DNA of 64,000 nt, taken from positions 2,976,001 to 3,040,000 of the forward strand of contig NZ_CP133777.1 in NCBI RefSeq assembly GCF_034347385.1, given 5' to 3'. Under the pieces are notes generated by a model that saw only the letters and a list, made by a program, of their open reading frames with translations, had not been told where the DNA came from and ran no database searches. A program made the position numbers and the translations under genes. Positions 1-64,000 of the stretch are shown in pieces. This stretch comes from Actimicrobium sp. CCC2.4 (GTDB lineage Bacteria > Pseudomonadota > Gammaproteobacteria > Burkholderiales > Burkholderiaceae_D). Position 1 is the stretch's first letter. Every line of letters starts with the position of its first letter.

Positions 1-107
1 TCAGCCTGCCCAACATGATCACCCGCGCGACGCTGCGTTCCGGTGTGGCCGAGGCGCTCTCGCTGATCAACCGGCGCATCGTGCCGGTGGCATCGAGCCG
101 CGCATGA
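1..107 (+). CDS. RsbR-type stressosome scaffold protein, C-terminal end only (partial)
   Basis: An open frame enters from the left edge and stops with TGA at 105-107. The visible 34 residues contain ITRATLRSGVAEAL, which resembles the end of the STAS domain of RsbR co-antagonists. Those proteins build the stressosome core together with RsbS and carry the sensory N-terminal domain. The stop overlaps the ATG of the next gene (RsbS), as expected for rsbR-rsbS coupling. The sensor domain, which would tell the signal, is outside the window. Confidence 0.6.
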   Translation, partial: SLPNMITRATLRSGVAEALSLINRRIVPVASSRA

Positions 108-505
108 AGATCGCGATCCCGCGTCTCGGACGCATCCTGCTGGTGGCGATCCAGCAGGATCTCAGTGATGACGAAGCGTTGGCGTTCCAGTCGAACCTGC
201 TCGGCACGATCGCCGAAATCGAAGCGCTCGGTGTGGTCGTCGATATCTCGGCGCTCGATGTGGTCGACTCGTTCATGGCGCGTGTCATCAACGACACTGC
301 CAACATGGCACGGCTGCTCGGTGCCGAAGTCATCGTTTGCGGCATCCAGCCTTTCGTCGCCTTCACGCTGGTTGAAATGGGACGCGGCCTGCTCAGTGCC
401 GACTGCACGTTCAACCTCGAACAGGGACTGAAAACCCTGCAATCACGGATCGCCTCGCGCGGCGATTACAGCCTGCCGGATGAACACGATGACCTCATTA
501 TCTGA
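104..505 (+). CDS. rsbS: Stressosome antagonist RsbS (STAS domain)
   Basis: 133 residues forming a single STAS domain. In the family RsbS is the small scaffold subunit that, with RsbR, sequesters the kinase RsbT until RsbT phosphorylates it. The expected phosphoacceptor serine is present in VVDSFMAR (Ser56), equivalent to Ser59 of Bacillus RsbS. A C-terminal tail of about 15 acidic residues (DEHDD) follows the domain. The ATG overlaps the stop of the RsbR fragment, and the gene overlaps the RsbT start by 26 nt, so translation is probably coupled throughout. The role is inferred from motif and neighbours. Confidence 0.85.
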   Translation: MKIAIPRLGRILLVAIQQDLSDDEALAFQSNLLGTIAEIEALGVVVDISALDVVDSFMARVINDTANMARLLGAEVIVCGIQPFVAFTLVEMGRGLLSADCTFNLEQGLKTLQSRIASRGDYSLPDEHDDLII

Positions 506-911
506 ACCCGATGCAGTCGTCGATATCTGCACCACGGCCGACATCGTGGTGGCCCGCCGGCTCACGCGCCAGCTTGCGGCCTGCCTCGATTTCGGCAGTG
601 CCGACCAGACCCGGCTGGCCACCGCCGTGTCCGAACTGACGCGCAACGTGATCGAATATGCGGGCCGCGGTACATGCCATATCTCGGACGCGTCCGATGC
701 CGGCTTTAACAGCATCATGGTCGTCGTCGAGGACCACGGGCCGGGTATTGCCAACGTGGCGCAAGCCATGCAGGACGGCTACAGCACCAGCGGCAGCCTC
801 GGTGCCGGACTGCCGGGAACGCGCCGTCTGGTCGACAGCTTCATGATCGAATCCCGGCCCGGCCTGACCCGCGTGACCATCAGCATGTCGATGCGCAAGG
901 ACCGGCCGTGA
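480..911 (+). CDS. rsbT: Serine kinase / switch protein RsbT
   Basis: 143-residue GHKL-fold ATPase of the RsbT/RsbW family. ATP-site motifs are intact: N box SELTRNV (about 51-57), G1 EDHGPGI (about 83-89), and G2 GSLGAGLPGTRRL. In known stressosomes RsbT phosphorylates RsbS and RsbR, is released, and then activates RsbU through the RsbU N-terminal domain. Here the likely downstream partner is the histidine kinase at 1890-2939, which carries an RsbU_N-like front end. An alternative start is Met4 (position 489). It overlaps rsbS by 26 nt and the next gene by 4 nt. Confidence 0.85.
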   Translation: MNTMTSLSEPDAVVDICTTADIVVARRLTRQLAACLDFGSADQTRLATAVSELTRNVIEYAGRGTCHISDASDAGFNSIMVVVEDHGPGIANVAQAMQDGYSTSGSLGAGLPGTRRLVDSFMIESRPGLTRVTISMSMRKDRP

Positions 912-1303
912 TGACCGGCACCGGATCGATCCGCATTGCAATCGACTCCGATGTCGCTACCGCCTGCCGCGCCGCGCGCTTGGCGGCCGAACAGAGCGGC
1001 TTCGATCGCAAGCGCAGCTATCAGATCGCGACGGCGGCATCGGAACTGGCACGCAACGTACTGGTTCACGGCGGCGGCGGCACGGTCACGGTCAGCACGC
1101 CGGGCCATCGCAACGGCATCGAACTGCTGGCCATCGACCATGGTCCCGGCATCGCCGATCTGGCGCTGGCGATGCAGGAGGGTTTTAGCACCACGGGTAG
1201 CCTCGGTGGCGGGTTACCCGGTGTCGAACGCCTGATGGATGAAGTCGTCATCGAGACCGCTGTAGGACTCGGTACCACGATACGGGCCTCCAAATGGCTA
1301 TGA
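908..1303 (+). CDS. Second RsbT/RsbW-type anti-sigma-factor-like kinase
   Basis: 131 residues, a second GHKL ATPase with SELARNV, DHGPGIADL and GSLGGGLPGVERL. It is clearly related to the preceding RsbT and may have arisen by duplication, although the N-terminal halves differ. The start overlaps the previous stop (ATGA-type). Paired RsbT-like kinases are found in some Gram-negative stressosome clusters. One may act on RsbS/RsbR and the other on a separate STAS antagonist, but the sequence does not show which. No sigma factor is encoded nearby, so a classic RsbW role is less likely. Confidence 0.75.
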   Translation: MMTGTGSIRIAIDSDVATACRAARLAAEQSGFDRKRSYQIATAASELARNVLVHGGGGTVTVSTPGHRNGIELLAIDHGPGIADLALAMQEGFSTTGSLGGGLPGVERLMDEVVIETAVGLGTTIRASKWL

Positions 1304-1893
1304 CCTTCGGCTATGCGCAACAGGCCTGCCGGGGCGATCCGGTGTGTGGCGATATCGGCACCTGGTGGGAAGGTCCGCACCGGTATGTGCTGGCACTGGC
1401 CGACGGGCTCGGCCACGGTGCGCCGGCGCATCGTGCCGCCAGCGCAGCGATGCAGTGCATTGCCGAACACCTCGATGCCAGTTGCGCCGTGATGTTTGCG
1501 GCGTGCAATGAACGCCTGCTCGATACCCGTGGTGCGGTGCTGGCCATCGCCATCATCGACCGCGATAGCAACCTGCTGACGCTGGGCGTCATCGGCAATA
1601 TCGGGGTACGGGTGTTCGGCATCAACAGCGCAGTGCGGCTTGGCGCAGGACGCGGCTTTGTCGGTGCCGGCTATGCGCTGCCGGCACCGGACCAGTTACG
1701 TCTCGACGATGGCGACCGGCTCATCATGGTCACTGACGGCATCGACGAATCAGACGGCATGCGAACCTGCATGGAACGCAGTGACGAAAGCTCGCAGCAG
1801 CTGGCTGACGATGTCTTGCAGGGCTGGGGCAACCAGGATGACGATGCGGCAGTGCTGGTGTACCAGCATCGCCATACAGGGAGTGGGCGATGA
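1294..1893 (+). CDS. RsbX-like PP2C/SpoIIE-type serine phosphatase
   Basis: 199-residue minimal PP2C (SpoIIE) domain. Metal-binding motifs can be seen: GDIGTWW near the start, ALADGLGHG (about 34-42), and VTDGIDE toward the C-terminus. Its length matches RsbX, which resets stressosomes by removing phosphate from RsbS and RsbR, rather than RsbU, which has an extra N-terminal domain. It overlaps the preceding kinase by 10 nt and the following histidine kinase by 4 nt, within the same operon. Confidence 0.8.
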   Translation: MAMTFGYAQQACRGDPVCGDIGTWWEGPHRYVLALADGLGHGAPAHRAASAAMQCIAEHLDASCAVMFAACNERLLDTRGAVLAIAIIDRDSNLLTLGVIGNIGVRVFGINSAVRLGAGRGFVGAGYALPAPDQLRLDDGDRLIMVTDGIDESDGMRTCMERSDESSQQLADDVLQGWGNQDDDAAVLVYQHRHTGSGR

Positions 1894-2939
1894 GCGACAT
1901 GCATGATATTTACTATGCGCTGCTGTACAAATCGGTCTTCAACGAAGATCCGGAGGAGGCACTGGTGGCAGCGGCTGACTTTGGCCGTGACCTGATGAAG
2001 CACGGCATCCCGCCGGAAGGAGTAATCGAAATCCACCAGAAAGCCGTCTTGCGATTGGCCGGCGCGTATCCGGAACTGACGCTGCAACAGGTCGCCGCGC
2101 CGCTGATGGCACCGCTGATGGAAGCATCGATGGCGTTCAGCTTTGCCTTTCGCAAGCAGCGTGAAACCCGCGACGTGCTGGAGATGCAGCTGGCCCGCGC
2201 CGGCCGGCTCGAGGCGATCGGCACGATGGCCGCCGGTATCGCGCACGACTTCAACACCATCATCGGGATCGTCAATGGCTACGCTGAATTGCTGATCGAG
2301 GACTATCCGGATACCAGCAATACGATGGAATACACGCAGCAGATCGTCACCGCCAGCCTGCGCGCACGCGACCTGGTCGTGCGCATGCTGGCGTTTGCGC
2401 GCCAGACACCGATCGCGCCATGCAGCGTCGATGCGGTGGCACTGGTGCGTAACGTCCTGAAGATGATCCGCATGACCCTGCCGCCGGCGATCAACGTGAC
2501 CTTCCGGCCCGAGATGGAAACCGCCTACACGGTGGCCGATCCGCTGCAGGTCGAACAGGTAGTCATGAACCTGTGCATGAACGCCGCCGACGCCATGGAG
2601 GGTTCCGGCAACCTCGAACTGCAGATCGCGCCGGCACCGCCTGTGCTGCACGTCGACGGCTCGCTGATCCCGCGCTTTGCCCTGATCGTCGATGACAATG
2701 GTTGCGGCATGTCGGCCGATGTGCAGCAGCGTGCGCTCGATCCGTTCTACACAACCAAAGCGCCGGGTAAAGGCAGCGGGCTGGGCCTGTCGGTGGTGTA
2801 CGGCATCATCAGCGATCTCGGTGGACAGCTCGATATTCATAGCGAAGTCGGCATGGGCAGCAGCTTCCGGATTTACCTGCGGCTGGCCGGCCGGACGCCG
2901 CCGGAGCCGACGACAAGCGCTTTACCCGAGATTCACTAA
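1890..2939 (+). CDS. Histidine kinase with RsbU_N-like N-terminal domain
   Basis: 349 residues. Residues 1-90 are a helical segment resembling the N-terminal domain of RsbU, the surface bound by RsbT. Residues 100-170 form a HisKA-like helix pair with His119 in IAHDFN, followed by a HATPase domain with NLCMNAADAM, VDDNGCGM and GKGSGLGLSV. There are no membrane segments, so it should be cytoplasmic. The architecture suggests that RsbT released from the stressosome controls a histidine kinase instead of a PP2C phosphatase. The likely partner receiver is the next gene. The RsbU_N assignment rests on residue pattern only. Confidence 0.75.
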   Translation: MSDMHDIYYALLYKSVFNEDPEEALVAAADFGRDLMKHGIPPEGVIEIHQKAVLRLAGAYPELTLQQVAAPLMAPLMEASMAFSFAFRKQRETRDVLEMQLARAGRLEAIGTMAAGIAHDFNTIIGIVNGYAELLIEDYPDTSNTMEYTQQIVTASLRARDLVVRMLAFARQTPIAPCSVDAVALVRNVLKMIRMTLPPAINVTFRPEMETAYTVADPLQVEQVVMNLCMNAADAMEGSGNLELQIAPAPPVLHVDGSLIPRFALIVDDNGCGMSADVQQRALDPFYTTKAPGKGSGLGLSVVYGIISDLGGQLDIHSEVGMGSSFRIYLRLAGRTPPEPTTSALPEIH

Positions 2940-2964
2940 CCAACCACTGCAAAGGAACTCCGCC

Positions 2965-3333
2965 ATGGCACATATCCTGGTCGTCGAAGACGATATCCAG
3001 TTCCGGCAAATGCTGGTTCACATGCTGCAAAAAGATCAGCACAAGATCACGATGGCCTCGGACGGCATGGAAGCGATGCAATTACTCAGGAACCTGGAAC
3101 CGGATCTGATCCTGACCGATATCCTGATGCCGCACATGGACGGCGTCGAAATCATTCTGGCCTTATCGCAGCAGAGCAATACCATCCCGATCATCGCGAT
3201 GTCGGGCGGCAGGCGTGCGATCAGCTCGGATTTCAATCTCGAGTCGGCCTCGCTGCTGGGGGTCAAGGCGGTGCTGGCGAAACCGTTTTCGCATGCCGAT
3301 CTGCGTCGCGTGATCGGCGAGATGCTGGCATGA
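2965..3333 (+). CDS. Single-domain response regulator
   Basis: 122-residue stand-alone receiver. Acidic pocket VVEDD near the start, phosphoacceptor Asp52 in LTDILMPHMDG, conserved Lys in AKPFSHADL. The ATG at 2965 has an AAGGA ribosome site 8-10 nt upstream; a longer frame that opens inside the kinase gene is not needed. No output domain, so it must act by protein contact, perhaps on the ParA-like ATPase whose start overlaps its stop by 4 nt. It is presumably phosphorylated by the histidine kinase 25 nt upstream. Confidence 0.85.
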   Translation: MAHILVVEDDIQFRQMLVHMLQKDQHKITMASDGMEAMQLLRNLEPDLILTDILMPHMDGVEIILALSQQSNTIPIIAMSGGRRAISSDFNLESASLLGVKAVLAKPFSHADLRRVIGEMLA

Positions 3334-4139
3334 GCGCGCGGCCGGGCCCGTGTGTCATTGCGGTCTGCAACCGCAAAGGCGGTGCCGGCAAGACCACCAC
3401 CGCCGTCAACCTCGCCGCGGAACTGGCGGCGCTGGGCCAACGCGTGTTGCTGGTCGACCTGGATTCGCAAGGACATTGTGCGGTCGGACTGGGCCTCAAG
3501 GTGACGCCGGGCAGCGCCACAGTGCATGCGCTGTTTGGTACAGCCGGTGCCGGCATCCGGCTCATGGATGTGGTGCAAGCCAGTGCGATCGAGCGGCTCT
3601 GGCTGGCACCGGCCGACCAGCTGTTCGAACACGGTAGCGGTGCGCGCGATCCGATGCTGCTCGCGCAAGCGCTGACCGATCACGCGCTGACCAGCCACTT
3701 CGATCTGGTGATCCTCGACACGCCGCCATCGCTCGATATCCTGCTGCTCAATGCGCTCTCGGCCGCGCACTGGGTACTGGTGCCGTATATCCCGCATCCG
3801 CTGTCGTTCGAAGGCGTGCGGCAACTGATGCGCATCCTGTTCAAGGTCATGTCAGTCCAGAATCCGGGACTGAAAATTCTGGGCTTTCTGCCGATGACGG
3901 CGGCCGAACATATCCGCCAGCATCGCAGCATCAGCGTTGATGTCTCACGCCAGTTCGGTGCGCACCGGGTGCTGGGCGGTATCCGCAACGACATCAAGCT
4001 GGCTGAATCCTTCGCCGCCGGCAAACCGGTGCGCTATTACGCGCCCGGCAGCCGCGGCGCGCAGGATTTTGCAGCACTGGCGGCCAGCTTGCTGCCCACA
4101 CTGGCGGGTAGCGATACCGTTGCCAGGATGACTACTTGA
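3330..4139 (+). CDS. ParA/MinD-family ATPase
   Basis: 269 residues. A deviant Walker A motif near the N-terminus, NRKGGAGKTTTA with signature Lys16 and Lys21, is followed by the Walker A' LVDLDSQGH and Walker B VILDTPPSL. This family positions DNA or protein cargo by ATP-dependent dimerisation. No parB-like gene or parS-like site is seen nearby and the gene is the last of the stressosome operon, which argues against chromosome partitioning. It could localise signalling or chemotaxis clusters. That role is an inference from context alone. Confidence 0.75.
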   Translation: MSARPGPCVIAVCNRKGGAGKTTTAVNLAAELAALGQRVLLVDLDSQGHCAVGLGLKVTPGSATVHALFGTAGAGIRLMDVVQASAIERLWLAPADQLFEHGSGARDPMLLAQALTDHALTSHFDLVILDTPPSLDILLLNALSAAHWVLVPYIPHPLSFEGVRQLMRILFKVMSVQNPGLKILGFLPMTAAEHIRQHRSISVDVSRQFGAHRVLGGIRNDIKLAESFAAGKPVRYYAPGSRGAQDFAALAASLLPTLAGSDTVARMTT

Positions 4140-4353
4140 AATCCTGATTCTGTCATTTTTACCGTATTAAAACGCCACTAACACTCCGATCCGGCAACCA
4201 ACAAAGTCGCACTACCTGGTGCAAATACCGCACGCTCATTCGAGAGATCACGATCCGGCCACGAATGCTCCGGATCGCTGACACAAAATGTTCTTTATTC
4301 AAAATGTTTAAATTGGTTAAAATGGCTTCTTTTAAACAATTAAAGGACGGCAT
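4140..4353 (+). promoter_or_regulatory. AT-rich intergenic region ahead of the HTH-receiver gene
   Basis: 214 nt without coding capacity separates the stressosome operon from the next cluster. The last 70 nt are strongly AT-rich (runs such as AAAATGTTTAAATTGG), in contrast to the flanking genes, and end with AAAGGACGG just before the ATG at 4354. It probably holds the promoter of the second cluster. I could not fix -35/-10 hexamers with confidence and saw no terminator hairpin after the ParA gene. Confidence 0.4.
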
Positions 4354-4965
4354 ATGCCTGCTGCTGAAATTTGTACCACCCAGAATGCCGCGCGAATCCT
4401 CGGCATTTCGGTGACCTCGGTACAGCAACTGGTGGAAGCCGGCGTCATTGAAGCCTGGAAGACCAAAGGCGGCCATCGCCGCATTCCACTGGCGGCTATC
4501 CAGGCTTACAAAGTTGCCCAAACCACGGTGTCCGAGCACGGCAGCGCGCGTGCCATGCCGGGCCGCAAACCGGCCATCCTGGTGATCGAGGACAACCTGA
4601 TGCAGCGCGAGATTTACCAGAAACAGATCCAGTCATGGGACCTCGACGCGACACTGACTTTTTGCGAAAACGGCTACCAGGCGCTGATCGAAATCGCCCG
4701 CAACAAGCCTAATGTCCTGCTGGCCGACATCATGATGGATGGCATCGACGGCTATGAAGTCGTCACCACGATCCTGGGCTATCCCGATCTGTCGGACATG
4801 CATATCGCGATCCTGTCTAGCCTGACCAGAGAAGAACTGGGCGAGCGTGGCGGCATCCCGAACGGCGTCGTGTACTTCGGCAAGCCGGTCAACTATGACG
4901 AACTGCGCGGCTATCTGCGCGCCTGCTGCGCCCAGCAACATCGCAACTTATCGATTGCTTCCTGA
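4354..4965 (+). CDS. HTH (MerR/excisionase-like) plus receiver protein
   Basis: 203 residues with reversed order for a response regulator: residues 5-52 are a short winged-helix DNA-binding module (AARILGISVTSVQQL, then KGGHRRI typical of excisionase-type helices), and residues 72-195 are a receiver domain with phosphoacceptor Asp125 in LADIMMDGIDGYEV and the conserved Lys in YFGKPV. Probably a DNA-binding response regulator whose binding is set by phosphorylation. The cognate kinases are likely those encoded next. AAAGGACGG supports the start. Confidence 0.75.
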   Translation: MPAAEICTTQNAARILGISVTSVQQLVEAGVIEAWKTKGGHRRIPLAAIQAYKVAQTTVSEHGSARAMPGRKPAILVIEDNLMQREIYQKQIQSWDLDATLTFCENGYQALIEIARNKPNVLLADIMMDGIDGYEVVTTILGYPDLSDMHIAILSSLTREELGERGGIPNGVVYFGKPVNYDELRGYLRACCAQQHRNLSIAS

Positions 4966-4987
4966 CCCCACACGGCGCCACACCATC

Positions 4988-6616
4988 ATGCTGAAAAAAA
5001 TCGATGCCCGCATCCTGCTGTGCGTATTTGCCGCCGTGCTGGTGGCCGGACTCTGGACAATAACGCTGCTGCAGTTGCGCACAACCCGGCAAGTCATCAT
5101 CGACAACACGCAGCGCGACGTGCGTAGTCTGGCGCGACTGTTCAACGAACACGCCAACCGCACCGTCGAGTCGGCCGACCAGGCCGTGACGTATCTGCGT
5201 TTCCGGTACAACACGCTGGGTACCGGGCTCGATATTGCGCAGGACTTGAAGGTTGGCCTCAACCCGGACAGCATCTACAACCTGTTTTCCATCGTCGATG
5301 AACACGGCGATGTGGTGCTGTCGAGCCAGCCGTTCAAGCCAATCAACCTGTCCGATCGCGAGCATGTGAAAGTACATGCCGGTGCCGACAGCGGCGAACT
5401 ATTCATCAGCCGCCCGGTACTCGGCCGGGTCTCGAAAAAATGGTCGATCCAGATGACCCGCCGTATCAATTACCCGGATGGCCGCTTCAAGGGTGTCGTC
5501 GTGGTGTCAATGGATCCGCAATACTTCATCCGCTTGTATAACGACATCGATGTCGGCAAATACGACGTGATCACGCTGGTCGGCACCGACGGCGTGGTCC
5601 GCGTGCGCCGGGTCGGCGACCAGGTTTCGATGGGCATGGATGTGTCGGCGAGTCCGTTCTTCCAGCTCATGCAAAAAACCGGCCGCGGCGTGACCACGGC
5701 GGTCAGCACAATCGATGGTCGCGAGCGCATCCAGGCCTACGAAACGCTGCAGCACTATCCACTGGTGGTCACGGTGGGAGCCGATATCGAGGAACGGCTG
5801 GCACCGTATTACGTCGACCGCAACCAGTCCCTGCTCATCGCTGCCGTGATCAGTGCGGTGATCGCCTTGTTCACGGCCAGCATCATCATTCTGGTCGGCC
5901 GGCTGATGGCCAGCCGCGAAAAAGCCATCGCGGCCAGCCTGGCCAAGTCGCGCTTCCTGTCGAACATGTCGCACGAGTTGCGCACGCCGCTCAACGGTAT
6001 CCTGGGCTTTTCGGAGGTGATGGTCGAGGAGCTCGGCAGCCAATCCCTGCATGGCGGCTTCGCGCAAGCGATTCATGGCAGCGGCGTGCGTTTGCTGGCG
6101 CTGGTCGATGCAACGCTGGAATTGAGTGCGCTCGAATCCGGCACCATCGTGCTGGCACCGCAACCCGAAAACCTGGCACTGCTGTTGCAGCACGCCACCG
6201 CGCCCTACCTGGCAGCGGCTGCCGCCAAGCAGCTTGCGCTGGACATCGAGATCGATCCGGCCACGCCTGCCACGCTGGTGTGCGACCGGGTCCGCTTGCT
6301 GATGGTGCTCGACAAACTGCTCGACAATGCGATGCGCCACACCGATGCCGGCACCATCCTTGTCAGCGCCCGCCCGGGCGGGACCGGTCTCGAGCTGACC
6401 GTGCGTGATTCCGGTTGCGGCGTGCCGGCGCACTTGCAGGAGCAGATTTTCGAACGTTTTTCGCAAGCCGACGATTCGGCAGCACGCAGCAGCGAAGGTG
6501 CCGGACTGGGATTGGCGATCGCCCGGCATCTGGTCGAACTGATGGATGGAGAACTCACGCTGAAATCTTTTTCCGGACAAGGTGCGCAATTTTCAGTTAC
6601 TCTTCGGCAACATTAA
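4988..6616 (+). CDS. Membrane histidine kinase with periplasmic Cache domain
   Basis: 542 residues. Membrane helix 1 at about 8-29, a periplasmic double-Cache-like sensor at about 30-275, helix 2 at about 281-305, HisKA with His329 in NMSHELRTPLNG, and a HATPase domain ending with GAGLGLAIARHL. The ATG at 4988 was chosen because an upstream in-frame ATG lies inside the previous gene and the protein then starts right before its first membrane helix. No receiver domain is attached, so phosphate probably goes to the HTH-receiver protein encoded 22 nt upstream or into the HPt protein pathway downstream. The ligand is unknown. Confidence 0.8.
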   Translation: MLKKIDARILLCVFAAVLVAGLWTITLLQLRTTRQVIIDNTQRDVRSLARLFNEHANRTVESADQAVTYLRFRYNTLGTGLDIAQDLKVGLNPDSIYNLFSIVDEHGDVVLSSQPFKPINLSDREHVKVHAGADSGELFISRPVLGRVSKKWSIQMTRRINYPDGRFKGVVVVSMDPQYFIRLYNDIDVGKYDVITLVGTDGVVRVRRVGDQVSMGMDVSASPFFQLMQKTGRGVTTAVSTIDGRERIQAYETLQHYPLVVTVGADIEERLAPYYVDRNQSLLIAAVISAVIALFTASIIILVGRLMASREKAIAASLAKSRFLSNMSHELRTPLNGILGFSEVMVEELGSQSLHGGFAQAIHGSGVRLLALVDATLELSALESGTIVLAPQPENLALLLQHATAPYLAAAAAKQLALDIEIDPATPATLVCDRVRLLMVLDKLLDNAMRHTDAGTILVSARPGGTGLELTVRDSGCGVPAHLQEQIFERFSQADDSAARSSEGAGLGLAIARHLVELMDGELTLKSFSGQGAQFSVTLRQH

Positions 6617-6650
6617 CGGTAGTCATTATTTAGCGACAAAAGGTAAGCCG

Positions 6651-7046
6651 ATGTCAGAACACTCCTATTGCGTCATCGATCCGCACTTCCTGCTACAGAC
6701 CGCCGGTGCCGACATCGAGCTCTTCCGCGAACTGTCGGCGATGTTCGTGACACTGGCCGGTCCGGTCCATGCACGGCTGGCACTGGCCATGCAAAACGGC
6801 GACACCAAGGCAACGCATTTTGAGAGCCATTCGCTCAAAGGCAGCACGGCACTGGTCGGTGCACGGGAACTGAGTACCCTGCTCGGCGAGATCGAAGCCC
6901 ATGCACGCCGGGAACGCAATGATTTGATCTTGCCCTGCCTGCCGGAATTGAACCGTCTGTTTGCGCTGGTGGTGGAAGAGGTCAACTTCAGCCTTGACCA
7001 CTTCGACGGCCGGCCCGGTGCCGGTGTGATGCCGGACGCGCCGTAA
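6651..7046 (+). CDS. Histidine phosphotransfer (HPt) protein
   Basis: 131 residues with the HPt signature around His60 in FESHSLKGSTALVGA. HPt proteins shuttle phosphate between the receiver of a hybrid kinase and a terminal response regulator. The ATG at 6651 follows AGGTAAGCCG. It lies between a simple Cache kinase and a hybrid Cache kinase and shares one base with the latter's ATG, so the natural reading is hybrid kinase receiver, then HPt, then HTH-receiver protein at 4354. The route of phosphate flow is inferred. Confidence 0.8.
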   Translation: MSEHSYCVIDPHFLLQTAGADIELFRELSAMFVTLAGPVHARLALAMQNGDTKATHFESHSLKGSTALVGARELSTLLGEIEAHARRERNDLILPCLPELNRLFALVVEEVNFSLDHFDGRPGAGVMPDAP

Positions 7047-9244
7047 TGACGCAATCCCTGACACCCCGTAAAAGTTCGTCGGCAAGACATGCCACGGCCA
7101 TCATCGGCAGCCTGCTGATCATCCTGCTGGTGGCGGCTACCGTGGCATCAAGCTGGGTGCTGCGTGATCGCGCCATCGAAGACTGGCGTCGGGACCTTGG
7201 CAACCTGTCCCTGGTGATGGCAGAAAATACCTCGCAAACTATGGCCTCTGCTTACCTGGTGCTCGACAGCATCGGCGAACTGGTCGAGAACACCAGCATC
7301 AGCAACCAGGCGGAGCTGATCAAGACTTTCCACAACGCGGCCACCTATCAAATGATGCGTGACAAGGTCAGCGGCTTGCCGCAGATCGACGTGGTCACCA
7401 TCGTCGGCGCGAACGGTGACGTGATCAACTTCACCCGGGCTTTTCCGGCACCGGCGATCAATCTGGCCAACCGGGATTATTTTGCCCATCATCGCGACAA
7501 TGTCGACCCGGCCGTTTTCCTCAGCACGCCCGTCAAGAACAAGGGCAATGGCAAATGGACGTTCTACATCAGCCGTCGCGTCAACAGTAACGAGGGCCAA
7601 TTCCTTGGCATGGTGCGGGTGGGTATTTCGTGTGATTTTTTTGCGGATTTTTTCAAGAACGTGAGCCTGGGCGAAGAAGCGTCGGTGTCGCTGCTGCGAC
7701 GCGACTACACCTTGCTGGCACGCTGGCCGGATGCCGACAAGCTGATGGGCAATCGCAATCTGCTGGGTGCGACCCATACGGTACTTGAAGCCGGCAAGAC
7801 CCACGATGTCATCCTCACGAACGCGCCGCGGCCGATTGACGGCATGCAGCAAACGCCGCGCATGGGTGCGGTGCGACTGGTGCGCGGCTATCCGCTGGCC
7901 GTCAACATCACCATTACCGAAGACCTGTACCTGAGCAGCTGGCGCAGCACGGTGCGCCTGCTGGGTGGCATCGGCCTGGTCAGTCTGCTGGCGCTGTGCG
8001 GAGCCTTCATCCTGATGGCGATCATCCTGAAGCGGCGCGAACTGGACGCCGAGCAGGCCCTCACGCTGAAACGCGAGGCCGAGGAAGCCAATACCGCCAA
8101 GTCCAGCTTCCTGGCGATGATGAGCCATGAAATCCGCACGCCGATGAACGGCATACTCGGCATGGCGGAACTGATGCTCGACACGCCGCTCGATGCCAGC
8201 CAGCGCACGTATGCCGGTAATGTCTACAACGGCGCGCACCACCTGATGCGGATCATCAACGAGATTCTGGATTTTTCAAAAGTCGAGTCGGGCCACATGG
8301 AAATCGACCTGACCACGTTTGATCCGACCCGCCTGATTGGCGAAGTGATCGGCCTGCATCGCAACGGCGCAACGGCCAAACAGCTGCAGATCAGGACCGA
8401 GATCGCACCGGCAGCCGCGCTGCTGGTCAGTGCCGACGCCAGCCGGATCCGTCAGGTGCTGGGCAACCTGATCAACAATGCGATCAAGTTCACGCCAGCC
8501 GGAGCGATCACGGTGCGCTTCGTGGGTCTGCCCGATCCCGCCGATGCGACCCTGGTGCAACTCGAGTACAGCGTCACCGACAGCGGGATCGGCATCAGCG
8601 CCGAGGCGCAGCAACGCTTGTTCGAACCCTTCGTCCAGGCCGACAATACGATCAGCCGCAAGTATGGTGGCACCGGCCTGGGCCTGGCCATTTGCAAGCG
8701 ACTGGTTGAACTGATGCGCGGCGACATCCGCTGCGAAAGCGATATCGGTGCCGGCACGCGGTTTTCATTTCGCATCCCGGCCAGGGTCATTGAGCAACCG
8801 GTGATCATCACGTCGCCGCCGGTGCCCGTCACCGCGGCGGTGCCATCGCAGGAGAACAGCGTGCAGGCATTACGCGTACTGGTAGTTGAAGACACTGAAA
8901 TGAACCGGCAGCTGGTACGCATACTGCTCGGCAAGCGCGGCTGCATTGTTGAAGAAGCCGTTAATGGTCAGCTCGCGCTGGAAGCGCTGGCCATGAAGCA
9001 GTACGACCTGGTCCTGATGGATTGCATGATGCCGGTGATGGATGGCTACGAAGCCACCCGGCGCCTGCGCGAGCGCGAAGCCGCGAATGGCGCTGCGCGC
9101 ATGCCCGTCATTGCGCTGACCGCCAGCGCCATCGAAGGCGATCGGGAGCGCTGCCTCGACGCCGGCATGGATGACTATCTGGCCAAGCCGTTCTCTGCGG
9201 CGCAGCTCACTACGATCATCGAAAAATGGCGCAAGGCCGGTTAA
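7046..9244 (+). CDS. Hybrid histidine kinase: Cache - HisKA - HATPase - receiver
   Basis: 732 residues. Helix 1 at about 18-38, periplasmic double-Cache-like sensor at about 45-295, helix 2 at about 303-327, HisKA with His361 in MMSHEIRTPMNG, HATPase with NLINNAIKF, TDSGIGIS and GGTGLGLAI (to about 577), then a receiver at about 607-730 with Asp659 in LMDCMMPVMDGYEA. The closing ALTASA and LAKPF are typical. The internal receiver needs an HPt partner, and one is encoded just upstream. Sensor ligand unknown. Confidence 0.85.
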   Translation: MTQSLTPRKSSSARHATAIIGSLLIILLVAATVASSWVLRDRAIEDWRRDLGNLSLVMAENTSQTMASAYLVLDSIGELVENTSISNQAELIKTFHNAATYQMMRDKVSGLPQIDVVTIVGANGDVINFTRAFPAPAINLANRDYFAHHRDNVDPAVFLSTPVKNKGNGKWTFYISRRVNSNEGQFLGMVRVGISCDFFADFFKNVSLGEEASVSLLRRDYTLLARWPDADKLMGNRNLLGATHTVLEAGKTHDVILTNAPRPIDGMQQTPRMGAVRLVRGYPLAVNITITEDLYLSSWRSTVRLLGGIGLVSLLALCGAFILMAIILKRRELDAEQALTLKREAEEANTAKSSFLAMMSHEIRTPMNGILGMAELMLDTPLDASQRTYAGNVYNGAHHLMRIINEILDFSKVESGHMEIDLTTFDPTRLIGEVIGLHRNGATAKQLQIRTEIAPAAALLVSADASRIRQVLGNLINNAIKFTPAGAITVRFVGLPDPADATLVQLEYSVTDSGIGISAEAQQRLFEPFVQADNTISRKYGGTGLGLAICKRLVELMRGDIRCESDIGAGTRFSFRIPARVIEQPVIITSPPVPVTAAVPSQENSVQALRVLVVEDTEMNRQLVRILLGKRGCIVEEAVNGQLALEALAMKQYDLVLMDCMMPVMDGYEATRRLREREAANGAARMPVIALTASAIEGDRERCLDAGMDDYLAKPFSAAQLTTIIEKWRKAG

Positions 9245-9272
9245 GCGGTGGCAGGAACGGCCCTGCGTGGCC

Positions 9273-9728
9273 TCAACTGTAGCGGCGTGAAATCAGTTCG
9301 GCCACACAGACCGGCTTGTCATTGCCCTCACGTTCGACCGTGATCTGCCAGACGACCTGCGCACCGCCGGCGATATCCTCGACACCCAGCACGCTGATGC
9401 GTCCGCGCAAGCGGCTGCCCACCAGCACCGGTGCCATGAAGCGCACCTTGTTGAGTCCGTAATTGACGGCCATTTTTACGTCGCTCATCGTGACCGCGCT
9501 TTCCATCAGCGACGGTAACAGCGACAGTGTCAGGAAGCCGTGCGCGACGGTGCCGCCGAACGGCGACTCGGCGCGGCTGCGCTCGACATCGGTGTGTATC
9601 CATTGCTGGTCGCCGGTGGCGTCGGCGAATTGCTGCACGCGCTCCTGACTGATGCTGGTCCAGTCCGAGACGGCGATTTCCTGGCCGGTCAGGGTCTTCA
9701 GTTCGGCGAGTGAGGCGATGATGCGCAT
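9273..9728 (-). CDS. MaoC-family (R)-specific enoyl-CoA hydratase
   Basis: 151-residue hot-dog fold protein. The catalytic Asp/His pair of MaoC hydratases is in FADATGDQQWIHTD, followed by SPFGGTVAHGFLTL. The reaction expected is reversible hydration of trans-2-enoyl-CoA. It is the last gene of a minus-strand set with a second MaoC protein and two acyl-CoA dehydrogenases, so it probably acts on the enoyl-CoA they produce. Substrate chain type is not evident from sequence. Confidence 0.8.
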   Translation of the reverse strand: MRIIASLAELKTLTGQEIAVSDWTSISQERVQQFADATGDQQWIHTDVERSRAESPFGGTVAHGFLTLSLLPSLMESAVTMSDVKMAVNYGLNKVRFMAPVLVGSRLRGRISVLGVEDIAGGAQVVWQITVEREGNDKPVCVAELISRRYS

Positions 9729-9746
9729 GGCATTCCTTCTACAAAA

Positions 9747-10205
9747 TCAGACAGGTGATCGACGCAAAAACAAGCCACGCCCCTTGATGGTGACGGCCAG
9801 TTCGCCGTGCTGGTTGTGCGCTTCCCAGAGCGTGTTGATGACACCGCGGTCGGGCTTGCTTTTTGATGGCACGACATCGAGCACGGTGCTGGTGACGCGC
9901 AGCACATCACCCGGACGCACCGGCTTGAGCCAGCGCACTTCATCGATGCCGGGCGAACCCATGCTGGTCGAATCGCGCAGGTAATTGTCGACCACCAGCC
10001 GCATCATCATGCTGCAGGTGTGCCAGCCACTGGCGATGACGCCGCCGAAGATGGAGTTGGCGGCGGCGGCGGGGTCAACATGGAAAGGCTGGGGGTCGTA
10101 GCGGGTCGCGAAGTCATGGACTTCAGCGGCGTCGACGGTGATGCTGCCGACTTCAAAGCAGTGACCGGCTTCGAAGTCTTCGAAACACCAGGTGGGTTGG
10201 GACAT
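9747..10205 (-). CDS. Second MaoC-family dehydratase/hydratase
   Basis: 152 residues starting at the ATG at 10205, preceded by AAAGGATCC; a longer frame to 10277 lacks a ribosome site and runs into an inverted repeat. The active-site segment is YDPQPFHVD and the following FGGVIASGWHTCSMM is family-typical. It lies 18 nt upstream of the other MaoC gene. The two could form a heterodimer or act on different chain lengths. The Asp/His pair is intact, so it is not an obvious inactive partner. Confidence 0.8.
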   Translation of the reverse strand: MSQPTWCFEDFEAGHCFEVGSITVDAAEVHDFATRYDPQPFHVDPAAAANSIFGGVIASGWHTCSMMMRLVVDNYLRDSTSMGSPGIDEVRWLKPVRPGDVLRVTSTVLDVVPSKSKPDRGVINTLWEAHNQHGELAVTIKGRGLFLRRSPV

Positions 10206-10268
10206 GGGGGATCCTTTGTGTGGATGACCGGCTTGGATGCTTGCCGGTTCGGTGCTTCGTGGAGGGTT

Positions 10269-10333
10269 CCGGTGCAATGTTATTGCACCCTACAGGGAAT
10301 GGTGGGTGCAATAACCGGAGAGCATTGCACCGG
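10269..10333. repeat. Long imperfect palindrome (GTGCAATAAC type)
   Basis: The arm at 10269-10290 and the arm at 10304-10333 are exact reverse complements apart from an 8-nt bulge in the right arm, sharing the cores CCGGTGCAATG and TTATTGCACCC. The loop is 13 nt. It lies between the acyl-CoA dehydrogenase stop (10350) and the MaoC start (10205) on the minus strand. It could be a REP-like mobile palindrome and might also limit read-through. There is no T-tract, so it is not a classical terminator. Confidence 0.6.
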
Positions 10334-10349
10334 ACAACCTGCAACTACC

Positions 10350-11489
10350 TCACGCTGCTTGCCGAAACCCCGGCTGTGCGACAAACCTGGCCAGATGATG
10401 GTCAGTGTCACCCAGCGTCAGCTCGATGATGGTCAATCGCTTGAAGTGATGCGCGGCCGGCAGTTCGTTGGTGACGCCCATGCCGCCGTGCAGCTGGACT
10501 GCTTGCTGGCCGACGTATTTCATGGCCTGGCCGATGCGGGCCTTGGCGGCCGACACCGTGCGACGCCGTTCGGCCGGATCGGTCGCAGTGACCTTGACCG
10601 CTGCCAGCGTGGCCATAGAACGGGCCTGCTCCAGATGCATGAACATGTCGGCCATCCGGTGCTGCAGCGCCTGGAATTTACCGATCGGTACACCGAACTG
10701 CTGGCGGGTCTTCAGGTATTCCAGCGTGGCATTGTTGAGCGATTCCATCACGCCCACCGCTTCGGCACATAACAACGCGATACCGTAGTCGGTCGCCGCA
10801 TCAAGAATGTCCCAGCCTTCGCCGGCCGTGCCAAGCAATGCGCTGGCAGGCACTTTCACATCGGTGAAGGTGACGTCCGCCGCGCGCTGGCAATCAATGG
10901 TGCGGTAGTCGCGCACCGCGATGCCGTCCGTGGTCGCCGGCAGCACGAACAATGAAATCCCGGCCGTATCGCGCCGCGTACCAGCACTGCGTGCCGACAC
11001 CACCAGCATGCCGGCCTGCGCGCCATGAATCACGACCGTCTTGGTGCCGTTGAGGACAAAGCCGTCACCGTGCGGCGTTGCCGTCGTGGCGATGTCGAAC
11101 AGATCGTAGCGCGCCTGCTTTTCGCCCAGCGCGCACGCCAGTTTCAATGCACCGCTGGCGACCTGTTCGAGCAGGCTGTCGTGACCGCCGGCCAGCTTCA
11201 GGAATTGCGCTCCCAGCATCGTCGACCAGTACGGCTCGATCACCAGGCCGCGGCCGATTTCATGCATCACCACTTGCATGTCGATGGCCGAACCATTGAA
11301 ACCGCCCTGCTCTTCGGCCACCGGCAACGCGGTCATGCCCAGTTCGGTCAGCGTGGTCCAGGCGATGTCGGACGTGCCGCTGTCGGACAGGACGATCTTC
11401 TTGCGCTGGTCGAACGTGTAGTCCTTGTCGACCCAGCGGCGCAGGGCATCGGAAAATTGCTGCTGTTCTTGCGTAAAGGTAAAGTCCAT
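10350..11489 (-). CDS. pimD: Acyl-CoA dehydrogenase, pimeloyl-CoA dehydrogenase small-subunit type
   Basis: 379-residue FAD enzyme of the acyl-CoA dehydrogenase family. The N-terminus MDFTFTQEQ and the segment YTFDQRKKIV resemble pimeloyl-CoA dehydrogenase small subunits. Near the C-terminus, where single-gene family members carry the catalytic Glu in a YEGT motif, it has ELTLGDTDHH instead. That fits a subunit of a two-gene enzyme. GAGGA precedes the ATG. It starts just after the stop of the large-subunit-like gene at 11497. The real substrate (dicarboxylic, alicyclic or other acyl-CoA) cannot be told. Confidence 0.7.
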   Translation of the reverse strand: MDFTFTQEQQQFSDALRRWVDKDYTFDQRKKIVLSDSGTSDIAWTTLTELGMTALPVAEEQGGFNGSAIDMQVVMHEIGRGLVIEPYWSTMLGAQFLKLAGGHDSLLEQVASGALKLACALGEKQARYDLFDIATTATPHGDGFVLNGTKTVVIHGAQAGMLVVSARSAGTRRDTAGISLFVLPATTDGIAVRDYRTIDCQRAADVTFTDVKVPASALLGTAGEGWDILDAATDYGIALLCAEAVGVMESLNNATLEYLKTRQQFGVPIGKFQALQHRMADMFMHLEQARSMATLAAVKVTATDPAERRRTVSAAKARIGQAMKYVGQQAVQLHGGMGVTNELPAAHHFKRLTIIELTLGDTDHHLARFVAQPGFRQAA

Positions 11490-11496
11490 GTCGTCC

Positions 11497-12693
11497 TCAC
11501 AGTCCCAGAATCATTTGGGTGATGATGTTTTTTTGAATTTCATTCGAGCCGCCGTAGATCGAGGTCTTGCGGTAATTGAAGTAGTACGACGCCAGCGGTG
11601 CGGCATCATCATCTTCGGCCAGGCTGTGCTCGCTGCTGCCGTGCAGGAAGTCGGGGTCAAACGGCAAGCCGTACGGACCGACCGCTTCGAGCATCAGCTC
11701 GGTCAGCGCTTGCTGGACTTCGGTGCCCTTGATCTTCAGCATCGAGGCTTCCGGGCCGGGTCCGCGTTTGGCGTTGTCCAGCGAAATCACGCGCAGCACC
11801 GTCACTTCCAGTGCCATCAATTCGATTTCGAGCGAGGCCACTTTGGCCGCAAACACCGCATCATCGAGCAGCGGCGCACCGTTTTTCTGCTGGTCCAGCG
11901 CGATGCGCTTTAGAAATTCCATTTCACGCTTGGCACGGCCGACCGCAGCGATGTTGGTGCGCTCGTGACCCAGCAAATACTTGGCGTAGGTCCAGCCCTT
12001 GTTCTCTTCGCCGATCAGGTTTTGCACCGGGACCGAGACGTTATCAAAGAACACTTCGTTCACTTCGTGGTCTTCGTCGAGCATGATGATAGGCCGCACC
12101 GTGATGCCGGGCGACTTCATGTCGATCAGCAGGAATGAAATTCCTTCCTGCTTGCGCCCGCCACTGTCGGTACGTACCAGACAGAAAATCATGTCGGCAT
12201 GCTGGCCCAGCGTGGTCCAGGTTTTCTGGCCATTGACGATGTAGTTGTCGCCTTCGCGCTCGGCGCGAGTTTTCAGCGACGCCAGATCGGACCCGGAGCC
12301 CGGCTCCGAATACCCCTGGCACCACCAGTCTTCGCAACTGAGAATGCGCGGCAGGTAGTGTGCTTTTTGTGCGGCATTGCCGAAGGCCATGATGACCGGA
12401 GCCACCATGTTCACGCCGAACGGCAGGATGGGCGGGGTGCCGGCGTGGGCACATTCTTCTTCCCAGATGTGGCGCTGGACCGGGCTCCAGCCGGTGCCGC
12501 CGTATTCGACCGGCCAGCCGGTGCCGACCCAGCCTTGTTGCGCAACGATCTTGTGCCAGCGCACCAGATCGTCTTTCGACAGGCGCTTGTGATTGAGAAC
12601 TTTCTGCTGCAAATCGGCCGGCAGATGCTGCTCCAGATAACTGCGGACCATCAGGCGAAAAGCCTCGTCGTCGGTGGTGTAAGTCAAGTCCAT
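11497..12693 (-). CDS. pimC: Acyl-CoA dehydrogenase, pimeloyl-CoA dehydrogenase large-subunit type
   Basis: 398 residues. The family signature WWCQGYSEPGSGSDLA and the C-terminal IYGGSNEIQKNII are clear. The usual catalytic Glu position is Gly (YGG instead of YEG), which is normal for the large-subunit group that pairs with a second acyl-CoA dehydrogenase. A strong AGGAGG site lies 5-6 nt upstream of the ATG at 12693. It is the first gene of the four-gene minus-strand set (large, small, MaoC, MaoC), probably desaturation and hydration steps of one beta-oxidation-like route. Confidence 0.75.
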   Translation of the reverse strand: MDLTYTTDDEAFRLMVRSYLEQHLPADLQQKVLNHKRLSKDDLVRWHKIVAQQGWVGTGWPVEYGGTGWSPVQRHIWEEECAHAGTPPILPFGVNMVAPVIMAFGNAAQKAHYLPRILSCEDWWCQGYSEPGSGSDLASLKTRAEREGDNYIVNGQKTWTTLGQHADMIFCLVRTDSGGRKQEGISFLLIDMKSPGITVRPIIMLDEDHEVNEVFFDNVSVPVQNLIGEENKGWTYAKYLLGHERTNIAAVGRAKREMEFLKRIALDQQKNGAPLLDDAVFAAKVASLEIELMALEVTVLRVISLDNAKRGPGPEASMLKIKGTEVQQALTELMLEAVGPYGLPFDPDFLHGSSEHSLAEDDDAAPLASYYFNYRKTSIYGGSNEIQKNIITQMILGL

Positions 12694-12977
12694 GCTGTCT
12701 CCTCCTGTTATTTCGGGCGTGCATCATCATGCACGGTTTTGCGGAGAATAGCACGACCGTGCAATAAAGATTTTTCCAGGCTTTTATTAACCAGATCTCA
12801 AATAAACAGATGACTATTTACCAATGGTTTTGTTTTACTTGTGAATACAAGTTTTTATTTTTTACATGATGAAAATAGCAATTTATTTAACATCTATTAA
12901 CAAAATATAAATATTTACTGCCGTATATTCCTTTCACCGAAATATCAATTCATCAATTTTTTACCCGGGGAAAAATC
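12694..12977. promoter_or_regulatory. AT-rich divergent intergenic region
   Basis: 284 nt between the divergent acyl-CoA dehydrogenase operon and the PEP-CTERM gene. The half nearest the PEP-CTERM gene (about 12780-12960) is strikingly AT-rich, with runs such as TTTTTATTTTTTACATG, and probably carries the promoter of that gene. No clear terminator or operator palindrome was found. Confidence 0.4.
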
Positions 12978-14039
12978 ATGACGCCATCGAACAGCATTCG
13001 CCTGACACTGACTGCGGCCGCAGTCAGCCTTTTGATGGCGCACCCTGCAGCACACGCCAAGACCGCGACCATTGAAACGGCCAGCGGCAATGGCGCAGGC
13101 CTGATTCTCTCCGCGACCTTACTGGGAACCTCAGTCGCTACAGCTTCCCTGCCGGGCAGCATCACCGTGCTGGGCAACACCGTGCCGGTCAACGCCGGCA
13201 CTGCTGCTGTTGGCAGCACGACCAGCGGCACGCCTTACAACGTGACGGGCAGTGTCGCCAATCTGAACCTGACCGGAACGACTGCGCTGGCCATACCGGC
13301 CCATTTGCTGCCGGTCACCCCTAGCCCGCTGAGTTCAACAGTGGTCAATGCAAAAACGAGCTTGTCAGCTAGCGTACTCAATGCCGATACCAGCTTCAGT
13401 GACGGCACGCTGGTCAAGAGTTACGGCGGTGTGGAGAAGTTGAACCTCGGCTCGAGCTTGTCGGCTACAACGGGGATAGCGGGTATCACCCTCAAAAAAA
13501 TTCCGTTGTTTTCACTAGGCCTGACCGCCGACGCCCTGCAAAGTAGCTCGCAGATCAGCATGATCAATGGTTTGCTGTACGGCACGAATACGCTGAACAG
13601 CTTCACCAATGTTTCCCTTAACCTGTCATCGCTCGTATCGCTGAGTTCATTGAGTTTGCTTGGCTCGACATTGAGCAAATCGATCAACCTATCCGCGATT
13701 GCAGGTGCCACGCCGATGGCCAACACCACGCTCAGTGGCGCCACCGGTTCCTTCCTGACCAGCCTTGGTATCAGGCTGACTCTCAACGAACAGTTCAATA
13801 CCTGCACGTCGCTGCTGACATCCTGCTCCGTCGAAACCAATGCGCTGCATCTGATGATCGATCCGGCCGTTGCCGGACTGGCAGCAATGGACCTGAAACT
13901 GGGCCACTCGTATGCGGCAGCCACGGCATCGGCCGTCAGCGCCGTGCCGGAACCGGAAACCTACGCAATGCTGGGCCTGGGCCTGGTCGCCGTGATGTTC
14001 GGTGCGCGCCGTCAGCGCCGTGCGTCAGGACAGGCGTAA
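12978..14039 (+). CDS. PEP-CTERM exported protein
   Basis: 353 residues. An N-terminal signal peptide (hydrophobic about 8-25, ending AHAKT) and a C-terminal PEP-CTERM sorting tag are visible: VPEPETYAMLGLGLVAVMF followed by a basic tail ARRQRR. Such proteins are recognised by an exosortase and delivered to the surface or biofilm matrix. The middle is Ser/Thr/Leu/Ala-rich and repetitive with no recognised enzyme motif; a single Cys pair (CTSLLTSC) may form a disulfide. GGGGAAA precedes the ATG. No exosortase gene is in the window. Confidence 0.8.
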   Translation: MTPSNSIRLTLTAAAVSLLMAHPAAHAKTATIETASGNGAGLILSATLLGTSVATASLPGSITVLGNTVPVNAGTAAVGSTTSGTPYNVTGSVANLNLTGTTALAIPAHLLPVTPSPLSSTVVNAKTSLSASVLNADTSFSDGTLVKSYGGVEKLNLGSSLSATTGIAGITLKKIPLFSLGLTADALQSSSQISMINGLLYGTNTLNSFTNVSLNLSSLVSLSSLSLLGSTLSKSINLSAIAGATPMANTTLSGATGSFLTSLGIRLTLNEQFNTCTSLLTSCSVETNALHLMIDPAVAGLAAMDLKLGHSYAAATASAVSAVPEPETYAMLGLGLVAVMFGARRQRRASGQA

Positions 14040-14115
14040 GCCGAACCGGACAGCATCGGCACGACTTCCGCCAGCGCCACTACAATGGCGTTCCCATTTA
14101 GCGCGAGTCCTGTCG

Positions 14116-15621
14116 ATGCCCTCCCTCAAATCTCTGTTGCTAGTGCTCGGCTTGCTGCTTTCCTGTGTGCAGGCCCATGCTGCCGATCCGGTCTTGCAAG
14201 TCGGCTCGAAACGCTTCACCGAATCCTATGTGCTGGGCGAGATCATCACCCGCACCGCCGCCACCGCCGGAACGGTGCGCCACCAGCAAGGACTGGGCAA
14301 TACGGCCATCGTGTTCAATGCGCTCAAGGCCGGCAGCATCGATCTGTATCCGGAGTACCTCGGCACCATCAATAGCGAAATCCTCAAGCACGACACCCCG
14401 TCTACGCTCGAACAACTACGCGCCGAACTGGCACCGCTAGGCCTTGGCATTGGCGTGCCGCTCGGCTTTGACAATACCTATGCACTGGCGATGCGCGGCA
14501 CGCCGGACGGCGGTCCGGCCACGCTGGCCGAACTGGCCGCGCTGCCGCAATTGCGGCTGGGGCTGTCGCATGAATTCCTCGGTCGCGTCGATGGCTGGCC
14601 CGGATTGGCGCAGCAATACCGTTTGCCGCAACGGCCGACCGGACTCGATCACGGTATCGCCTATGAAGCGCTGATGGCCAAGCAGGTCGATGTCATCGAT
14701 ATCTATTCGACCGATGCCAAGATCGGCAAGCTGGGCTTGCGCGTACTGAAGGACAACAACCATTTTTTTCCGGGTTACGAAGCGGTCCTGCTGTACCGGC
14801 TGGACCTGCCGCAGCGCTTTCCTGCCGCCTGGGCCGCCATCGGCACGCTCGAAGGCCGGATCGACAACACGCGCATGATCGCAATGAATGCCGCCGTCGA
14901 AATCGATGGCCAGTCCTTTGCCGCCGTCGCCACGCAATTTGTCACGCCGGCGACGACCGCGCCGGCAGTGCGCAACGGCTTCATGAACAAACTGTTCGGT
15001 GAGGACTTCTGGCGTCTGACGCGCCAGCATGTGGTACTGGTTGCGGTGGCCATCCTCGGCGCCAGCCTGATCGGTATTCCGCTCGGCGTGCTGGCGGCAT
15101 TCGTGCGGCCGTTGCGGCAAGCGGTGATGGCGCTGGTGGGCGTGCTGCAAACGATTCCGGCGCTGGCTTTACTGGCGATGCTGATTCCGCTGCTCGGTCG
15201 CATCGGCACGACGCCGGCGCTGATCGCGCTCTTTCTGTATGCGTTGCTGCCTATCGTGCGCAATACCTGTACCGGTGTGCTGCAAGTACCGGCCGGCCTG
15301 CGCATGGCAGCGCTGGCGCTGGGACTGTCGCGCCGCGACCGTCTGTTGCACATTGACCTGCCGCTGGCCTTGCCGGTGATTCTGGCCGGCCTGAAAACCG
15401 CCGCCGTGATGAGCGTCGGCACCGCGACCATCGCCGCTTTCATTGGCGCGGGTGGCTATGGCGAACGCATTGCGATTGGCCTCGCGCTCAACGACAACGT
15501 GATGCTGCTGGCCGGCGCGATCCCGGCGGCGGCGCTGGCGCTGCTGACGCAAGCGGTGTTTGATTTGCTGGAGCGGGTACTGGTGCGCGACAGCGGACGC
15601 GTGATTGACTTGTCCCTCTAA
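14116..15621 (+). CDS. Fused substrate-binding protein and permease of a glycine betaine/choline-type ABC transporter
   Basis: 501 residues from the ATG at 14116, which gives a clean signal peptide (residues 1-22, ending AHA). Residues 25-290 resemble OpuBC/ProX-type osmolyte-binding proteins (VGSKRFTESYVLGEI, LDLYPEYLGT-like segment). Residues about 305-495 are a BPD-type permease with the ATPase-contact EAA-like loop around LRMAALALGLSRRDR. The binding domain precedes the permease, so it would sit in the periplasm tethered to the membrane. No ATPase gene is adjacent; it must be encoded elsewhere. Substrate not certain. Confidence 0.75.
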   Translation: MPSLKSLLLVLGLLLSCVQAHAADPVLQVGSKRFTESYVLGEIITRTAATAGTVRHQQGLGNTAIVFNALKAGSIDLYPEYLGTINSEILKHDTPSTLEQLRAELAPLGLGIGVPLGFDNTYALAMRGTPDGGPATLAELAALPQLRLGLSHEFLGRVDGWPGLAQQYRLPQRPTGLDHGIAYEALMAKQVDVIDIYSTDAKIGKLGLRVLKDNNHFFPGYEAVLLYRLDLPQRFPAAWAAIGTLEGRIDNTRMIAMNAAVEIDGQSFAAVATQFVTPATTAPAVRNGFMNKLFGEDFWRLTRQHVVLVAVAILGASLIGIPLGVLAAFVRPLRQAVMALVGVLQTIPALALLAMLIPLLGRIGTTPALIALFLYALLPIVRNTCTGVLQVPAGLRMAALALGLSRRDRLLHIDLPLALPVILAGLKTAAVMSVGTATIAAFIGAGGYGERIAIGLALNDNVMLLAGAIPAAALALLTQAVFDLLERVLVRDSGRVIDLSL

Positions 15622-15651
15622 CCCCGCCGCTGCGGCATGCCGTGCTGCCGG

Positions 15652-16842
15652 TCAGTCGTCCTCGGGCAGGATGGGAATCGTTATCCGCAGCGTGGTGCCG
15701 CGCCCGCGCGTGCTGTCGATGGTCAGTTCGCCATTGAGGTAGTGGATCCGTTCGGTGATGCCGACCAGCCCGAAGGAATTGGCCTTGCGCCGGCAACCGG
15801 GACGGATGCCGATGCCGTTGTCGGCAATCGACAGCGAGAGCCGGTTGCCGCTGCGCGTGAGCGCGATGCTGACGCGGCCGGCCTGGGCGTGACGGTTGAT
15901 GTTGGTGAGCGACTCTTGCAGGATACGGAACAGCGCGGTGGCACGGTGGTCGTCGAGTTCGAATTCGGCATGATCAAAATGCAGGTCACACACGACCAGG
16001 CTGCGGCGCTGGAATTCCCTGACCTGCCATTCGATGGCCGCATGCAGGCCGAAGTCCAGCACCCCCGGTCGCAGGTTATTGATGATGACCCGTACCGAGG
16101 CCATGATGGCATCGATCTGGCCAAGTGCGCCGGCGGCTTTCCGGCTCAGGTGCGGATGACGGCTGCCGCAGCGGACCATCAGCATCGAGACATCGAGCCG
16201 CAGTGCCAGCAGGTTCTGGCCCAGTTCGTCGTGGATTTCGCGGGCGATGCGCTTGCGCTCGGCTTCCTTGATCTGGTCCTGATGCGCCGCCAGTTCGCGC
16301 AGCAGGCTTTGCAACTGCAGTAGTTCATGTTCGATGCGACGGCGTTCGGCGACTTCGGATTGCAGCATCGTGATGGCCTGTACCAGTGCGTTGGTACTGC
16401 CGGCATCGGCGGCGCTGGCCGGCAGCGCCGAGCCATCGTCGGCACTGCCGTGCAGGATTAGGCCGTAACCGAGCAACTCGCGACGGCCGTCGAGCAGCCG
16501 GCGCAGCGTGCCACTGACCCGTACCGGCGAACCGTTCTTGCGCATGCGCCAGCCGTCGTAGCGGATTTTGTCGCGGCAGCGGGCTTGCTTGAGATCGGAT
16601 TCAGGCACGCCATCGGCGATATGCAAGGGCGGATACAGACAGCTGACATGCCGGCCGAGGATCTCGTCGTCGCGATAACCGGTCAGCAACCGGGCACCCC
16701 GGTTCCAGCTGACGATCAGACCGGCGGCATCGAGCGTGACCAAGGCCTGCTCGTCGAGTTCGGCGACCAGCAGACCGACCAGGTCGGGGGTGCCGGCATG
16801 ACGGCTATCGGGCAAAGAACTCGGCACGTGGGTAGTTGGCAT
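15652..16842 (-). CDS. PAS-domain sensor histidine kinase, NarX/DegS type
   Basis: 396 residues. A PAS-like domain at about 25-135 (LVTLDAAGLIVSWNRGA, GYGLIL), a coiled linker, a HisKA_3 helix with His204 in IAREIHDELGQNL, and a short HATPase domain with ILQESLTNINRH, ADNGIGI and GLVGITERI. No membrane segment, so a cytoplasmic sensor. No response regulator is adjacent. It is related in kinase type to the kinase at 35443-36936, whose NarL-type regulator might also serve it. The start was not tested against alternatives. Confidence 0.75.
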   Translation of the reverse strand: MPTTHVPSSLPDSRHAGTPDLVGLLVAELDEQALVTLDAAGLIVSWNRGARLLTGYRDDEILGRHVSCLYPPLHIADGVPESDLKQARCRDKIRYDGWRMRKNGSPVRVSGTLRRLLDGRRELLGYGLILHGSADDGSALPASAADAGSTNALVQAITMLQSEVAERRRIEHELLQLQSLLRELAAHQDQIKEAERKRIAREIHDELGQNLLALRLDVSMLMVRCGSRHPHLSRKAAGALGQIDAIMASVRVIINNLRPGVLDFGLHAAIEWQVREFQRRSLVVCDLHFDHAEFELDDHRATALFRILQESLTNINRHAQAGRVSIALTRSGNRLSLSIADNGIGIRPGCRRKANSFGLVGITERIHYLNGELTIDSTRGRGTTLRITIPILPEDD

Positions 16843-17019
16843 CTGGCGGGCGCGCAGCAGAATTTTTCTGAGCGGAGAGTGTAGCCCAGGCCGATCCGGA
16901 CGGGCGCGCCGTGAGCGCTGCTGAGTACGATAACGGCATTGCGGCGTCTATGGAGTACATCAGGGAAATTTAGAGGCGATAACTAGGCTGCCACAGAGGG
17001 ATTCGGTGTGCCTCACCCA

Positions 17020-17086
17020 CCGTTCGGCCTGAGCTTGTCGAAGGCGCACAGTCGGACGCGCCTTCGACAGGCTCAGAACGAATGGG
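17020..17086. repeat. REP-like inverted repeat (CTGAGCTTGTCGAAGG type)
   Basis: Left arm 17021-17047 and right arm 17058-17080 are near-perfect reverse complements built on CTGAGCTTGTCGAAGGCGC and GCGCCTTCGACAGGCTCAG. A partial extra copy (CCTCGACAAGCT) lies at about 17105-17116. This word is a familiar intergenic palindrome in several proteobacterial genomes, from general knowledge. It could form a hairpin in either transcript; no T-tract follows. Confidence 0.65.
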
Positions 17087-17333
17087 TTTTTAAACTTGCC
17101 GCGCCCTCGACAAGCTAAGGAGGTACGGATTGCGGCGATATCGGCCGTCAACGTCAGACTGAAGCCAGTTGGCAGCAGCCACAGCAACATCTGCAAACCG
17201 CACGAATGTAAAGTTATGCAACCTGCCCGCAGAGCGTGCTGACGATGAACAGTGGCGCTCATGACAGGTGCCCCGATGTCATTGCGCGGTCATTCTCGAA
17301 CGCTAGAATTCGGCCAGCGTTTCCTAGGGTTTT

Positions 17334-17367
17334 GCCCGCACACCGACTGGTGTGCGGGCTTTTTTTT
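17334..17367 (+). terminator. Strong intrinsic terminator with no recognised gene upstream
   Basis: An 11-bp perfect stem, GCCCGCACACC (17334-17344) with GGTGTGCGGGC (17349-17359), a 4-nt loop, then eight T (17360-17367). Only the + strand has the T-tract. No + strand gene ends nearby. A TAGAAT box at 17304-17309 could be the -10 element of a very short transcript or leader. A small RNA or an attenuator of gshA is possible. Confidence 0.75.
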
Positions 17368-17472
17368 AGATGCGACAAGAGTCCCTGCGAAAACCTGCGA
17401 CACTAATTTCGGTTATTCTCTGCGACCTTGGCGCGCCGGATCGGCAGCGCCTCCGATTTTAAGGACACTCCA

Positions 17473-19068
17473 TTGAACGATCTTCTTCACCAACGCCTGG
17501 CCTTGCTGTCGACCGATGCGCACCGCGCATTGCTGTCCCAGGGCCGGCGCGGCATCGAACGGGAAACCTTGCGGGTCGACGCAAACGGCGCACTGGCGCT
17601 GACGCCACATCCGATCGCCCTCGGCGCTGCCCTGACCCATCCGACCATCACCACCGATTACTCTGAATCCCTGCTTGAATTCATCACCCCGGCCGAGCAT
17701 GACATCGCCGAAGCGCTGACCGGGCTCGATACCGCGCATCGCTATTTTTATACAGTCAGTCCCGACGAACTGCTATGGAGCGAGTCGATGCCCTGCCATC
17801 TGCCCGACGAGGCGACGATCCCGATCGCCTGGTACGGTAGCTCGCACATCGGCATGCTCAAGCATGTGTACCGGCGCGGGTTGGCGCTGCGCTATGGCAA
17901 GGCGATGCAGTGTATCGCCGGCATCCACTACAATTTTTCCTTGTCGGAAGCGCTATGGCCGGTGCTGCAGAACGCCGAAAACACGCCCGGCACAGCCACC
18001 GATTACCAGTCCGAAAGCTACATCGCGCTGATCCGTAATTTCCGGCGCTACAGCTGGCTGCTGATGTATCTGTTCGGTGCCTCACCGGCGCTGGCCAGCG
18101 ACTTTTTGCGCGGCAAACCGCATCAGCTCGACGTGCTGTCCGACGACACGCTGTACCTGCCCCATGCCACCAGCCTGCGCATGAGCGACCTCGGTTACCA
18201 GAACAATGCCCAGGCCGGACTGGTCCCTCCGTACAACGACCTGACCAGCTACATGCAAAACCTGGTGCGCGCGGTGAAGCAACCGTTTCCGGCCTATGTC
18301 GCGCTGGGTACCCGACGTGATGGCGATGGCGAGTGGATACAGATCAGCACCAACGTGCTGCAGATCGAAAACGAGTTCTACTCGACGATCCGCCCCAAGC
18401 GCGTCATCAACAGCGGCGAACGGCCGGTCGAAGCGCTGTGTGCGCGCGGCGTGCAATACATTGAAGTGCGCTGCCTAGACATCGATCCGTTCGAAGCGAT
18501 GGGCCTGAACCTCGACACCGGCCGCTTCATGGATGCCTTCCTGATGTTCTGTGCGCTCGACGATAGCCCGCTGACCAGCGCCGAAGAAGGCCACGAAAAC
18601 ACAGCCAATTTTGCCGATACCGTCAAGCGCGGTCGCTTGCCCGGCCTGACCTTGCAGCGCGACGGCGCTGCGGTGCCGCTGCAGGACTGGGGTCTGGAAT
18701 TGCTGGACCGGATCGAAGCCGCCGCCACGCTGCTTGATGCCCGGCGCGACGACGGCGCGCACCACGCCTCGCTCGACAAGCAGCGCGCCAAGTTGCGGGA
18801 CCCGGATTGCACGCCATCGGCGCGGGTACTCGATGCGCTGCGCGCGCATGACAATTCGTTCATGAAGTTTTCGCTGGCGCAAAGCCGGGCGCATGCGGCG
18901 CACTTCAAGGCGCGGCCACTGACACCCGCCCAGTGCGACGACTTCGCCCGGCTGGCGCGCAATTCGATCGACGAACAGGCCCGTATCGAGCAGGATCAGA
19001 GCGGCAGTTTCGATGACTTCATCGAAGCCTACCGGGCGCGCTCGCTGACGCCCACCAGTTGTGACTGA
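17473..19068 (+). CDS. gshA: Glutamate-cysteine ligase (first step of glutathione synthesis)
   Basis: 531 residues of the E. coli GshA type. Recognisable segments: [12 protein letters not shown] near residue 27, [37 protein letters not shown], and GIHYNFS. The enzyme joins glutamate and cysteine with ATP in the cytoplasm. The start is TTG at 17473, set 8 nt after AAGGAC; the protein then begins [12 protein letters not shown], matching the usual family start. An upstream in-frame ATG at 17428 lacks a ribosome site. Monocistronic, convergent with tesB. Confidence 0.9.
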
Positions 19069-19074
19069 ATGAGC

Positions 19075-19101
19075 GCTGACAGGCCGAGCCGACCTGTCAG
19101 C
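19075..19101. terminator. Hairpin between convergent gshA and tesB
   Basis: A perfect 9-bp stem GCTGACAGG / CCTGTCAGC with a 9-nt loop lies just after the gshA stop and 22 nt from the tesB stop. It has no clear T-tract on either side, so it may act as a weak or Rho-assisted terminator for both genes, or simply protect transcript ends. Confidence 0.4.
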
Positions 19102-19122
19102 ACTTCCCTACCGCCAAGCCAG

Positions 19123-19986
19123 TCAGCCTTTCTTCTCGCGCAGCCGCATTAATCCCTCCTGCGCCATCGTTGCCACCAACTGTCCCTGCTGGTCATACAC
19201 CGATGCCAGTACCAGCCCGCGTCCGCCGGACGCATTCGGACTGTCCATGCACAGCAGCAGCCATTGATCCATGCGCAACGGCCGATGGAACCAGATCGTG
19301 TGGTCGAGACTGGCAATCTGCAGTCGCGGATCGCCCAGCATCACACCGTGCGGTTGCAGGGCGGTCACCAGAAAGCTGTAATCGGACAGGTAGGCAAACA
19401 GCGCTTCGTGCACCAGCGGCGCATCAGGGAGCGGCATCGGTGCGCGTACCCACATCTGCTTGCCGGTATCGCGTGAGGGATTGCCGTACAGATCGGCACC
19501 ACCGACTACCCGAAAATCCGCCGGTGCCTGCACAAATTGCCGGCCACCCGCTTCGGCCCGCGCTTTCCAGCCGGCAATCGCCGATGGCAAGGTATCGGGG
19601 CCGGGTACTTGCGGCATCGGCTTCTGGTGCGACAAGCCGACTTCGTCATCCTGAAACGACGCCGACATCACAAAAATGCGCTTGCCTTCCTGGAGGGCGA
19701 CCACACGGCGGGTGCTGAAGCTGCCGCCGTCGCGCACGCGCTCGACCTCGAACTCGATCGGCAAACGATGATTGCCCGGCAGGATGAACAATGAATGCAG
19801 CGAGTGCGCGCGCCGCAGCGGCACGGTCTGCGCCGCTGCATGCAGGGCCTGGCCCAGCACCTGACCACCGAACACGTTCGGGCTGCCCATGAAATGACTC
19901 TGGCCGATAAAACGGTCGGTGCCGTCGGGCACCAGCGTGAGCAGGTCGAGGATTTCAGACGTGTTGTAGAGCGAAGTATCGAACAT
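19123..19986 (-). CDS. tesB: Acyl-CoA thioesterase II
   Basis: 287 residues with two hot-dog halves. Motifs: NVFGGQVLGQAL and the C-terminal SLDHTIWFHRP, NASGGRGL and VATMAQEGLMR, which hold the Asp, Ser/Thr and Gln of the TesB active site. It releases free fatty acid from acyl-CoA in the cytoplasm. The ATG at 19986 is preferred; a TTG four codons upstream would only add a short tail. Transcribed convergently toward gshA. Neighbours do not narrow its physiological substrate. Confidence 0.9.
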   Translation of the reverse strand: MFDTSLYNTSEILDLLTLVPDGTDRFIGQSHFMGSPNVFGGQVLGQALHAAAQTVPLRRAHSLHSLFILPGNHRLPIEFEVERVRDGGSFSTRRVVALQEGKRIFVMSASFQDDEVGLSHQKPMPQVPGPDTLPSAIAGWKARAEAGGRQFVQAPADFRVVGGADLYGNPSRDTGKQMWVRAPMPLPDAPLVHEALFAYLSDYSFLVTALQPHGVMLGDPRLQIASLDHTIWFHRPLRMDQWLLLCMDSPNASGGRGLVLASVYDQQGQLVATMAQEGLMRLREKKG

Positions 19987-20192
19987 GGTGCCTGGCAATC
20001 GAATGAAAAACGCGATTATCCAGCAGCGGCAAGATTTTCCCTAGGTGCCATTGATCCGCTGTCATCCTTGATGGCAAACAAATAAAACCATTCAAAGCAA
20101 GCTGCCGGTATTAAACTCCGCCATCACCCACCAGAATTCTCCGGCAACGCTGGCAAACTGGCCCCAGCAATGATCAGGAAAGCAAGCCGATC

Positions 20193-21674
20193 TTGAACGA
20201 CCTTTCTTCCAGCCTCACCCCGCCGCCCGCCGGTACGCTCAAGTCTGCCCTGATCGTGCCGGTCGAGGCACTACGCGCCGGCATGTACGTCGCAGACCTC
20301 GACTGCGGTTGGGCGGCCACTCCCTTCCTGCTGCATGGCCTGCTGCTCGATGACCCTGAAGATATCGGCACGATGGCACTGCTGGCGCAGCGCGTGACGA
20401 TCGACCCGGGTCGCAGCCTGCCCGCCGCGCTGACCGGACTGGACCAGGCAACGCTCTACGACACTACCGGTAATGTTGCCGCCAGCGGCACACCCGGTGA
20501 CCAGCGCCTCCAGCAATACCGCGACCAGGTGCAACGCAACGATGGCGATCATGCCAGCCGCGCCGATCGCCTGGCGCTAGGCTGGCGCGAATGGAAACAG
20601 GCCTTGTCGGCCTGGCTGGGCCGCCTGTTTAGTAGCGCGGGAACGCGCCCCTTGCCCGCAGCGCAACGGCCCGATTACATGCCGGACGATATCGTGCTGG
20701 TGGTGCATCCGCTGCCGGAACCCACGCAAACCGCGCTACCACAAGCGATCGCGGCGTGCGAACTGGCTGAAACCGCGCTGGAGCGCGTAGCCCGGGATCT
20801 GGCAGCGCATCGCGATACCGATATTGCAGCGCTGCAGGCCGCCTCGGAAACCCTCGCCGAAAACATGATCCGCCGGCCCGGCACGATGATCTGGGCGGCC
20901 AAGATGCGCGACAAGAGCAACCGGATGTATCACCACGGCCTTGGCGTGGCAATTTATCTGACGGCACTGGGACGGCAACTCGGTTTTCAGCGCGAACAGC
21001 TGGCCGACCTGGCCACCGTCGGTTTGCTACTCGACCTCGGCAAGATGGAAATCGATCACGCCCTGCTGGACAAACCGGGCAGGCTCGATGACATCGAGCT
21101 GCTCGAAATGCAGACCCATGTCCATCGCGGTATCGAAATGCTGATGGCCACCGGCGTGACCTCGACCCTGATTCTGCGCGCCATCGCCGAGCACCACGAG
21201 CGTGTTGACGGCACCGGCTACCCGGCACGCTTGCCAGGCGCCGCACTGACTATTTTCGGCAAGATGGCGGCGATTGCCGATGCGTATGCCGCGATGGTCA
21301 ATCCGCGTCCGTACGCGCCGGCATTCGCGCCCTACGAAGCCATGAAGCAGCTGTTTGCCGAGAGCGAATCGCGCTGGTTCGCGCCGCTGGTCGAACAATT
21401 TGTCCAGGCCATCGGCATCTTCCCGGTCGGTTCGCTAGTCGAACTGTCCACCGGCGAAGTGGCCATCGTGGTCCAGCACAATCCGTATCGCCGCCTCGAA
21501 CCGCTGATCCTGATCCTGACAGACGCCGGCAAGATGACACTGCCGGCACCGCGCGAGCTGGATATGCTGAAACATAATTTTAATGTCGCGCCCGACGTGC
21601 TGCGTATTTCGACCGGCCTGGCCGATGGTGCACATGGCATCGTCATGCAGGACTTTTACCTCAGGCAAGCCTGA
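20193..21674 (+). CDS. HD-GYP domain protein with a changed HD motif
   Basis: 493 residues. Residues 15-100 resemble the DUF3391-like front domain often found before HD-GYP, and about 220-400 are HD-GYP. The GYP motif is intact (AEHHERVDGTGYPARL, about 332-347), but the metal-binding HD is LLLDLGKM: Leu280-Asp281 instead of His-Asp. c-di-GMP hydrolysis may therefore be impaired or the protein may only bind the nucleotide. Start is TTG at 20193 behind AGGAAAGC; no ATG is available in frame. Its stop overlaps the ATG of the EAL gene, so the pair is translationally coupled. Confidence 0.75.
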   Translation: MNDLSSSLTPPPAGTLKSALIVPVEALRAGMYVADLDCGWAATPFLLHGLLLDDPEDIGTMALLAQRVTIDPGRSLPAALTGLDQATLYDTTGNVAASGTPGDQRLQQYRDQVQRNDGDHASRADRLALGWREWKQALSAWLGRLFSSAGTRPLPAAQRPDYMPDDIVLVVHPLPEPTQTALPQAIAACELAETALERVARDLAAHRDTDIAALQAASETLAENMIRRPGTMIWAAKMRDKSNRMYHHGLGVAIYLTALGRQLGFQREQLADLATVGLLLDLGKMEIDHALLDKPGRLDDIELLEMQTHVHRGIEMLMATGVTSTLILRAIAEHHERVDGTGYPARLPGAALTIFGKMAAIADAYAAMVNPRPYAPAFAPYEAMKQLFAESESRWFAPLVEQFVQAIGIFPVGSLVELSTGEVAIVVQHNPYRRLEPLILILTDAGKMTLPAPRELDMLKHNFNVAPDVLRISTGLADGAHGIVMQDFYLRQA

Positions 21675-22978
21675 TGCCTACCGTCGGCCTGGCCGCCCGC
21701 CTGTTCGGTGCGCCGCCGGTGGCACCGGCACAAACCCTGTTGCGCCGGCTGACCGGCGATCTGCAGGGACCGCGTGGCACCTCCACGCTGGCCGTGCTGG
21801 CCGTGTCGCTGTCGCGCAGCGATGCGGTTGGTGCGATGCTCGAACTGCCCGACTCGATGCTGGTCAATACCGCCCTGCTCGAACGCCTCACAGGCACGCT
21901 GCACGCCGATGATTACCTGGCGCTGGCCGGCCCCGACGAAGTCTGGATCGTGCTGCAGGCGCTGACCTCGCCGACCGTGGCCAGTCTGGCCGCAACCAAT
22001 ATTGCGCGTGCGCTGGAAGCGCCATTCCAGGCGGGCACACTGACGGTGACAATGCGTCCGTGCATAGGCATCGCCGTCACCGCGGTCTCGCCGGGCACCG
22101 CGCTGGGCTTACTGGAGGCAGCCAGTGAAGCCCGCAAGCGGGCCGGCAGCCTGAACCGTCTGTATGTGGTCGCGACCGAAACCGAAGGCATCGACCTGCA
22201 TCACAAGGATTTGATCGTCGCCGTAACCCGTGCGCTGGCAGAAAACCGGCTGACGATGGCCTACCAGCCGAAAGTCGACCTGGCCACGCAGCGCGTCGTC
22301 AGTGTCGAGGCGCTGATCCGCTGGCCGGCCGATCTGGTGCCGGTGATCAGCCCGATGGTACTGGTCGAGATTGCCGAACGCTTCGGCATGATCGAGGCGC
22401 TGACCCGCCATGTGCTGCATACAGTCTTGCGCGAGCACGCCACGCTGCTGGCACCGACCGGCCTGCAGCGCATCTGGATCAACCTGTCGGCAGGCATGCT
22501 GGCCGATCCGGGACTGCCGGAATTCCTGCAGCAGGGACTCGATATCTGGTCGGCCGGCCCGCCTCTGATCGGCCTCGAGATTACCGAAAGCGCCGTCATC
22601 GGCGATATCGAGCAATCGATCGCGATGATGCATGCGCTGACCACGCGCGGCTTCGAACTAGCCATCGATGACTTCGGCACCGGCTATTCGTCGCTGGCTT
22701 ATTTGCGCCGGTTTCCGATCAGCGAACTCAAGATCGACAAGATGTTCGTGCAGCACATGACCAGCTCCGACACCGATGCCCGACTGGTGCGTACCATCAT
22801 CGACCTGGCACATAACTTCAAGCTCAAGGTGGTCGCCGAGGGTGTCGAAGACGCAGCGACGCTGGAGTTGCTGGCACAGATGGACTGCGATCAGATCCAG
22901 GGTTACGTCTACGCAAAACCGATGCCGGCGGCGGAACTGGTGCGCTGGATGGCGAATTTTCATGTCGGTATTGCCTAG
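21674..22978 (+). CDS. EAL-domain c-di-GMP phosphodiesterase with degenerate GGDEF remnant
   Basis: 434 residues. Residues about 30-170 look like a worn GGDEF domain (AGPDEVWIV in place of GGDEF), unlikely to make c-di-GMP. The EAL domain (about 185-430) is complete: VEALIRW, NLSAGML, EITESA, IDDFGTGYSSL, KIDKMFV and AEGVED all retained, so hydrolysis of c-di-GMP to pGpG is expected. No membrane segment. Coupled to the HD-GYP gene by an ATGA overlap. Confidence 0.85.
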   Translation: MPTVGLAARLFGAPPVAPAQTLLRRLTGDLQGPRGTSTLAVLAVSLSRSDAVGAMLELPDSMLVNTALLERLTGTLHADDYLALAGPDEVWIVLQALTSPTVASLAATNIARALEAPFQAGTLTVTMRPCIGIAVTAVSPGTALGLLEAASEARKRAGSLNRLYVVATETEGIDLHHKDLIVAVTRALAENRLTMAYQPKVDLATQRVVSVEALIRWPADLVPVISPMVLVEIAERFGMIEALTRHVLHTVLREHATLLAPTGLQRIWINLSAGMLADPGLPEFLQQGLDIWSAGPPLIGLEITESAVIGDIEQSIAMMHALTTRGFELAIDDFGTGYSSLAYLRRFPISELKIDKMFVQHMTSSDTDARLVRTIIDLAHNFKLKVVAEGVEDAATLELLAQMDCDQIQGYVYAKPMPAAELVRWMANFHVGIA

Positions 22979-23185
22979 TCGTCGCTGAACGCGCAGCACG
23001 GATTTCAGGCCACCATTTACGCCACAACTGCCGACACACTTCTTGCCCAATAGTATTTTCCTGTCTATAACCAATAGTAACTATTGGTGACAGATGACCG
23101 CGTGATTGTCCTGTCCCAGTCCATGCGACTTAACGGCCAGGCAGCACGCGATGCACGGAACGGCCGGTACTCACCCGGAGACCTC

Positions 23186-24800
23186 ATGCCCACGTCCCTG
23201 CCCCACCGACTGACCTTGTCCAGTCGCTTTATTGTCCTGATCGGCGTCTTCGCGCTGGGTTTTCTGGTGTACGGCGGCTGGTCCTTCCGGACCCTGGACG
23301 AACTCAAGGTCAACGGCAAGCTCTATCAGCGCATCGTGCAAGGCAAGGATTTGATCGCCGATATCCTGCCTCCCCCCGAATACATCATTGAATCGTATCT
23401 GGTGTGCCTGCAGATCGGTAGCGCCACGACCGATGCCGAACGGGCTGCGCTAACCGGGCGCCTGAAGGTGCTGCAGACGGATTACCAGACCCGTCACACC
23501 TTCTGGGCCGGACAGTCCCTTGATCAGGATATCGCCACGCTGCTGTTGCAGCAGGCGCATGAGCCGGCCGAGGCGTTCTACAAAATAGCTTTCGATGCCT
23601 ATCTGCCGGCATTACAAAAAAAAGATGCCGCCGCTGGAGCGGCCGCCATGCAACGCATGAAGCCACTCTATGAAACGCACCGCCAGGCCATCGACCAGAT
23701 TGTGCAACTGGCCACCAAACGCGGCGAAGCCGATGAAGCCGGTGCCGCCAGGCAGATCAGCGGTGCGACTTTATGGCTCCTCGCGATCCTGCTGCTGGCC
23801 CTGGGCGCCAGCATCGCCATCGCCATCGGTACCATGCGCAGCCTCATGAAAAGCCTGGGCGGCGAGCCTGGCTATGCGGCCGACATCAGCAACCGGATTG
23901 CCAGCGGTGACCTGTCGATGGAGATCGCCCTGAAACCCGGCGACCAGTCGAGCATGCTGTTTGCGATGAAGACGATGCAGGAGGTGCTGTCGACTATCGT
24001 CGTCGATCAGCACCGGCTCGTCGCAAATTGCCAGTGGCAATCTTGATCTGTCAGCCCGCACCGAAGCACAGGCCGGTGCGCTGGAAGAAACCGCCTCGGC
24101 GATGGAACAGCTCACCACCACGGTCCGCCGGAATGCGGACAATTCGCGTGCCGCCAGCGCACTGGCGAGTTCGGCATCGACGATCGCCTCGAAAGGCGGC
24201 GCCATGGTGGTCGACGTGGTGCACACGATGGAGGCGATCAGCGCGGCATCGCACCGGATTGCCGACATTATCGGCACCATCGACGGTATCGCTTTCCAGA
24301 CCAACATCCTGGCACTCAATGCCGCCGTCGAGGCCGCCCGCGCCGGCGAACAGGGACGCGGCTTTGCTGTCGTGGCCACCGAAGTGCGCAACCTCGCGCA
24401 GCGCTCGGCATCCGCCGCCCGCGAAATCAAGGAATTGATTGGCGATGCCGTCAGCCAGGTCGAGCGCGGTGCGCAACTGGTCAACCAGACCGGCAACACA
24501 ATGCAAGACATCGTCGACAGCGTGCAGCGGGTTACCGAAGTCATCGGCCAGATCACCCAATCGAGCATCGAACAGGCGACCGGCATCGAACGCATCAATC
24601 TGGCCATTGTCGAGATGGACCAGGGCACCCAGGAAAATGCCGCGCTGGTCGAGGAAGCGGCGGCCGCCGCCAGTGCGCTGCGCGATCAGGCCGGCAACCT
24701 GACGATGGTGACCGGCGCGTTCAGACTGGGGGGAAGCGCCACCGGCAGTCAGGTCGGATTGACTACCGATGGACGCCAGCGGTTGGCGCTGGAGCGATGA
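23186..24800 (+). pseudogene. Methyl-accepting chemotaxis protein, frameshifted near position 24003
   Basis: The 5' part (ATG at 23186, behind CCGGAGAC) encodes a membrane helix at about 14-32, a periplasmic four-helix sensor, a second helix and a HAMP-like segment with SLGGEPGYAADI. Reading then leaves frame and stops at 24046. The complete signalling domain continues in another frame from about 24003 ([16 protein letters not shown], then the hairpin tip [19 protein letters not shown]) to 24800. The junction also seems to lack about eight codons compared with this receptor type, so a small deletion is likelier than a sequencing slip, but an assembly error cannot be excluded. Confidence 0.75.
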
Positions 24801-25103
24801 CTCACGCGAAAAGTAGCGTTAGGTGGAACGCTAACAATACTCACCAGTACTGACTGTAGGGTCGGCACAGGGTCATCGTGCCCACGCGAATGCCCCGGAC
24901 AACGGTTGGACTTGACGTTGGTTTTTGGTGCGCACGCTTGGGCACGGTGAGGCTATGCCCACGCGACGATACTTATACCCGTTTTATGTGCACAACTTTG
25001 TGCATAACCATGGGGAGCGCCCCTGCAAGCCAGCACCGGCTTGGGTCCGCAAGACTGCCTTTTTTTTACGCAGCCCGACGCATCAGCCCCGGCAAGCAAC
25101 GGC
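24801..25103. repeat. Intergenic region with short palindromes (GTGCCCACGC type)
   Basis: About 300 nt between the broken chemotaxis gene and the convergent DUF2058 gene. It contains a hairpin TAGCGTT/AACGCTA at about 24812-24831, and repeats of the word TGCCCACGCGA at about 24879 and 24957. One copy pairs with GGGCA at 24940 to form a small hairpin (24939-24962). These look like REP-type intergenic repeats and possibly act as transcript ends. No gene is supportable. Confidence 0.4.
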
Positions 25104-25640
25104 TCACCACATCAAGTCGTCCGGAATCTGGAACGCCGCATACGGATCGTCGGTATCGACCTCTGCGCTGGCCTTGTTCACCCGCACTACCAGCGAGGCG
25201 TCGCGCTCGGCAATCTTGTCGGCGATGATGCGCGGGACCAGTTCGACGGCCGCGCCCTGGCAGACGATAACCAAGCGCCCTGCCATCAAATGTCCCTGTA
25301 CCGCGGCCGAGACATACAGCCGCTCGATTTTGTTGCCATGCGTGAAGTTGTAGGCAATGTCGCCGGCGCCCTTGCCCTGGCGGTTTTGTTGTACCAATTG
25401 GGCAATCTGCGCGAGGATCGCCTTTTGCGTGGCGGCGGCGTCGCGCTGTGCATTGAGTTCGCGGGCGCGCCCGGCATTCTTGCGTTGTGTCTCGAGCGCC
25501 GCGACGCGGGATTCATCGACACTTTGCGTACCGGTCCTGCGCTCGACCTTCTTCTGTTTGTTCTTGTCCTGGTTAGCCAGTTTGGCTTTGTTCTTGTCAA
25601 CCAGGCCGGCTTTCAAAAACTGTTCTTGCAACGAGGCCAT
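25104..25640 (-). CDS. DUF2058 (YaiL-like) protein
   Basis: 178 residues. The N-terminus MASLQEQFLKAGLVDKNKA with a highly charged, Lys/Gln-rich helical segment to about residue 90, then a folded region with YNFTHGNKIERLYV and LVIVCQGAAVELVP, is typical of the YaiL/DUF2058 group, described as nucleoid- or ribosome-associated in some reports. Molecular function unknown. The ATG at 25640 is chosen over upstream codons because the family start matches exactly. Confidence 0.75.
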   Translation of the reverse strand: MASLQEQFLKAGLVDKNKAKLANQDKNKQKKVERRTGTQSVDESRVAALETQRKNAGRARELNAQRDAAATQKAILAQIAQLVQQNRQGKGAGDIAYNFTHGNKIERLYVSAAVQGHLMAGRLVIVCQGAAVELVPRIIADKIAERDASLVVRVNKASAEVDTDDPYAAFQIPDDLMW

Positions 25641-26110
25641 ATCTGCTGATCCGTAAGTGGGAGATGGGCCGGCGGGACTTACCCGATCACCGGCGGAGAG
25701 TGCGAGCATAACAAACATGCGCACGCCCGGCCGACAAAATCAGGCGGAAATGACCGCGTTGCGTTGACTACACCAGCGCTGCCGCAACCGCCCTTTGGCC
25801 GACCAATTTCTCACGATACGAAATGCCGATTTCATATTGCGCGATATCGCCTTAGGATAAACGCGCCAATCCATTTCATTTATTGAAAGCTCATTTCGCA
25901 TTAGAAAATTCACTGCATAAGCCATTGTAAATAAACAGATTAATTTTAGTCATCTGTCTTATATAAGACCTATGCGACTTGAAAAAAAGCCGCTATTATT
26001 CTTGCAAGCAGTCTGGCTTCGACGTCACGTTACTGCTGTCAGTACGTGCTACCTCGAACGCATTTTTTTCAGCACCTTTTTCTCAATCTCTTCACTATTT
26101 AGGAAATGCC
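25641..26110 (+). promoter_or_regulatory. AT-rich upstream region of aceA with a 14-bp perfect palindrome
   Basis: About 470 nt without a supportable gene; a 61-codon frame on the minus strand has no ribosome site. A perfect palindrome, GTCTTATATAAGAC, sits at 25956-25969, 141 nt before the aceA ATG. It has the look of a GntR-family operator, and TATAAG/TATATAAG could double as a -10 element. AGGAAATGCC gives the aceA ribosome site. Confidence 0.5.
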
Positions 26111-27691
26111 ATGTCACAGTACCAAGACGACATCAAAAACATTGCAGGCTTGAAAGAAAAAGAAGGCAGCGCCTGGAACGCGATCAATCCCGAATCGGCG
26201 GCACGCATGCGCACGCAGAATCGCTTCAAGACGGGTCTCGATATCGCCAAGTACACGGCCAAAATCATGCGCGATGACATGGCTGCCTACGATGCCGATT
26301 CCTCCAAGTACACCCAGTCGCTGGGCTGCTGGCACGGTTTTATCGGCCAGCAAAAAATGATTTCGATCAAGAAGCACTTCAATAGCACCGAGCGTCGCTA
26401 CCTGTATCTGTCAGGCTGGATGATTGCGGCGCTGCGCTCCGAGTTCGGCCCGTTGCCTGACCAGTCGATGCACGAGAAGACTGCCGTCGCCGACCTGATC
26501 CGCGAGCTCTACACCTTCCTGCGCCAGGCCGATGCGCGTGAACTGGGCGGCCTGTTCCGCCAGCTCGATAGTGCCGAAGGCGCTGCCAAGCAAGCGATCC
26601 AGAGCCAGATCGACAACTTCATCACCCACGTCGTGCCTATCATTGCCGACATCGATGCCGGTTTCGGCAATGCCGAAGCAACCTACCTGATGGCCAAGCA
26701 ATTGATCGAAGCCGGTGCCTGCTGCATCCAGATCGAAAATCAGGTCTCCGACGAAAAGCAATGCGGACATCAAGACGGCAAAGTCACGGTGCCACACGAA
26801 GACTTCCTCGCCAAAATCCGCGCTGTGCGTTACGCCTTCCTTGAGCTGGGCATCGACGACGGTATCATCGTCGCCCGTACCGACTCGCTCGGCGCCGGCC
26901 TGACCAAGCAGATCGCTGTCACCCGCGAGCCGGGCGATCTGGGCGATCAGTACAATTCCTTCCTCGATGCTGACGAAATCTCGCTCGACCAAATGAGCAA
27001 TGGCGATGTGGTCATCAAACGCGATGGCAAGCTGGTGCGTCCGAAGCGTTTGCCAAGCAACTTGTTCCAGTTCCGCGCCGGCACGGGCGAAGAGCGTTGC
27101 GTGCTCGATTCCATCACCTCGCTGCAAAACGGTGCCGACCTGCTCTGGATCGAAACCGAAAAGCCGCATATCGCCCAGATCGGCGGCATGGTCAGCGCGA
27201 TTCGCAAAGTGATTCCAAACGCCAAGCTGGTCTACAACAATAGCCCGTCGTTCAACTGGACCCTGAATTTCCGCCAGCAGATTTTCGACGGCATGAAAGC
27301 CGCCGGCAAGGATGTCTCGGCCTATGATCGCGCCAAGCTGATGAGCGTCGACTACGACACCACCGAGCTGGCATTGGCTGCCGATGAAAAAATCCGCACT
27401 TTCCAGGCTGACTCAGCCCGCGAAGCCGGCATTTTCCATCACCTGATCACGCTGCCGACCTACCACACCGCTGCCCTGTCGACCGACAACCTGGCCAAGG
27501 ACTATTTTGGCGAACAAGGCATGCTCGGTTATGTGGCCGGTGTTCAGCGCAAGGAAATTCGTCAGGGAATCGCTTGTGTCAAGCATCAGAACATGTCCGG
27601 TTCGGACATTGGCGATGATCACAAGGAGTATTTCAGCGGCGAAGCAGCACTGAAAGCCTCCGGCAAAGACAACACGATGAACCAGTTCTGA
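26111..27691 (+). CDS. aceA: Isocitrate lyase
   Basis: 526 residues, the longer isocitrate lyase class found in pseudomonads and betaproteobacteria. It cleaves isocitrate to succinate and glyoxylate, the first glyoxylate-shunt step. Active-site landmarks: IADIDAGFGNAEATYLM, the catalytic Cys loop DEKQCGHQDGKV, IVARTDSLGA, and NNSPSFNWT. ATG at 26111 follows AGGAAATGCC. A strong terminator follows at 27771-27806. Malate synthase is not in the window. Confidence 0.92.
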   Translation: MSQYQDDIKNIAGLKEKEGSAWNAINPESAARMRTQNRFKTGLDIAKYTAKIMRDDMAAYDADSSKYTQSLGCWHGFIGQQKMISIKKHFNSTERRYLYLSGWMIAALRSEFGPLPDQSMHEKTAVADLIRELYTFLRQADARELGGLFRQLDSAEGAAKQAIQSQIDNFITHVVPIIADIDAGFGNAEATYLMAKQLIEAGACCIQIENQVSDEKQCGHQDGKVTVPHEDFLAKIRAVRYAFLELGIDDGIIVARTDSLGAGLTKQIAVTREPGDLGDQYNSFLDADEISLDQMSNGDVVIKRDGKLVRPKRLPSNLFQFRAGTGEERCVLDSITSLQNGADLLWIETEKPHIAQIGGMVSAIRKVIPNAKLVYNNSPSFNWTLNFRQQIFDGMKAAGKDVSAYDRAKLMSVDYDTTELALAADEKIRTFQADSAREAGIFHHLITLPTYHTAALSTDNLAKDYFGEQGMLGYVAGVQRKEIRQGIACVKHQNMSGSDIGDDHKEYFSGEAALKASGKDNTMNQF

Positions 27692-27770
27692 TTCTCGTTC
27701 GACCCTGCCGGAAAAAGCGGGCGGTGGCGTTCTCCGGTACGGAAACTCCCTGATCCGCCAGCTCTGTCAA

Positions 27771-27806
27771 AACACCCCGATTGCTTGCGCAACCGGGGTG
27801 TTTTTT
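27771..27806 (+). terminator. Intrinsic terminator of aceA
   Basis: Stem AACACCCCG (27771-27779) with CGGGGTGTT (27794-27802), loop containing TTGCGCAA, followed by TTTTTT. It lies 80 nt after the aceA stop, before the convergent DUF6172-like gene. Confidence 0.85.
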
Positions 27807-27864
27807 ATTGGGCGGAGCGATTGCAATCCGGACCGCCGGTATCAGGCGATACCGGACCGTTCTA

Positions 27865-28167
27865 TCAGGAGCGCTTGCCGGTAGGACGGGCTTGCCGGAA
27901 ACCCGGCTTGGAGAGAATTTCGACGTAGGCTTCGGTAGCACCTGCGCCGGCAACGATGTCGAGTTGTGCCGTCAGGGCCGACAGATGAACCGACGCGGCG
28001 GTTTCCTTGCTGGCACCGACGCGGCAATCGAAGTCGATGAAGTCGACACCGTCAGGCAATTCACGACGCTGTTCGCGCTTGATGTACTTGCGGATGTCGT
28101 GTTTGACGGCATCGAGCACGCGGTCGCGGTGCAGACCTTCTTGGGTCAGTGGAAAGATTTTTCTCAT
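27865..28167 (-). CDS. DUF6172-like small conserved protein
   Basis: 100 residues starting MRKIFPLTQEGLHRDRVLD. Segments VKHDIRKYIKREQRRELPDGVDFIDFDCRVG fit a conserved small-protein family of proteobacteria with unknown function. The ATG at 28167 is preferred over an upstream start at 28194 because the family begins at this point. Divergent from the exonuclease gene, with 78 nt between starts. The family name is from memory. Confidence 0.6.
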   Translation of the reverse strand: MRKIFPLTQEGLHRDRVLDAVKHDIRKYIKREQRRELPDGVDFIDFDCRVGASKETAASVHLSALTAQLDIVAGAGATEAYVEILSKPGFRQARPTGKRS

Positions 28168-28245
28168 GGCGATTCGGGAACGCTTGCGGCGCATACAGTG
28201 GATTGAAGGGCGCGATTATACGCGACGGGTTATCCTGAGCGCCTT

Positions 28246-28851
28246 ATGACGACACCCCGCGAACCCCACCCCGTACCGAGCAAGGAAGACATTGCCTTGC
28301 TTGCACCTTTTGACCGTCTCGGGCTCGATCAAATCGTGCTGGTCAGGACGGCCGGCCAGGCCCGCGAGGCCTGCGCTGCCCTGCTCGACAGCCCGGTCTG
28401 GGGCTTCGATACCGAGTCACGACCAACCTTTTTCAAGGATCAGGTATCCGACGGTCCGCACATCGTCCAGCTCGCAACGCGGCACCGGGCCTGGGTATTC
28501 CAGCTGAGCGATCCGGACTGCGTGGCGCAAGTTTCGGCGCTGCTGGCCAGCCCCAAACATGTGAAAGCCGGCTTCGGACTAGGCGACGATACCCGCCGCA
28601 TTCTCTCGAAACTGGGCGTTACGCCGGCTGCGGTGCTGGACCTGAACAGCATCTTTCGGGCGCGCGGTTATCGCAAGGATATGGGTGTCAAGGGAGCGGT
28701 AGCGGTCCTGTTCAACCGACGCTTCATGAAGTCAAAAAAAGCCGCGACCTCGAACTGGGCCAACCCTAAGCTGACCGATGCACAAGTGCTCTACGCGGCC
28801 AATGATGCGTATGGCGCGGCCCGTGTGCACGATGCGCTGGGCCTGGACTGA
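28246..28851 (+). CDS. 3'-5' exonuclease of the DEDD (RNase D-like) fold
   Basis: 201 residues. The three DEDD exonuclease motifs are present: FDTESRP (ExoI, about 51-57), GLGDDTRRI (ExoII, about 110-118), and YAANDAYGAARV (ExoIII with Tyr, about 183-194). There is no HRDC or polymerase domain. Acts on DNA or RNA 3' ends; which is unclear. Its stop overlaps the start of the hydratase gene (TGATG), and it heads a three-gene coupled set with the hydratase and SNF2 helicase. Confidence 0.8.
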   Translation: MTTPREPHPVPSKEDIALLAPFDRLGLDQIVLVRTAGQAREACAALLDSPVWGFDTESRPTFFKDQVSDGPHIVQLATRHRAWVFQLSDPDCVAQVSALLASPKHVKAGFGLGDDTRRILSKLGVTPAAVLDLNSIFRARGYRKDMGVKGAVAVLFNRRFMKSKKAATSNWANPKLTDAQVLYAANDAYGAARVHDALGLD

Positions 28852-29618
28852 TGCCCTCCCCTGCAGCAATGACGATGGCGGCGATCGACTTGGCGGCAAC
28901 CGAACTGGTGAATCGCCGGCGCGCTAACCGGCAAGGCGACGCGCTACCGGAGCACTGCCGTCCGGCCGATGTCGCCGCAGCGCTGGCAATCCAGCGCGCC
29001 GTCACGCGCCAGCTCGGCGCGGTAATCGGCGGGTGGAAATGTGCATTGCCCTCGCCCGGAAAACTGGTGCTGGCACCGCTCTACCGGCATGCCATCCACA
29101 CGATCAGTCCCTGTCCGGTGCGGGTGCGCGGCGATGGCATCGTGCGCGTCGAACCAGAACTGGCCTATGTTCTTGGCCGCGACTTGCCGGTGCGCGATCA
29201 ACCGTATGCGCCGGCAGAGATCGACAGCGCCATCGCGCACACGCACCTGGCACTCGAACTGCTCGAGAGCCGCTACACCGACCATCACGCCGTCGGCTTC
29301 CTCGACAATCTTGCTGACGGACTGGTCAACTTTGGACTGTTCCTCGGCCCGCTCGTTGATGACGATGCCGGCAGCGGCGAACTGGCACTGCAGGTTGACG
29401 GCACCCTCGTGCCCGGCCGCCATCCCGACGGCAATCCGCGCCTGCCACTGTGCTGGCTGGCGAACGCGCTGCACAGCCAGGGCGACTACTTGCGCGCCGG
29501 GCAAGTGGTGATCACCGGCTCGTATGCCGGCAGCGTGCCGCTGGCGACCGGCGTGCCGGTGCAGATTCGCTACGGCGCACTCGGTACCTTGTCGGTTTCC
29601 TTTGCGGCGGATGACTGA
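28851..29618 (+). CDS. 2-keto-4-pentenoate hydratase / fumarylacetoacetase-family protein
   Basis: 255 residues. Pattern of MhpD-type hydratases: RRANRQGDALPEHC near the N-terminus, GGWKCALPSPGK, VEPELAYVLGRDL (metal-binding Glu pair), and ALELLESRYT. These enzymes hydrate 2-hydroxy-dienoates after ring cleavage, but no other aromatic-catabolism gene is nearby, so the substrate is open. It overlaps the exonuclease stop and its own stop overlaps the helicase start. Confidence 0.7.
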   Translation: MPSPAAMTMAAIDLAATELVNRRRANRQGDALPEHCRPADVAAALAIQRAVTRQLGAVIGGWKCALPSPGKLVLAPLYRHAIHTISPCPVRVRGDGIVRVEPELAYVLGRDLPVRDQPYAPAEIDSAIAHTHLALELLESRYTDHHAVGFLDNLADGLVNFGLFLGPLVDDDAGSGELALQVDGTLVPGRHPDGNPRLPLCWLANALHSQGDYLRAGQVVITGSYAGSVPLATGVPVQIRYGALGTLSVSFAADD

Positions 29619-32085
29619 GCCCGCCGCTGTCGCCGGTGTGTTCCGTCCCCGGCTGACGCTGCACACACTGACCCGCGGCGATGGCTTGCTGGGAATGCGG
29701 CCGACCGGCCTGTTCGGTCCGCGCGGCGGCAGCGTGACGGTGGCGCGGATCGACTGGACCTATGCAACGGCGTCCGGCCTGCGCTGGCAGATCGCCGCCC
29801 CCACCGCACTGCTGAATCGTCGTCCGGCCGGCATGCCGCCGGTATTTGACGAGACCGGTCAGCATATCGTGCTACTGCGCGACTTTGATGCCGAGGCCGA
29901 TGCGCTGGACCGCATTCTCGAACTGGGTTTTCATGCCCTGCCGGCCAGAGCGTTGCAATGGCGCAGCGATAGCACGCTACCCGCCAGCGAGCCGCTGTGG
30001 AGCCTGCTGCAGGAGTCGTTCTTTGGCGATTTCTGGGCCGAGCAATTGCCGGGATTGCAGGAATTGGGCTGGCGCGTGGTCGTCATGCCGGGCTTCGCGC
30101 ACGAAAGCGTCCCTGTCGAGGCATGGCATCTGGTGGTCAATCCGGCCAACGGCGACGTGCTCGGCAAGGAAGTCGCGGCGCCGCTGCGACGCCGCGCCAA
30201 TGGCGTCGTCGCGCTGGCCGGGCCGGCCAATGCCGGTTCGTGGCTGCTGTCGCTGGGCGTCGAGATCAATGGCGAACTGCTCGACCTCGTGCCAATGCTA
30301 GCGCTGCTGCTCAAGCAGGACCGGCGCTGGCTCAATGCCGCACTGATCGCCCGGATCGACGATGCGGCGCTGATCCGCTTGCGCGCACCGGGCGGCAAGC
30401 GCATCGATGCGCTGGCCGCGCCACTCAAGGCCATCGTCAGCAGCATGCTCGATTTGCTGACCGATCCGCGCCGCAAGGAAGGACCGCTGCCGCTGTCATC
30501 GTGGGATGCCGAACGGCTGGAGCAATTGCGCACCAGCCTGCTGGAATCGCAAGCCGAGCGCGCCGGTCCGCATGGCGTCTGGCAATTGCAGGGTCGCGAC
30601 GGCTTGCAACAACTGGTGCAGCGCTTGTCGGCAGTCGGCGGCGTCGCACCGGTGAGCGCACCGGCAGGCCTGGGCGTGACCTTGCGGCCGTATCAATTGC
30701 ATGGCGTCGCGTGGCTACAATACCTGCGCGCCCACGACCTTGCCGGCATCCTGGCCGACGACATGGGACTGGGCAAAACCGCCCAGGCGCTGGCGCATTT
30801 GCTGATCGAAAAGCAGGCCGGCCGGCTGGTCAATCCGGCGCTGGTGGTGCTGCCGACGTCGCTGCTGTTCAACTGGCAAGCGGAAGCCGCGCGGATGGCA
30901 CCGGACCTGCGCGTGCTGACCTTGCAAGGACCGCAGCGCGATGACGACTTCGGGCGGATGGCCGGGGTCGACATCGTGCTGACCACGTATCCGCTGGTGT
31001 GGCGCGACCTCGATCGCTTGCGGGTGCAAGCCTTCCATTTGCTGATCCTCGATGAAGCACAAAGCGTCAAGAATCCGGCCGGACGCAGCGCCAATGCGAT
31101 CCGCCGGCTGCAGGCGCGACATCGCCTGTGCATCACCGGCACACCGCTTGAAAACCATCTGGGCGAACTCTGGACCCAGTTCGATTTTCTGCTGCCGGGT
31201 TTTCTGGGTAACCAGCGCACTTTCCAGCGGCTGTGGCGCAAGCCCATCGAAATCAATGGCGAGACCATCCGGGCGCAATTGCTGGCGCAGCGCGTGCGTC
31301 CGTTCATCCTGCGCCGGTGCAAAAGCGACGTCGCCACCGAGCTGCCCCCACGCATCGACATCATCAAGCGCGTGCAATTGCAGGGACATCAGCGCGACCT
31401 GTACGAGAGCGTGCGGGTGGCCTGCGACGAACAGGTGCGCCGGGTACTGGCCCGCAAGGGCTTTCGCAGCGGACAGATCACGATCCTCGATGCCTTGCTG
31501 AAGTTGCGCCAGGTGTGCTGCGATCCCTATCTGCTGAAAGGTCCGGCAATGGTGCCGGCCATGGAGCGCGCCAAGCTCGAATTGCTGCGCGACCTGATGC
31601 CGGGACTGGTGGCCGAAGGACGCCGCATGCTGGTGTTTTCGCAGTTCACCGAATTGCTGGCGCTGGTGCAAACCGAACTCGATGCGCTGGACTTGCCGTG
31701 GCTGGCCCTGACCGGTGCTACGCCGGTCGGGCAGCGCGGTGCAGTCGTCGCCGCCTTTCAGGAGCGACAAGTGCCGATTCTGCTGATCAGCCTGAAAGCC
31801 GGCGGTGTCGGCCTGAATCTGACAGCGGCCGACACCGTGATCCATCTCGATCCGTGGTGGAATCCGGCGGTGGAAGAACAAGCCACAGCACGCGCGCACC
31901 GCATCGGCCAGACGCAGACGGTGCTGGTCTACAAGCTGATCGTCGAAGGCAGCATTGAGGAACGCATCCTGGCCTTACAGGCCCGCAAGGCGGCGCTGGC
32001 CGACGGCGTCATCGGCAGCGATGCGGCATTTACGGCCAAGTTTAATGACGTTGATTTGCAGGCCTTGCTGGCACCGCTGGCCTGA
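29611..32085 (+). CDS. SNF2-family DNA helicase/translocase
   Basis: 824 residues from the ATG at 29611, which overlaps the hydratase stop. N-terminal 330 residues are a family-specific region without a SWIM zinc finger. The ATPase core follows: ADDMGLGKTAQAL (Walker A), DEAQ box in LILDEAQSVKN, ITGTPLENHLGELW, then the C-terminal lobe with LVFSQFTELLAL, LISLKAGGVGLNLTAAD and ATARAHRIGQTQTV. Likely remodels DNA-protein complexes using ATP. The partner exonuclease upstream suggests DNA metabolism. Confidence 0.88.
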   Translation: MTEPAAVAGVFRPRLTLHTLTRGDGLLGMRPTGLFGPRGGSVTVARIDWTYATASGLRWQIAAPTALLNRRPAGMPPVFDETGQHIVLLRDFDAEADALDRILELGFHALPARALQWRSDSTLPASEPLWSLLQESFFGDFWAEQLPGLQELGWRVVVMPGFAHESVPVEAWHLVVNPANGDVLGKEVAAPLRRRANGVVALAGPANAGSWLLSLGVEINGELLDLVPMLALLLKQDRRWLNAALIARIDDAALIRLRAPGGKRIDALAAPLKAIVSSMLDLLTDPRRKEGPLPLSSWDAERLEQLRTSLLESQAERAGPHGVWQLQGRDGLQQLVQRLSAVGGVAPVSAPAGLGVTLRPYQLHGVAWLQYLRAHDLAGILADDMGLGKTAQALAHLLIEKQAGRLVNPALVVLPTSLLFNWQAEAARMAPDLRVLTLQGPQRDDDFGRMAGVDIVLTTYPLVWRDLDRLRVQAFHLLILDEAQSVKNPAGRSANAIRRLQARHRLCITGTPLENHLGELWTQFDFLLPGFLGNQRTFQRLWRKPIEINGETIRAQLLAQRVRPFILRRCKSDVATELPPRIDIIKRVQLQGHQRDLYESVRVACDEQVRRVLARKGFRSGQITILDALLKLRQVCCDPYLLKGPAMVPAMERAKLELLRDLMPGLVAEGRRMLVFSQFTELLALVQTELDALDLPWLALTGATPVGQRGAVVAAFQERQVPILLISLKAGGVGLNLTAADTVIHLDPWWNPAVEEQATARAHRIGQTQTVLVYKLIVEGSIEERILALQARKAALADGVIGSDAAFTAKFNDVDLQALLAPLA

Positions 32086-32097
32086 CGGCAGCGGCGC

Positions 32098-32898
32098 TTA
32101 TTGCATCCGGATGAAGGCATCTTCGGCCGGAAATTTGGCGCGCAGCCATTCACCATCCATCAGCAAGGCGTGCACCAGATCTTCCGGCAAATCATCGAGT
32201 GCCTCGACGGTCGCATGCGGGGTATCGGCCAGCAATCCAGACAGATGGACAATCGCCGCGAGACGCGAAAACGGCCTGTGCGACAAGGGATCGAATGATT
32301 GCTGCAGCGCCGTCACGATCTCGACGGGGAAGTTCCAGCGCCGCGCCAGTTCACCGGTAATCTGGCCTTCGGAAAAACCGGACAAGTCTTTTTCGCGCTC
32401 CCAGCGACCACCGGGGATATGCGGCATTTTTTCGATTTCTTTCAAGATGACCGGATCGGCCTGGCCGATCAGTAATTCGCCCAGACGCAGCATCATGCCG
32501 GTGAGCCAGGCTTGCTGCGGATCGGCACCGATGCCTTTTGCCATCCATTGCGCATAGCCGGCAGTAGCCATGCTGGTGCTCCAGAATTCACGCGGATCCA
32601 GACCCGGCAGCAACGGAAATGCGTCGCACAGGCACGATGCCATCGAGAGTGTGCGCACCTTGGCCATTCCCACCAGCGAAATTGCGTCATCGATCGAACT
32701 GACGCCGCGCGGCAAACCGAATGCCGCGCTATTGGCCAGTCGCAGCAGCTTGGCCGTTAGCGCCGGATCGCGGGCGATGATGTCACTGACTTGCTGAACT
32801 GAACTGTTGTCGTTATTCAGGGTGTTGATCAGTGCATGGGCCACCTCGGACAGCGTGGGCAACTTGACGTTGGAAAAAAAGAAATCGAGCGTAGGCAT
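32098..32898 (-). CDS. HDOD domain signalling protein
   Basis: 266 residues dominated by an HDOD domain: LPTLSEVAHALINTLNN, IARDPALTAKLLRLANSAAFG, and VGMAKVRTLSMASCL. HDOD proteins lack the HD catalytic residues and act as scaffolds in signalling, often with c-di-GMP or two-component genes, as here with a diguanylate cyclase immediately upstream on the same strand (185-nt gap). No enzymatic motif is visible. Confidence 0.8.
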   Translation of the reverse strand: MPTLDFFFSNVKLPTLSEVAHALINTLNNDNSSVQQVSDIIARDPALTAKLLRLANSAAFGLPRGVSSIDDAISLVGMAKVRTLSMASCLCDAFPLLPGLDPREFWSTSMATAGYAQWMAKGIGADPQQAWLTGMMLRLGELLIGQADPVILKEIEKMPHIPGGRWEREKDLSGFSEGQITGELARRWNFPVEIVTALQQSFDPLSHRPFSRLAAIVHLSGLLADTPHATVEALDDLPEDLVHALLMDGEWLRAKFPAEDAFIRMQ

Positions 32899-33083
32899 GA
32901 TCGTTCCCTGATGACTTCATTGGCGGCACCCGGCCGCGTTCCGGCACAACACCAGCTTAAGGTCGTCGAGCTTCACCGTGCGGGCGCGAAGAGTCAGTAA
33001 AGGTCTTCGGAAAACTATTCATTGGTGGATGCCGGAGCGTGCGCGGGGCAGCGAGGTGCCTGGCAGGCGAGGCAGGAAGCCCC

Positions 33084-34667
33084 TTATTCGGCGCTGACGA
33101 CGCGGTTCTTTCCTGCGCGCTTGGCTTGATACAACGCCGTATCTGCCCGCTTGAGCATGCCGACCTGATCTTCATTTCCTTTGCGCAGCGCCACCCCGGC
33201 GCTGAACGTGATCAGGATGCGCTCGTTGTTATGCATAAAAATCCGCTTCGTGAGTTCGCGCTGCAGCCGGGTCACGGTCTGGGTGGCGGCATCCATCGTG
33301 GTATCGGGCAACAGAATCAGAAACTCTTCGCCGCCAAAGCGGGCCAGCACATCCATCGTGCGCAGCGTGTCCTTGATCACACGCACCAGATACACCAGCG
33401 CTTCATCGCCGGCAACATGGCCATGGGTATCGTTGAGTCGCTTGAAATCGTCCAGATCGAGCATGGCAATGCACAGCGGCGACTTGCGCCTGTCGGCACG
33501 GGCCAGTTCGCGATCGAAGACATCATCGAGGCCGCGCCGGTTCAGGCTGCCGGTCAACTGGTCTTCCCGGACCAGTTCGCTCATCGCCGCCAGCTGTGAT
33601 TCAAGATCATGGATGCGCTGTTCGGCCGCTTCGCCCGCCTGCCGCGCAACAATCATGTCATCGCGTGACTGCAAGGCATCGTATTGCGCCTGGCGGGTAT
33701 CGCGCATCACGTCCTCGAGGATCGCATTGAGTGTCGTGATGTCGCTGGCCTGGCTGATTTTCTGGGAATAGGCGTCGATTTTTTCGTGATAATCACCGGT
33801 GCTGGTGGCCAGTACGCCAAGGCGGTCGATGAAGGTGATCATCATGTTTTTGACGGTGACCTTGGCTTCGGTCAGGCTGTGTCTGAGCGTGCCTTGCTTG
33901 TAGATCACATCCTTCATGTCGCGCGTGGCATCCTGCAGCGCGTGATGGTTGATCGGCCCCGACAACAACTGGTGCACGCTATCGATCTGGCCATGCAACC
34001 AGCTGTCTTCTTCTGTCAGTCCGCTGATATTTTCCAGCAATAGCCGGAACAGACGCAGCAGCAGTTCCTGTTCTTCGGCGACGTCGCCGGCGCGCATTTC
34101 GATCTTGAAGCACAGCTGGCGCAACCGGATCCCGATTTCATCGAGGCTATCCTCGCTCTGTGCGTCCTTGACCGCACGTCCTAGCAATTCGGCTTCGTCG
34201 GCCAATTCCGGCGAGGTGCTGAGCAACGCCGCCACTGCCAGCAACAAAGTGCGCGACAGCAGATCGCGCAGCAGGCGCGGCTGGCGATCATCCGGCACGA
34301 CGCTGGCAACTGCGATGGCAGCAGGCGCCGCTTGCGTGCGATCAAAACGGGTCAGGTGCGCGGTGGTCAGCGCGGACAGGGCGCTGGTGTAGGCAGTCCA
34401 GTCACGCGCGCTGGCGGCCAGTTCAAAACGCTTGCCAAAACCGTTGATGTCATCGAGTTCGGTAGCAAGCAGGTGCAAGGCGCTGGCAAATTGAATCAAG
34501 GTATTTTCGGCGCTCGGTCCGGCACCGGTGCCGGCGATTTCTTCGTAGACCTGACGATAGGCATCCGGCGTTGGTGCCATCTTGCGCACCGCTAGCTGCC
34601 GGAAGGCTTCGCGCGCCAGCTCGGCGGGATTAGCCACCGCGGGTTCGGGATTGTCTTTGGGTTTCAT
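33084..34667 (-). CDS. Diguanylate cyclase (GGDEF domain, soluble)
   Basis: 527 residues. About 360 N-terminal residues are helical with coiled-coil stretches and no membrane segment; the final 160 are a GGDEF domain with active motif ARFGGEEFLILLP. An inhibitory I-site RxxD (RTMD) is five residues before the motif, so product inhibition is likely. Makes c-di-GMP from two GTP. The N-terminal region has no sensor domain I can name. Confidence 0.85.
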   Translation of the reverse strand: MKPKDNPEPAVANPAELAREAFRQLAVRKMAPTPDAYRQVYEEIAGTGAGPSAENTLIQFASALHLLATELDDINGFGKRFELAASARDWTAYTSALSALTTAHLTRFDRTQAAPAAIAVASVVPDDRQPRLLRDLLSRTLLLAVAALLSTSPELADEAELLGRAVKDAQSEDSLDEIGIRLRQLCFKIEMRAGDVAEEQELLLRLFRLLLENISGLTEEDSWLHGQIDSVHQLLSGPINHHALQDATRDMKDVIYKQGTLRHSLTEAKVTVKNMMITFIDRLGVLATSTGDYHEKIDAYSQKISQASDITTLNAILEDVMRDTRQAQYDALQSRDDMIVARQAGEAAEQRIHDLESQLAAMSELVREDQLTGSLNRRGLDDVFDRELARADRRKSPLCIAMLDLDDFKRLNDTHGHVAGDEALVYLVRVIKDTLRTMDVLARFGGEEFLILLPDTTMDAATQTVTRLQRELTKRIFMHNNERILITFSAGVALRKGNEDQVGMLKRADTALYQAKRAGKNRVVSAE

Positions 34668-34790
34668 GGAGGCGATCCTGCTCGAAAGTCATGTCATGGT
34701 GCCCCGATCTTACACTGAGTAAAAGTTTCCATTCCATTGATTAATGGTTTGTTTTTTTGTTGTGCCGTCTTTTTCAGGTAGACGGCATGG

Positions 34791-35438
34791 TCAATCGACC
34801 AGATGATTTCTGATCGCATAGTGCGTCAGCTCGGCGTTATGGCGCAGTTTCATTTTCTGCAACAGACGCGACCGGTACATGCTGATGGTCTTGACCGACA
34901 GGACCAGTTCGCTGGCAATATCCGACACGGTTTTGCCGGAGGCGATCATGGTCAGCGTCTGGTATTCGCGGTCGGACAGGGTTTCGTGCGGCGGGATCTC
35001 ACGGTCATCGCCGACCTGGTTGGCCAGTTCCTGCGCCAGTTCGGTACTGATGTACTTGCGCCCCGCTGCCACCTGGCGAATCGCATTGACCAGTTCAGCC
35101 GGTGCGCTTTGCTTGTTGAGATAGCCGGAAGCACCGGCTTTCAGGGAGCGGATCGCGTACTGGTCTTCGCGGTGCATCGACAGCATCAGCACTGCGATGG
35201 CAGGACATTCCTTGCGAATCTGCTTGAGCACCTCGATACCGCTGCGGTCCGGCATCGAAATGTCGAGCAACAGCACATGCGCCTCCCCGGCCCGCGCCAG
35301 CTTGACGGCATCGAGACCGTTTTCGGCGGCACCGGCGACGACGATGTCCCTGGTGTCGGCGAGAATCTGCTTGAGCCCTTCACGCACGATGGCGTGATCG
35401 TCCGCGATCAGCACGCGTATCGTTTCTTTTTTATTCAT
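34791..35438 (-). CDS. NarL/FixJ-type response regulator
   Basis: 215 residues: receiver (1-125) with phosphoacceptor Asp59 in LLLDISMPDRSG, and a LuxR-type HTH (about 150-210) with LSDREYQTLTMIASGKTVSDIA and VKTISMYRSRLLQKM. Fourth gene of a tightly linked minus-strand operon, starting 4 nt after the stop of its likely cognate kinase. Probably activates genes in response to a signal sensed by that kinase and perhaps also by the upstream c-di-GMP protein. Confidence 0.88.
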   Translation of the reverse strand: MNKKETIRVLIADDHAIVREGLKQILADTRDIVVAGAAENGLDAVKLARAGEAHVLLLDISMPDRSGIEVLKQIRKECPAIAVLMLSMHREDQYAIRSLKAGASGYLNKQSAPAELVNAIRQVAAGRKYISTELAQELANQVGDDREIPPHETLSDREYQTLTMIASGKTVSDIASELVLSVKTISMYRSRLLQKMKLRHNAELTHYAIRNHLVD

Positions 35439-35442
35439 GACG

Positions 35443-36936
35443 TCATTTCTTTGCCTGCTTGATCGCTGTAATCAATCGTCCGGACGCTGCCGGCAGCGGA
35501 ATGCGGATGGCCACCACGCTGCCGCCCTTGGGCACATTGCTGACGGACAGACTGCCGCCCAGCGCGTTGGCGCGTTCGATCATTCCGCGGATGCCGAATG
35601 AAGCCGGTTTTTGCCGGTCACGCGCCGCGATACCGGTGCCATTGTCGCTGATTTCCATACGGATACCGCGCTGGTTGCGTATCAGGCGCACCTGAACACT
35701 GCTGGCACGGGCGTGCTTGCTGATGTTGTTGAGCGATTCCTGAAATATCCTGAACAGCGCACTGGCCTGTTCCGGTGGCAGGTCGATATCGCTGTCGCTG
35801 CTGGCGACATGGCACGGGATACCGAGCTGCTTCTCGAATTCGGCCGCTTGCCATTCGATGGCTGCCACGATGCCGAAGTCGAGAATGCTGGGCCGCAGGT
35901 CGACCGAAATGCGGTGAATCGATTCGATGGTCCGATCGACCAGAGAGTCGACATAATCGGCCTTGTCGGTGAGTGCAGGATCGTCAGGCAAACGGCGTCG
36001 CAGCAAGGCCAGCGCCATTTTTATGGCGGTCAGGTTACCGCCCAGGTCGTCGTGGATTTCGCGGGCAATCCGCGTCCTCTCTTCTTCCTTGACACGTTCG
36101 ATATGCGCTGACAATTCGGCCAGTTGCTCACGGGAACGCGTAATTTCAGTCTGTTCCAACTTGCTCTGCGTAATGTTAGTCATGATGCCTTCCCACTGTA
36201 TGGCGCCATCAGGCAGCACGCGCGGCATCGCACGCAAATTGATCCATTTAATGTCTTTCCATTCCTCTATCCATAGCCGGCCATCCCAGTTCCAGCTGCG
36301 CACCTCCTCTGCCGAGGCTTGCATCGATGCCAGATACGAAGCATGGTCGGCAGGCAGGATCAGCGCCATGAACAGGCCCGGATCCGCATGCAGCCGCTCG
36401 GGACGGATACCAAGCAGGGCATGACAAGCGTCGCTCAGATACGGAAAGGCCATCGCGTTGTCCGGCATCCGCCGGAATTGATAGACCAGCCCCGGCGTAT
36501 TCGAGACGATTGCATGAAAACGCGCCTCGATCTGCCCGAAAGCCGCAGACGCCGCCTGCCCTGCGCTCTGATCCTTGCAGATCATCAGCAGCGCCGGCTG
36601 CTCCTGGTCGTCGCACAGCACAAACCGCACTTGCACCGGATAAATACTACCGTCCTTGCGGACAAGCCTTGTTTCAAGGTTGACCGCACCGCCCGCTTTC
36701 GTGCGCAAGCCATCCAGCAACAGCTGCATTCGTCCGGCATCGAGATCGGGAGCGATGTCGAACAGCTGCATGAGGAACAGGTCTTGCGGGCAATACTGAA
36801 GGTTGTCTTGCGCCGCCCGGTTGATCTCGATGAACCCGAAGTTCTGTACGTCGAGCACGCTGATTTCGTCGAAGCACTCCTGCATGGCGACACGCAGCCA
36901 GTGCCCGTCACGATCGGCTTGTCGCGCAGGTGACAC
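35443..36936 (-). CDS. Two-PAS sensor histidine kinase, NarX/DegS type (GTG start)
   Basis: 497 residues if it starts at GTG 36936. That codon follows AGGAG by 7-8 nt and overlaps nothing, beginning one base after the stop of the GGDEF-EAL gene; a TTG at 37002 would need a 65-nt overlap and has no ribosome site. Two PAS-like domains (about 25-130 and 145-265), then a HisKA_3 helix with IAREIHDDLGGNL and a HATPase with FRIFQESLNNISKHA, ISDNGTGI, and IRGMIERA. Soluble. Phosphorylates the NarL-type regulator downstream. Confidence 0.82.
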   Translation of the reverse strand: MSPARQADRDGHWLRVAMQECFDEISVLDVQNFGFIEINRAAQDNLQYCPQDLFLMQLFDIAPDLDAGRMQLLLDGLRTKAGGAVNLETRLVRKDGSIYPVQVRFVLCDDQEQPALLMICKDQSAGQAASAAFGQIEARFHAIVSNTPGLVYQFRRMPDNAMAFPYLSDACHALLGIRPERLHADPGLFMALILPADHASYLASMQASAEEVRSWNWDGRLWIEEWKDIKWINLRAMPRVLPDGAIQWEGIMTNITQSKLEQTEITRSREQLAELSAHIERVKEEERTRIAREIHDDLGGNLTAIKMALALLRRRLPDDPALTDKADYVDSLVDRTIESIHRISVDLRPSILDFGIVAAIEWQAAEFEKQLGIPCHVASSDSDIDLPPEQASALFRIFQESLNNISKHARASSVQVRLIRNQRGIRMEISDNGTGIAARDRQKPASFGIRGMIERANALGGSLSVSNVPKGGSVVAIRIPLPAASGRLITAIKQAKK

Positions 36937-36937
36937 G

Positions 36938-39334
36938 TCAGGACTCCTGCTGCAGGGTGTTGATCGGTGTAACGCTTCTGCTTGAGGGCACCCAGCGGTC
37001 AATCCAGTCTGCCAGTTGCTCGGCCGGCATCGGCCTGCTGATCAGGTAGCCTTGCCCGTGATCGCACCCCATCGCATCGAGCAAACTCCAGGCTTCCTTG
37101 CTTTCGATACCTTCGGCCACGACGCGCAGTCCCATGTTGTGACCCAGGTCGATGGTCGAGCGCACGATCTGGGCGTCATCGATGTCATGTTCCATATTCA
37201 TCACGAAGGATTTGTCGATTTTGAGTTCATCGACGGGCAAGCGTTTCAGGTAAGCCAGCGACGAGTACCCGGTGCCGAAGTCATCGATCGATAGCTCGAC
37301 TCCCATCACATGCAAGCGTTCCAGCGTCTGTAAGGCCCGCACCGGATCATCCATGATGGCGCTCTCGGTAATTTCGAGGCAAAACGACTGCGGAATCACC
37401 TGATGTCGTTGCAGGATCGCGGCAAATTTGTTGGGTAGATCCTGGTCGAGCAAGTCGCGGGTCGACAGATTGATCGAGATTTTAAGATGCAGGCCACGGG
37501 CGGCTAATTGACTGCAAAGCGCCGCTGACTGCTCCAGCACCCAGAGCGTCATGACGCGGATAAAACCGGATTGCTCAGCAAATGGAATGAAGTCATCCGG
37601 AAAAATCATGCCGCGCTCGGGATGAATCCAGCGTATCAAAGCCTCTGCACCGATTACCTCCCCGGAACCAAGCAATATCTTGGGCTGCATTTGCAGACGG
37701 AATTCATTGTGTTCGACGGCACGCCGCAACTCGCCCAGCAGGGACAGATTCTGTGCACTGCTCTTGTCGATTGCAGGATGGTAGACCACGGCAACATTGC
37801 CACTTTTTTTGGCCGAGTACATGGCGGTACCGGCGTGGCTCAGTAGCGATTCGGCGTCGGTGCCATGCTCCGGAAAACCGGCGATACCGATGCCGGCACC
37901 GAGGTCGACCGTTTGATCTTCCAGTGAAATCGGTTGCTCCAGCGATTTCAGGATTTTTTCCGCCATGATCTGGCTGGCGCGCATGCTGGTCAGCGGCAGG
38001 ATAATGGCAAATTCGTCGCCGCCCAGACGCGCCACCTGACCCAGGCTGCCGTCGAGCTGCTGCTTCAGGCGCTCGGCAACCTTGCGCAACAAGCCGTCGC
38101 CGACCTGATGGCCAAGCACGTCATTGACGTTTTTGAAGCGGTCCAGATTGAGCATCATGACGTAGCAATGTTCGCCCGTCCTGTCGGCTTGCTCGACAGC
38201 GGCACTGATCATCTTGACGAATTGGGAACGGTTGGGCAGGTTGGTCAGCGTGTCCCAATAGGCCAACCGGGTTGTTTCAAATTCCCGCCGCGAGATATCG
38301 TCGCGCATGCTGTCGAACGCCCGGGCAAGCTCGCCGATTTCGTCCTTGCGGCGGATCTCGAGCCGGCCGTCGTAATCACCTTTACCCAGTTGAATGGCGA
38401 TATCGGTCAGCGTACGCAGTGGTCCGGTAATGCGCCGTGCCGCGACCTTGCTGAAAATAACAGCCAGCAAAGTACAGATGGCCGTCAGGATCAGCAAGGT
38501 CAGTTGCAACTGATCATACGGTGCCACAGCTTCATTGAGCGACTGCAGCAGGATCACGTTGGCCGCATGTTGCTCATTGGCGGCAAGCGCCATGCTGCGA
38601 TAGCTGTATTGATTTCCTGTGACGCGCAGGACGCCGGAGAGCCCGGGAACGAGCGGAAAATCCAGTAGCCGCTGGTCAAGATTGACCGCATCATCAGCAG
38701 GAAATGTTGACTCCCTGGCAACCCATCTACCCGACTGATTGCGACTCACGATAGCAACCTGCAACGATGACAACGCATGCATGTCATTGATCAGCCGTTG
38801 GTCAATCGGGAAGGCCATCGCCACCCAGCCGATGGTCTCGGGCGCCTTCACGGGAATCACAACGATCTGATAAGGGTCGTCTTCAACCAGACTGACGCCG
38901 TTCGCGGTACCGGCACGATCAGCTTCCTCGACCAGTGCGAGGATGGATTGCTTGAATCCGTTGCTGGTCATGGTCGCCGTGGTCGCCTTGATTTCACGAT
39001 TAATGCCGATCAGCATGGTCAACGTTGCGCCTATCCTCGCGCCATGATTTTCCAGTACGGAGGTAATCGTCTCGTTGTCATTGCTGCCGACTGCCTGACG
39101 AAACCCGTAATCGAGCGCCAGCACGCGCGCACCGGTGACCAGATTGTCCGCATTTTGTTGCATCAAGCGACGAAATACCCGCTCGCCGATCACCAGCTCA
39201 CTGGCCACCGCTGTGCGGGCATTTTGGTTGATGCCAATACGGATCGCAACGAATCCGGCCAATTGGACAATCAGTACCAGCACCAGGAACAGCACGACAA
39301 TCCGGCTTTCAAGACTGCGCAAGCGCATGGCCAT
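36938..39334 (-). CDS. Membrane GGDEF-EAL protein with periplasmic sensor and HAMP
   Basis: 798 residues. Helix 1 at about 11-33, periplasmic sensor to about 275, helix 2 at about 277-297, HAMP at about 298-350, GGDEF at about 355-520 with intact LGGDEF (438-442), EAL at about 535-780 with AEALIRW, NLSTRDLLD, EITESA, DDFGTGYSSL, DELKIDKSF and AEGIES. Both active sites look competent, so it could make or degrade c-di-GMP depending on input. It starts one base after the stop of the cupredoxin gene and ends next to the kinase start. Confidence 0.88.
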   Translation of the reverse strand: MAMRLRSLESRIVVLFLVLVLIVQLAGFVAIRIGINQNARTAVASELVIGERVFRRLMQQNADNLVTGARVLALDYGFRQAVGSNDNETITSVLENHGARIGATLTMLIGINREIKATTATMTSNGFKQSILALVEEADRAGTANGVSLVEDDPYQIVVIPVKAPETIGWVAMAFPIDQRLINDMHALSSLQVAIVSRNQSGRWVARESTFPADDAVNLDQRLLDFPLVPGLSGVLRVTGNQYSYRSMALAANEQHAANVILLQSLNEAVAPYDQLQLTLLILTAICTLLAVIFSKVAARRITGPLRTLTDIAIQLGKGDYDGRLEIRRKDEIGELARAFDSMRDDISRREFETTRLAYWDTLTNLPNRSQFVKMISAAVEQADRTGEHCYVMMLNLDRFKNVNDVLGHQVGDGLLRKVAERLKQQLDGSLGQVARLGGDEFAIILPLTSMRASQIMAEKILKSLEQPISLEDQTVDLGAGIGIAGFPEHGTDAESLLSHAGTAMYSAKKSGNVAVVYHPAIDKSSAQNLSLLGELRRAVEHNEFRLQMQPKILLGSGEVIGAEALIRWIHPERGMIFPDDFIPFAEQSGFIRVMTLWVLEQSAALCSQLAARGLHLKISINLSTRDLLDQDLPNKFAAILQRHQVIPQSFCLEITESAIMDDPVRALQTLERLHVMGVELSIDDFGTGYSSLAYLKRLPVDELKIDKSFVMNMEHDIDDAQIVRSTIDLGHNMGLRVVAEGIESKEAWSLLDAMGCDHGQGYLISRPMPAEQLADWIDRWVPSSRSVTPINTLQQES

Positions 39335-39335
39335 C

Positions 39336-39947
39336 CTATTTCTTGTTCAGTGAAAACGTGGTCGCGGCATCGGTACCGGCGAACGTGACCGCCTGTTCCG
39401 GAATCGGCGTGCCGGGTGCAATTGTCCGGTACCAGACTTTCAGGTTGTATTTCCCTGCGGGCAGATTGTCTATGACGGCCTTTCCAGTGGTGTCTGTCTT
39501 CGCAAAGTAAGGCGTGTCGACCACCTGGATGTAGGCCGACATCTTGTCGTGGATGTTGCATCCGATGATCACTGTCCCGGGTTTGTCAAACAACAGCGGT
39601 TCTCCGCCTGCACCGGAATACAGCTTCAATTCAAATACCTTGGCGGGCGAAAATGAATAAACCTGATGGCGCACTGAGTCGTTGTTCGGAAATGAAATTG
39701 ATGCACCCGTCTGCACAACCGTGACGAGCGGCATGAATGCCCTGCCTTTTTGCTCGATTTGCGCCGGCCGACCCAGCTTCGGAAGTGTCTGCCCGGCCCC
39801 GGACTCAAGATAGACCACGGCATCGGTTGCCGCTGCACTATCGCTGGCGGTGACCTGGACGGTCAGTGAAGCTGCTGCCGCTGCTGTCGTTCCAAACACA
39901 ATGCTGGCAAGCGCGAGCCGCTTTGCGGCAAAAAAGACTGTATTCAT
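39336..39947 (-). CDS. Exported cupredoxin-like protein
   Basis: 203 residues from the ATG at 39947, which gives a signal peptide (hydrophobic about 10-27). The plastocyanin-like core has SFPNNDSVRHQVYSF and, later, GCNIHDKMSAYI, supplying His, Cys, His and Met ligands of a type 1 copper centre. The C-terminal 60 residues resemble a carboxypeptidase-regulatory-like beta domain (KAVIDNLPAGKYNLKVWY). Often named methylamine-utilisation-like, though no such pathway is here. First gene of a coupled operon; perhaps the periplasmic input for the GGDEF-EAL sensor. Confidence 0.75.
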   Translation of the reverse strand: MNTVFFAAKRLALASIVFGTTAAAAASLTVQVTASDSAAATDAVVYLESGAGQTLPKLGRPAQIEQKGRAFMPLVTVVQTGASISFPNNDSVRHQVYSFSPAKVFELKLYSGAGGEPLLFDKPGTVIIGCNIHDKMSAYIQVVDTPYFAKTDTTGKAVIDNLPAGKYNLKVWYRTIAPGTPIPEQAVTFAGTDAATTFSLNKK

Positions 39948-40364
39948 CGGGAAGTTGCAAACAGGTAGAAGGATTAGTGAAAACTGCCATGATCGTGACA
40001 TGCCAAATTGGCATGCTCCCGATGCAAGCCCCTGATCGGATTGCCCCTGAAGTTACTTGGAGCAAGAGACACCGTTCGCGCGAAGGGAACTCTAGCATAA
40101 GTTTTTTTGAATCCAGCTTCGCGAACTATTGCTTTCTCTGAAATTCCCCCCTTTCTGTGCCCGCTGGTTTGATTTCTGATGGCATCCCTCTTAATAAGCG
40201 CAAAGACTACCCGCCACACACGGTCTCATCACGACCTACACGTCGAACGACGCCCAAACCCAGGCGACGTTTCGACTGCAGTGGGAGCGCCCGCAAAAAA
40301 AACAGCAAGTTTCCAGCCTCAGGACTTCCATAAAGAAGTGAGGTCGGCTATAGTTCGGTTCTGC
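39948..40364. other. Intergenic region between cupredoxin operon and tRNA-Arg
   Basis: About 415 nt. Frames here are short and antisense to each other with no ribosome sites. It should contain the promoter of the minus-strand cupredoxin operon (AT-rich near 40090-40150) and of the tRNA gene. I found no strong hairpin or repeat. Confidence 0.35.
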
Positions 40365-40441
40365 GCGGCTGTAGCTCAGCTGGATAGAGTACTTGGCTAC
40401 GAACCAAGGGGTCGTGGGTTCGATTCCTGCCAGCCGCACCA
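40365..40441 (+). tRNA. tRNA-Arg (anticodon ACG), CCA encoded
   Basis: 77-nt cloverleaf: acceptor GCGGCTG pairs with CAGCCGC, D-arm GCTCAGCTGGATAGAGT, anticodon stem CTTGG/CCAAG around loop CTACGAA (anticodon ACG at 40399-40401), T-arm with GGTTCGATTCC, discriminator A and CCA at 40439-40441. The gene is intact. The AT-rich island begins directly after it, so it may have served as an integration site. Confidence 0.95.
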
Positions 40442-40452
40442 GTAAATTCCGG

Positions 40453-40490
40453 GGGATTACAAGTTTAGGCTTGTAATCCCTTTCTGGTTT
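40453..40490 (+). terminator. Terminator after tRNA-Arg
   Basis: An 11-bp perfect stem GGGATTACAAG (40453-40463) / CTTGTAATCCC (40470-40480), 6-nt loop, then TTTCTGGTTTTT. Located 12 nt after the tRNA 3' end. Confidence 0.8.
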
Positions 40491-40716
40491 TTGGGTCAGT
40501 GGTGACATTTATGATGACATTTGCGCAGAGGCTAAGCCACAAATCCCCCATCTATCTACAGCTTCCCCGCCAGTTGGAATGCCTTAACAATCGCCTTCGG
40601 CTGATACTTCGCAACAAGCAGCAGTAACCGTGTCGCCCCTTCTTAGGCGTTTGGTGCACTTCAAACGTGAAGACCACAGTTCCGCGCCCTTGTCCCGATT
40701 ATGCTGCCACTTTTCG

Positions 40717-40920
40717 ACTACGAATGGACGATGGCAGCGTCGGTTTGTTGCGCAGCGAACCCTCGTGAACGTAGCCAAGGGCCAATTCAAGATTTGTAGC
40801 GGACCATGGTTGTCTCGGCCAAGGCAGGCTGTTCGTAGCCCGTGGTTTTTTGCCAGGCTAACCGGTCCTCTGTATTGATCCATTGAAGATGACGATCACG
40901 CTGATTAGGCGTAAGCGCCT
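40717..40920 (-). pseudogene. IS5-family-like transposase remnant
   Basis: In one minus-strand frame the conceptual translation runs ALTPNQRDRHLQWI, then LAWQKTTGYEQPALAET, MVRYKS, an in-frame TGA (40787-40789), and LRSRGFAAQQTDAAI. This matches the C-terminal pattern of IS5-group transposases (a WQK.TGY...RY.. IG...R.R...QQ.EA.I arrangement). No intact ends or full-length gene remain. The stretch from 40561 to 40716 is also degenerate; one frame ends YQPKAIVKAFQLAGKL before a stop, of unknown origin. Confidence 0.55.
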
Positions 40921-40934
40921 CATCAAGCTTTCAA

Positions 40935-41088
40935 TTACCCATATCTTTCTGAGGCAGGATTAAAACCGAATTGCATATTTGCCAGCAGACGCATGCCTCG
41001 CCACATAACAATATTCCCTGGCGGTGAATCATTGGCCCCTGCGAGATAACCGCCCAGTTGGGCAATTTTTTCAAGATAGCGCGACAGC
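40935..41088 (-). pseudogene. IS4-family-like transposase C-terminal remnant
   Basis: The minus-strand frame reads YLEKIAQLGGYLAGAND, then SPPGNIVMWRGMRLLANMQF and a stop at 40935. The pattern LGGYLAR..D.PPG...MWRG...L is the typical C-terminus of IS4-group transposases. Only about 50 codons survive. The remnant runs into, and has truncated, the 5' end of the plus-strand gene that follows. Confidence 0.65.
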
Positions 41089-41618
41089 ATAGCGATATTG
41101 CAAATTTTTACGGACTGAGGAACATTCCCAATGATCCTGATTTGGCAATAGAGGTTGGGACACACTTATGTACAGAACTGCTCGAACCTCTTAATGCTAC
41201 TTTTGGCCGGATTTCGGTGCGTTCTGCATGCCGGTCAATTGCAGTAAATGACATAGGAAATTTACACCATCATTCATGTGGTTCAAGTGAGCGTAATCGC
41301 GGGCGCCACATTTGGGATCAGAAAGACAGCGACGGACTAAAGGAAGCAAGTGCTTGTATTGTCATTCCGTGGTTTGCAGACCGCTACGCAGAGGATTTGG
41401 ACTGGCGGTCGCTCGCATATTGGATACATAACCATCTGCCCTACAGTGAACTGGAGTTCTTCCCAAGGCTTGCTGCGTTCAATATTTGCTGGCACGAAAA
41501 GCCAAAGCGAACGATTTTTAGTTACATCCAACCTAGAGGTATGTTGAAACGAGGTGGGGGGCCGGATCCACAATTGTCAATTTTTTATGCAGATTTCCCC
41601 ACTCTACGTTGTCGCTAA
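41058..41618 (+). CDS. Hypothetical protein, 5'-truncated and fused to IS4 debris
   Basis: 186 codons open. The first dozen residues (MGNFFKIARQHS) are antisense to the IS4 remnant; the native sequence seems to start at about DIANFYGLRNIPNDPDL. The rest looks like a conserved island-type protein: LCTELLEPLNATFGRISVRSACRS, ACIVIPWFADRYAEDLDWRSLA, HNHLPYSELEFFPRLAAFN, and WHEKPKRTIFSYI. A distant likeness to M15-type peptidases is possible but I do not trust it. No clear ribosome site, so it may not be expressed. Confidence 0.45.
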   Translation: MGNFFKIARQHSDIANFYGLRNIPNDPDLAIEVGTHLCTELLEPLNATFGRISVRSACRSIAVNDIGNLHHHSCGSSERNRGRHIWDQKDSDGLKEASACIVIPWFADRYAEDLDWRSLAYWIHNHLPYSELEFFPRLAAFNICWHEKPKRTIFSYIQPRGMLKRGGGPDPQLSIFYADFPTLRCR

Positions 41619-41655
41619 CATGAACGTGGTAATGAGTCCACAAGTGAGGCTTTCC

Positions 41656-42012
41656 TCACTCCCAAAGATCAGTCTGCTTTTTTTCCTCGCAATCACCATC
41701 AGGATTCCATCCAAAAGTATTGAGACAAACACGACCACGTTCATCAAACTGGACACCTTCTAGCTCCAAACGATGGCGCTGTCCGAGTTCTGCACCGAAC
41801 TCACTACGTTGGCTGATCTCACCACGCGCATTGATGACGCGATGCCAAGGTATCGTGCTATTACTCGGCACATCGAACAAGACGTACCCAACTTGTCGAG
41901 CCATCCCTCGCATCCCGGAAAGTGTCGCAATCTGGCCATAGGTAGCGACCCGCCCCAATGGAATGCTGCACACAGTTGCATAGACACGCTGATCTCGCTC
42001 ACCTAAGCTCAT
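41656..42012 (-). CDS. Alkyltransferase-like protein (ATL), non-catalytic MGMT relative
   Basis: 118 residues. The MGMT DNA-binding core is present (IPLGRVATYGQIATLSGM, RQVGYVLF), but the catalytic PCHR motif is PWHRVINARG: the acceptor Cys is Trp. That is the mark of ATL proteins, which bind O6-alkylguanine, bend DNA and hand the lesion to nucleotide excision repair instead of removing the alkyl group. The ATG at 42012 overlaps the LysE stop (ATGA), so the two are translationally coupled. Confidence 0.82.
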   Translation of the reverse strand: MSLGERDQRVYATVCSIPLGRVATYGQIATLSGMRGMARQVGYVLFDVPSNSTIPWHRVINARGEISQRSEFGAELGQRHRLELEGVQFDERGRVCLNTFGWNPDGDCEEKKQTDLWE

Positions 42013-42644
42013 AAATTGCTCGCTAACCAAGCCAACTTAACGCCCAAAAACGCCATTACTGCGCCTGCTGCCCGGTCTAGCCAAGCCTTGTAGCGCAGGT
42101 AAAAATTCTGCGGTCCTTTCGATGACAATGCAAGCGCTACGATGATGTACCAGCCAGCTTCGACTGCAAAAACAAGTACGACCAGTATTAAGGCCAAACT
42201 TAGTGGAAAAACTGGAGGCAGGAATGCAGTGAAGACGCTCGCGTAGACAATCGCAGTTTTCGGATTACTCAACTGCGTCACTAAACCGATACGGAACGAA
42301 CGGAAGATCGTTCGAGATAAGGAAACAGCACTGGGTATTGACATCGACAAGGGCTTATTAGCACCGCGCCAGATGCAGTAACCTAAATACATCAGATAGA
42401 GACCTCCAACAACTTTCATCACTACATATAACCATGGTATTGCTGTTAATAAGACGTGCAAGCCGAGTAGCGCAATAACGGCAAATATGACGCCACCGAC
42501 TCCCATGCCGAGAGCGGTTGCTACACCGTCAATTCTTGACGAGCTAACTGCCGTACGTGCCACCAACAGAAAACTAGGGCCTGGGCTCATCGCGCCCAAG
42601 CCTAGTGTGCCAACAATACCAAGTATTAATGGAATAGTATTCAT
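42009..42644 (-). CDS. LysE/RhtB-family amino-acid exporter
   Basis: 211 residues with about six hydrophobic helices. Family signature near the N-terminus: GAMSPGPSFLLVARTAVSSS, then GVGGVIFAVIALLGLHVLL and GGLYLMYLGYCIWRG, plus SNPKTAIVYASVFTAF. Exports amino acids or derivatives across the inner membrane; the substrate is unknown. TAGGAG lies 9 nt before the ATG. Codon use is more AT-rich than the chromosome genes, in keeping with acquisition by transfer. Confidence 0.82.
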   Translation of the reverse strand: MNTIPLILGIVGTLGLGAMSPGPSFLLVARTAVSSSRIDGVATALGMGVGGVIFAVIALLGLHVLLTAIPWLYVVMKVVGGLYLMYLGYCIWRGANKPLSMSIPSAVSLSRTIFRSFRIGLVTQLSNPKTAIVYASVFTAFLPPVFPLSLALILVVLVFAVEAGWYIIVALALSSKGPQNFYLRYKAWLDRAAGAVMAFLGVKLAWLASNL

Positions 42645-42818
42645 GACGCCTGCTCCTACAAGGAAATGAGTATATTTAATCGGAAATATTAATGATTAAT
42701 TAAAATAAAGGATTAATAAAACTATCTGTCTTGCTTAATAAGTGAAAGCTATTTAGTTTTCTTTGTTAATCGTTTGTGAAAGCGTCTTCAGCGTAAAATT
42801 GATTACGTTCCGATTTTT

Positions 42819-43379
42819 TTAACGGATTGAGCCGAAGTTTTTTTCGAGAATGTTTGTTGTTATTCCATCGATGCTCTTTTGGTTTTTTAATGCCCAATAA
42901 GCTTTCCAATCATCGGAATTTTTTGTCTTCGCCCAATCACTCAGAATCGTTCGTTCCTCTACATAAGAAAGTATTGACACTGCCCAACCACACGATGTCT
43001 GTACGAAATCGACAGAAACATCGAATATCTGACGTACACCAGGAATTGGTTCAAAAAGAAAAAAGAGCGAATCCCATTCGGGGTCCGTTTGGTGGATTAC
43101 TTTGGCTGATCCGTACAGCCTTAAAATTAGTGGGTCACCCTCGAACGCACAGAACATGAGCGTCATCCGTGGGCTAATCTGTACATGCGCGGCAGTTTCG
43201 TTTCCGCTACCACTTACATTGAGCCAGGCGATACGGTTCTTATCAATCACTCTTAGGGAGTCCATGCCTTTCGGTGACATGTTAATTTTGCTATCAGCAG
43301 TTGCGGTAGCAACAAAAAATATCTTTTGCTCGGCGATAAACTGGATAAGTCATTCGGGCATATCTATGAACTGTTCCAT
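42819..43379 (-). pseudogene. Pyridoxamine 5'-phosphate oxidase-family protein with in-frame stop at codon 10
   Basis: An open frame from an internal Met at 43280 gives 153 residues with SPKGMDSLRVIDKNRIAWL, GSGNETAAHV, RMTLMFCAFEGDPLILRLYG and QTSCGWAVS, a flavin-binding split-barrel family. Upstream in the same frame the sequence is clearly coding (FIAEQKIFFVATATADSKIN) back to a TGA at 43350-43352 and then MEQFIDMPE from an ATG at 43379. So one stop codon interrupts an otherwise complete gene of about 186 codons. It is either a point-mutated pseudogene or starts late without its first beta strands. Confidence 0.65.
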
Positions 43380-43680
43380 TATATCTTTCAGTGAAATGTT
43401 ATTTGACAACCAAAAGCAGCAAAATAAGCTTTTGACATAAGATCAACAGATAGTAAATCTTCAATCAAAATTACATCTTGCGATAGCACAAAAAAGCCTA
43501 AAACCTATCAATCTTCCTGTTGTCGAGCAACGGTGTTATTTTTATCCTCTACAATCTATCCAATCGTCCTAGCACACGAATCTTCTCAGCTCATTCCATC
43601 GAAGTGATAAAAGTAATATTGATTTTATAAGGACAATAATCCTCTGTAACTAGAATTAACTTTGCATTGATTTAGTCGTA
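43380..43680. other. AT-rich non-coding gap
   Basis: About 300 nt of low-GC sequence between the broken oxidase-like gene and the decarboxylase remnant. I see no gene, no strong hairpin and no repeat worth naming. It may hold the former promoter of the oxidase-like gene. Confidence 0.35.
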
Positions 43681-43860
43681 TTACTTAAGATTTGAATACT
43701 GTTCGGAAAATGTATCAATCTGCTTGAACATATTACTAACGTGTGACTCCGTTAGGTGAGGATTGAGTAGAACCGCACGTAGCCATTTCTTTTCATTCAA
43801 TGTAGGAAGCGAGAAAAAAGCAGCACATTGCTTACTTAAATGGTTTTGCACCCCCCCCTG
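43681..43860 (-). pseudogene. C-terminal remnant of a PLP-dependent decarboxylase/aminotransferase-fold enzyme
   Basis: A minus-strand frame that ends at TAA 43681-43683 reads AAFFSLPTLNEKKWLRAVLL, then NPHLTESHVSNMFKQIDTF. This resembles the last residues of group II PLP decarboxylases (LR.vLLNP.tTe..i..l...i). Only about 50 codons remain; the rest is cut off by the left end of the IS3-family element at 43861, and no continuation is seen beyond its right end. Enzyme specificity cannot be told. Confidence 0.5.
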
Positions 43861-43926
43861 TGTCAGGGTAGTTGTCGTGTCATCTGATTAATCATCATCA
43901 CAGAGGGGGCGGAGCAAAGACAGGCA

Positions 43927-44424
43927 GTGAAGCATTACTCAGCAGAACGCAAGGAATCGATCCTACGGCAGATGATGCCGCCGACGAACAAGCTGGTATC
44001 GGCGTTGGCGCGGGAACATGGCATCTCGGAACAGACTCTTTATACTTGGCGACGAACGTTAAAAGCCCAGGGGTTGCCAGTGCCAGGAAATGGAAAGAAT
44101 GCCGAGGAGTGGTCGTCGAAGGACAAGTTCGGTGTCGTGCTGGAGACGGCCGGCTTGAACGAAGCTGACCTGGCCGAATACTGCCGGCGCAAAGGACTGT
44201 TCGTCGAACAGATCACAGCGTGGCGGCAAACGTGCCAGGATGCCAATGCCCATGCTACCGAACGCACGCAGGAGCAGCGCGAGCAAGGCAAGACGGACCG
44301 CAAACGGATCAAACAGCTCGAGAAGGAGTTACTGCGTAAGGACAAGGCATTGGCGGAGGCAGCTGCGCTGATCATTCTCAGAAAAAAAGCCCAGGCGATC
44401 TGGGGGGATGCCGAGGACGACTGA
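43927..44424 (+). CDS. IS3-family transposase OrfA (HTH protein)
   Basis: 165 residues starting at GTG 43927. N-terminal HTH (SAERKESILRQMMPP, ALAREHGISEQTLYTWR) for binding the IS ends, and a C-terminal leucine-zipper-like helix KQLEKELLRKDKALAEAAAL. The 3' end contains A AAA AAA (44382-44388) in phase, a -1 slip site leading into the OrfB frame without stops. Alone, OrfA usually regulates transposition. Confidence 0.85.
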   Translation: MKHYSAERKESILRQMMPPTNKLVSALAREHGISEQTLYTWRRTLKAQGLPVPGNGKNAEEWSSKDKFGVVLETAGLNEADLAEYCRRKGLFVEQITAWRQTCQDANAHATERTQEQREQGKTDRKRIKQLEKELLRKDKALAEAAALIILRKKAQAIWGDAEDD

Positions 44425-44447
44425 CCGGCACCCCGGATCGCCAGCTG

Positions 44448-45479
44448 GTGAAGGGCTTGATTGAAGAAGCGGCGAGCAACGGTTGTCGTCTGGCCCCGGC
44501 CTGTGCCGAACTGGAGATCAGCCTGCGCACGTATCAGCGCTGGACGCGTGAAGACGGCAATGGCATGGCGGACGGGCGCCGTGGTGCACCCCGTGCGGCA
44601 CCCGCCAACAAGTTGAGCGAGGCCGAGCGAGCGCACATTCTTGCCTTGGTCAACAGTGCGGAATTTGCCAGTCAACCGCCGAGCCAGATCGTGCCGACGC
44701 TGGTCGACCGTGGCGACTATGTTGCGTCGGAATCGACGATGTACCGGGTGATGAAAGCGGCAGCGCAACAGCATCACCGGGGCCGGGCGAAAAGACCGAG
44801 CACGCGGGTGGTCACCAGCCATTGTGCGACCGAACTGAATCGATTGTGGTCGTGGGACATTACGTGGTTGCCGACGGCCGTGAAAGGTCTGTATTTTTAC
44901 TGGTACATGGTGCTCGACGTGTACAGCCGAAAAATTGTCGGCCATGAAGTGCACATTGCTGAGTCGGCAGATCTGGCCGCCCTGTTGATGCGCAAGGCGA
45001 GCCTGGCTGAAGGTTTGGCGGGGCGCAAGGTCGTCCTGCATTCGGACAATGGCAGCGCGATGAAGGGCGCAACGATGCTGGCCACGCTGGAAAAGCTGGG
45101 GATCATGCCGTCGTTTAGCAGGCCGCGCGTTAGTAACGACAACCCGTATGCCGAGTCGTTGTTCCGCACTTGCAAATATCGACCGAATTACCCGCGCCGG
45201 CCGTTCGAAACCGTCGACCAGGCTCGGCAATGGGTGCAGCAGTTCGTGCAGCGGTACAACCATCAGCACAAGCACAGCGGGCTGAAATTCGTGACGCCGG
45301 CGCAGCGCCATGCCGGACAGGCCGACGCAATCCTGCGGCGGCGTGAGCAGGTCTATGAAACAGCCAAGCAACGCTGCCCCGAGCGCTGGTCAGGCGCGAC
45401 ACGGAACTGGCACTTGAAGAACGAGGTTTGGCTCAATCCTGAACGAGCTGATCCTGCATTATTGAAACTTGCTGCTTGA
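44448..45479 (+). CDS. IS3-family transposase OrfB (DDE integrase domain)
   Basis: 343 residues from GTG 44448, but probably made mainly as an OrfAB fusion by -1 frameshifting at 44382-44388. The DDE triad is visible: Asp in LWSWDITWLPT, Asp in VLHSDNGSAM, Glu in NPYAESLFRT. The frame is open upstream to the slip site. Catalyses excision and insertion of the element. Confidence 0.87.
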   Translation: MKGLIEEAASNGCRLAPACAELEISLRTYQRWTREDGNGMADGRRGAPRAAPANKLSEAERAHILALVNSAEFASQPPSQIVPTLVDRGDYVASESTMYRVMKAAAQQHHRGRAKRPSTRVVTSHCATELNRLWSWDITWLPTAVKGLYFYWYMVLDVYSRKIVGHEVHIAESADLAALLMRKASLAEGLAGRKVVLHSDNGSAMKGATMLATLEKLGIMPSFSRPRVSNDNPYAESLFRTCKYRPNYPRRPFETVDQARQWVQQFVQRYNHQHKHSGLKFVTPAQRHAGQADAILRRREQVYETAKQRCPERWSGATRNWHLKNEVWLNPERADPALLKLAA

Positions 45480-45750
45480 AGTGACGCGACAACTACGTTG
45501 ACAACTACCGTTAACGGGCTTCATGCCGGAATCCGCAAAAATGTTGTCAAAGGACTCGTTAGATCCAGTTTTTAGCTTCTTCGCCCAAACCAATACTATT
45601 TACCGTAAAGATTTCTACCTGACCTCATCATGATTTCAGGTAACTAATCGCTGGCATCAACAAAATAAAGTAAGGCGGCGCTCACCGAATTCAGACACGC
45701 CAGCGAAGCAAAACGAACCAAAATTCCGCACATTTCGCCCCACAAGTCAA

Positions 45751-45780
45751 AAAAATAGCCCCGAATTCGGGGCTTCTTTT
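45751..45780. terminator. Bidirectional terminator at the end of the prophage late operon
   Basis: Perfect 18-nt palindrome AGCCCCGAATTCGGGGCT at 45757-45774 flanked by A-rich sequence on the left and TTCTTTTA on the right, so it works in both directions. It lies after the last lysis gene on the minus strand, beyond the putative attachment site. Confidence 0.75.
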
Positions 45781-45822
45781 ATGCAACAGCATCGTGTAAG
45801 TTCTTGATTCTATTGCGAATAT

Positions 45823-45846
45823 TGGCGGAGAGGGTCGGATTCGAAC
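45823..45846 (-). other. Putative prophage attachment core: 3' end of a tRNA-Ser-like gene
   Basis: Read on the minus strand, this is the last part of a tRNA: TTCGAATCCGAC of the T-arm, acceptor strand CCTCTCC and GCCA. Upstream of it the T-stem partner strand mismatches (GTGAG against CCGAC) and no D-arm, anticodon arm or 5' acceptor exists, so it is only a fragment. It lies immediately beyond the last phage gene. Such a fragment is what integration into a tRNA 3' end leaves at one end of a prophage. GGAGAGG would be the matching 5' acceptor, typical of tRNA-Ser. The tRNA identity is inferred. Confidence 0.6.
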
Positions 45847-46003
45847 TCACGGTTGGCCTAAACCAACACTGGATTTCGAGTATCGTGCGCAGGGTAGGCA
45901 CCACCCCGCAACCCGCATGGATGCTAGGGTTTGCTTGTGCGCAACATGCGAAAAATGCCTGTTTTGCGGGGCGAGTGGCAGATTTTTACCAGAGTAAATT
46001 CGA

Positions 46004-46459
46004 TCATTTCGGCCATGCATCAATCAAGGTTTTGACGTCGCTGGCATGTCGATCAGCTGTTGCCGCCATGCCTGCATATTCTCTTGAGCAGTCAGCGAGT
46101 ACGCTTGCGACGGCATCGGCTCGCTGACGGACGGCATCGTCGGCAAGGCCGGGCAGACTACGCCGGAGGGTGGCAATTTCGTCGCGCAAGCTGACAGCGA
46201 CAGCGCCAGCACTGGCAGCAGCAACCTGCAAAGTTTTGTTGCGGAGCGTTGCAGCATTCTGGGCCTCGATGATGTTGGATTGACGGCGGGATTCGATGAC
46301 ACGGTTTTCTCGGTTAGCGTCGGCATCGGCGGTAGCCTGGGCCACTTTCGCAGCCGACCAGTCAGCCTGGATGTTCTTAGCCCCCAGGTGCCAGCCGAGC
46401 AGGAACAGGCCAAGGGCAAACAGCGCGGCGCCAACAATGGCAATCAGTCGCGTGTTCAT
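46004..46459 (-). CDS. Rz: Inner-membrane spanin (Rz-like)
   Basis: 151 residues. An N-terminal hydrophobic anchor (MNTRLIAIVGAALFALGLFL) is followed by a long Ala/Arg-rich helix, the usual i-spanin layout. The ATG at 46459 overlaps the endolysin stop (ATGA). With the nested Rz1 lipoprotein it would bridge and fuse inner and outer membranes at the end of lysis. Much longer upstream extension in this frame is antisense-like and unneeded. Confidence 0.78.
   Translation of the reverse strand: MNTRLIAIVGAALFALGLFLLGWHLGAKNIQADWSAAKVAQATADADANRENRVIESRRQSNIIEAQNAATLRNKTLQVAAASAGAVAVSLRDEIATLRRSLPGLADDAVRQRADAVASVLADCSREYAGMAATADRHASDVKTLIDAWPK
46024..46257 (-). CDS. Rz1: Outer-membrane spanin lipoprotein (Rz1-like), nested inside Rz
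   Basis: 77 residues in another frame wholly inside Rz. It starts at ATG 46257 and has a lipoprotein signal LLLPVLALSLSACATKLP, with the lipobox Cys at residue 24. The mature part is short and Pro-rich (PPSGVVCPALPTMPSVSEP), as in Rz1 o-spanins. Nesting within Rz is the classical lambda arrangement. The longer frame up to 46443 has no signal at its own start. Confidence 0.75.
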   Translation of the reverse strand: MLQRSATKLCRLLLPVLALSLSACATKLPPSGVVCPALPTMPSVSEPMPSQAYSLTAQENMQAWRQQLIDMPATSKP

Positions 46460-46938
46460 GCCAGCGACCCACCGGCAGAGAGATACGCCACCTGCAATTT
46501 GCGCAGCGAGTTTTCGAACTGCCCGTAACCAGCACCAGGCAGCGATGCCCAAAGGTTCGCGCACTTGGCCACCGCCGCGCCAAAATTCCCCGCATCGATG
46601 TCCGGCAGCGCCCGGCGCTCTTTGATCAGTTGCAGCGCCCACTTGTCCTGCGATGATGGGCCGAAGTCTGGCAGCGCCAGCAGATCCCGGTAATGCACCC
46701 AATCGCGCAACATGAACTGGTACCGGCCGCTGGCGTTCGACGTCAGGCCCTTGCTGTTGATGACCTTCGACTTGCGGCCGGCGGCGAACGGGTGCGCCCT
46801 GAAATCGGTGAATATCTCGGGCCGGCCATCGATGCCGGTCACGATGACGTCATAGCCATGATCCTTGGTTGCCGAACTGGTCGACGTGCCTTCGGAGACG
46901 GCCAGCATGTCCAAGAAAGCAGACTGGTTCGGAGTCAT
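46456..46938 (-). CDS. Phage endolysin, lambda R-type (lytic transglycosylase)
   Basis: 160 residues. The N-terminal LDMLAVSEGT carries the catalytic Glu16, then GYDVIVTG, FTDFRAHPF, SNASGRYQFMLRDW and a C-terminal GAGYGQ as in lambda endolysin. Cleaves the peptidoglycan glycan strand without hydrolysis. No signal peptide, so it depends on the holin encoded upstream. Starts overlap the holin stop and its stop overlaps Rz. Confidence 0.88.
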   Translation of the reverse strand: MTPNQSAFLDMLAVSEGTSTSSATKDHGYDVIVTGIDGRPEIFTDFRAHPFAAGRKSKVINSKGLTSNASGRYQFMLRDWVHYRDLLALPDFGPSSQDKWALQLIKERRALPDIDAGNFGAAVAKCANLWASLPGAGYGQFENSLRKLQVAYLSAGGSLA

Positions 46939-47363
46939 AGCCCACCCCGCACGTTGCGCACGACAGCTGCGGCATCCTCAGCGATCTGGCCGATGTCTTT
47001 GTCGCGCCGCGCATCGAGCCAGCGCACAATGCCGCCGAGCAGCCACCATGCTGGCAAGCCGGCCATGACCATCAGCGGACCGGCAATGAACAGGAATCCC
47101 AGCGCTGGCTCGCTGCCGTAAAGCTCAGCGACGTACTTCGCCGACTCGAACAAGTCCGGCCACCAGCTGCGCACTGCGACCACCAGCACCGGCCCGAAGA
47201 TCGCGGATGAAAAAATCGTGCAGGTGAAGCGGATGAACGCCTCCTTTTTGGTATGTGGCCACATGAACATAAATCCGAGTGAGGTTGCGATTGCGCCGGC
47301 CATGACCGGTAGCCCGAAAATCTTGATAAGTGCGCCGCCGGCGGCGGTTGTTTCGATTGCCAT
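46935..47363 (-). CDS. Phage holin-like membrane protein
   Basis: 142 residues from ATG 47363, which follows AGAGGAAACAC. Hydrophobic helices at about 12-34, 46-64 and 85-110, with a charged C-terminal tail (RWLDARRDKDI). Its place directly upstream of the endolysin and the ATGA overlap identify it as the probable holin; sequence alone would only say membrane protein. A terminator-like hairpin lies 18 nt before its start. Confidence 0.65.
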   Translation of the reverse strand: MAIETTAAGGALIKIFGLPVMAGAIATSLGFMFMWPHTKKEAFIRFTCTIFSSAIFGPVLVVAVRSWWPDLFESAKYVAELYGSEPALGFLFIAGPLMVMAGLPAWWLLGGIVRWLDARRDKDIGQIAEDAAAVVRNVRGGL

Positions 47364-47380
47364 GTGTTTCCTCTGGGCGT

Positions 47381-47404
47381 AAAAAAACCAGCGCGTGGCT
47401 GGTT
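47381..47404 (-). terminator. Hairpin with T-tract just before the holin start
   Basis: Minus-strand 7-bp stem AACCAGC/GCTGGTT with a 5-nt loop, then seven T. It lies between the 94-residue gene and the holin, ending 17 nt before the holin ATG. Confidence 0.65.
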
Positions 47405-47410
47405 GGTTAG

Positions 47411-47695
47411 TCAATATCCTGCTGATTTTTTACAGTGGTCCGGATCAAGCCGGTCGAGTAATCGGCAAAGGATGCACCACCCTCGCCTGCCTTCGATCGT
47501 GCCGCGATTTGCCCGGCTGCTGATGGTCTCGGTATCCAGTCCACCGGTCGCGGCATTACCGACACGGTCGTAAGCAATGATGATCCGCAGCGCGCGCGGG
47601 CTACCGGTAACGATCGCCACCAGCGCCCAGGCCGATGCAACCAGGTGCGCGAACTGGCAGGCGACGAATAGCGCAAGCAGGATTAAGCGGTCCAT
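47411..47695 (-). CDS. Small phage membrane protein, conserved type of unknown function
   Basis: 94 residues. A hydrophobic N-terminal helix (LILLALFVACQFAHLVASAWALVAI region) is followed by IIIAYDRVGNAATGGLDTET, ISSRANRG and a C-terminal RLLDRLDPDHCKKS. Proteins with this layout (a helix, then YD..NA..GG...ETiSsR, then D..HC) recur near tail and lysis genes in phages. Function unknown. Overlaps the preceding gene by 13 nt. Confidence 0.65.
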   Translation of the reverse strand: MDRLILLALFVACQFAHLVASAWALVAIVTGSPRALRIIIAYDRVGNAATGGLDTETISSRANRGTIEGRRGWCILCRLLDRLDPDHCKKSAGY

Positions 47696-48255
47696 GTGAT
47701 CGCCTCTACTTCCTCGGTGGTCTGCGCCGCTTTGATCTCATCCTCGCACCGCTGCCGGTTGCCGATAGTCTGTCCGGATGCCACCGCGAATGCGTCGGCC
47801 TTGGCGATGATCCTGCCGATTAGATCCGCGAGTGTCACACCACGCGCCGCCGACAACGCCTCGATCAGCGGCCCGCCACCCGCCCGAGCCTCTTGCTCCT
47901 GCTTGCTCCACGATTGCATCTCATCAGCAGGATAGCTCGCGGTGATCTGTCCGAGCGTCGATGTGCATTGCGAATTGATCAGCGCCAGTTTTGAGGCCTT
48001 GTGGTCGGCCAGTGTTGGCACGTAGAGCCACCGTTTTGTGTCGGCGTCCCACGCGTGATCCGGCGATGGCTGCTCCGGCTGGTAGTCGATGACGAGACCG
48101 GTGACCAGGTCAATCCGCTGCGAGAGCGCGTCGTATTCGCCGAGTATGCAGCTGCACTCTGGCTCTATATTCATGTCCAGGTAATCACCGCTGCACGTCA
48201 CCGTTACGCCAGTGAACATGCCATCGGCGAGGCTATATTTGCTCCATGTGCTCAT
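47683..48255 (-). CDS. Tail-fibre-associated protein (DUF4376-like C-terminal domain)
   Basis: 190 residues. The N-terminal half resembles accessory proteins following tail tips (SLADGMFTGVTVTCSGDYLD and DHAWDADTKRW). The C-terminal half DHKASKLALINSQCTSTLGQ, KQEQEARA and TLADLIGRIIAKADAF has the pattern of the DUF4376 phage accessory domain. Probably attaches to or assembles the tail tip. It starts within 4 nt of the end of the J-like gene. Confidence 0.55.
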   Translation of the reverse strand: MSTWSKYSLADGMFTGVTVTCSGDYLDMNIEPECSCILGEYDALSQRIDLVTGLVIDYQPEQPSPDHAWDADTKRWLYVPTLADHKASKLALINSQCTSTLGQITASYPADEMQSWSKQEQEARAGGGPLIEALSAARGVTLADLIGRIIAKADAFAVASGQTIGNRQRCEDEIKAAQTTEEVEAITWTA

Positions 48256-51200
48256 TTTTTGATTGCCTCCATGCGTAGCGTTGCAGAATTAATCAACGTG
48301 TCGTTGTAATTCGTCCGGTTATAAATCAGCGCCGAAAATGTATAGGTTGTCCCCGCCACCAAGTCGAATACGTACTCAGCTGAAATCGGCAAAATCTGCG
48401 CATTATTCGCTGTTGCCGAGTTGTCATTAAAGGCGATTGACGGAGAAGAAATTCCGGTTACTGACTGGGCGAGTCGTATGCTGTTACCGTAAAAATAATA
48501 CGGGCCTCCACCGCCACTTACCGAGCGATACGTGTTGGTAAGACCTCCGGTAATCGACAGTAATGCCGGGCCGGAAACTTTCGCCGTGTATGTAAGTGAT
48601 GCGAATGTCTGTTCTGCGGCATTCCCATATGTCACAGCAAAATTTGCCACTCCAGTGGACAGAACATCCGTGGCAGCGTAGTTCGCAATCTGAGGTGTCC
48701 CGACCGTCAACGGTTCTATTCCACCGCCGTGCATCCGATCCAGTCCGGAGTCGATCCATGGTGTCGGAGATTGCCGAGATGCCAAAGGGAATGCACTGCT
48801 ATCGCAAAGCATTATCCGGTTCCACCATGCAAACGACTGCGACTGACCGGCGACTGTCGGCGTTTTCCGCAGAAGAACATAAATATAGGCGGTGCCAGCG
48901 GGAGCCACCCCCTTGCACCATAGCTGAGGCATGTTCGGTGGAGTTGGCGTTCCTATTGTTCGACCGTCATAAATATCTGTGATGTCACCGATTGCCCCGC
49001 GAGCCGAATTCATAAAAATGAGCGTGATTAGAACCTGGCATCTGCTGGCACCAAAAAACGCAGATAGCTCATAGCTAGCCCCTGCGGATGCAGGAATATA
49101 GCCCTGCCACATTTGAGCCTCTATTGGAAAAGATGACTCGGTGCCAGTGGCAACCCAAGCTCCACCGATGCCGGAGTTGTATGAACCATATTTACGACCC
49201 CAGTTTCCCCCTGCTGTGGCGTACCAACCGTACAAAGCACCGATACCGTCGTTGGTACCGGTGGAGATAACGAAATCCGAATTCGTCAGCAGGTTGGTGG
49301 CAGCGCCGTACCGGACCGGCTCGTTGCCAAGCACGGCATTCGCCACAAATGCAGGCGTGGCACTCTCAAGCTGCGACGTATCGACCGCGACAATGGCGAA
49401 ATCATAGGTGCCAGCCGGTGGCGAATTGGTGTCGAAGGGTGAGCCTGTAATTGATCCGCTATTTAATGCGGTCATCGAGGCCCATACCGTGCCTGATCCA
49501 CTCATGCGATATTTGATGCGGAAGCTACCGCCCGATAGAACATCGACCGGCTGGTCAGTAGTTCCGAATGTGAATCGCCGTGTTCCGTCTGCCAGCACCG
49601 AGACTGCGAACAGCGAGACATTCGGTGGACGCTGAGTTTTGCCGACCACCTTGTGAATGCTGTAGACCCAATTCGACACGGTATTGAAATACGGATTACG
49701 GCATCGTGCCCGGATAATGTAGATCGTGCCATCGCGTACCGTTGAAATATAGGCTTGTAGCGAACTGCCCGACACAGTGTCACGCTCCCATGCAATGGTG
49801 CCGATTTGCTGCCACTCAAACTCAATCACGCCGCTCGTGAACACCGCTTGCGTGCGTGCGGCAGGCCACTGCAGGAGGATGCGCGAAACGATTGTTCCGT
49901 CACCCATCCGAAGCAGTGATGCGCTGCCTGACGTCGTATAAATGGATTCAAGCGGGAGGATTGCAAACGGGTTCTGTAGGTCAGTATTCGGCGTGCTGTC
50001 TGGCTCGGTTGCGTCCGCCTCGTCCCAGATGCTCGCGGCATCTTCCTTGAGCGTCAGATCGACCGGTGAGCCGGGCGAATAGGATTTGTCAGTGACGCGG
50101 AATACCTTGGCATTCCATCCAAAGAATGGACTCGTGAGCGTCACGCGCTGGCCGATCTTGACCGCCCATGCCTTCATCGAGAACTGCGCTTTTACCGTAT
50201 AACCATTGCGCTGATCCTCGGTAAAAATTCGGGCGAGATTATGCAGCCTCTGCTTGTAGTTGGTGAATGGAAAGTCGATATTCGTCCACAACTCACGGCC
50301 ATCGGCAATCACATACGCTGGATTTTGATACGGCCCGAAGTCGGTGGCCACGTAACTATTATCTGCACCGACATACTGACCACGCACGCCGTTGAACAGA
50401 TCAGCATCGGATGCGCCTGGAGTAACCGCAATCGACCCGATGATATCGGACTGATCGAGCGCGAGAACCGGCGCAATGTATTTACCGGCGAACATGTCCC
50501 ATGTGGTGGCGACGATCCCGCCAGCCATTGCCTGCGCCATCTTTTCCAGCACGCCGGATTGTGTTTGATCCGATGTAATCGTGCCGTTCATCGTGTAGCG
50601 CTCACCGATGGTCAGCGACTCATCACAGACGTTTGCCGCTGCAATGACCTGCGCGACAGGAATATCACCCTGCGATACGCCGCACATTTCAGACGTCAGA
50701 TACCAGTAAATCGCCAGTGCTGGGTTCTGGCTCCATGTCATCGTATCGGTGCGGACGTCATACAGTTTTTTGCCACGCAAAAGGACTTCGACACTTTGAA
50801 TGCCGCCCTGAAATTCAGGATGATTCAGATCGAGCGTGATGACGGTGTAGCAGTAGCCGCGCAGCACGCTGGTGGAGGTCCATTTGTCCGGGACCGCCGC
50901 CATCAATCCAGCATCAGCCGCATCACCAGCGCCGCCCAAATGCTTGCTTACTTTGACCCGCGACACGCCGTCGGTGTATTGATAACTGGCGATTACATTC
51001 GCGCCGCTTGGATTTGAGAACGAAATTGTATTGCCTGATTTAGTGAATTCGATAAATGAACCATTGCCGCTGTCGTTGCCATCCATAACCACCACAATCG
51101 AACTGGCGATTGCATTGCTTGGCAAGAATATAGAGCCGCCTCTAGTCTGCTGGCTGGTAGTTTCGGTCGTGCCGCTGAAATAGTCGCCGTGCGTGACATT

Positions 51201-51647
51201 GCCACCCGCATCAAGCGTGCCGAGCGCCTTGCCAGCGATATAGACTTCCTCGATGCCATCGCATTCGTGTGCGGCATGAACGCAAACGAGGTGTTTGAAC
51301 TGGTCCTTGTCACCGCTTGTGAAAATGGCGACGATAGCGGACCCGACGCGGGCGCGACCAAGCACGAAAACGTGCGGTGCTTCGGCAGCGACTTTGGTAA
51401 CGGTGCGATCCTGAAGATTGGCGTTGTACGCATCGCGCTGCGCTCTCGCTGCCCTGCGCTGCTGTGCCGCTCCATAGACAGCCATGCCGACTGTCAGCGC
51501 GATCTGAGACACGGCCAAGCCGACAGCGAACGCGGTTGCAGCAGATGCGCCAAGCGCCGATCCAACAGCCACTAAAAACGACACCGGATCGGCATGCGCC
51601 GCTATCGGGGTGAGAATGAAAATCAGTAATGCCAGGCGAGCAAACAT
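48252..51647 (-). CDS. Tail tip / host-specificity protein (J-like)
   Basis: 1131 residues, the largest tail protein after the distal tail set, in the position of lambda J or GTA g15. Conserved-type segments: VFVLGRARVGSAIVAIFTSG, KHLVCVHAAHECDGIEEVYI, RLHNLARIFTEDQRNGYTV, followed by fibronectin-like repeats and a variable C-terminal receptor-binding part. The N-terminus is odd: MFARLALLIFILTPIAAHAD reads as a signal peptide with an AHA cleavage site. An internal start without it is possible. Overlaps the upstream gene by 25 nt. Confidence 0.75.
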   Translation of the reverse strand: MFARLALLIFILTPIAAHADPVSFLVAVGSALGASAATAFAVGLAVSQIALTVGMAVYGAAQQRRAARAQRDAYNANLQDRTVTKVAAEAPHVFVLGRARVGSAIVAIFTSGDKDQFKHLVCVHAAHECDGIEEVYIAGKALGTLDAGGNVTHGDYFSGTTETTSQQTRGGSIFLPSNAIASSIVVVMDGNDSGNGSFIEFTKSGNTISFSNPSGANVIASYQYTDGVSRVKVSKHLGGAGDAADAGLMAAVPDKWTSTSVLRGYCYTVITLDLNHPEFQGGIQSVEVLLRGKKLYDVRTDTMTWSQNPALAIYWYLTSEMCGVSQGDIPVAQVIAAANVCDESLTIGERYTMNGTITSDQTQSGVLEKMAQAMAGGIVATTWDMFAGKYIAPVLALDQSDIIGSIAVTPGASDADLFNGVRGQYVGADNSYVATDFGPYQNPAYVIADGRELWTNIDFPFTNYKQRLHNLARIFTEDQRNGYTVKAQFSMKAWAVKIGQRVTLTSPFFGWNAKVFRVTDKSYSPGSPVDLTLKEDAASIWDEADATEPDSTPNTDLQNPFAILPLESIYTTSGSASLLRMGDGTIVSRILLQWPAARTQAVFTSGVIEFEWQQIGTIAWERDTVSGSSLQAYISTVRDGTIYIIRARCRNPYFNTVSNWVYSIHKVVGKTQRPPNVSLFAVSVLADGTRRFTFGTTDQPVDVLSGGSFRIKYRMSGSGTVWASMTALNSGSITGSPFDTNSPPAGTYDFAIVAVDTSQLESATPAFVANAVLGNEPVRYGAATNLLTNSDFVISTGTNDGIGALYGWYATAGGNWGRKYGSYNSGIGGAWVATGTESSFPIEAQMWQGYIPASAGASYELSAFFGASRCQVLITLIFMNSARGAIGDITDIYDGRTIGTPTPPNMPQLWCKGVAPAGTAYIYVLLRKTPTVAGQSQSFAWWNRIMLCDSSAFPLASRQSPTPWIDSGLDRMHGGGIEPLTVGTPQIANYAATDVLSTGVANFAVTYGNAAEQTFASLTYTAKVSGPALLSITGGLTNTYRSVSGGGGPYYFYGNSIRLAQSVTGISSPSIAFNDNSATANNAQILPISAEYVFDLVAGTTYTFSALIYNRTNYNDTLINSATLRMEAIKK

Positions 51648-51982
51648 AGGGACCGATCAATGAATTCTAATTTTTGGATGCCGGGGCAGATGAGATGTGC
51701 CCCGCTGAAAATGCCGGTCGTGCGTTGATACAAGCCGATAGCGCCATCCTGCGCAAGGTTTGGATGTACCGCCTTGAATCGTTCGTCATATGCCCGCTGC
51801 AGGCCGCCCACAGCTTTGACAGTGCGTATCGCTTGCCGCTCGGTTGTCCACTTGTCGAACTCGTCCAAATGGTCGACCGCAGTCGCTAGATTGACCCATC
51901 CGATGGCGAATAAAACGCAGTCGTGACTACCCCACGCGAACGGTCTTTCGAGGTTTGCGGCAATGTATTCGGGGAGTGTCAT
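51623..51982 (-). CDS. DUF6950-type / NlpC-P60-like tail protein
   Basis: 119 residues. FAWGSHDCVLFAIGWVNLAT contains the Cys of a papain-like fold (F.WG.hDC), and a His lies in IFSGAHLICPG. The position between the DUF2163-like and J-like genes matches the NlpC/P60 peptidoglycan peptidase of other siphophages and GTA. May locally open the cell wall during DNA entry. Activity unproven. Confidence 0.65.
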   Translation of the reverse strand: MTLPEYIAANLERPFAWGSHDCVLFAIGWVNLATAVDHLDEFDKWTTERQAIRTVKAVGGLQRAYDERFKAVHPNLAQDGAIGLYQRTTGIFSGAHLICPGIQKLEFIDRSLCLLAWHY

Positions 51983-52558
51983 CTAAACTTGCTGAAACTT
52001 TTTACTCAACCAAGACTGCGGATTTGCAATCAGGTCGGTCAGGTAATCGAACCCGGTATCGCTTGGATACTTTGTTTTATGTTGTGCGGCGTTGAGGCGT
52101 AGCGTTGGCCGGCGCTTCAATCCATATGCAGACGTTTCACACTTCAACGAGATTGATCCGCTGTCGCCGTCTACGCCGATTGAAATCATGTCCATCAGCC
52201 CGCGCCAGCAAATTTCAGGCGTGCCGATTAACTGGAATCCCTCATCAAGCGGGCACATAAACATGCGGATGGAGTTGCCCCGATATTCCTCGGTCGGACC
52301 CGCTGCGATTGCAATCCATGAAGGCTGCGCAGCATTGATTGAGAAATTAAGCGCCGTCGCTTCTAGACCGTCAGATTCGCCGACCGAGCCGATCCCGACA
52401 ATGGTACCGAGTCCCAGCCACTCATTCCCGCCCCAGGTGACCGGCTGGTTGAATGTTGAGATGCGTTGAATGCCGCTGGTGAAATACATTTCGACAAAAT
52501 AAGCGACTCGGACGGCACTGGATTCAAGAGCGGATTGTTGAGTGTTTGAAATTGTCAC
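51983..52558 (-). CDS. Distal tail / baseplate hub protein (DUF2163/BR0599-like position)
   Basis: 191 residues. AVRVAYFVEMYFTSGIQRIS near the N-terminus and EWLGLGTIVGIGSVGESDGL look like a tail-tip beta protein. Order tape measure, 203-residue protein, this gene, peptidase-like, J-like parallels the GTA series g11 to g15. Family membership is a guess from order and length. Confidence 0.55.
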   Translation of the reverse strand: MTISNTQQSALESSAVRVAYFVEMYFTSGIQRISTFNQPVTWGGNEWLGLGTIVGIGSVGESDGLEATALNFSINAAQPSWIAIAAGPTEEYRGNSIRMFMCPLDEGFQLIGTPEICWRGLMDMISIGVDGDSGSISLKCETSAYGLKRRPTLRLNAAQHKTKYPSDTGFDYLTDLIANPQSWLSKKFQQV

Positions 52559-53166
52559 GGTCTAAAATCCTCGATTAGTGAGAGCGTCCACGGCTGGCCG
52601 ATGACCGCCTGGTATTCGATGCCGGTGTTTAACTCCTTTTGCCGGAATAGCGCTTTAGGTTGATTCCATCGAACCTCTGTACCGGCTGGATAGGCATACC
52701 GCAGCGGCGTGCCAATCGTCACATTGATGATGCCCGACGCATTCGATAGCGCGTCAGCCATGACCCGCACAACTTGCTGACCAAGGCCCGAACCGATGCC
52801 GATTAAATCACCAGCAAGCAATGTTTTCAGATACTGGTCGGACGTCGTAATTTGCAGCGTTATCGCTCCCGATAATGAAGAGGCATTCGTCGTCATCGCC
52901 CCGCGCATCGTGCCAAGCGGAACCGGCTGCGCAAGATTCCAAAGCGCAATCTGATTCGCAAATCCGTTCAGCGATTCAAGGAAGGCCACAGTCCTGTTCG
53001 CCGCCGAGTAATACTGGGGTACGCCAGTCAGATCGACCTCCCACAATGGCGAAGCGCCTTCAGTAGATTGCGATCCACCGAAAGCGCCACGGCTGACGAT
53101 GGCCTGATTCACTTTCTGCCAGCGGAATGTTGCCGCATCAAGATTCGGCCACTGAATCACGCTCAT
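52555..53166 (-). CDS. Distal tail protein following the tape measure
   Basis: 203 residues beginning MSVIQWPNLDAATFRWQKVN. Aromatic-rich beta pattern with WEVDLTGVPQYYSAANRTV and a C-terminal YQAVIGQPWTLSLIEDFRP, commonly seen in minor tail proteins after the tape measure (lambda M/GTA g12 position). Overlaps the tape measure stop and the next start by 4 nt each. No enzyme motif. Confidence 0.55.
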   Translation of the reverse strand: MSVIQWPNLDAATFRWQKVNQAIVSRGAFGGSQSTEGASPLWEVDLTGVPQYYSAANRTVAFLESLNGFANQIALWNLAQPVPLGTMRGAMTTNASSLSGAITLQITTSDQYLKTLLAGDLIGIGSGLGQQVVRVMADALSNASGIINVTIGTPLRYAYPAGTEVRWNQPKALFRQKELNTGIEYQAVIGQPWTLSLIEDFRP

Positions 53167-56100
53167 AGACGCCCCGCTCTCTGTAATGTATCGACCAGCT
53201 CGGCATTGCCTTGTTTGACAGCACGGTTAACCTCGGCGGCAACCTGGGCGCGATCCGACCGGGAATCAATGTTGATGGTTGGCGAGTAGTTGACCGACAC
53301 GCTGCCGCCAGACAGTTGATTGTTCGGTGTGACCGTGCCGCCCTGACTGCCCATCATCAAATAATCTTTACCAGCAACACTGAGCAATTCCGGGCCTAGT
53401 TCATTGACAGGATGAAGCGAGCCAGCAGACACGGAGCCACCAACAGCGCGACCAGCACCAAGGCCGTTGCTTACAAGACTGCCGGTTACGGCATTGGTAA
53501 TTCCCGTTGTACTTGGGCTGAATAAACTTCCAACCAATCCGAACAGGCTGGAAATTCCACTTGATCCACCTGACTTGCCGCCCATGAGACTCGAAATCAG
53601 GCTCTTCGCCTCGATCCGCGCAATGTCGGCAATGATTGAATTCACCAGTCCGCTAAACGACAGTTTCCCGGTTGAGATAAACGTCGTCAGTGCATCTTCC
53701 ATGCCTTGGAAGGCATTGGAAAACGCCGCCTCGGATTGCCCTGCCATGTTCTCGGCACTGGTCTTGTAGTTGGCGAATGCTTCCGTTGCACCATTAAGCC
53801 AATCTGCTTGCATGGCTTTTATATCATCCGTTTTTTTCCCGTATGCAGCCACTTCTTTGGCATAGGTATCGTTAGCGATTGCAAGGCCAGCGTCGTATTG
53901 CGCGCGCGTTATCTGATTGCGCGCCAGATCACCCTCAAGACCCTGCCGTGCGGTCGTCTGCTTGTCCTCGATCCGGCTGATACCGGACTGCGTATCTCGG
54001 AATTGCGTACCCTTGCCAATGCCTGATATTTCACGCGCATTTTGCAATGCAACCGTGTCGAGGTACGTTTTAGCAGCGACTTGCGCATCAATATAGGACT
54101 GCTCGATGCGCTTGATTGCAGCGGCTTCCTGAATGCTATTGATCGTTCTTGCAACCACAGCATCAGCTCGCGCCTTGTCGAGTTCGGCCCCGGCAATCAT
54201 GATCTTGCGGTCGTTGTCGATTCTGTCCTTACCGATCAATGTCTCTTGCTGAAGTCGTGCAATTTCATCCTGCAATGCTTTTTCCTGAGCACTTGCTGTC
54301 AGATTGATGAACCCTAGTTTCGAGGTGTAATAATCCTCTTCGCTAATCAGGCCAGCGCCACGCACTGCTTCCATGATTTGTTCCGCGCTGGTGTAGACAG
54401 AAATGGCGGCAGCCGATGAGCGCTTGATTTCCTCGACGTCATACGATAACTGGCCCTTGCCGATCTGCTTTTCCTGCGACTTTGGTGCTTTTTCCTCGAA
54501 CTGCTTTCTGATTCGGGCTTCTAATTCGGGCGTAAATGCTGCGCCAAGTTCCTTTTGGGCTTTCTTCAATTCAGCCGTCATTTTTTCTGATTTTGTGGAA
54601 TAGCTAACCATCCACTCGCCATAATTTTTGTTGCTTTTGTTTTGTGCATCCTTGGCTGTCTCGGTATTGAAGATACCGATCTTTTCCGTCAGTGCGCCGT
54701 ACTGCTTGCCGAGACTAGCGAGGATTGCCTGCCGTGAGACCATGCTCATTCCGGCATATTCCCCGGTGCCTGAATTCGCTTTGTCGATGTCCGAAACCAC
54801 CTTTGCCAGACGGTCTACTGCCGGGCTATTTGACTTGCTTTCAGGAATTCCAAGGCGAGCAAGGTTATTCCGGTCTTTCAGTTTTTCGATTTGCTTATCA
54901 AGGCTTGCGAGGATTTCATCGGTGCTGGCATCGGTCGATTTCAAGGCCATATCGTTGCCCTCTTTTGCCTTATTGCCGAATACCAGCCATGCAGTAGCTG
55001 CCGCACCAAGCAGGGTAATAATTAAGCCGATTGGACCACCAAAGAACGCCATTACGCCGCTTAGAATGCCCATTGCACGCGCCGCAAATGTCGCCGCTAC
55101 CGCCTGGGCATCTAGTGCCGCAGTTGCCGCAACAGCCGTGCGCGTTGCCGTAGTTGATGCCACCGCTTGAGCCGATAGCGCAATAGCGTGTAATTCTGCT
55201 GCCGCCGCCGCCCGCGCTTGAGCCGGAATCAATCCGTTGGTCACGATAGCCAGTGCCGCCGCACCCTCTGCCGCCAGAACAGCCGAGCGCAATTCATTGA
55301 CGCGAGCGGTTGCTAATGTCAGCGAGCTAGCCATTGCTCCGGTATTTGCGCGGGTCTCGGCCAGCTTTGCGGCTGCGATCACAGCCGCCGCCTCGGTCGA
55401 GGTAACCGCTGCTTGCAATGATGATGCTGCAAGGACGGCATTAGCCGCGCTTAATCTGTAAGTTGACGCTATCCATCCTTCCAAAAATACCGCGATCTTT
55501 GCCGCGGTCAGTGTGCTGACCACCCCCATTAGCAAAGTGAGATTTTTCGCAAGCAAATCAATCCCGCCGATCAGCAATGAAACCGTGCCATTGGATTGCG
55601 CCTGTACTGCAGTGAATTCCATCACATTGTTTTTCAGCACAGTGAAAGCGCCGCTTACTGTCTGCACTTGCTTGCCTTCCTCGCGTAGCTTTTCAAGCGC
55701 TTTCGGCAAAACATCAGCCATAATTTTTGACGTAATGAGGCCATCGGTCGCCATTTGCTTCAGTGCGCCGACCGGAACCCCGATCCCATCCGCAAGCGCC
55801 AGCATCAGACGCGGAGCCGCTTCATTGACCGCGTTAAATTCCTCGCCGCGCAATGTGCCGGATGCGAATGATTGCGACAGTTGAAGCATTGCCGACCCCG
55901 CCTCTGCCGCCGTCGCCCCGGATACTTTGAGAGCAAGATTTACTGTTTCGGTAATGTCGGCAACCTGCGTCTGCGACACACCGAGTTCCCTCGTACCGTT
56001 TGCGATCCGCGCATAGAGGACGCCAGTTGCGCCAAGATCGACTTGTGCAGTAGTAGCGATCCGCTTTACATCAGCCAGTGCAATGTTGTACTCGCGAGTC

Positions 56101-56333
56101 GAAAGGGTCGCCAGTTTTAACTGCGCGGTGAATTTTGCATACTCGTCCGACATTTTTATTATTTGCGACAGGCCAGCGCCAAGGCCAATTGAAGCCAATG
56201 CGACTTTGGCGACATCGGCTGCGCGACTAATACCTGCCGTAGTATTGTTAACTACACGACGAGCGCCATCCATGTCCCTTTGCAATCGGGCGATGTCACC
56301 GCGAAGGCGGATCTCAAGGTCTCCAACGATCAT
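53163..56333 (-). CDS. Tail tape measure protein
   Basis: 1056 residues. The N-terminal TMP_3-like domain (ARLQRDMDGARRVVNNT, LSQSFASGTLRGEEFNAVNE, GALKQMATDGLITSKIM), long Ala-rich helices, a hydrophobic stretch MGILSGVMAFFGGPIGLIIT near residue 430, coiled-coil middle, and a lambda-type C-terminal end (EDALTTFISTGKLSFSGLVN, then a Gly/Ser-rich region). Sets tail length and is ejected with DNA. A terminator-like hairpin precedes its start by 12 nt. Confidence 0.88.
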   Translation of the reverse strand: MIVGDLEIRLRGDIARLQRDMDGARRVVNNTTAGISRAADVAKVALASIGLGAGLSQIIKMSDEYAKFTAQLKLATLSTREYNIALADVKRIATTAQVDLGATGVLYARIANGTRELGVSQTQVADITETVNLALKVSGATAAEAGSAMLQLSQSFASGTLRGEEFNAVNEAAPRLMLALADGIGVPVGALKQMATDGLITSKIMADVLPKALEKLREEGKQVQTVSGAFTVLKNNVMEFTAVQAQSNGTVSLLIGGIDLLAKNLTLLMGVVSTLTAAKIAVFLEGWIASTYRLSAANAVLAASSLQAAVTSTEAAAVIAAAKLAETRANTGAMASSLTLATARVNELRSAVLAAEGAAALAIVTNGLIPAQARAAAAAELHAIALSAQAVASTTATRTAVAATAALDAQAVAATFAARAMGILSGVMAFFGGPIGLIITLLGAAATAWLVFGNKAKEGNDMALKSTDASTDEILASLDKQIEKLKDRNNLARLGIPESKSNSPAVDRLAKVVSDIDKANSGTGEYAGMSMVSRQAILASLGKQYGALTEKIGIFNTETAKDAQNKSNKNYGEWMVSYSTKSEKMTAELKKAQKELGAAFTPELEARIRKQFEEKAPKSQEKQIGKGQLSYDVEEIKRSSAAAISVYTSAEQIMEAVRGAGLISEEDYYTSKLGFINLTASAQEKALQDEIARLQQETLIGKDRIDNDRKIMIAGAELDKARADAVVARTINSIQEAAAIKRIEQSYIDAQVAAKTYLDTVALQNAREISGIGKGTQFRDTQSGISRIEDKQTTARQGLEGDLARNQITRAQYDAGLAIANDTYAKEVAAYGKKTDDIKAMQADWLNGATEAFANYKTSAENMAGQSEAAFSNAFQGMEDALTTFISTGKLSFSGLVNSIIADIARIEAKSLISSLMGGKSGGSSGISSLFGLVGSLFSPSTTGITNAVTGSLVSNGLGAGRAVGGSVSAGSLHPVNELGPELLSVAGKDYLMMGSQGGTVTPNNQLSGGSVSVNYSPTINIDSRSDRAQVAAEVNRAVKQGNAELVDTLQRAGRL

Positions 56334-56345
56334 GCAACCCCCAAT

Positions 56346-56367
56346 AAAAAACCACCCAAAGGTGGCT
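56346..56367. terminator. Hairpin with T-tracts ahead of the tape measure gene
   Basis: Stem CCACC/GGTGG with loop CAAA; on the minus strand it is followed by TTTTTTATT and on the plus strand by TATATTTTTT, so it may act both ways. It separates the lipoprotein gene (end 56403) from the tape measure start (56333). Confidence 0.55.
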
Positions 56368-56402
56368 ATATTTTTTGAAATTTCTATTTCCTACTGCGAA
56401 AA

Positions 56403-56741
56403 CTACCTACACATTTTTGTCCATGTAGTGTCGAAATCACCCGCTGGCATATCTGCTTTTAAAACTGTAAGTTCAGTTCCAACTGAGATATACCGCTGAA
56501 ATCCAACGAATCCACCGAAGCTATTTTTTGAATTTACTTCGCCGCATGGCGCGCCAGCTTTTCCAATAAATTGATTCCTAAATTCTGCCGAATCCGGGTC
56601 TTTCAGCTTTGCTTTAACGTAGCGCTCGCCAAGCATTTTCAGATTTGCGTTAAGTTCATTTTCCTTTTGCGCATCTGATTTTCCACATCCAGAAATGAAT
56701 ATGGCAGCTACTACTGCAATCAATAAAAATGGTCTGCGCAA
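56403..56741 (-). CDS. Small lipoprotein, probable prophage cargo gene
   Basis: 112 residues. Signal and lipobox LLIAVVAAIFISGCGKS (Cys19), then a charged helix and RYVKAKLKDPDSAEFRNQ, CGEVNSKNSFGGFVGFQRYI, a pattern seen in small bacterial lipoproteins of unknown role. It lies between tail chaperone and tape measure genes, where lambda-like phages have no gene, so it is likely a cargo (moron) gene, perhaps expressed in the lysogen and altering the cell envelope. Confidence 0.7.
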   Translation of the reverse strand: MRRPFLLIAVVAAIFISGCGKSDAQKENELNANLKMLGERYVKAKLKDPDSAEFRNQFIGKAGAPCGEVNSKNSFGGFVGFQRYISVGTELTVLKADMPAGDFDTTWTKMCR

Positions 56742-56816
56742 GATGATTCCCCTTTGTTGTCATTTGGAAACCATACACCATCAATCCAAAAAATACGTAA
56801 ATCTTGCGCTGCAACT

Positions 56817-57011
56817 CTACCCAACTACCGTCATGCCGGTTCCAGCAAGCGGAAACTTTCCGGCCTTCTCAAATGCAAAGATGCCGATATCGAACATCGA
56901 AACTACATTTTCAGGTGTTAAGTTATGCTCGATGGCGTAGTTTTTAATCATTGCTGCCGCGCACTCTAAATTTTTTGGAGTGAAGTCATCCGAAGTAATA
57001 TTTTTAATCAT
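56817..57011 (-). CDS. Small hypothetical cargo protein
   Basis: 64 residues, MIKNITSDDFTPKNLECAAAMIKNYAIEHN-type helical acidic protein, shown here by its first and last parts: start MIKNITSDDF, end LAGTGMTVVG. AAGGTG lies 7 nt before the ATG. No recognised family. Lower GC than the tail genes; part of the same cargo region. Confidence 0.5.
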   Translation of the reverse strand: MIKNITSDDFTPKNLECAAAMIKNYAIEHNLTPENVVSMFDIGIFAFEKAGKFPLAGTGMTVVG

Positions 57012-57136
57012 GAAAGCACCTTATGGCTAATACAAAAATAGAAGAAACCGGTATCTGCATCATGCAAATCATGACGCAGAAACGAGCGATCCTGACGAGG
57101 CCCAAGACCCCTTCTATGCGCGGGAGTATTTAGTGA

Positions 57137-57349
57137 CTACTGCTCATCCTTGGGTACGAAGCGCATCCAGTAAGGTATCGGCCAACTAAATACAAGATCG
57201 CGCCATGCGTTGTTCAGCCCGTAGCGCCATGCATGTTGCAGGAATCCAATGATTAAAGTTGCAATCAAGCCTACAAAAAAATAGCCCGCCAAAGTCCACA
57301 AGGATTTGTAATGCTCGAAAAAATCGATCTGCTTGCCATCGCGCACCCA
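57137..57349 (-). CDS. Possible small membrane protein antisense to the 57311 gene
   Basis: An uninterrupted minus-strand frame ends at 57137 and extends far upstream. The part outside the plus-strand gene has a good membrane helix (LWTLAGYFFVGLIATLIIGF) and a coherent tail (DLVFSWPIPYWMRFVPKDEQ). A GTG near 57349 could start a protein of about 70 residues. Most of the longer frame is probably a shadow of the plus-strand gene. I report it as a possibility only. Confidence 0.25.
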   Translation of the reverse strand, partial: WVRDGKQIDFFEHYKSLWTLAGYFFVGLIATLIIGFLQHAWRYGLNNAWRDLVFSWPIPYWMRFVPKDEQ

Positions 57350-57721
57350 TGGCTTTTGTCCTTGGCTTTCCTTGTTCTCGGTGCCCTGCTCGGGTCGCAA
57401 CTCAATTACTGGCGCGGATTGATGTTGGCCAGAAGGACTGAATTCAACAATGTCGCCGACCCACTGCGTGCCGGGCTGCTGGCTGAGCGTCGCAGCATCA
57501 AGGTCGGACACAGTCGCCCTGATGCCGATAAGCTCGATTTGCTGGGTTGCATTATGAGCAAGCAGTACCGGAAAGGCTACAACGCTGCCCGTGCCAAATA
57601 TCAGCAGGCACGCAAGGAGTGCGTGATGCAAGAGCCTGAATATGGCAGCCTCAGTTATTCCGAAACCGCGCATATCGAAGCGGCTATTGACGGACTGTTG
57701 AGGTATATGGTTCGACGGTAA
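57311..57721 (+). CDS. Plus-strand hypothetical membrane-anchored protein in the prophage
   Basis: 136 residues. AAGGA lies 7 nt before the ATG. An N-terminal helix (PWLLSLAFLVLGALLGSQL) is followed by a cytoplasmic-type part: RRTEFNNVADPLRAGLLAER, KQYRKGYNAARAKYQQARKE and YSETAHIEAAIDGLLRYMVR. Proteins with this layout (EFN..ADP..., then a Lys/Arg helix, then a closing LRY..RR) recur in prophage regions. Opposite to the late operon, so it needs its own promoter; a cargo gene. Confidence 0.6.
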   Translation: MLEKIDLLAIAHPWLLSLAFLVLGALLGSQLNYWRGLMLARRTEFNNVADPLRAGLLAERRSIKVGHSRPDADKLDLLGCIMSKQYRKGYNAARAKYQQARKECVMQEPEYGSLSYSETAHIEAAIDGLLRYMVRR

Positions 57722-57789
57722 TTTCATATCACCCCTTTGTAGTAAATGATTTTTCAGCAAAAAATCGGAATACGACCCTGGACGGCTGC

Positions 57790-57894
57790 CTACCACCAGC
57801 GCACCGCATTGAGAATATTGGCCGCTTGCCATATCAAAATACAACTCGTGACTAGTGCCCATATCAGCACTAGGCGGGAAGTTGGAATCTGCAT
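57790..57894 (-). CDS. 34-residue membrane peptide
   Basis: MQIPTSRLVLIWALVTSCIL then IWQAANILNAVRWW and TAG. One hydrophobic helix, AAGGAC 8 nt before the ATG, in the cargo region after the tail-chaperone terminator. Too small for family recognition; could be a small phage membrane protein or a chance frame. Confidence 0.4.
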   Translation of the reverse strand: MQIPTSRLVLIWALVTSCILIWQAANILNAVRWW

Positions 57895-57970
57895 AATCAA
57901 GTCCTTCACTGCCTGTATGGCTAGGCTATAATTCATTCATGTTCTTTCGTATTCCTGTACGACTGAAATA

Positions 57971-58006
57971 AAAAAGCCCTGACGTTTGCTGCGTTCAGGG
58001 CTTTTT
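57971..58006. terminator. Bidirectional terminator after the tail chaperone frame
   Basis: 12-bp stem AAAAAGCCCTGA (57971-57982) / TCAGGGCTTTTT (57995-58006). It provides a T-tract on both strands and lies 3 nt after the stop of the GT frame (58009), separating it from the cargo genes. Confidence 0.8.
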
Positions 58007-58008
58007 GC

Positions 58009-58452
58009 TTAATTCAAAAAAGTATCGATCTTGCGCTGCAACTCAGCCTGGTGGATATTTGCAGCATCTCTCGAATCACCCCACGGCGCCGGGCAATTCG
58101 GCTTTTCAGCCTGCTGCGATGAATGCAGATACTCCCGCGAGAGTCGGCGCAATAATCGCGCTTCCCATGCGGTCAAGACAGTGCCGGTATTGTCCTGCCA
58201 CGCCCTGATTTCAGAATGCGACAGTGGAGAGTCACCCATGCCACCAGACATAATCGGCCCTGCTTCGTACAAGTAGCCGATGAGGTAATCACATGCCGTA
58301 ATCGTCGGATAGCTCGGTGTTACTCCACTGTCGAGGACCACCTGAATCCGTGTTTTCTGACGTTTGCCAGCGGCATCCTCCGGTGCTGCATGAAGCCATG
58401 CGACGTGCCGGATATAGAGCGCTAAACTTTCGCCGGCTTCAACGTAAAATTT
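58009..58452 (-). CDS. Tail assembly chaperone T part, read by -1 frameshift from G (GT fusion)
   Basis: The frame is open from the slip site AAATTTT (58446-58452) to TGA/TAA at 58009. It continues from the upstream G protein as YVEAGESLALYIRHVAWLHA, then a charged linker, and YLIGYLYEAGPIMSGGMGD, SHSEIRAWQDNTGTVLTAWE and RRLSREYLHSS. No ribosome-supported independent start was found before 58341. The layout equals the lambda G/GT chaperone pair that folds tape measure and tail tube. The fused product is inferred from frame continuity and slip heptamer. Confidence 0.65.
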   Translation of the reverse strand, partial: KFYVEAGESLALYIRHVAWLHAAPEDAAGKRQKTRIQVVLDSGVTPSYPTITACDYLIGYLYEAGPIMSGGMGDSPLSHSEIRAWQDNTGTVLTAWEARLLRRLSREYLHSSQQAEKPNCPAPWGDSRDAANIHQAELQRKIDTFLN

Positions 58453-58838
58453 GCGAGGTCTTCCGATGCTTTGAGGATTTGCTCACGGATCGGCGGGTTA
58501 ATTGTACAAAGCCGGATTGCACCCGCTGCGGTGAAATCGTCGCTGATGCCGCGCCAGCCGATGACGCGGATCGCCACCAGTTCGGTGCTGAAATCAATGT
58601 CTTCCTCGATGCTACGCGATACCGATTTCTTGCCGCGCTTTTCGTTCATCTCATCAAAGACGCGCCGCGCATTCAATGATTTACGCGTGAAGTCCATCAC
58701 TGCGGCAGCGTGTGCGCCGATGACGGTCAAGAAAATGCCAGTGCATTTTCCGGTCGCGTAGTCGGTCACCTCAAATTCGAAGCCAGCCTCGCAGTTTTTG
58801 GTAACGTCCAGGTCGTTGAGTGAAAATAATTTAGTCAT
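58422..58838 (-). CDS. Tail assembly chaperone G-like protein
   Basis: 138 residues. Begins MTKLFSLNDLDV and includes FEVTDYATGKCTGIFLTVIG and a C-terminal helical region, ending LKPAKV. Its position right after the tail tube and before the GT extension identifies it. Near its 3' end the codons GCA AAT TTT form an in-phase A AAT TTT slippery site; the -1 frame is open from there through 58009. Confidence 0.7.
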   Translation of the reverse strand: MTKLFSLNDLDVTKNCEAGFEFEVTDYATGKCTGIFLTVIGAHAAAVMDFTRKSLNARRVFDEMNEKRGKKSVSRSIEEDIDFSTELVAIRVIGWRGISDDFTAAGAIRLCTINPPIREQILKASEDLANFTLKPAKV

Positions 58839-58945
58839 GATTGTTCTTTCGCGGAGTTAAAAATGCCCGTGTCCAGCCCGCCCGCCCCGCGAAAGGCGAA
58901 GCGTGCCGGATCGGTGCTAGGTAGTGGCCGAGGCCGTGTTTAGAG

Positions 58946-59389
58946 TTAAGCGCCGGTGATCGAATCGGTCTGGCGCAGCAATGTGAATGCGCCTTGGACA
59001 ATGTTATCCACCGTCCCGTTGTTCTCGACGTACTGCATCACTTGGGCGGTGAAATAGCGGATTGTGCCGTCCTGCTTGAGCAGTTTGAAGGCATAAATAT
59101 CGTAGCTTTTGGCACCAGTGTTGATGATGATCTGACCAGCATCTACCTCATCCCATCCGCAGACGAATTCGGCATTTGACAAGGTGTACGATGCTTTTTT
59201 CTGTGTCTGCTGCTGTGCGCCGATTGGTGCATGAGTGGCGGTGTTATAGGCGCGACCGAGAACGCTGCCGATGTCCGTAACTTCTCCGACCTCAGCCCAT
59301 GTAAGTGCGGCAAAACCGGTGCTGTCCATCGTCGTTGGCAATGCTGCCGATACAAAAATCTTGCTACCGGCGACTGTATGTGTAGACAT
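58946..59389 (-). CDS. Major tail tube protein
   Basis: 147 residues of beta-rich sequence: SKIFVSAALPTTMDSTGFAA, WAEVGEVTDIGSVLGRAYNT and AFTLLRQTDSITG, typical of siphophage tube proteins near this length. AAGGAAACAC lies before the ATG, and a terminator-like hairpin 19 nt upstream. Forms the hexameric rings of the tail. Confidence 0.75.
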   Translation of the reverse strand: MSTHTVAGSKIFVSAALPTTMDSTGFAALTWAEVGEVTDIGSVLGRAYNTATHAPIGAQQQTQKKASYTLSNAEFVCGWDEVDAGQIIINTGAKSYDIYAFKLLKQDGTIRYFTAQVMQYVENNGTVDNIVQGAFTLLRQTDSITGA

Positions 59390-59408
59390 TGTGTTTCCTT
59401 TTTGACGT

Positions 59409-59444
59409 AAAAAAGCCCGCTCGCGGATGCGATACGGGCGGGCT
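59409..59444 (-). terminator. Hairpin with T-tract ahead of the tail tube gene
   Basis: Minus-strand stem AGCCCGC/GCGGGCT around a 17-nt loop, followed by TTTTTT. It lies between the DUF3168-like gene and the tail tube start. Confidence 0.6.
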
Positions 59445-59464
59445 GATGAATCTGTGGGTTGCGG

Positions 59465-59869
59465 TTAATTCGGCTCGGTGAAAATCACTTTGAAATCACG
59501 CGACTGTTCGTAAATCTCCGTTTCCGGGTCAGACATATCCGGTCCGACTAGATCTCGTGTAACGGCCCGTACAGGCACGCCAGCGATCACGCCGGTATGT
59601 GCGCCAGCGCCAAGTCGTGCGGCCTGTAGAAGCGCTTTCTGCGACCCGTAGGTTTTGGTTAATGCGGTTACCTGAACGCGGGTAGTGACAAGCACCGTCG
59701 ATTCGGTGAGGCCGGTCGTCAATCGCTCGACGCGGCTGACCTCGGAGAGTTGGAGTAGCGGTAACGCTGAACCCTGCGGCACGATCCCGGCAAAGACGCG
59801 CTGACCGACAATTGCAGTAACGGCGGCATCAGCCAGCAGTAATGCGCGAATGACTTTGATTGCGCTCAT
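59465..59869 (-). CDS. DUF3168-like tail completion protein
   Basis: 134 residues. IKVIRALLLADAAVTAIVGQ, VFAGIVPQGSALPLLQLSEV and a C-terminal YEQSRDFKVIF match the tail terminator/DUF3168 group (HK97 gp10-11 neighbourhood). Caps the tail before head joining. Overlaps the preceding gene by 4 nt. Confidence 0.7.
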   Translation of the reverse strand: MSAIKVIRALLLADAAVTAIVGQRVFAGIVPQGSALPLLQLSEVSRVERLTTGLTESTVLVTTRVQVTALTKTYGSQKALLQAARLGAGAHTGVIAGVPVRAVTRDLVGPDMSDPETEIYEQSRDFKVIFTEPN

Positions 59870-60360
59870 TCGACTGGCTCCGGATCTGGCGTATTGATAC
59901 CGGCAAGCGTCAGCTTTTTGCGTATTTGCGCAGTCACGGCGAGGATTGCGGCAGGAACTTTGGTATCCAGTGCGGGGCGTATGAACGGTTTCGCGGGAAA
60001 GCCGGGGTGAGGATTAGCCGATGGGTTGCGCCCACTGCGAACCGACGCGCCTTTTCTGGTGCTGTGCGCCTGAACGCCGAATTCGATCATGTGCGCGTAG
60101 AACGCTTTCTTGTTGCCGACTCGCAGCGAGCTGGTAACTGTGCCGCCCTTGGCATTGGTCGAGACTTTCACGCTGCGCCGTAGGTCGCCACTGTCGCGCA
60201 GACCTTGTGCGTCAATATTTTGGCGAACCTCATCGCGGAATACGTTGGCACCCTGACGCAATGCCGAACGCATGATATTTTTTTCAACCTTGGCGCTCAA
60301 TGTTTGCAGGAATGCGTCTAGCTCACGACCGCCGCGAATATTCTCGTTATCCGTCGCCAT
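59866..60360 (-). CDS. HK97 gp10-family tail/neck protein
   Basis: 164 residues. GRELDAFLQTLSAKVEKNIM, RQGANVFRDEVRQNI, YAHMIEFGVQAHSTRKG and PAKPFIRPALD are characteristic of the HK97 gp10 family (the EFG and P..PF.RPA landmarks). Structural neck or tail completion component. Shares one base with the preceding gene's stop. Confidence 0.8.
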   Translation of the reverse strand: MATDNENIRGGRELDAFLQTLSAKVEKNIMRSALRQGANVFRDEVRQNIDAQGLRDSGDLRRSVKVSTNAKGGTVTSSLRVGNKKAFYAHMIEFGVQAHSTRKGASVRSGRNPSANPHPGFPAKPFIRPALDTKVPAAILAVTAQIRKKLTLAGINTPDPEPVE

Positions 60361-60704
60361 TACGCGCCTCCTGTTGAGTATTCTTCGACCATCAGTTCAA
60401 TCCCCTCGCGCCGTCCAATTTCAGCAGGACCGGCAATAACCTGCATGGTCATGCCCCGCTCGATGATGATGACGCGCATGTCACTGGTAATCCCGGAGCG
60501 ATAACGCATCCGAATACGTGCTGGTCGTGTGGCTGTACGGATAACGTCTGATTGTGTTTCTGACTTGCTCGGCAATACGTCCTGCACTTCAGCCCAGACT
60601 GTCGCAACCTCGACCCACGTTATTTCCCCGCCCCCGTAGCCGTCATCCGCGCCGACCTGCTTACGCTCGATACGGATTCGTCGGTCCAGTATTCCGGCAA
60701 TCAT
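60360..60704 (-). CDS. Head-tail joining (head closure) protein
   Basis: 114 residues. AGILDRRIRIERKQVGADDG, EVATVWAEVQDVLPSKSET and ARIRMRYRSGITSDMRVI are typical of the phage head-tail joining family (LR.RI.I....D..GG....W.....WA.V). Closes the connector after DNA packaging. Coupled to its neighbours by overlapping start and stop codons. Confidence 0.8.
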   Translation of the reverse strand: MIAGILDRRIRIERKQVGADDGYGGGEITWVEVATVWAEVQDVLPSKSETQSDVIRTATRPARIRMRYRSGITSDMRVIIIERGMTMQVIAGPAEIGRREGIELMVEEYSTGGA

Positions 60705-61027
60705 TAGATAGCCATCCCAAGCCGGTATTGCTGCATCAGCATGCGGGAGCCGCTCGGCATATCAGCGACACGCATGACGGTTGTTACATCCTCGCGGTGC
60801 GCGTAGAGGTGTCCGGTAATAAGCAGGATCGCAGCGGTGATGCCGTCATTGATAACGATGCCGGTCGTGTCAGTGCCTTGCGCGGTAGCGTCGGCATAAA
60901 TAGCCCGCTCCATAAAATTTGATGCCGTCAGTTCTGCGGCGCCGAGATAAACGGCAATAATGGAATCCTCATCCGACCCGTCAACACGCAGATGGATTTT
61001 TGCGGCGTCCAGAGTCGTGATTGTCAT
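60704..61027 (-). CDS. Head-tail connector protein (HK97 gp6-like)
   Basis: 107 residues. ITTLDAAKIHLRVDGSDEDS, IAVYLGAAELTASNFMER and ILLITGHLYAHREDVT fit the gp6/YqbG connector family (L...K.hLRVD...DD..I...L.AA...v). Forms the ring below the portal. The ATG shares one base with the stop of the 56-residue gene. Confidence 0.8.
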   Translation of the reverse strand: MTITTLDAAKIHLRVDGSDEDSIIAVYLGAAELTASNFMERAIYADATAQGTDTTGIVINDGITAAILLITGHLYAHREDVTTVMRVADMPSGSRMLMQQYRLGMAI

Positions 61028-61197
61028 TATTCAGCCCTAGCGGATTTAACCGCGTCGATATTCAAATCCAGCATACCGTTAGAAAATCCAATTTCTGCGT
61101 CAGACAACGGCAGCACGACTACCTCGCCAGCCTTGCCGAAGCCACAGTCACAAAGCACAAGTGCCTCGACTGATTCACTCTGTTTTTTAGTCGCCAT
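61027..61197 (-). CDS. 56-residue phage protein between capsid and connector genes
   Basis: Starts MATKKQSESVEALVLCDCGF, with further acidic and hydrophobic alternation (LPLSDAEIGFSNGMLDL) and ends VKSARAE with TAA overlapping the connector ATG. GAGGA lies 7 nt before the ATG. Short proteins at this position occur in several HK97-like phages. Function unknown; perhaps a capsid accessory protein. Confidence 0.6.
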   Translation of the reverse strand: MATKKQSESVEALVLCDCGFGKAGEVVVLPLSDAEIGFSNGMLDLNIDAVKSARAE

Positions 61198-61210
61198 AAT
61201 TTCCTCAATG

Positions 61211-61235
61211 AAAAACGGCGAGCCGAAGCCCGCCG
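61211..61235 (-). terminator. Hairpin with T-tract after the capsid gene
   Basis: Minus-strand stem CGGCG..GC / GC..CGCCG with a tight TTCG loop, then five T. It lies in the 47-nt gap after the capsid stop and ends 13 nt before the ATG of the 56-residue gene. Confidence 0.65.
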
Positions 61236-61244
61236 CTGGTTACT

Positions 61245-62447
61245 TTAGGTCGAAGAGTTGGTGTAGACCTTGACTGCGGCAGGCTCCATCAGGTTGCCGC
61301 CTGAGCGAGTCCACCCACAAAAACCTACTTGATTTTTCAATGCAAAATTCGAATCATCAAAGCGGCGAAGGGTAGTCGTGCCTGCAACGTCACGGATCAT
61401 GTATTGGCTGAAATCACCAAACGCGATTGATTTAGCATTTGCCGCCATAACTGGTACGTCATCGTTGATGGTGTATGCATAGCCGCACAGAGTCGATGGC
61501 ACGCCCTCTGCAATGCCTTCCATGTCGCCTGGATTCCAAATCGGACGGCCGGTGGTGTCTTTGAGCTTACGTACAACTGCCAGTGAAAAATCGTTCATCA
61601 TGAATCGGCCTGCACCACGATAGGCACGGTTGACCGAGTGAATCAAATCAATCAGGTCGTCGTAAGTCGCGGTCAATGTTTGACCGGAAACGCCGACCTT
61701 GCCAACACCAGCGCGAGGAATCACGCCGTCCGGCAGCGTCGTGCCAGCGCCGACTGTGAAGTGAGTATTTTGGATACGTGCAATACGGGTTGCCAGGCGA
61801 GCAACGACGAAACCGACCACATCAATTGCGCTGTCTTGGATCAACTCAAGTGGCAAGGCGATTTGATTCGATGTGTAGTAAAACGGATTCAGCGAAATCG
61901 TCCCGAAGGTCACATCAGCGGAATTGACGACCGTATTCTGGCCGACGATTGCGCCGACCTCTGCGGTGCCGTCGCTGGTAGGCCAGTTCATTGAGTTACC
62001 GCCAGCAGTAGACATTGCTGTAGCGACATCGCGCATACCACCGAATGCCTTCATTTTTTCGACGACCATCGTGGCGATTTCAGCCGGAACAGTGAAGCCA
62101 CCCTCTGCCGCTGTCGTTGTAGACATGGCGTTACGGATTGCAAGCGCCTGCTCGTGCGTGACATTGGCACCATTGCGCAGATACAGCGCTACGGCCGACA
62201 TTGCATCAATCGTATGCTCATCTTCTTTTTTTGCAGGGGCGGCATTGAAGAACGAATCAGCGTCGATTTCACGCATCTTCTCAGCTGCTTTGATCTGGCC
62301 TTTGGTCAAGTCGATTTCGTTGGTGTAACCGTCAAAAGTCGCTTGCTCTTCCTTTGACCAAGTTTGATCGCCCTTTTCGGCAAGCAGGTGGTTAGCTGAT
62401 TTGGCGAGTGCGGCAATTTTCTCGCGCTGTGCTGTGATTGTTTTCAT
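61245..62447 (-). CDS. Major capsid protein, HK97 fold
   Basis: 400 residues from ATG 62447. An N-terminal delta/scaffold-like helix segment (about 1-105) probably removed by the protease, then GGFTVPAEIATMVVEKMKAF, ISLNPFYYTSNQIALPLELI, RFMMNDFSLAVVRKLKDTTG and GDFSQYMIRDVAGTTTL, typical of HK97 gp5. A longer upstream frame crosses a terminator hairpin and is not the gene. Builds the icosahedral shell. Confidence 0.88.
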   Translation of the reverse strand: MKTITAQREKIAALAKSANHLLAEKGDQTWSKEEQATFDGYTNEIDLTKGQIKAAEKMREIDADSFFNAAPAKKEDEHTIDAMSAVALYLRNGANVTHEQALAIRNAMSTTTAAEGGFTVPAEIATMVVEKMKAFGGMRDVATAMSTAGGNSMNWPTSDGTAEVGAIVGQNTVVNSADVTFGTISLNPFYYTSNQIALPLELIQDSAIDVVGFVVARLATRIARIQNTHFTVGAGTTLPDGVIPRAGVGKVGVSGQTLTATYDDLIDLIHSVNRAYRGAGRFMMNDFSLAVVRKLKDTTGRPIWNPGDMEGIAEGVPSTLCGYAYTINDDVPVMAANAKSIAFGDFSQYMIRDVAGTTTLRRFDDSNFALKNQVGFCGWTRSGGNLMEPAAVKVYTNSST

Positions 62448-62460
62448 TTGTTTTTTCCAT

Positions 62461-62483
62461 AAAAAAAGGGAGCCGAGGCTCCC
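62461..62483 (-). terminator. Hairpin with T-tract just before the capsid start
   Basis: Minus-strand 7-bp stem GGGAGCC/GGCTCCC with a TCG loop, then seven T. It ends 13 nt before the capsid ATG. Confidence 0.75.
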
Positions 62484-62530
62484 TAGTGGGTGAGGTAGAC
62501 CGACCTCGGCGGATGTAGCGCGAGAGAGCG

Positions 62531-63256
62531 TTACAAAATCTGAATTAGCGACAATCTGTTGGCGTTTGCTGAGGACATAAAAAAACCCGCGACAGGGGCG
62601 GGCTCTGGTTCTGGTTCTGGTTGAGGATCTGGAGTGGGTGCATTTTTGTATGCCCCGAGATTCCATGTGTTTTTCGTTTTGCTCTTCGCTGGAATCACGT
62701 TGTCGATGAAGCCATTCGCAAGCGCTTCGTCGGCAGTCATCCAAGTCTCCGAGTCCATAAGCGCGATGATTTCCGCGTCTGGTTTGCCGGTCTTGTTCGT
62801 GTAATCCGCGATGATCGAGAGTTCGATTTTTTGCAGAATGTCAGCGGTGTCGCGCATGGCCTTCTTATCACCAAAGGCCATGCCGCTAGCGTTGTGGATC
62901 ATAAAAAGCGCCCCTTGGCTCATGTTGATCTCGTTGCAAGCCAAGGCGATGCTTGTGGCTGCACTGGCGCATAGGCTGTCAATATGCGCAACTGTCTTGC
63001 CTGGGAAGCGATCCAGTGCCGCCATGATTGCCCGACCCTCAAACACATCGCCGCCAGGGGAATTCAGATATACATTCAGCACTGGCGCGTCACCAGCCTG
63101 ATTGATCGCATCGATTACCTGCGCCGCACTGACGCCCCAATCTGCGGAAATCACATCGTAGATATAGAGCGAAGCGCCATCAGCGTTTTGCACCAGATTG
63201 ACGGCCTGCGGAGTGCGTGCCAAGTTGTCGATGTGCAGTTGAAATAAGTTGTTCAT
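62531..63256 (-). CDS. ClpP-like prohead protease
   Basis: 241 residues. VYLNSPGGDVFEGRAI, catalytic Ser98 in HIDSLCASAATSIAL, and His121 in FMIHNASGMAFG follow the ClpP/S14 capsid-protease pattern. It matures the capsid and cleaves scaffold. After about residue 205 comes a Pro-Glu repeat (PQPEPEPEPAP) and then GFFMSS to the stop. A terminator-like hairpin (62579-62602) lies inside this C-terminal part. Its ATG overlaps the portal stop (ATGA). Confidence 0.85.
   Translation of the reverse strand: MNNLFQLHIDNLARTPQAVNLVQNADGASLYIYDVISADWGVSAAQVIDAINQAGDAPVLNVYLNSPGGDVFEGRAIMAALDRFPGKTVAHIDSLCASAATSIALACNEINMSQGALFMIHNASGMAFGDKKAMRDTADILQKIELSIIADYTNKTGKPDAEIIALMDSETWMTADEALANGFIDNVIPAKSKTKNTWNLGAYKNAPTPDPQPEPEPEPAPVAGFFMSSANANRLSLIQIL
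62579..62602 (-). terminator. Terminator-like hairpin inside the 3' end of the protease gene
   Basis: Minus-strand stem CCCGC/GCGGG, 7-nt loop, then seven T. The T-tract encodes the GFF residues near the protease C-terminus. It resembles the other late-operon hairpins in stem word and T-tract. Confidence 0.5.
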
Positions 63257-64000
63257 AGTGTCCCTGTATTTGGTTGATCGCGTGGTGCGCGGTATAGCTC
63301 GTCACCGCCTTCTACTGGTGGCATCCGCTTAATTTTTCGGACCTCGTTAACAGTCAAATGTCCGTCACCCGCGCCAGGGCCGCCGAGTGCAGACCGGAAA
63401 TAGGCAGCTTGAGCGCCGCTGTCGCCCTCGATCAGTGCATCACGGTAAAACTCGACAAACTTGCCGGTATCACGTGGAAACAGTTTGCGGTTTAACTCCT
63501 GCTCAATTTTGCGCAGCCACGGCTGTAACGTGTACGTCACGAAAGCACGGCCCATTGATTCGATGCCGCTACCCCATGAGGTTGCGCCGGTTGATTCGTT
63601 AATCATGTAGCCAGGCACACCGAAAGCACGGGCAACATCGAGAACTTGGAACTTGCGGGCTTCGAGCAGCTGAGCATCTTCGGCGCTGAGACTGATTTCC
63701 TTAGCGGCCAGTCCTTCAGTAAGAACTAGCGGGACTTTGTGAAAATTGACGGAGCCAGCGTACTTACTCACGAAAGCGGCTTGCAGCTTGTCAATTTGCT
63801 CCTGCTTCATCACGTTTGGCGTGCTGAGAATGATCGAAGGATGCGCGCCATTCTCAAAAAACTTGCCGCTGTATTCGTCCATCGCCAGTGCGTTACCAAT
63901 TGCCGACCGTGCGCCGTACTGAATTACAGACATTGACCGCAAAGTTAATTCATCGAAGCCAAGGCCGGGGAAGTGGAGGATTTCGGATGGCTCAAACCAT
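63253..64000 (-). CDS. Portal protein, C-terminal part (cut by the window edge)
   Basis: About 248 residues visible, open to the right edge. WFEPSEILHFPGLGFDELTL, MSVIQYGARSAIGNALAMDE, KFFENGAHPSIILSTP, DVARAFGVPGYMINESTGAT and RKLFPRDTGKFVEFYRDALI are typical of HK97-type portals. The dodecameric portal is the DNA gate of the head. Terminase genes are expected further right. Confidence 0.88.
   Translation of the reverse strand, partial: WFEPSEILHFPGLGFDELTLRSMSVIQYGARSAIGNALAMDEYSGKFFENGAHPSIILSTPNVMKQEQIDKLQAAFVSKYAGSVNFHKVPLVLTEGLAAKEISLSAEDAQLLEARKFQVLDVARAFGVPGYMINESTGATSWGSGIESMGRAFVTYTLQPWLRKIEQELNRKLFPRDTGKFVEFYRDALIEGDSGAQAAYFRSALGGPGAGDGHLTVNEVRKIKRMPPVEGGDELYRAPRDQPNTGTL

Follow-up and report, generated by a model that had tools for sequence, protein, structure and literature searches.

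Analysis of a window of 64,000 nucleotides from Actimicrobium sp. CCC2.4 (contig NZ_CP133777.1, positions 2,976,001 to 3,040,000) indicated that its first 4,139 positions carry a putative stressosome module followed by a histidine kinase, a receiver and a ParA-like ATPase. The features were as follows.

1..107, + strand: RsbR, 3' end only; the full gene (292 aa, L007:9229-10107) starts upstream of the window and carries the Pfam domains RsbRD_N and STAS
104..505, + strand: RsbS, STAS scaffold protein (STAS E 4.6e-11)
480..911, + strand: RsbT1, RsbT-type switch kinase (HATPase_c_2)
908..1303, + strand: RsbT2, second RsbT-type switch kinase (HATPase_c_2)
1294..1893, + strand: RsbX-type PP2C feedback phosphatase (SpoIIE/PP2C)
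1890..2939, + strand: histidine kinase with N-terminal RsbU_N, then HisKA and HATPase_c (Pfam)
1890..2174, + strand: RsbU_N domain, kinase residues 1-95, a predicted four-helix bundle (pLDDT 94.4)
2965..3333, + strand: single-domain receiver, CheY-like
3330..4139, + strand: ParA-family ATPase (AAA_31, E 4.9e-34)

The genes were arranged in the order RsbR (partial)-RsbS-RsbT1-RsbT2-RsbX-kinase-receiver-ParA, the successive junctions being -4, -26, -4, -10, -4, +25 and -4 bp, and a gap of 214 bp was found 3' of ParA. Pfam domains placed the genes where the sequence-only reading had put them, and the overlapping starts that it had described were found at 6 of the 7 junctions. Hidden from that reading by the window edge was a chemosensory operon directly upstream, outside the window, in which CheA, CheW, CheB, CheR, CheY and an MCP are encoded together; it comprises a full MCP-CheW-CheB-CheR-CheA set with two single CheYs. 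Judged from gene order, the putative stressosome module is nested in this operon, between a membrane chemoreceptor and a receiver-parA tail. The MCP and rsbR of the window genome are 824 bp apart, so that a single transcript is not assured. The cluster showed no sigma regulator.

RsbR combines an N-terminal sensor-like domain with a STAS domain, RsbS consists of a single STAS domain, and an RsbT-type kinase and an RsbX-type phosphatase accompany them. Sequence comparison with solved structures matched RsbS to RsbS 6jhk (E 2.6e-28), RsbR to solved RsbR (E 2.3e-30) and RsbX to the RsbX-type phosphatases 3zt9 (E 3.3e-18) and 3w40 (E 3.1e-7). Pfam called no haem globin in RsbR, finding RsbRD_N instead. 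Comparison of the 14 loci listed revealed that the Ser59-type site of RsbS (VVDS) and the Thr171-type site of RsbR were kept in all of them, and that the Thr205-type position of RsbR was Ile in the window, L054, L056 and L057, Thr in nine loci and Ser in one; this numbering is the one we take to apply to the RsbS and RsbR phosphosites. When RsbT1 and RsbT2 were compared with the PDB by sequence no solved RsbT was matched: RsbT1 gave weak matches to histidine kinases alone and RsbT2 matched anti-sigma F factor. Their identity as putative RsbTs rests on domain, gene order and motifs that we presume to mark RsbT. Loci of a sister family carry an RsbT2-like kinase domain fused to RsbX, the fusion being read by Pfam in L042.

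Analysis of the histidine kinase revealed an RsbU_N domain at its N-terminus (PF08673, E 3e-6), and residues 8-96 showed sequence similarity to the RsbU structure 2j6z (E 3.9e-5); it is the only RsbU_N found in the window genome at E <= 0.1. RsbU_N is a known RsbT docking domain. The C-terminal PP2C phosphatase domain of RsbU is absent, with HisKA and HATPase_c in its place, and from its predicted domains we class the protein as an RsbU_N-bearing histidine kinase and not as an RsbU. The claim that no RsbU phosphatase is present thus stood for the phosphatase itself and missed the N-terminal domain of RsbU on the kinase. Since the full-length kinase model matched in the fold search by its kinase part alone, the N-terminus was modelled by itself; an RsbU structure then ranked top by Foldseek (E 0.15) while KaiA scored higher by VIA. 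RsbU_N is grouped with the C-terminal domain of KaiA in domain classification. The RsbU_N assignment stands on sequence, the fold matches of the model being weak or shared with KaiA. RsbU_N proteins were also found 3' of rsbX in relatives, their further parts varying (e.g. a PAS-GGDEF-EAL protein in L063), and a plasmid search with the kinase returned 2641 records, every one below 60% identity. Because the kinase carries RsbU_N, it is likely the stressosome output, along a route from RsbT to the kinase to the receiver. The proposal that the stressosome is wired to a two-component output was thereby supported.

The receiver belonged to a third CheY-like family, separate from both single CheYs of the upstream operon, and formed its own group of 15 rows. 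This group was present in the che loci without rsbS L172, L175 and L176, and among rsbS loci without che it was found in L054 and L056 only; scores fell under the cut-off in L064, at a contig end, and in L207.

The joint che-rsb block recurred in beta- and gammaproteobacteria and in one Desulfuromonadales MAG, its genes being ordered in broadly the same way in L057, L060-L064, L066, L068, L069, L098 and L108/L207. The rsbR frame opens -85 to +14 bases from the MCP stop in eight loci (L060-L066 and L069). L175 harbors a truncated rsbX between the MCP and the RsbU_N kinase, and kinase and receiver are retained, which has the look of an internal deletion of the stressosome core. Composites were rare, occurring in 1 of 8 rsbS genomes besides the window's own in the class draw (all 8 examined), in 1 of the 18 genomes examined, of 22, in the phylum draw and in 0 of the 13 examined, of 16, in the order draw, some stretches in these draws lying on short contigs. 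Co-occurrence of RsbS and the HEAT protein in the class draw was weakly above chance (both in 2 of 368 genomes, own genome excluded; Fisher p 0.017), and in G175, one of the two, they lie on separate contigs. A simple hydropathy scan predicted closely spaced membrane segments in 14 of 17 MCP sequences, and in the MCP of the window genome the signalling domain was the sole Pfam call.

The P-loop KGGxGKT of ParA-type ATPases was intact in all 11 aligned ParA sequences, and the ParA gene is located in a che cluster, as expected for a chemosensory ParA (PpfA/ParC). Among 80 loci ParA was present in 7 of 16 with che and without rsbS, in 5 of 12 with both and in 2 of 51 with rsbS and without che; since the loci were collected via RsbS, HEAT or ParA matches, these counts are no random sample. 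Che status was defined by a HEAT or CheR match and one duplicate was dropped (L108 = L207). The two ParA-positive rsbS loci without che, L054 and L056, come from the window's genus and lie on truncated contigs, that of L056 beginning past the HEAT and CheR genes and being counted as no-che, against the chemosensory reading. An earlier count of rsbS loci under a looser rule had ParA in 6 of the 14 that were scored as having che, among them L045 on the strength of a solitary CheA of a different kind, and in 1 of the 49 that were not (Fisher p 0.00027). The che clusters with ParA and without rsbS were L172 and L176, where it is paired with the receiver, and L178, L181, L182, L201 and L202, where it lies between CheA and CheY without the third receiver. 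The receiver-ParA pair was also kept in L054, L056, L057 and L061-L063, and the survey for a conserved ParA partner that had been suggested from the sequence alone found it in the cluster in the close relatives L054, L056 and L057 (94, 89 and 76% identical). ParA was missing from 7 of the 12 loci with che and rsbS, among them L064, which its contig end cuts short. No ParA above 38% identity to that of the window was present in any of the seven genomes concerned, and the ParA is therefore optional. L173 carries a ParA of this group without che or rsb neighbours.

In a phylogenetic tree of 34 rows, the 13 locus ParAs included separated from 21 ParA-family proteins encoded elsewhere in these genomes (support 100/99); five rows were long-branched, and L201 and L202, identified later, are not part of it. 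The other ParA-family match of the window genome used in this comparison lies at 339251-339997. A role as chromosome partition gene was considered and rejected, since in the tree the locus ParAs stand apart from the top-ranking full-length ParA-family matches found elsewhere in their genomes. Based on the locus counts and the tree split, ParA is probably a chemosensory array positioner, likened to PpfA/ParC by its che-cluster context.

The domains, the key residues, the gene order and the association of the receiver and ParA with che genes, as read from the sequences, are best accommodated by a scheme that we regard as probable, in which the nested stressosome gates the RsbU_N kinase and, through it, the third receiver, with ParA as array positioner. 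RsbR and RsbS would build the stressosome and hold RsbT; upon a cytoplasmic stress signal RsbT would phosphorylate RsbS at the Ser59-type site and RsbR at the Thr171-type site and depart. The freed RsbT would then dock on the RsbU_N domain and switch the kinase, which would pass its phosphate to the third CheY-like receiver, putatively a chemosensory-system member, so that stress and CheA inputs would meet at the level of the receiver. RsbX, probably with RsbT2, would reset the module. ParA would position or partition chemosensory arrays as its cargo and would not be a signalling output, and joint transcription of the block is presumed.

The sequence-only reading had instead placed ParA at the end of the pathway, the stressosome controlling it via kinase and receiver with spatial control as output. 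The 4 bp overlap of the receiver and ParA genes at the end of the operon and the retention of the pair in relatives agree with this, but the pair also occurs in che clusters without rsbS, ParA is found there without the third receiver as well, joint loci without any such ParA exist, and 49 of the 51 rsbS loci without che have none, the other two being the truncated contigs. The presence of ParA in che-only loci and its absence from nearly all rsb-only ones weaken the idea, and we consider it very unlikely.

Since no ligand-binding domain is evident in the membrane MCP, the stressosome might alternatively be the sensory input of the array, RsbR/RsbS or released RsbT acting on the MCP or CheA and ParA co-positioning both. 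The closely spaced membrane segments, the signalling domain as the only Pfam call and the tight MCP-rsbR junctions of the eight loci would suit such an input, which we nevertheless judge unlikely: the same MCP family is present without rsbS (L172, L176), no domain known for RsbR-MCP linkage was seen, and the RsbU_N kinase already gives a route out of the stressosome. There is a similarly small chance that two independent signalling systems are mere neighbours, receiver and ParA serving the array only. Stressosome and che cluster do lie on different contigs in G175 (L174, L183) and in G1145, a MAG whose L059 and L172 are joined by the bin alone, and 51 of 63 rsbS loci have no che call, a few of them on short contigs; however, this gene order is shared by several proteobacterial families and the Desulfuromonadales MAG, rsbR adjoins the MCP stop as described, and L175 retains RsbU_N kinase and receiver after the apparent loss of the core. 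Beyond the preferred scheme of a stressosome-gated kinase and third receiver, we tentatively raise a hybrid system, possible though doubtful, in which a cytoplasmic stressosome and a chemoreceptor array are built, ParA-positioned and read out together, the stressosome-gated kinase and CheA share the third CheY, and the membrane receptor without evident sensor domain may take the stressosome signal.

In Gram-negative RSTX stressosome modules, the genes downstream encode two-component proteins or proteins with RsbU_N (Heinz et al. 2022, PMC9237108; PMC12143880); the present locus shares with them the rsbR-S-T-X order without a sigma factor cascade and the RsbU_N of some downstream proteins, kinases included, and differs in its two RsbT genes, the RsbRD_N on RsbR and the chemosensory-operon setting. 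Neither a chemotaxis operon nor an MCP or a ParA is mentioned in section 10 of PMC9237108. A stressosome-chemotaxis link of the kind considered here was proposed earlier for the O2-sensing stressosome of Vibrio brasiliensis, whose authors suggested aerotaxis control because a CheY-like gene adjoins rsbR/S/T (PMC4976288); that system has one CheY-like neighbour and an RsbR with haem globin, the present one a full MCP-CheW-CheB-CheR-CheA operon and an RsbU_N kinase. Che operons commonly hold ParA homologues that position chemosensory arrays, such as PpfA of Rhodobacter sphaeroides and ParC of Vibrio/Halothiobacillus (PMC2829493, PMC10241942), and the present ParA-family ATPase likewise lies in a che cluster, here with a stressosome standing between chemoreceptor and parA. 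The che1 locus of Shewanella oneidensis, with the CrsR/CrsA switch for RpoS, is also a chemosensory locus with stress-response partner-switch genes, of anti-sigma type in contrast to the stressosome module and RsbU_N kinase found here (PMC9855816). The first MCP of the operon resembles FrzCD, the cytoplasmic chemoreceptor of Myxococcus xanthus (PMC5716589), in having no membrane segment and a positively charged N-terminus, and differs from it in its two MCP signalling regions and in the N-terminus MAL(V/I)KK..RKKARTLAKQQQAAERIA, which is conserved in the nearest relatives. Both the occurrence of ParA in che operons and stressosomes followed by RsbU_N kinases have been published before; no stressosome nested within a chemosensory operon, together with a third receiver tracking che genes, appeared among the matches listed, which cover titles and abstract openings, with subscription journals and preprints largely outside.

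Stressosomes rank with chemosensory arrays among the largest signalling assemblies of bacteria, and the two have mostly been studied separately. The targets controlled by Gram-negative stressosomes are still poorly known in the field; here the putative docking domain would name the target of the stressosome, and the receiver tracks array genes. A conserved locus joining stressosome and array would thus offer a concrete, testable place to ask whether, and by what means, the two exchange signals.

Analysis of the window genome, a single contig of 4.15 Mb, indicated that a chemosensory (che) operon lies upstream of rsbR on the same strand as the stressosome module. The genes identified were as follows.

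Chemosensory operon (L185 and L007, stretches of the window genome upstream of or overlapping the window start)
L185:5481-7394, + strand, first MCP, two MCP signalling regions, without a membrane segment by hydropathy
L185:7403-8995, + strand, triple CheW
L007:1018-2061, + strand, CheB
L007:2042-2698, + strand, HEAT-repeat protein
L007:2706-3548, + strand, CheR
L007:3545-3919, + strand, CheY
L007:3916-6528, + strand, CheA
L007:6792-7166, + strand, second CheY
L007:7163-8404, + strand, membrane (second) MCP

Stressosome module, receiver and ParA (window positions)
start to 107, + strand, RsbR, 3' end, gene cut by the window edge
104-505, + strand, RsbS
480-911, + strand, RsbT1
908-1303, + strand, RsbT2
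1294-1893, + strand, RsbX
1890-2939, + strand, histidine kinase
2965-3333, + strand, receiver (third CheY)
3330-4139, + strand, ParA-like

The seven junctions from RsbR to ParA measure, in order, -4, -26, -4, -10, -4, +25 and -4 bases. Past a gap of 214 bases 3' of ParA, a second signalling set occupies 4354-9244 and comprises a receiver protein headed by an HTH_17/MerR-like DNA-binding domain, a histidine kinase with a dCache domain, an Hpt protein and a hybrid kinase; among the compared loci its first two genes were found beside ParA only in L039/L054, one IMCC9480 contig that ends there.

The complete RsbR has 292 aa with RsbRD_N and STAS domains, and with it as query (E <= 0.001) no further RsbR relatives were found in the window genome beyond itself and RsbS. 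The window RsbS shares 99% identity with its counterpart in Oxalobacteraceae bacterium IMCC9480 (Burkholderiales according to NCBI). Alignment of 14 loci revealed that VVDS[FY]MAR in RsbS and IDT in RsbR were kept in all. The second RsbR site varied: the window, L054, L056 and L057 have Ile there, nine loci Thr and one Ser; we take these phosphosites to be of the Ser59 type in RsbS and of the Thr171 and Thr205 types in RsbR. RsbT1 and RsbT2 of the window both contain SEL.RN and ST[ST]G.LG.GLPG, presumably RsbT-type motifs. In the sister-family locus L042 an RsbT-kind HATPase domain is fused to the RsbX phosphatase (Pfam), and in other sister-family loci an RsbT match falls within an extended RsbX frame; these fusions suggest that RsbT2 and RsbX work jointly.

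The same arrangement, a che block followed by a stressosome module, was identified in the following loci.

Loci with a che block and then a stressosome module
L057, Undibacterium MAG
L060, Burkholderiaceae MAG
L061, L063 and L064, Methylococcaceae
L062, Desulfuromonadales MAG
L066, Thiorhodovibrio MAG
L068, Comamonadaceae MAG, contig beginning inside CheB
L069, Catenovulum
L098, genome G308
L108/L207, genome G447

The truncated contig L056, from the window's genus, has CheY-CheA-CheY-MCP upstream of rsbR, and L065 has CheY-MCP-R-S-T1 only. The RsbS scan gave 18 loci, of which 10 had both systems and five had no che operon (L058, L059, L067, L070 and L071); L054, L055 and L065 were short or partial. 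Taking open frames rather than start codons, the distance from the MCP stop to rsbR is -85 to +14 bases for L060-L066 and L069, 83-163 bases for L057, L098 and L056, and larger for L068, L108/L207 and the window genome. The window genome spacer, upstream of the window, has 824 bp (L007:8405-9228) and holds 6.8 copies of a 12-bp tandem repeat (GTTGAAGTGGCG); MCP and rsbR almost touch in several other genera.

A simple hydropathy scan of the second MCP predicted closely spaced membrane segments in 14 of 17 sequences, the exceptions being L068 and L175 (none) and L108 (one segment); for the window genome copy, Pfam gave the MCP signalling domain alone. The C-terminus is ELF in 15 of the 17 (codons L007:8393-8401 in the window genome) and QLF or QFF in two; the ELF ending may tether CheR, CheB or a further partner. 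The N-terminus of the first MCP is basic and conserved in the nearest relatives with or without ParA. With its two signalling regions, its lack of a membrane segment and this N-terminus, the protein recalls the nucleoid-binding FrzCD or ParA-stimulating peptides. Five more CheA-type dimerisation domains were detected elsewhere in the window genome, so the operon beside the stressosome is one of several such systems.

Profile scoring of 80 loci (81 minus one duplicate; che called by a HEAT or CheR match) found ParA in 5 of 12 loci with che and RsbS, in 7 of 16 with che alone (the nine without it include several short contigs) and in 2 of 51 with RsbS alone, counts which express association and not frequency, since the loci were picked through RsbS, HEAT or ParA matches. 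The two last, L054 and L056, are contigs of the window's genus starting after all or part of the che genes. ParA without either system occurred once, in L173. This Thiorhodospira protein (L173:9571-10443), 47% identical and of the same group, adjoins a CNNM/CorC gene and has no che or rsb neighbours. In L178, L181, L182, L201 and L202 ParA is flanked by CheA and a CheY; the receiver-ParA pair lies directly 3' of the MCP in L172 and about 5 kb from it in L176. In MAG G1145, L172 and the stressosome locus L059 are on separate contigs, the latter without che operon or ParA. Seven joint loci lack ParA (L060, L064, cut by a contig end, L066, L068, L069, L098 and L207); the best match in their genomes is 31-37% identical, indicating that ParA is optional. 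The tree of 34 full-length ParA-family proteins separated 13 locus ParAs (seven che and rsb, five che-only and L173; L201 and L202 outside the tree) from 21 others with branch support 100/99, five rows, two of them che ParAs, having long branches. The P-loop KGGxGKT was invariant in all 11 aligned ParAs.

In a quick tree built on few columns, with rows labelled by best profile score, the receiver and its counterparts, 15 rows in all, grouped separately from the two other CheYs (SH-aLRT 99). Of the loci with che and rsbS, 10 of 12 had it, as did 3 of 16 with che only (L172, L175 and L176) and 2 of 51 with rsbS but no che call (L054 and L056); in L068 it lies between MCP and rsbR. L175 shows the order MCP, partial rsbX (L175:15988-16299; profile positions 91-186 of 187), RsbU_N kinase and receiver. 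Neither rsbR nor rsbS nor rsbT was called near the partial rsbX, and the locus appears to be a decayed composite. Taken with the receiver placement, this is consistent with a stressosome module inserted into, and at times lost from, a former MCP-receiver-ParA operon.

Residues 9-62 of the histidine kinase match Pfam RsbU_N (E 3e-6), and residues 8-96 directly match the solved RsbU N-terminus 2j6z (E 3.9e-5). This was the single RsbU_N detected in the window genome (E <= 0.1), and among 14 control genomes only Bacillus subtilis gave a match. Modelled alone, the domain is predicted with confidence to form a four-helix bundle (pLDDT 94.4). Foldseek ranked an RsbU structure at the top but with E 0.15, and VIA gave KaiA Z 10.1 (87 residues, 2.3 A) against Z 6.2 for RsbU (63 residues, 3.1 A, 27% identity); for this predicted model, fold comparison alone does not settle the RsbU_N identity. 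Related loci carry RsbU_N proteins with other C-terminal parts 3' of rsbX. In Methylobacter (L063:11773-14416) an RsbU_N-PAS-GGDEF-EAL gene and an extra RsbT-like gene are inserted upstream of the RsbU_N kinase. Signalling proteins bearing RsbU_N after rsbX are already described (PMC9237108, section 10), kinases among them (PMC12143880).

RsbS (E <= 1e-15) was found in 9/369 class, 23/398 phylum and 17/399 order genomes, own genome counted each time. Excluding it, composites occurred in 1 of 8 RsbS genomes of the class draw, every one of which was fetched; the phylum draw gave 1 among the 18 fetched from its 22, and the order draw 0 among the 13 fetched from its 16. The HEAT protein (E <= 1e-12, own genome included) was found in 11/369 class genomes; a phylum search started from the L057 protein gave 9/369. 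The composite is rare but broad. Among the papers listed by literature searches with chemosensory terms, none was seen to report a stressosome nested in a chemosensory operon. The nearest precedents found are the S. oneidensis che1 locus with its CrsA/CrsR partner switch (PMC9855816) and the V. brasiliensis stressosome, for which aerotaxis control via a neighbouring CheY-like protein was suggested (PMC4976288).

In the best-supported working of the locus, which would presumably be transcribed together, stress would release RsbT, the freed RsbT would dock on the RsbU_N kinase, and the kinase would pass phosphate to the third CheY, while ParA would position the chemosensory array as its putative cargo.
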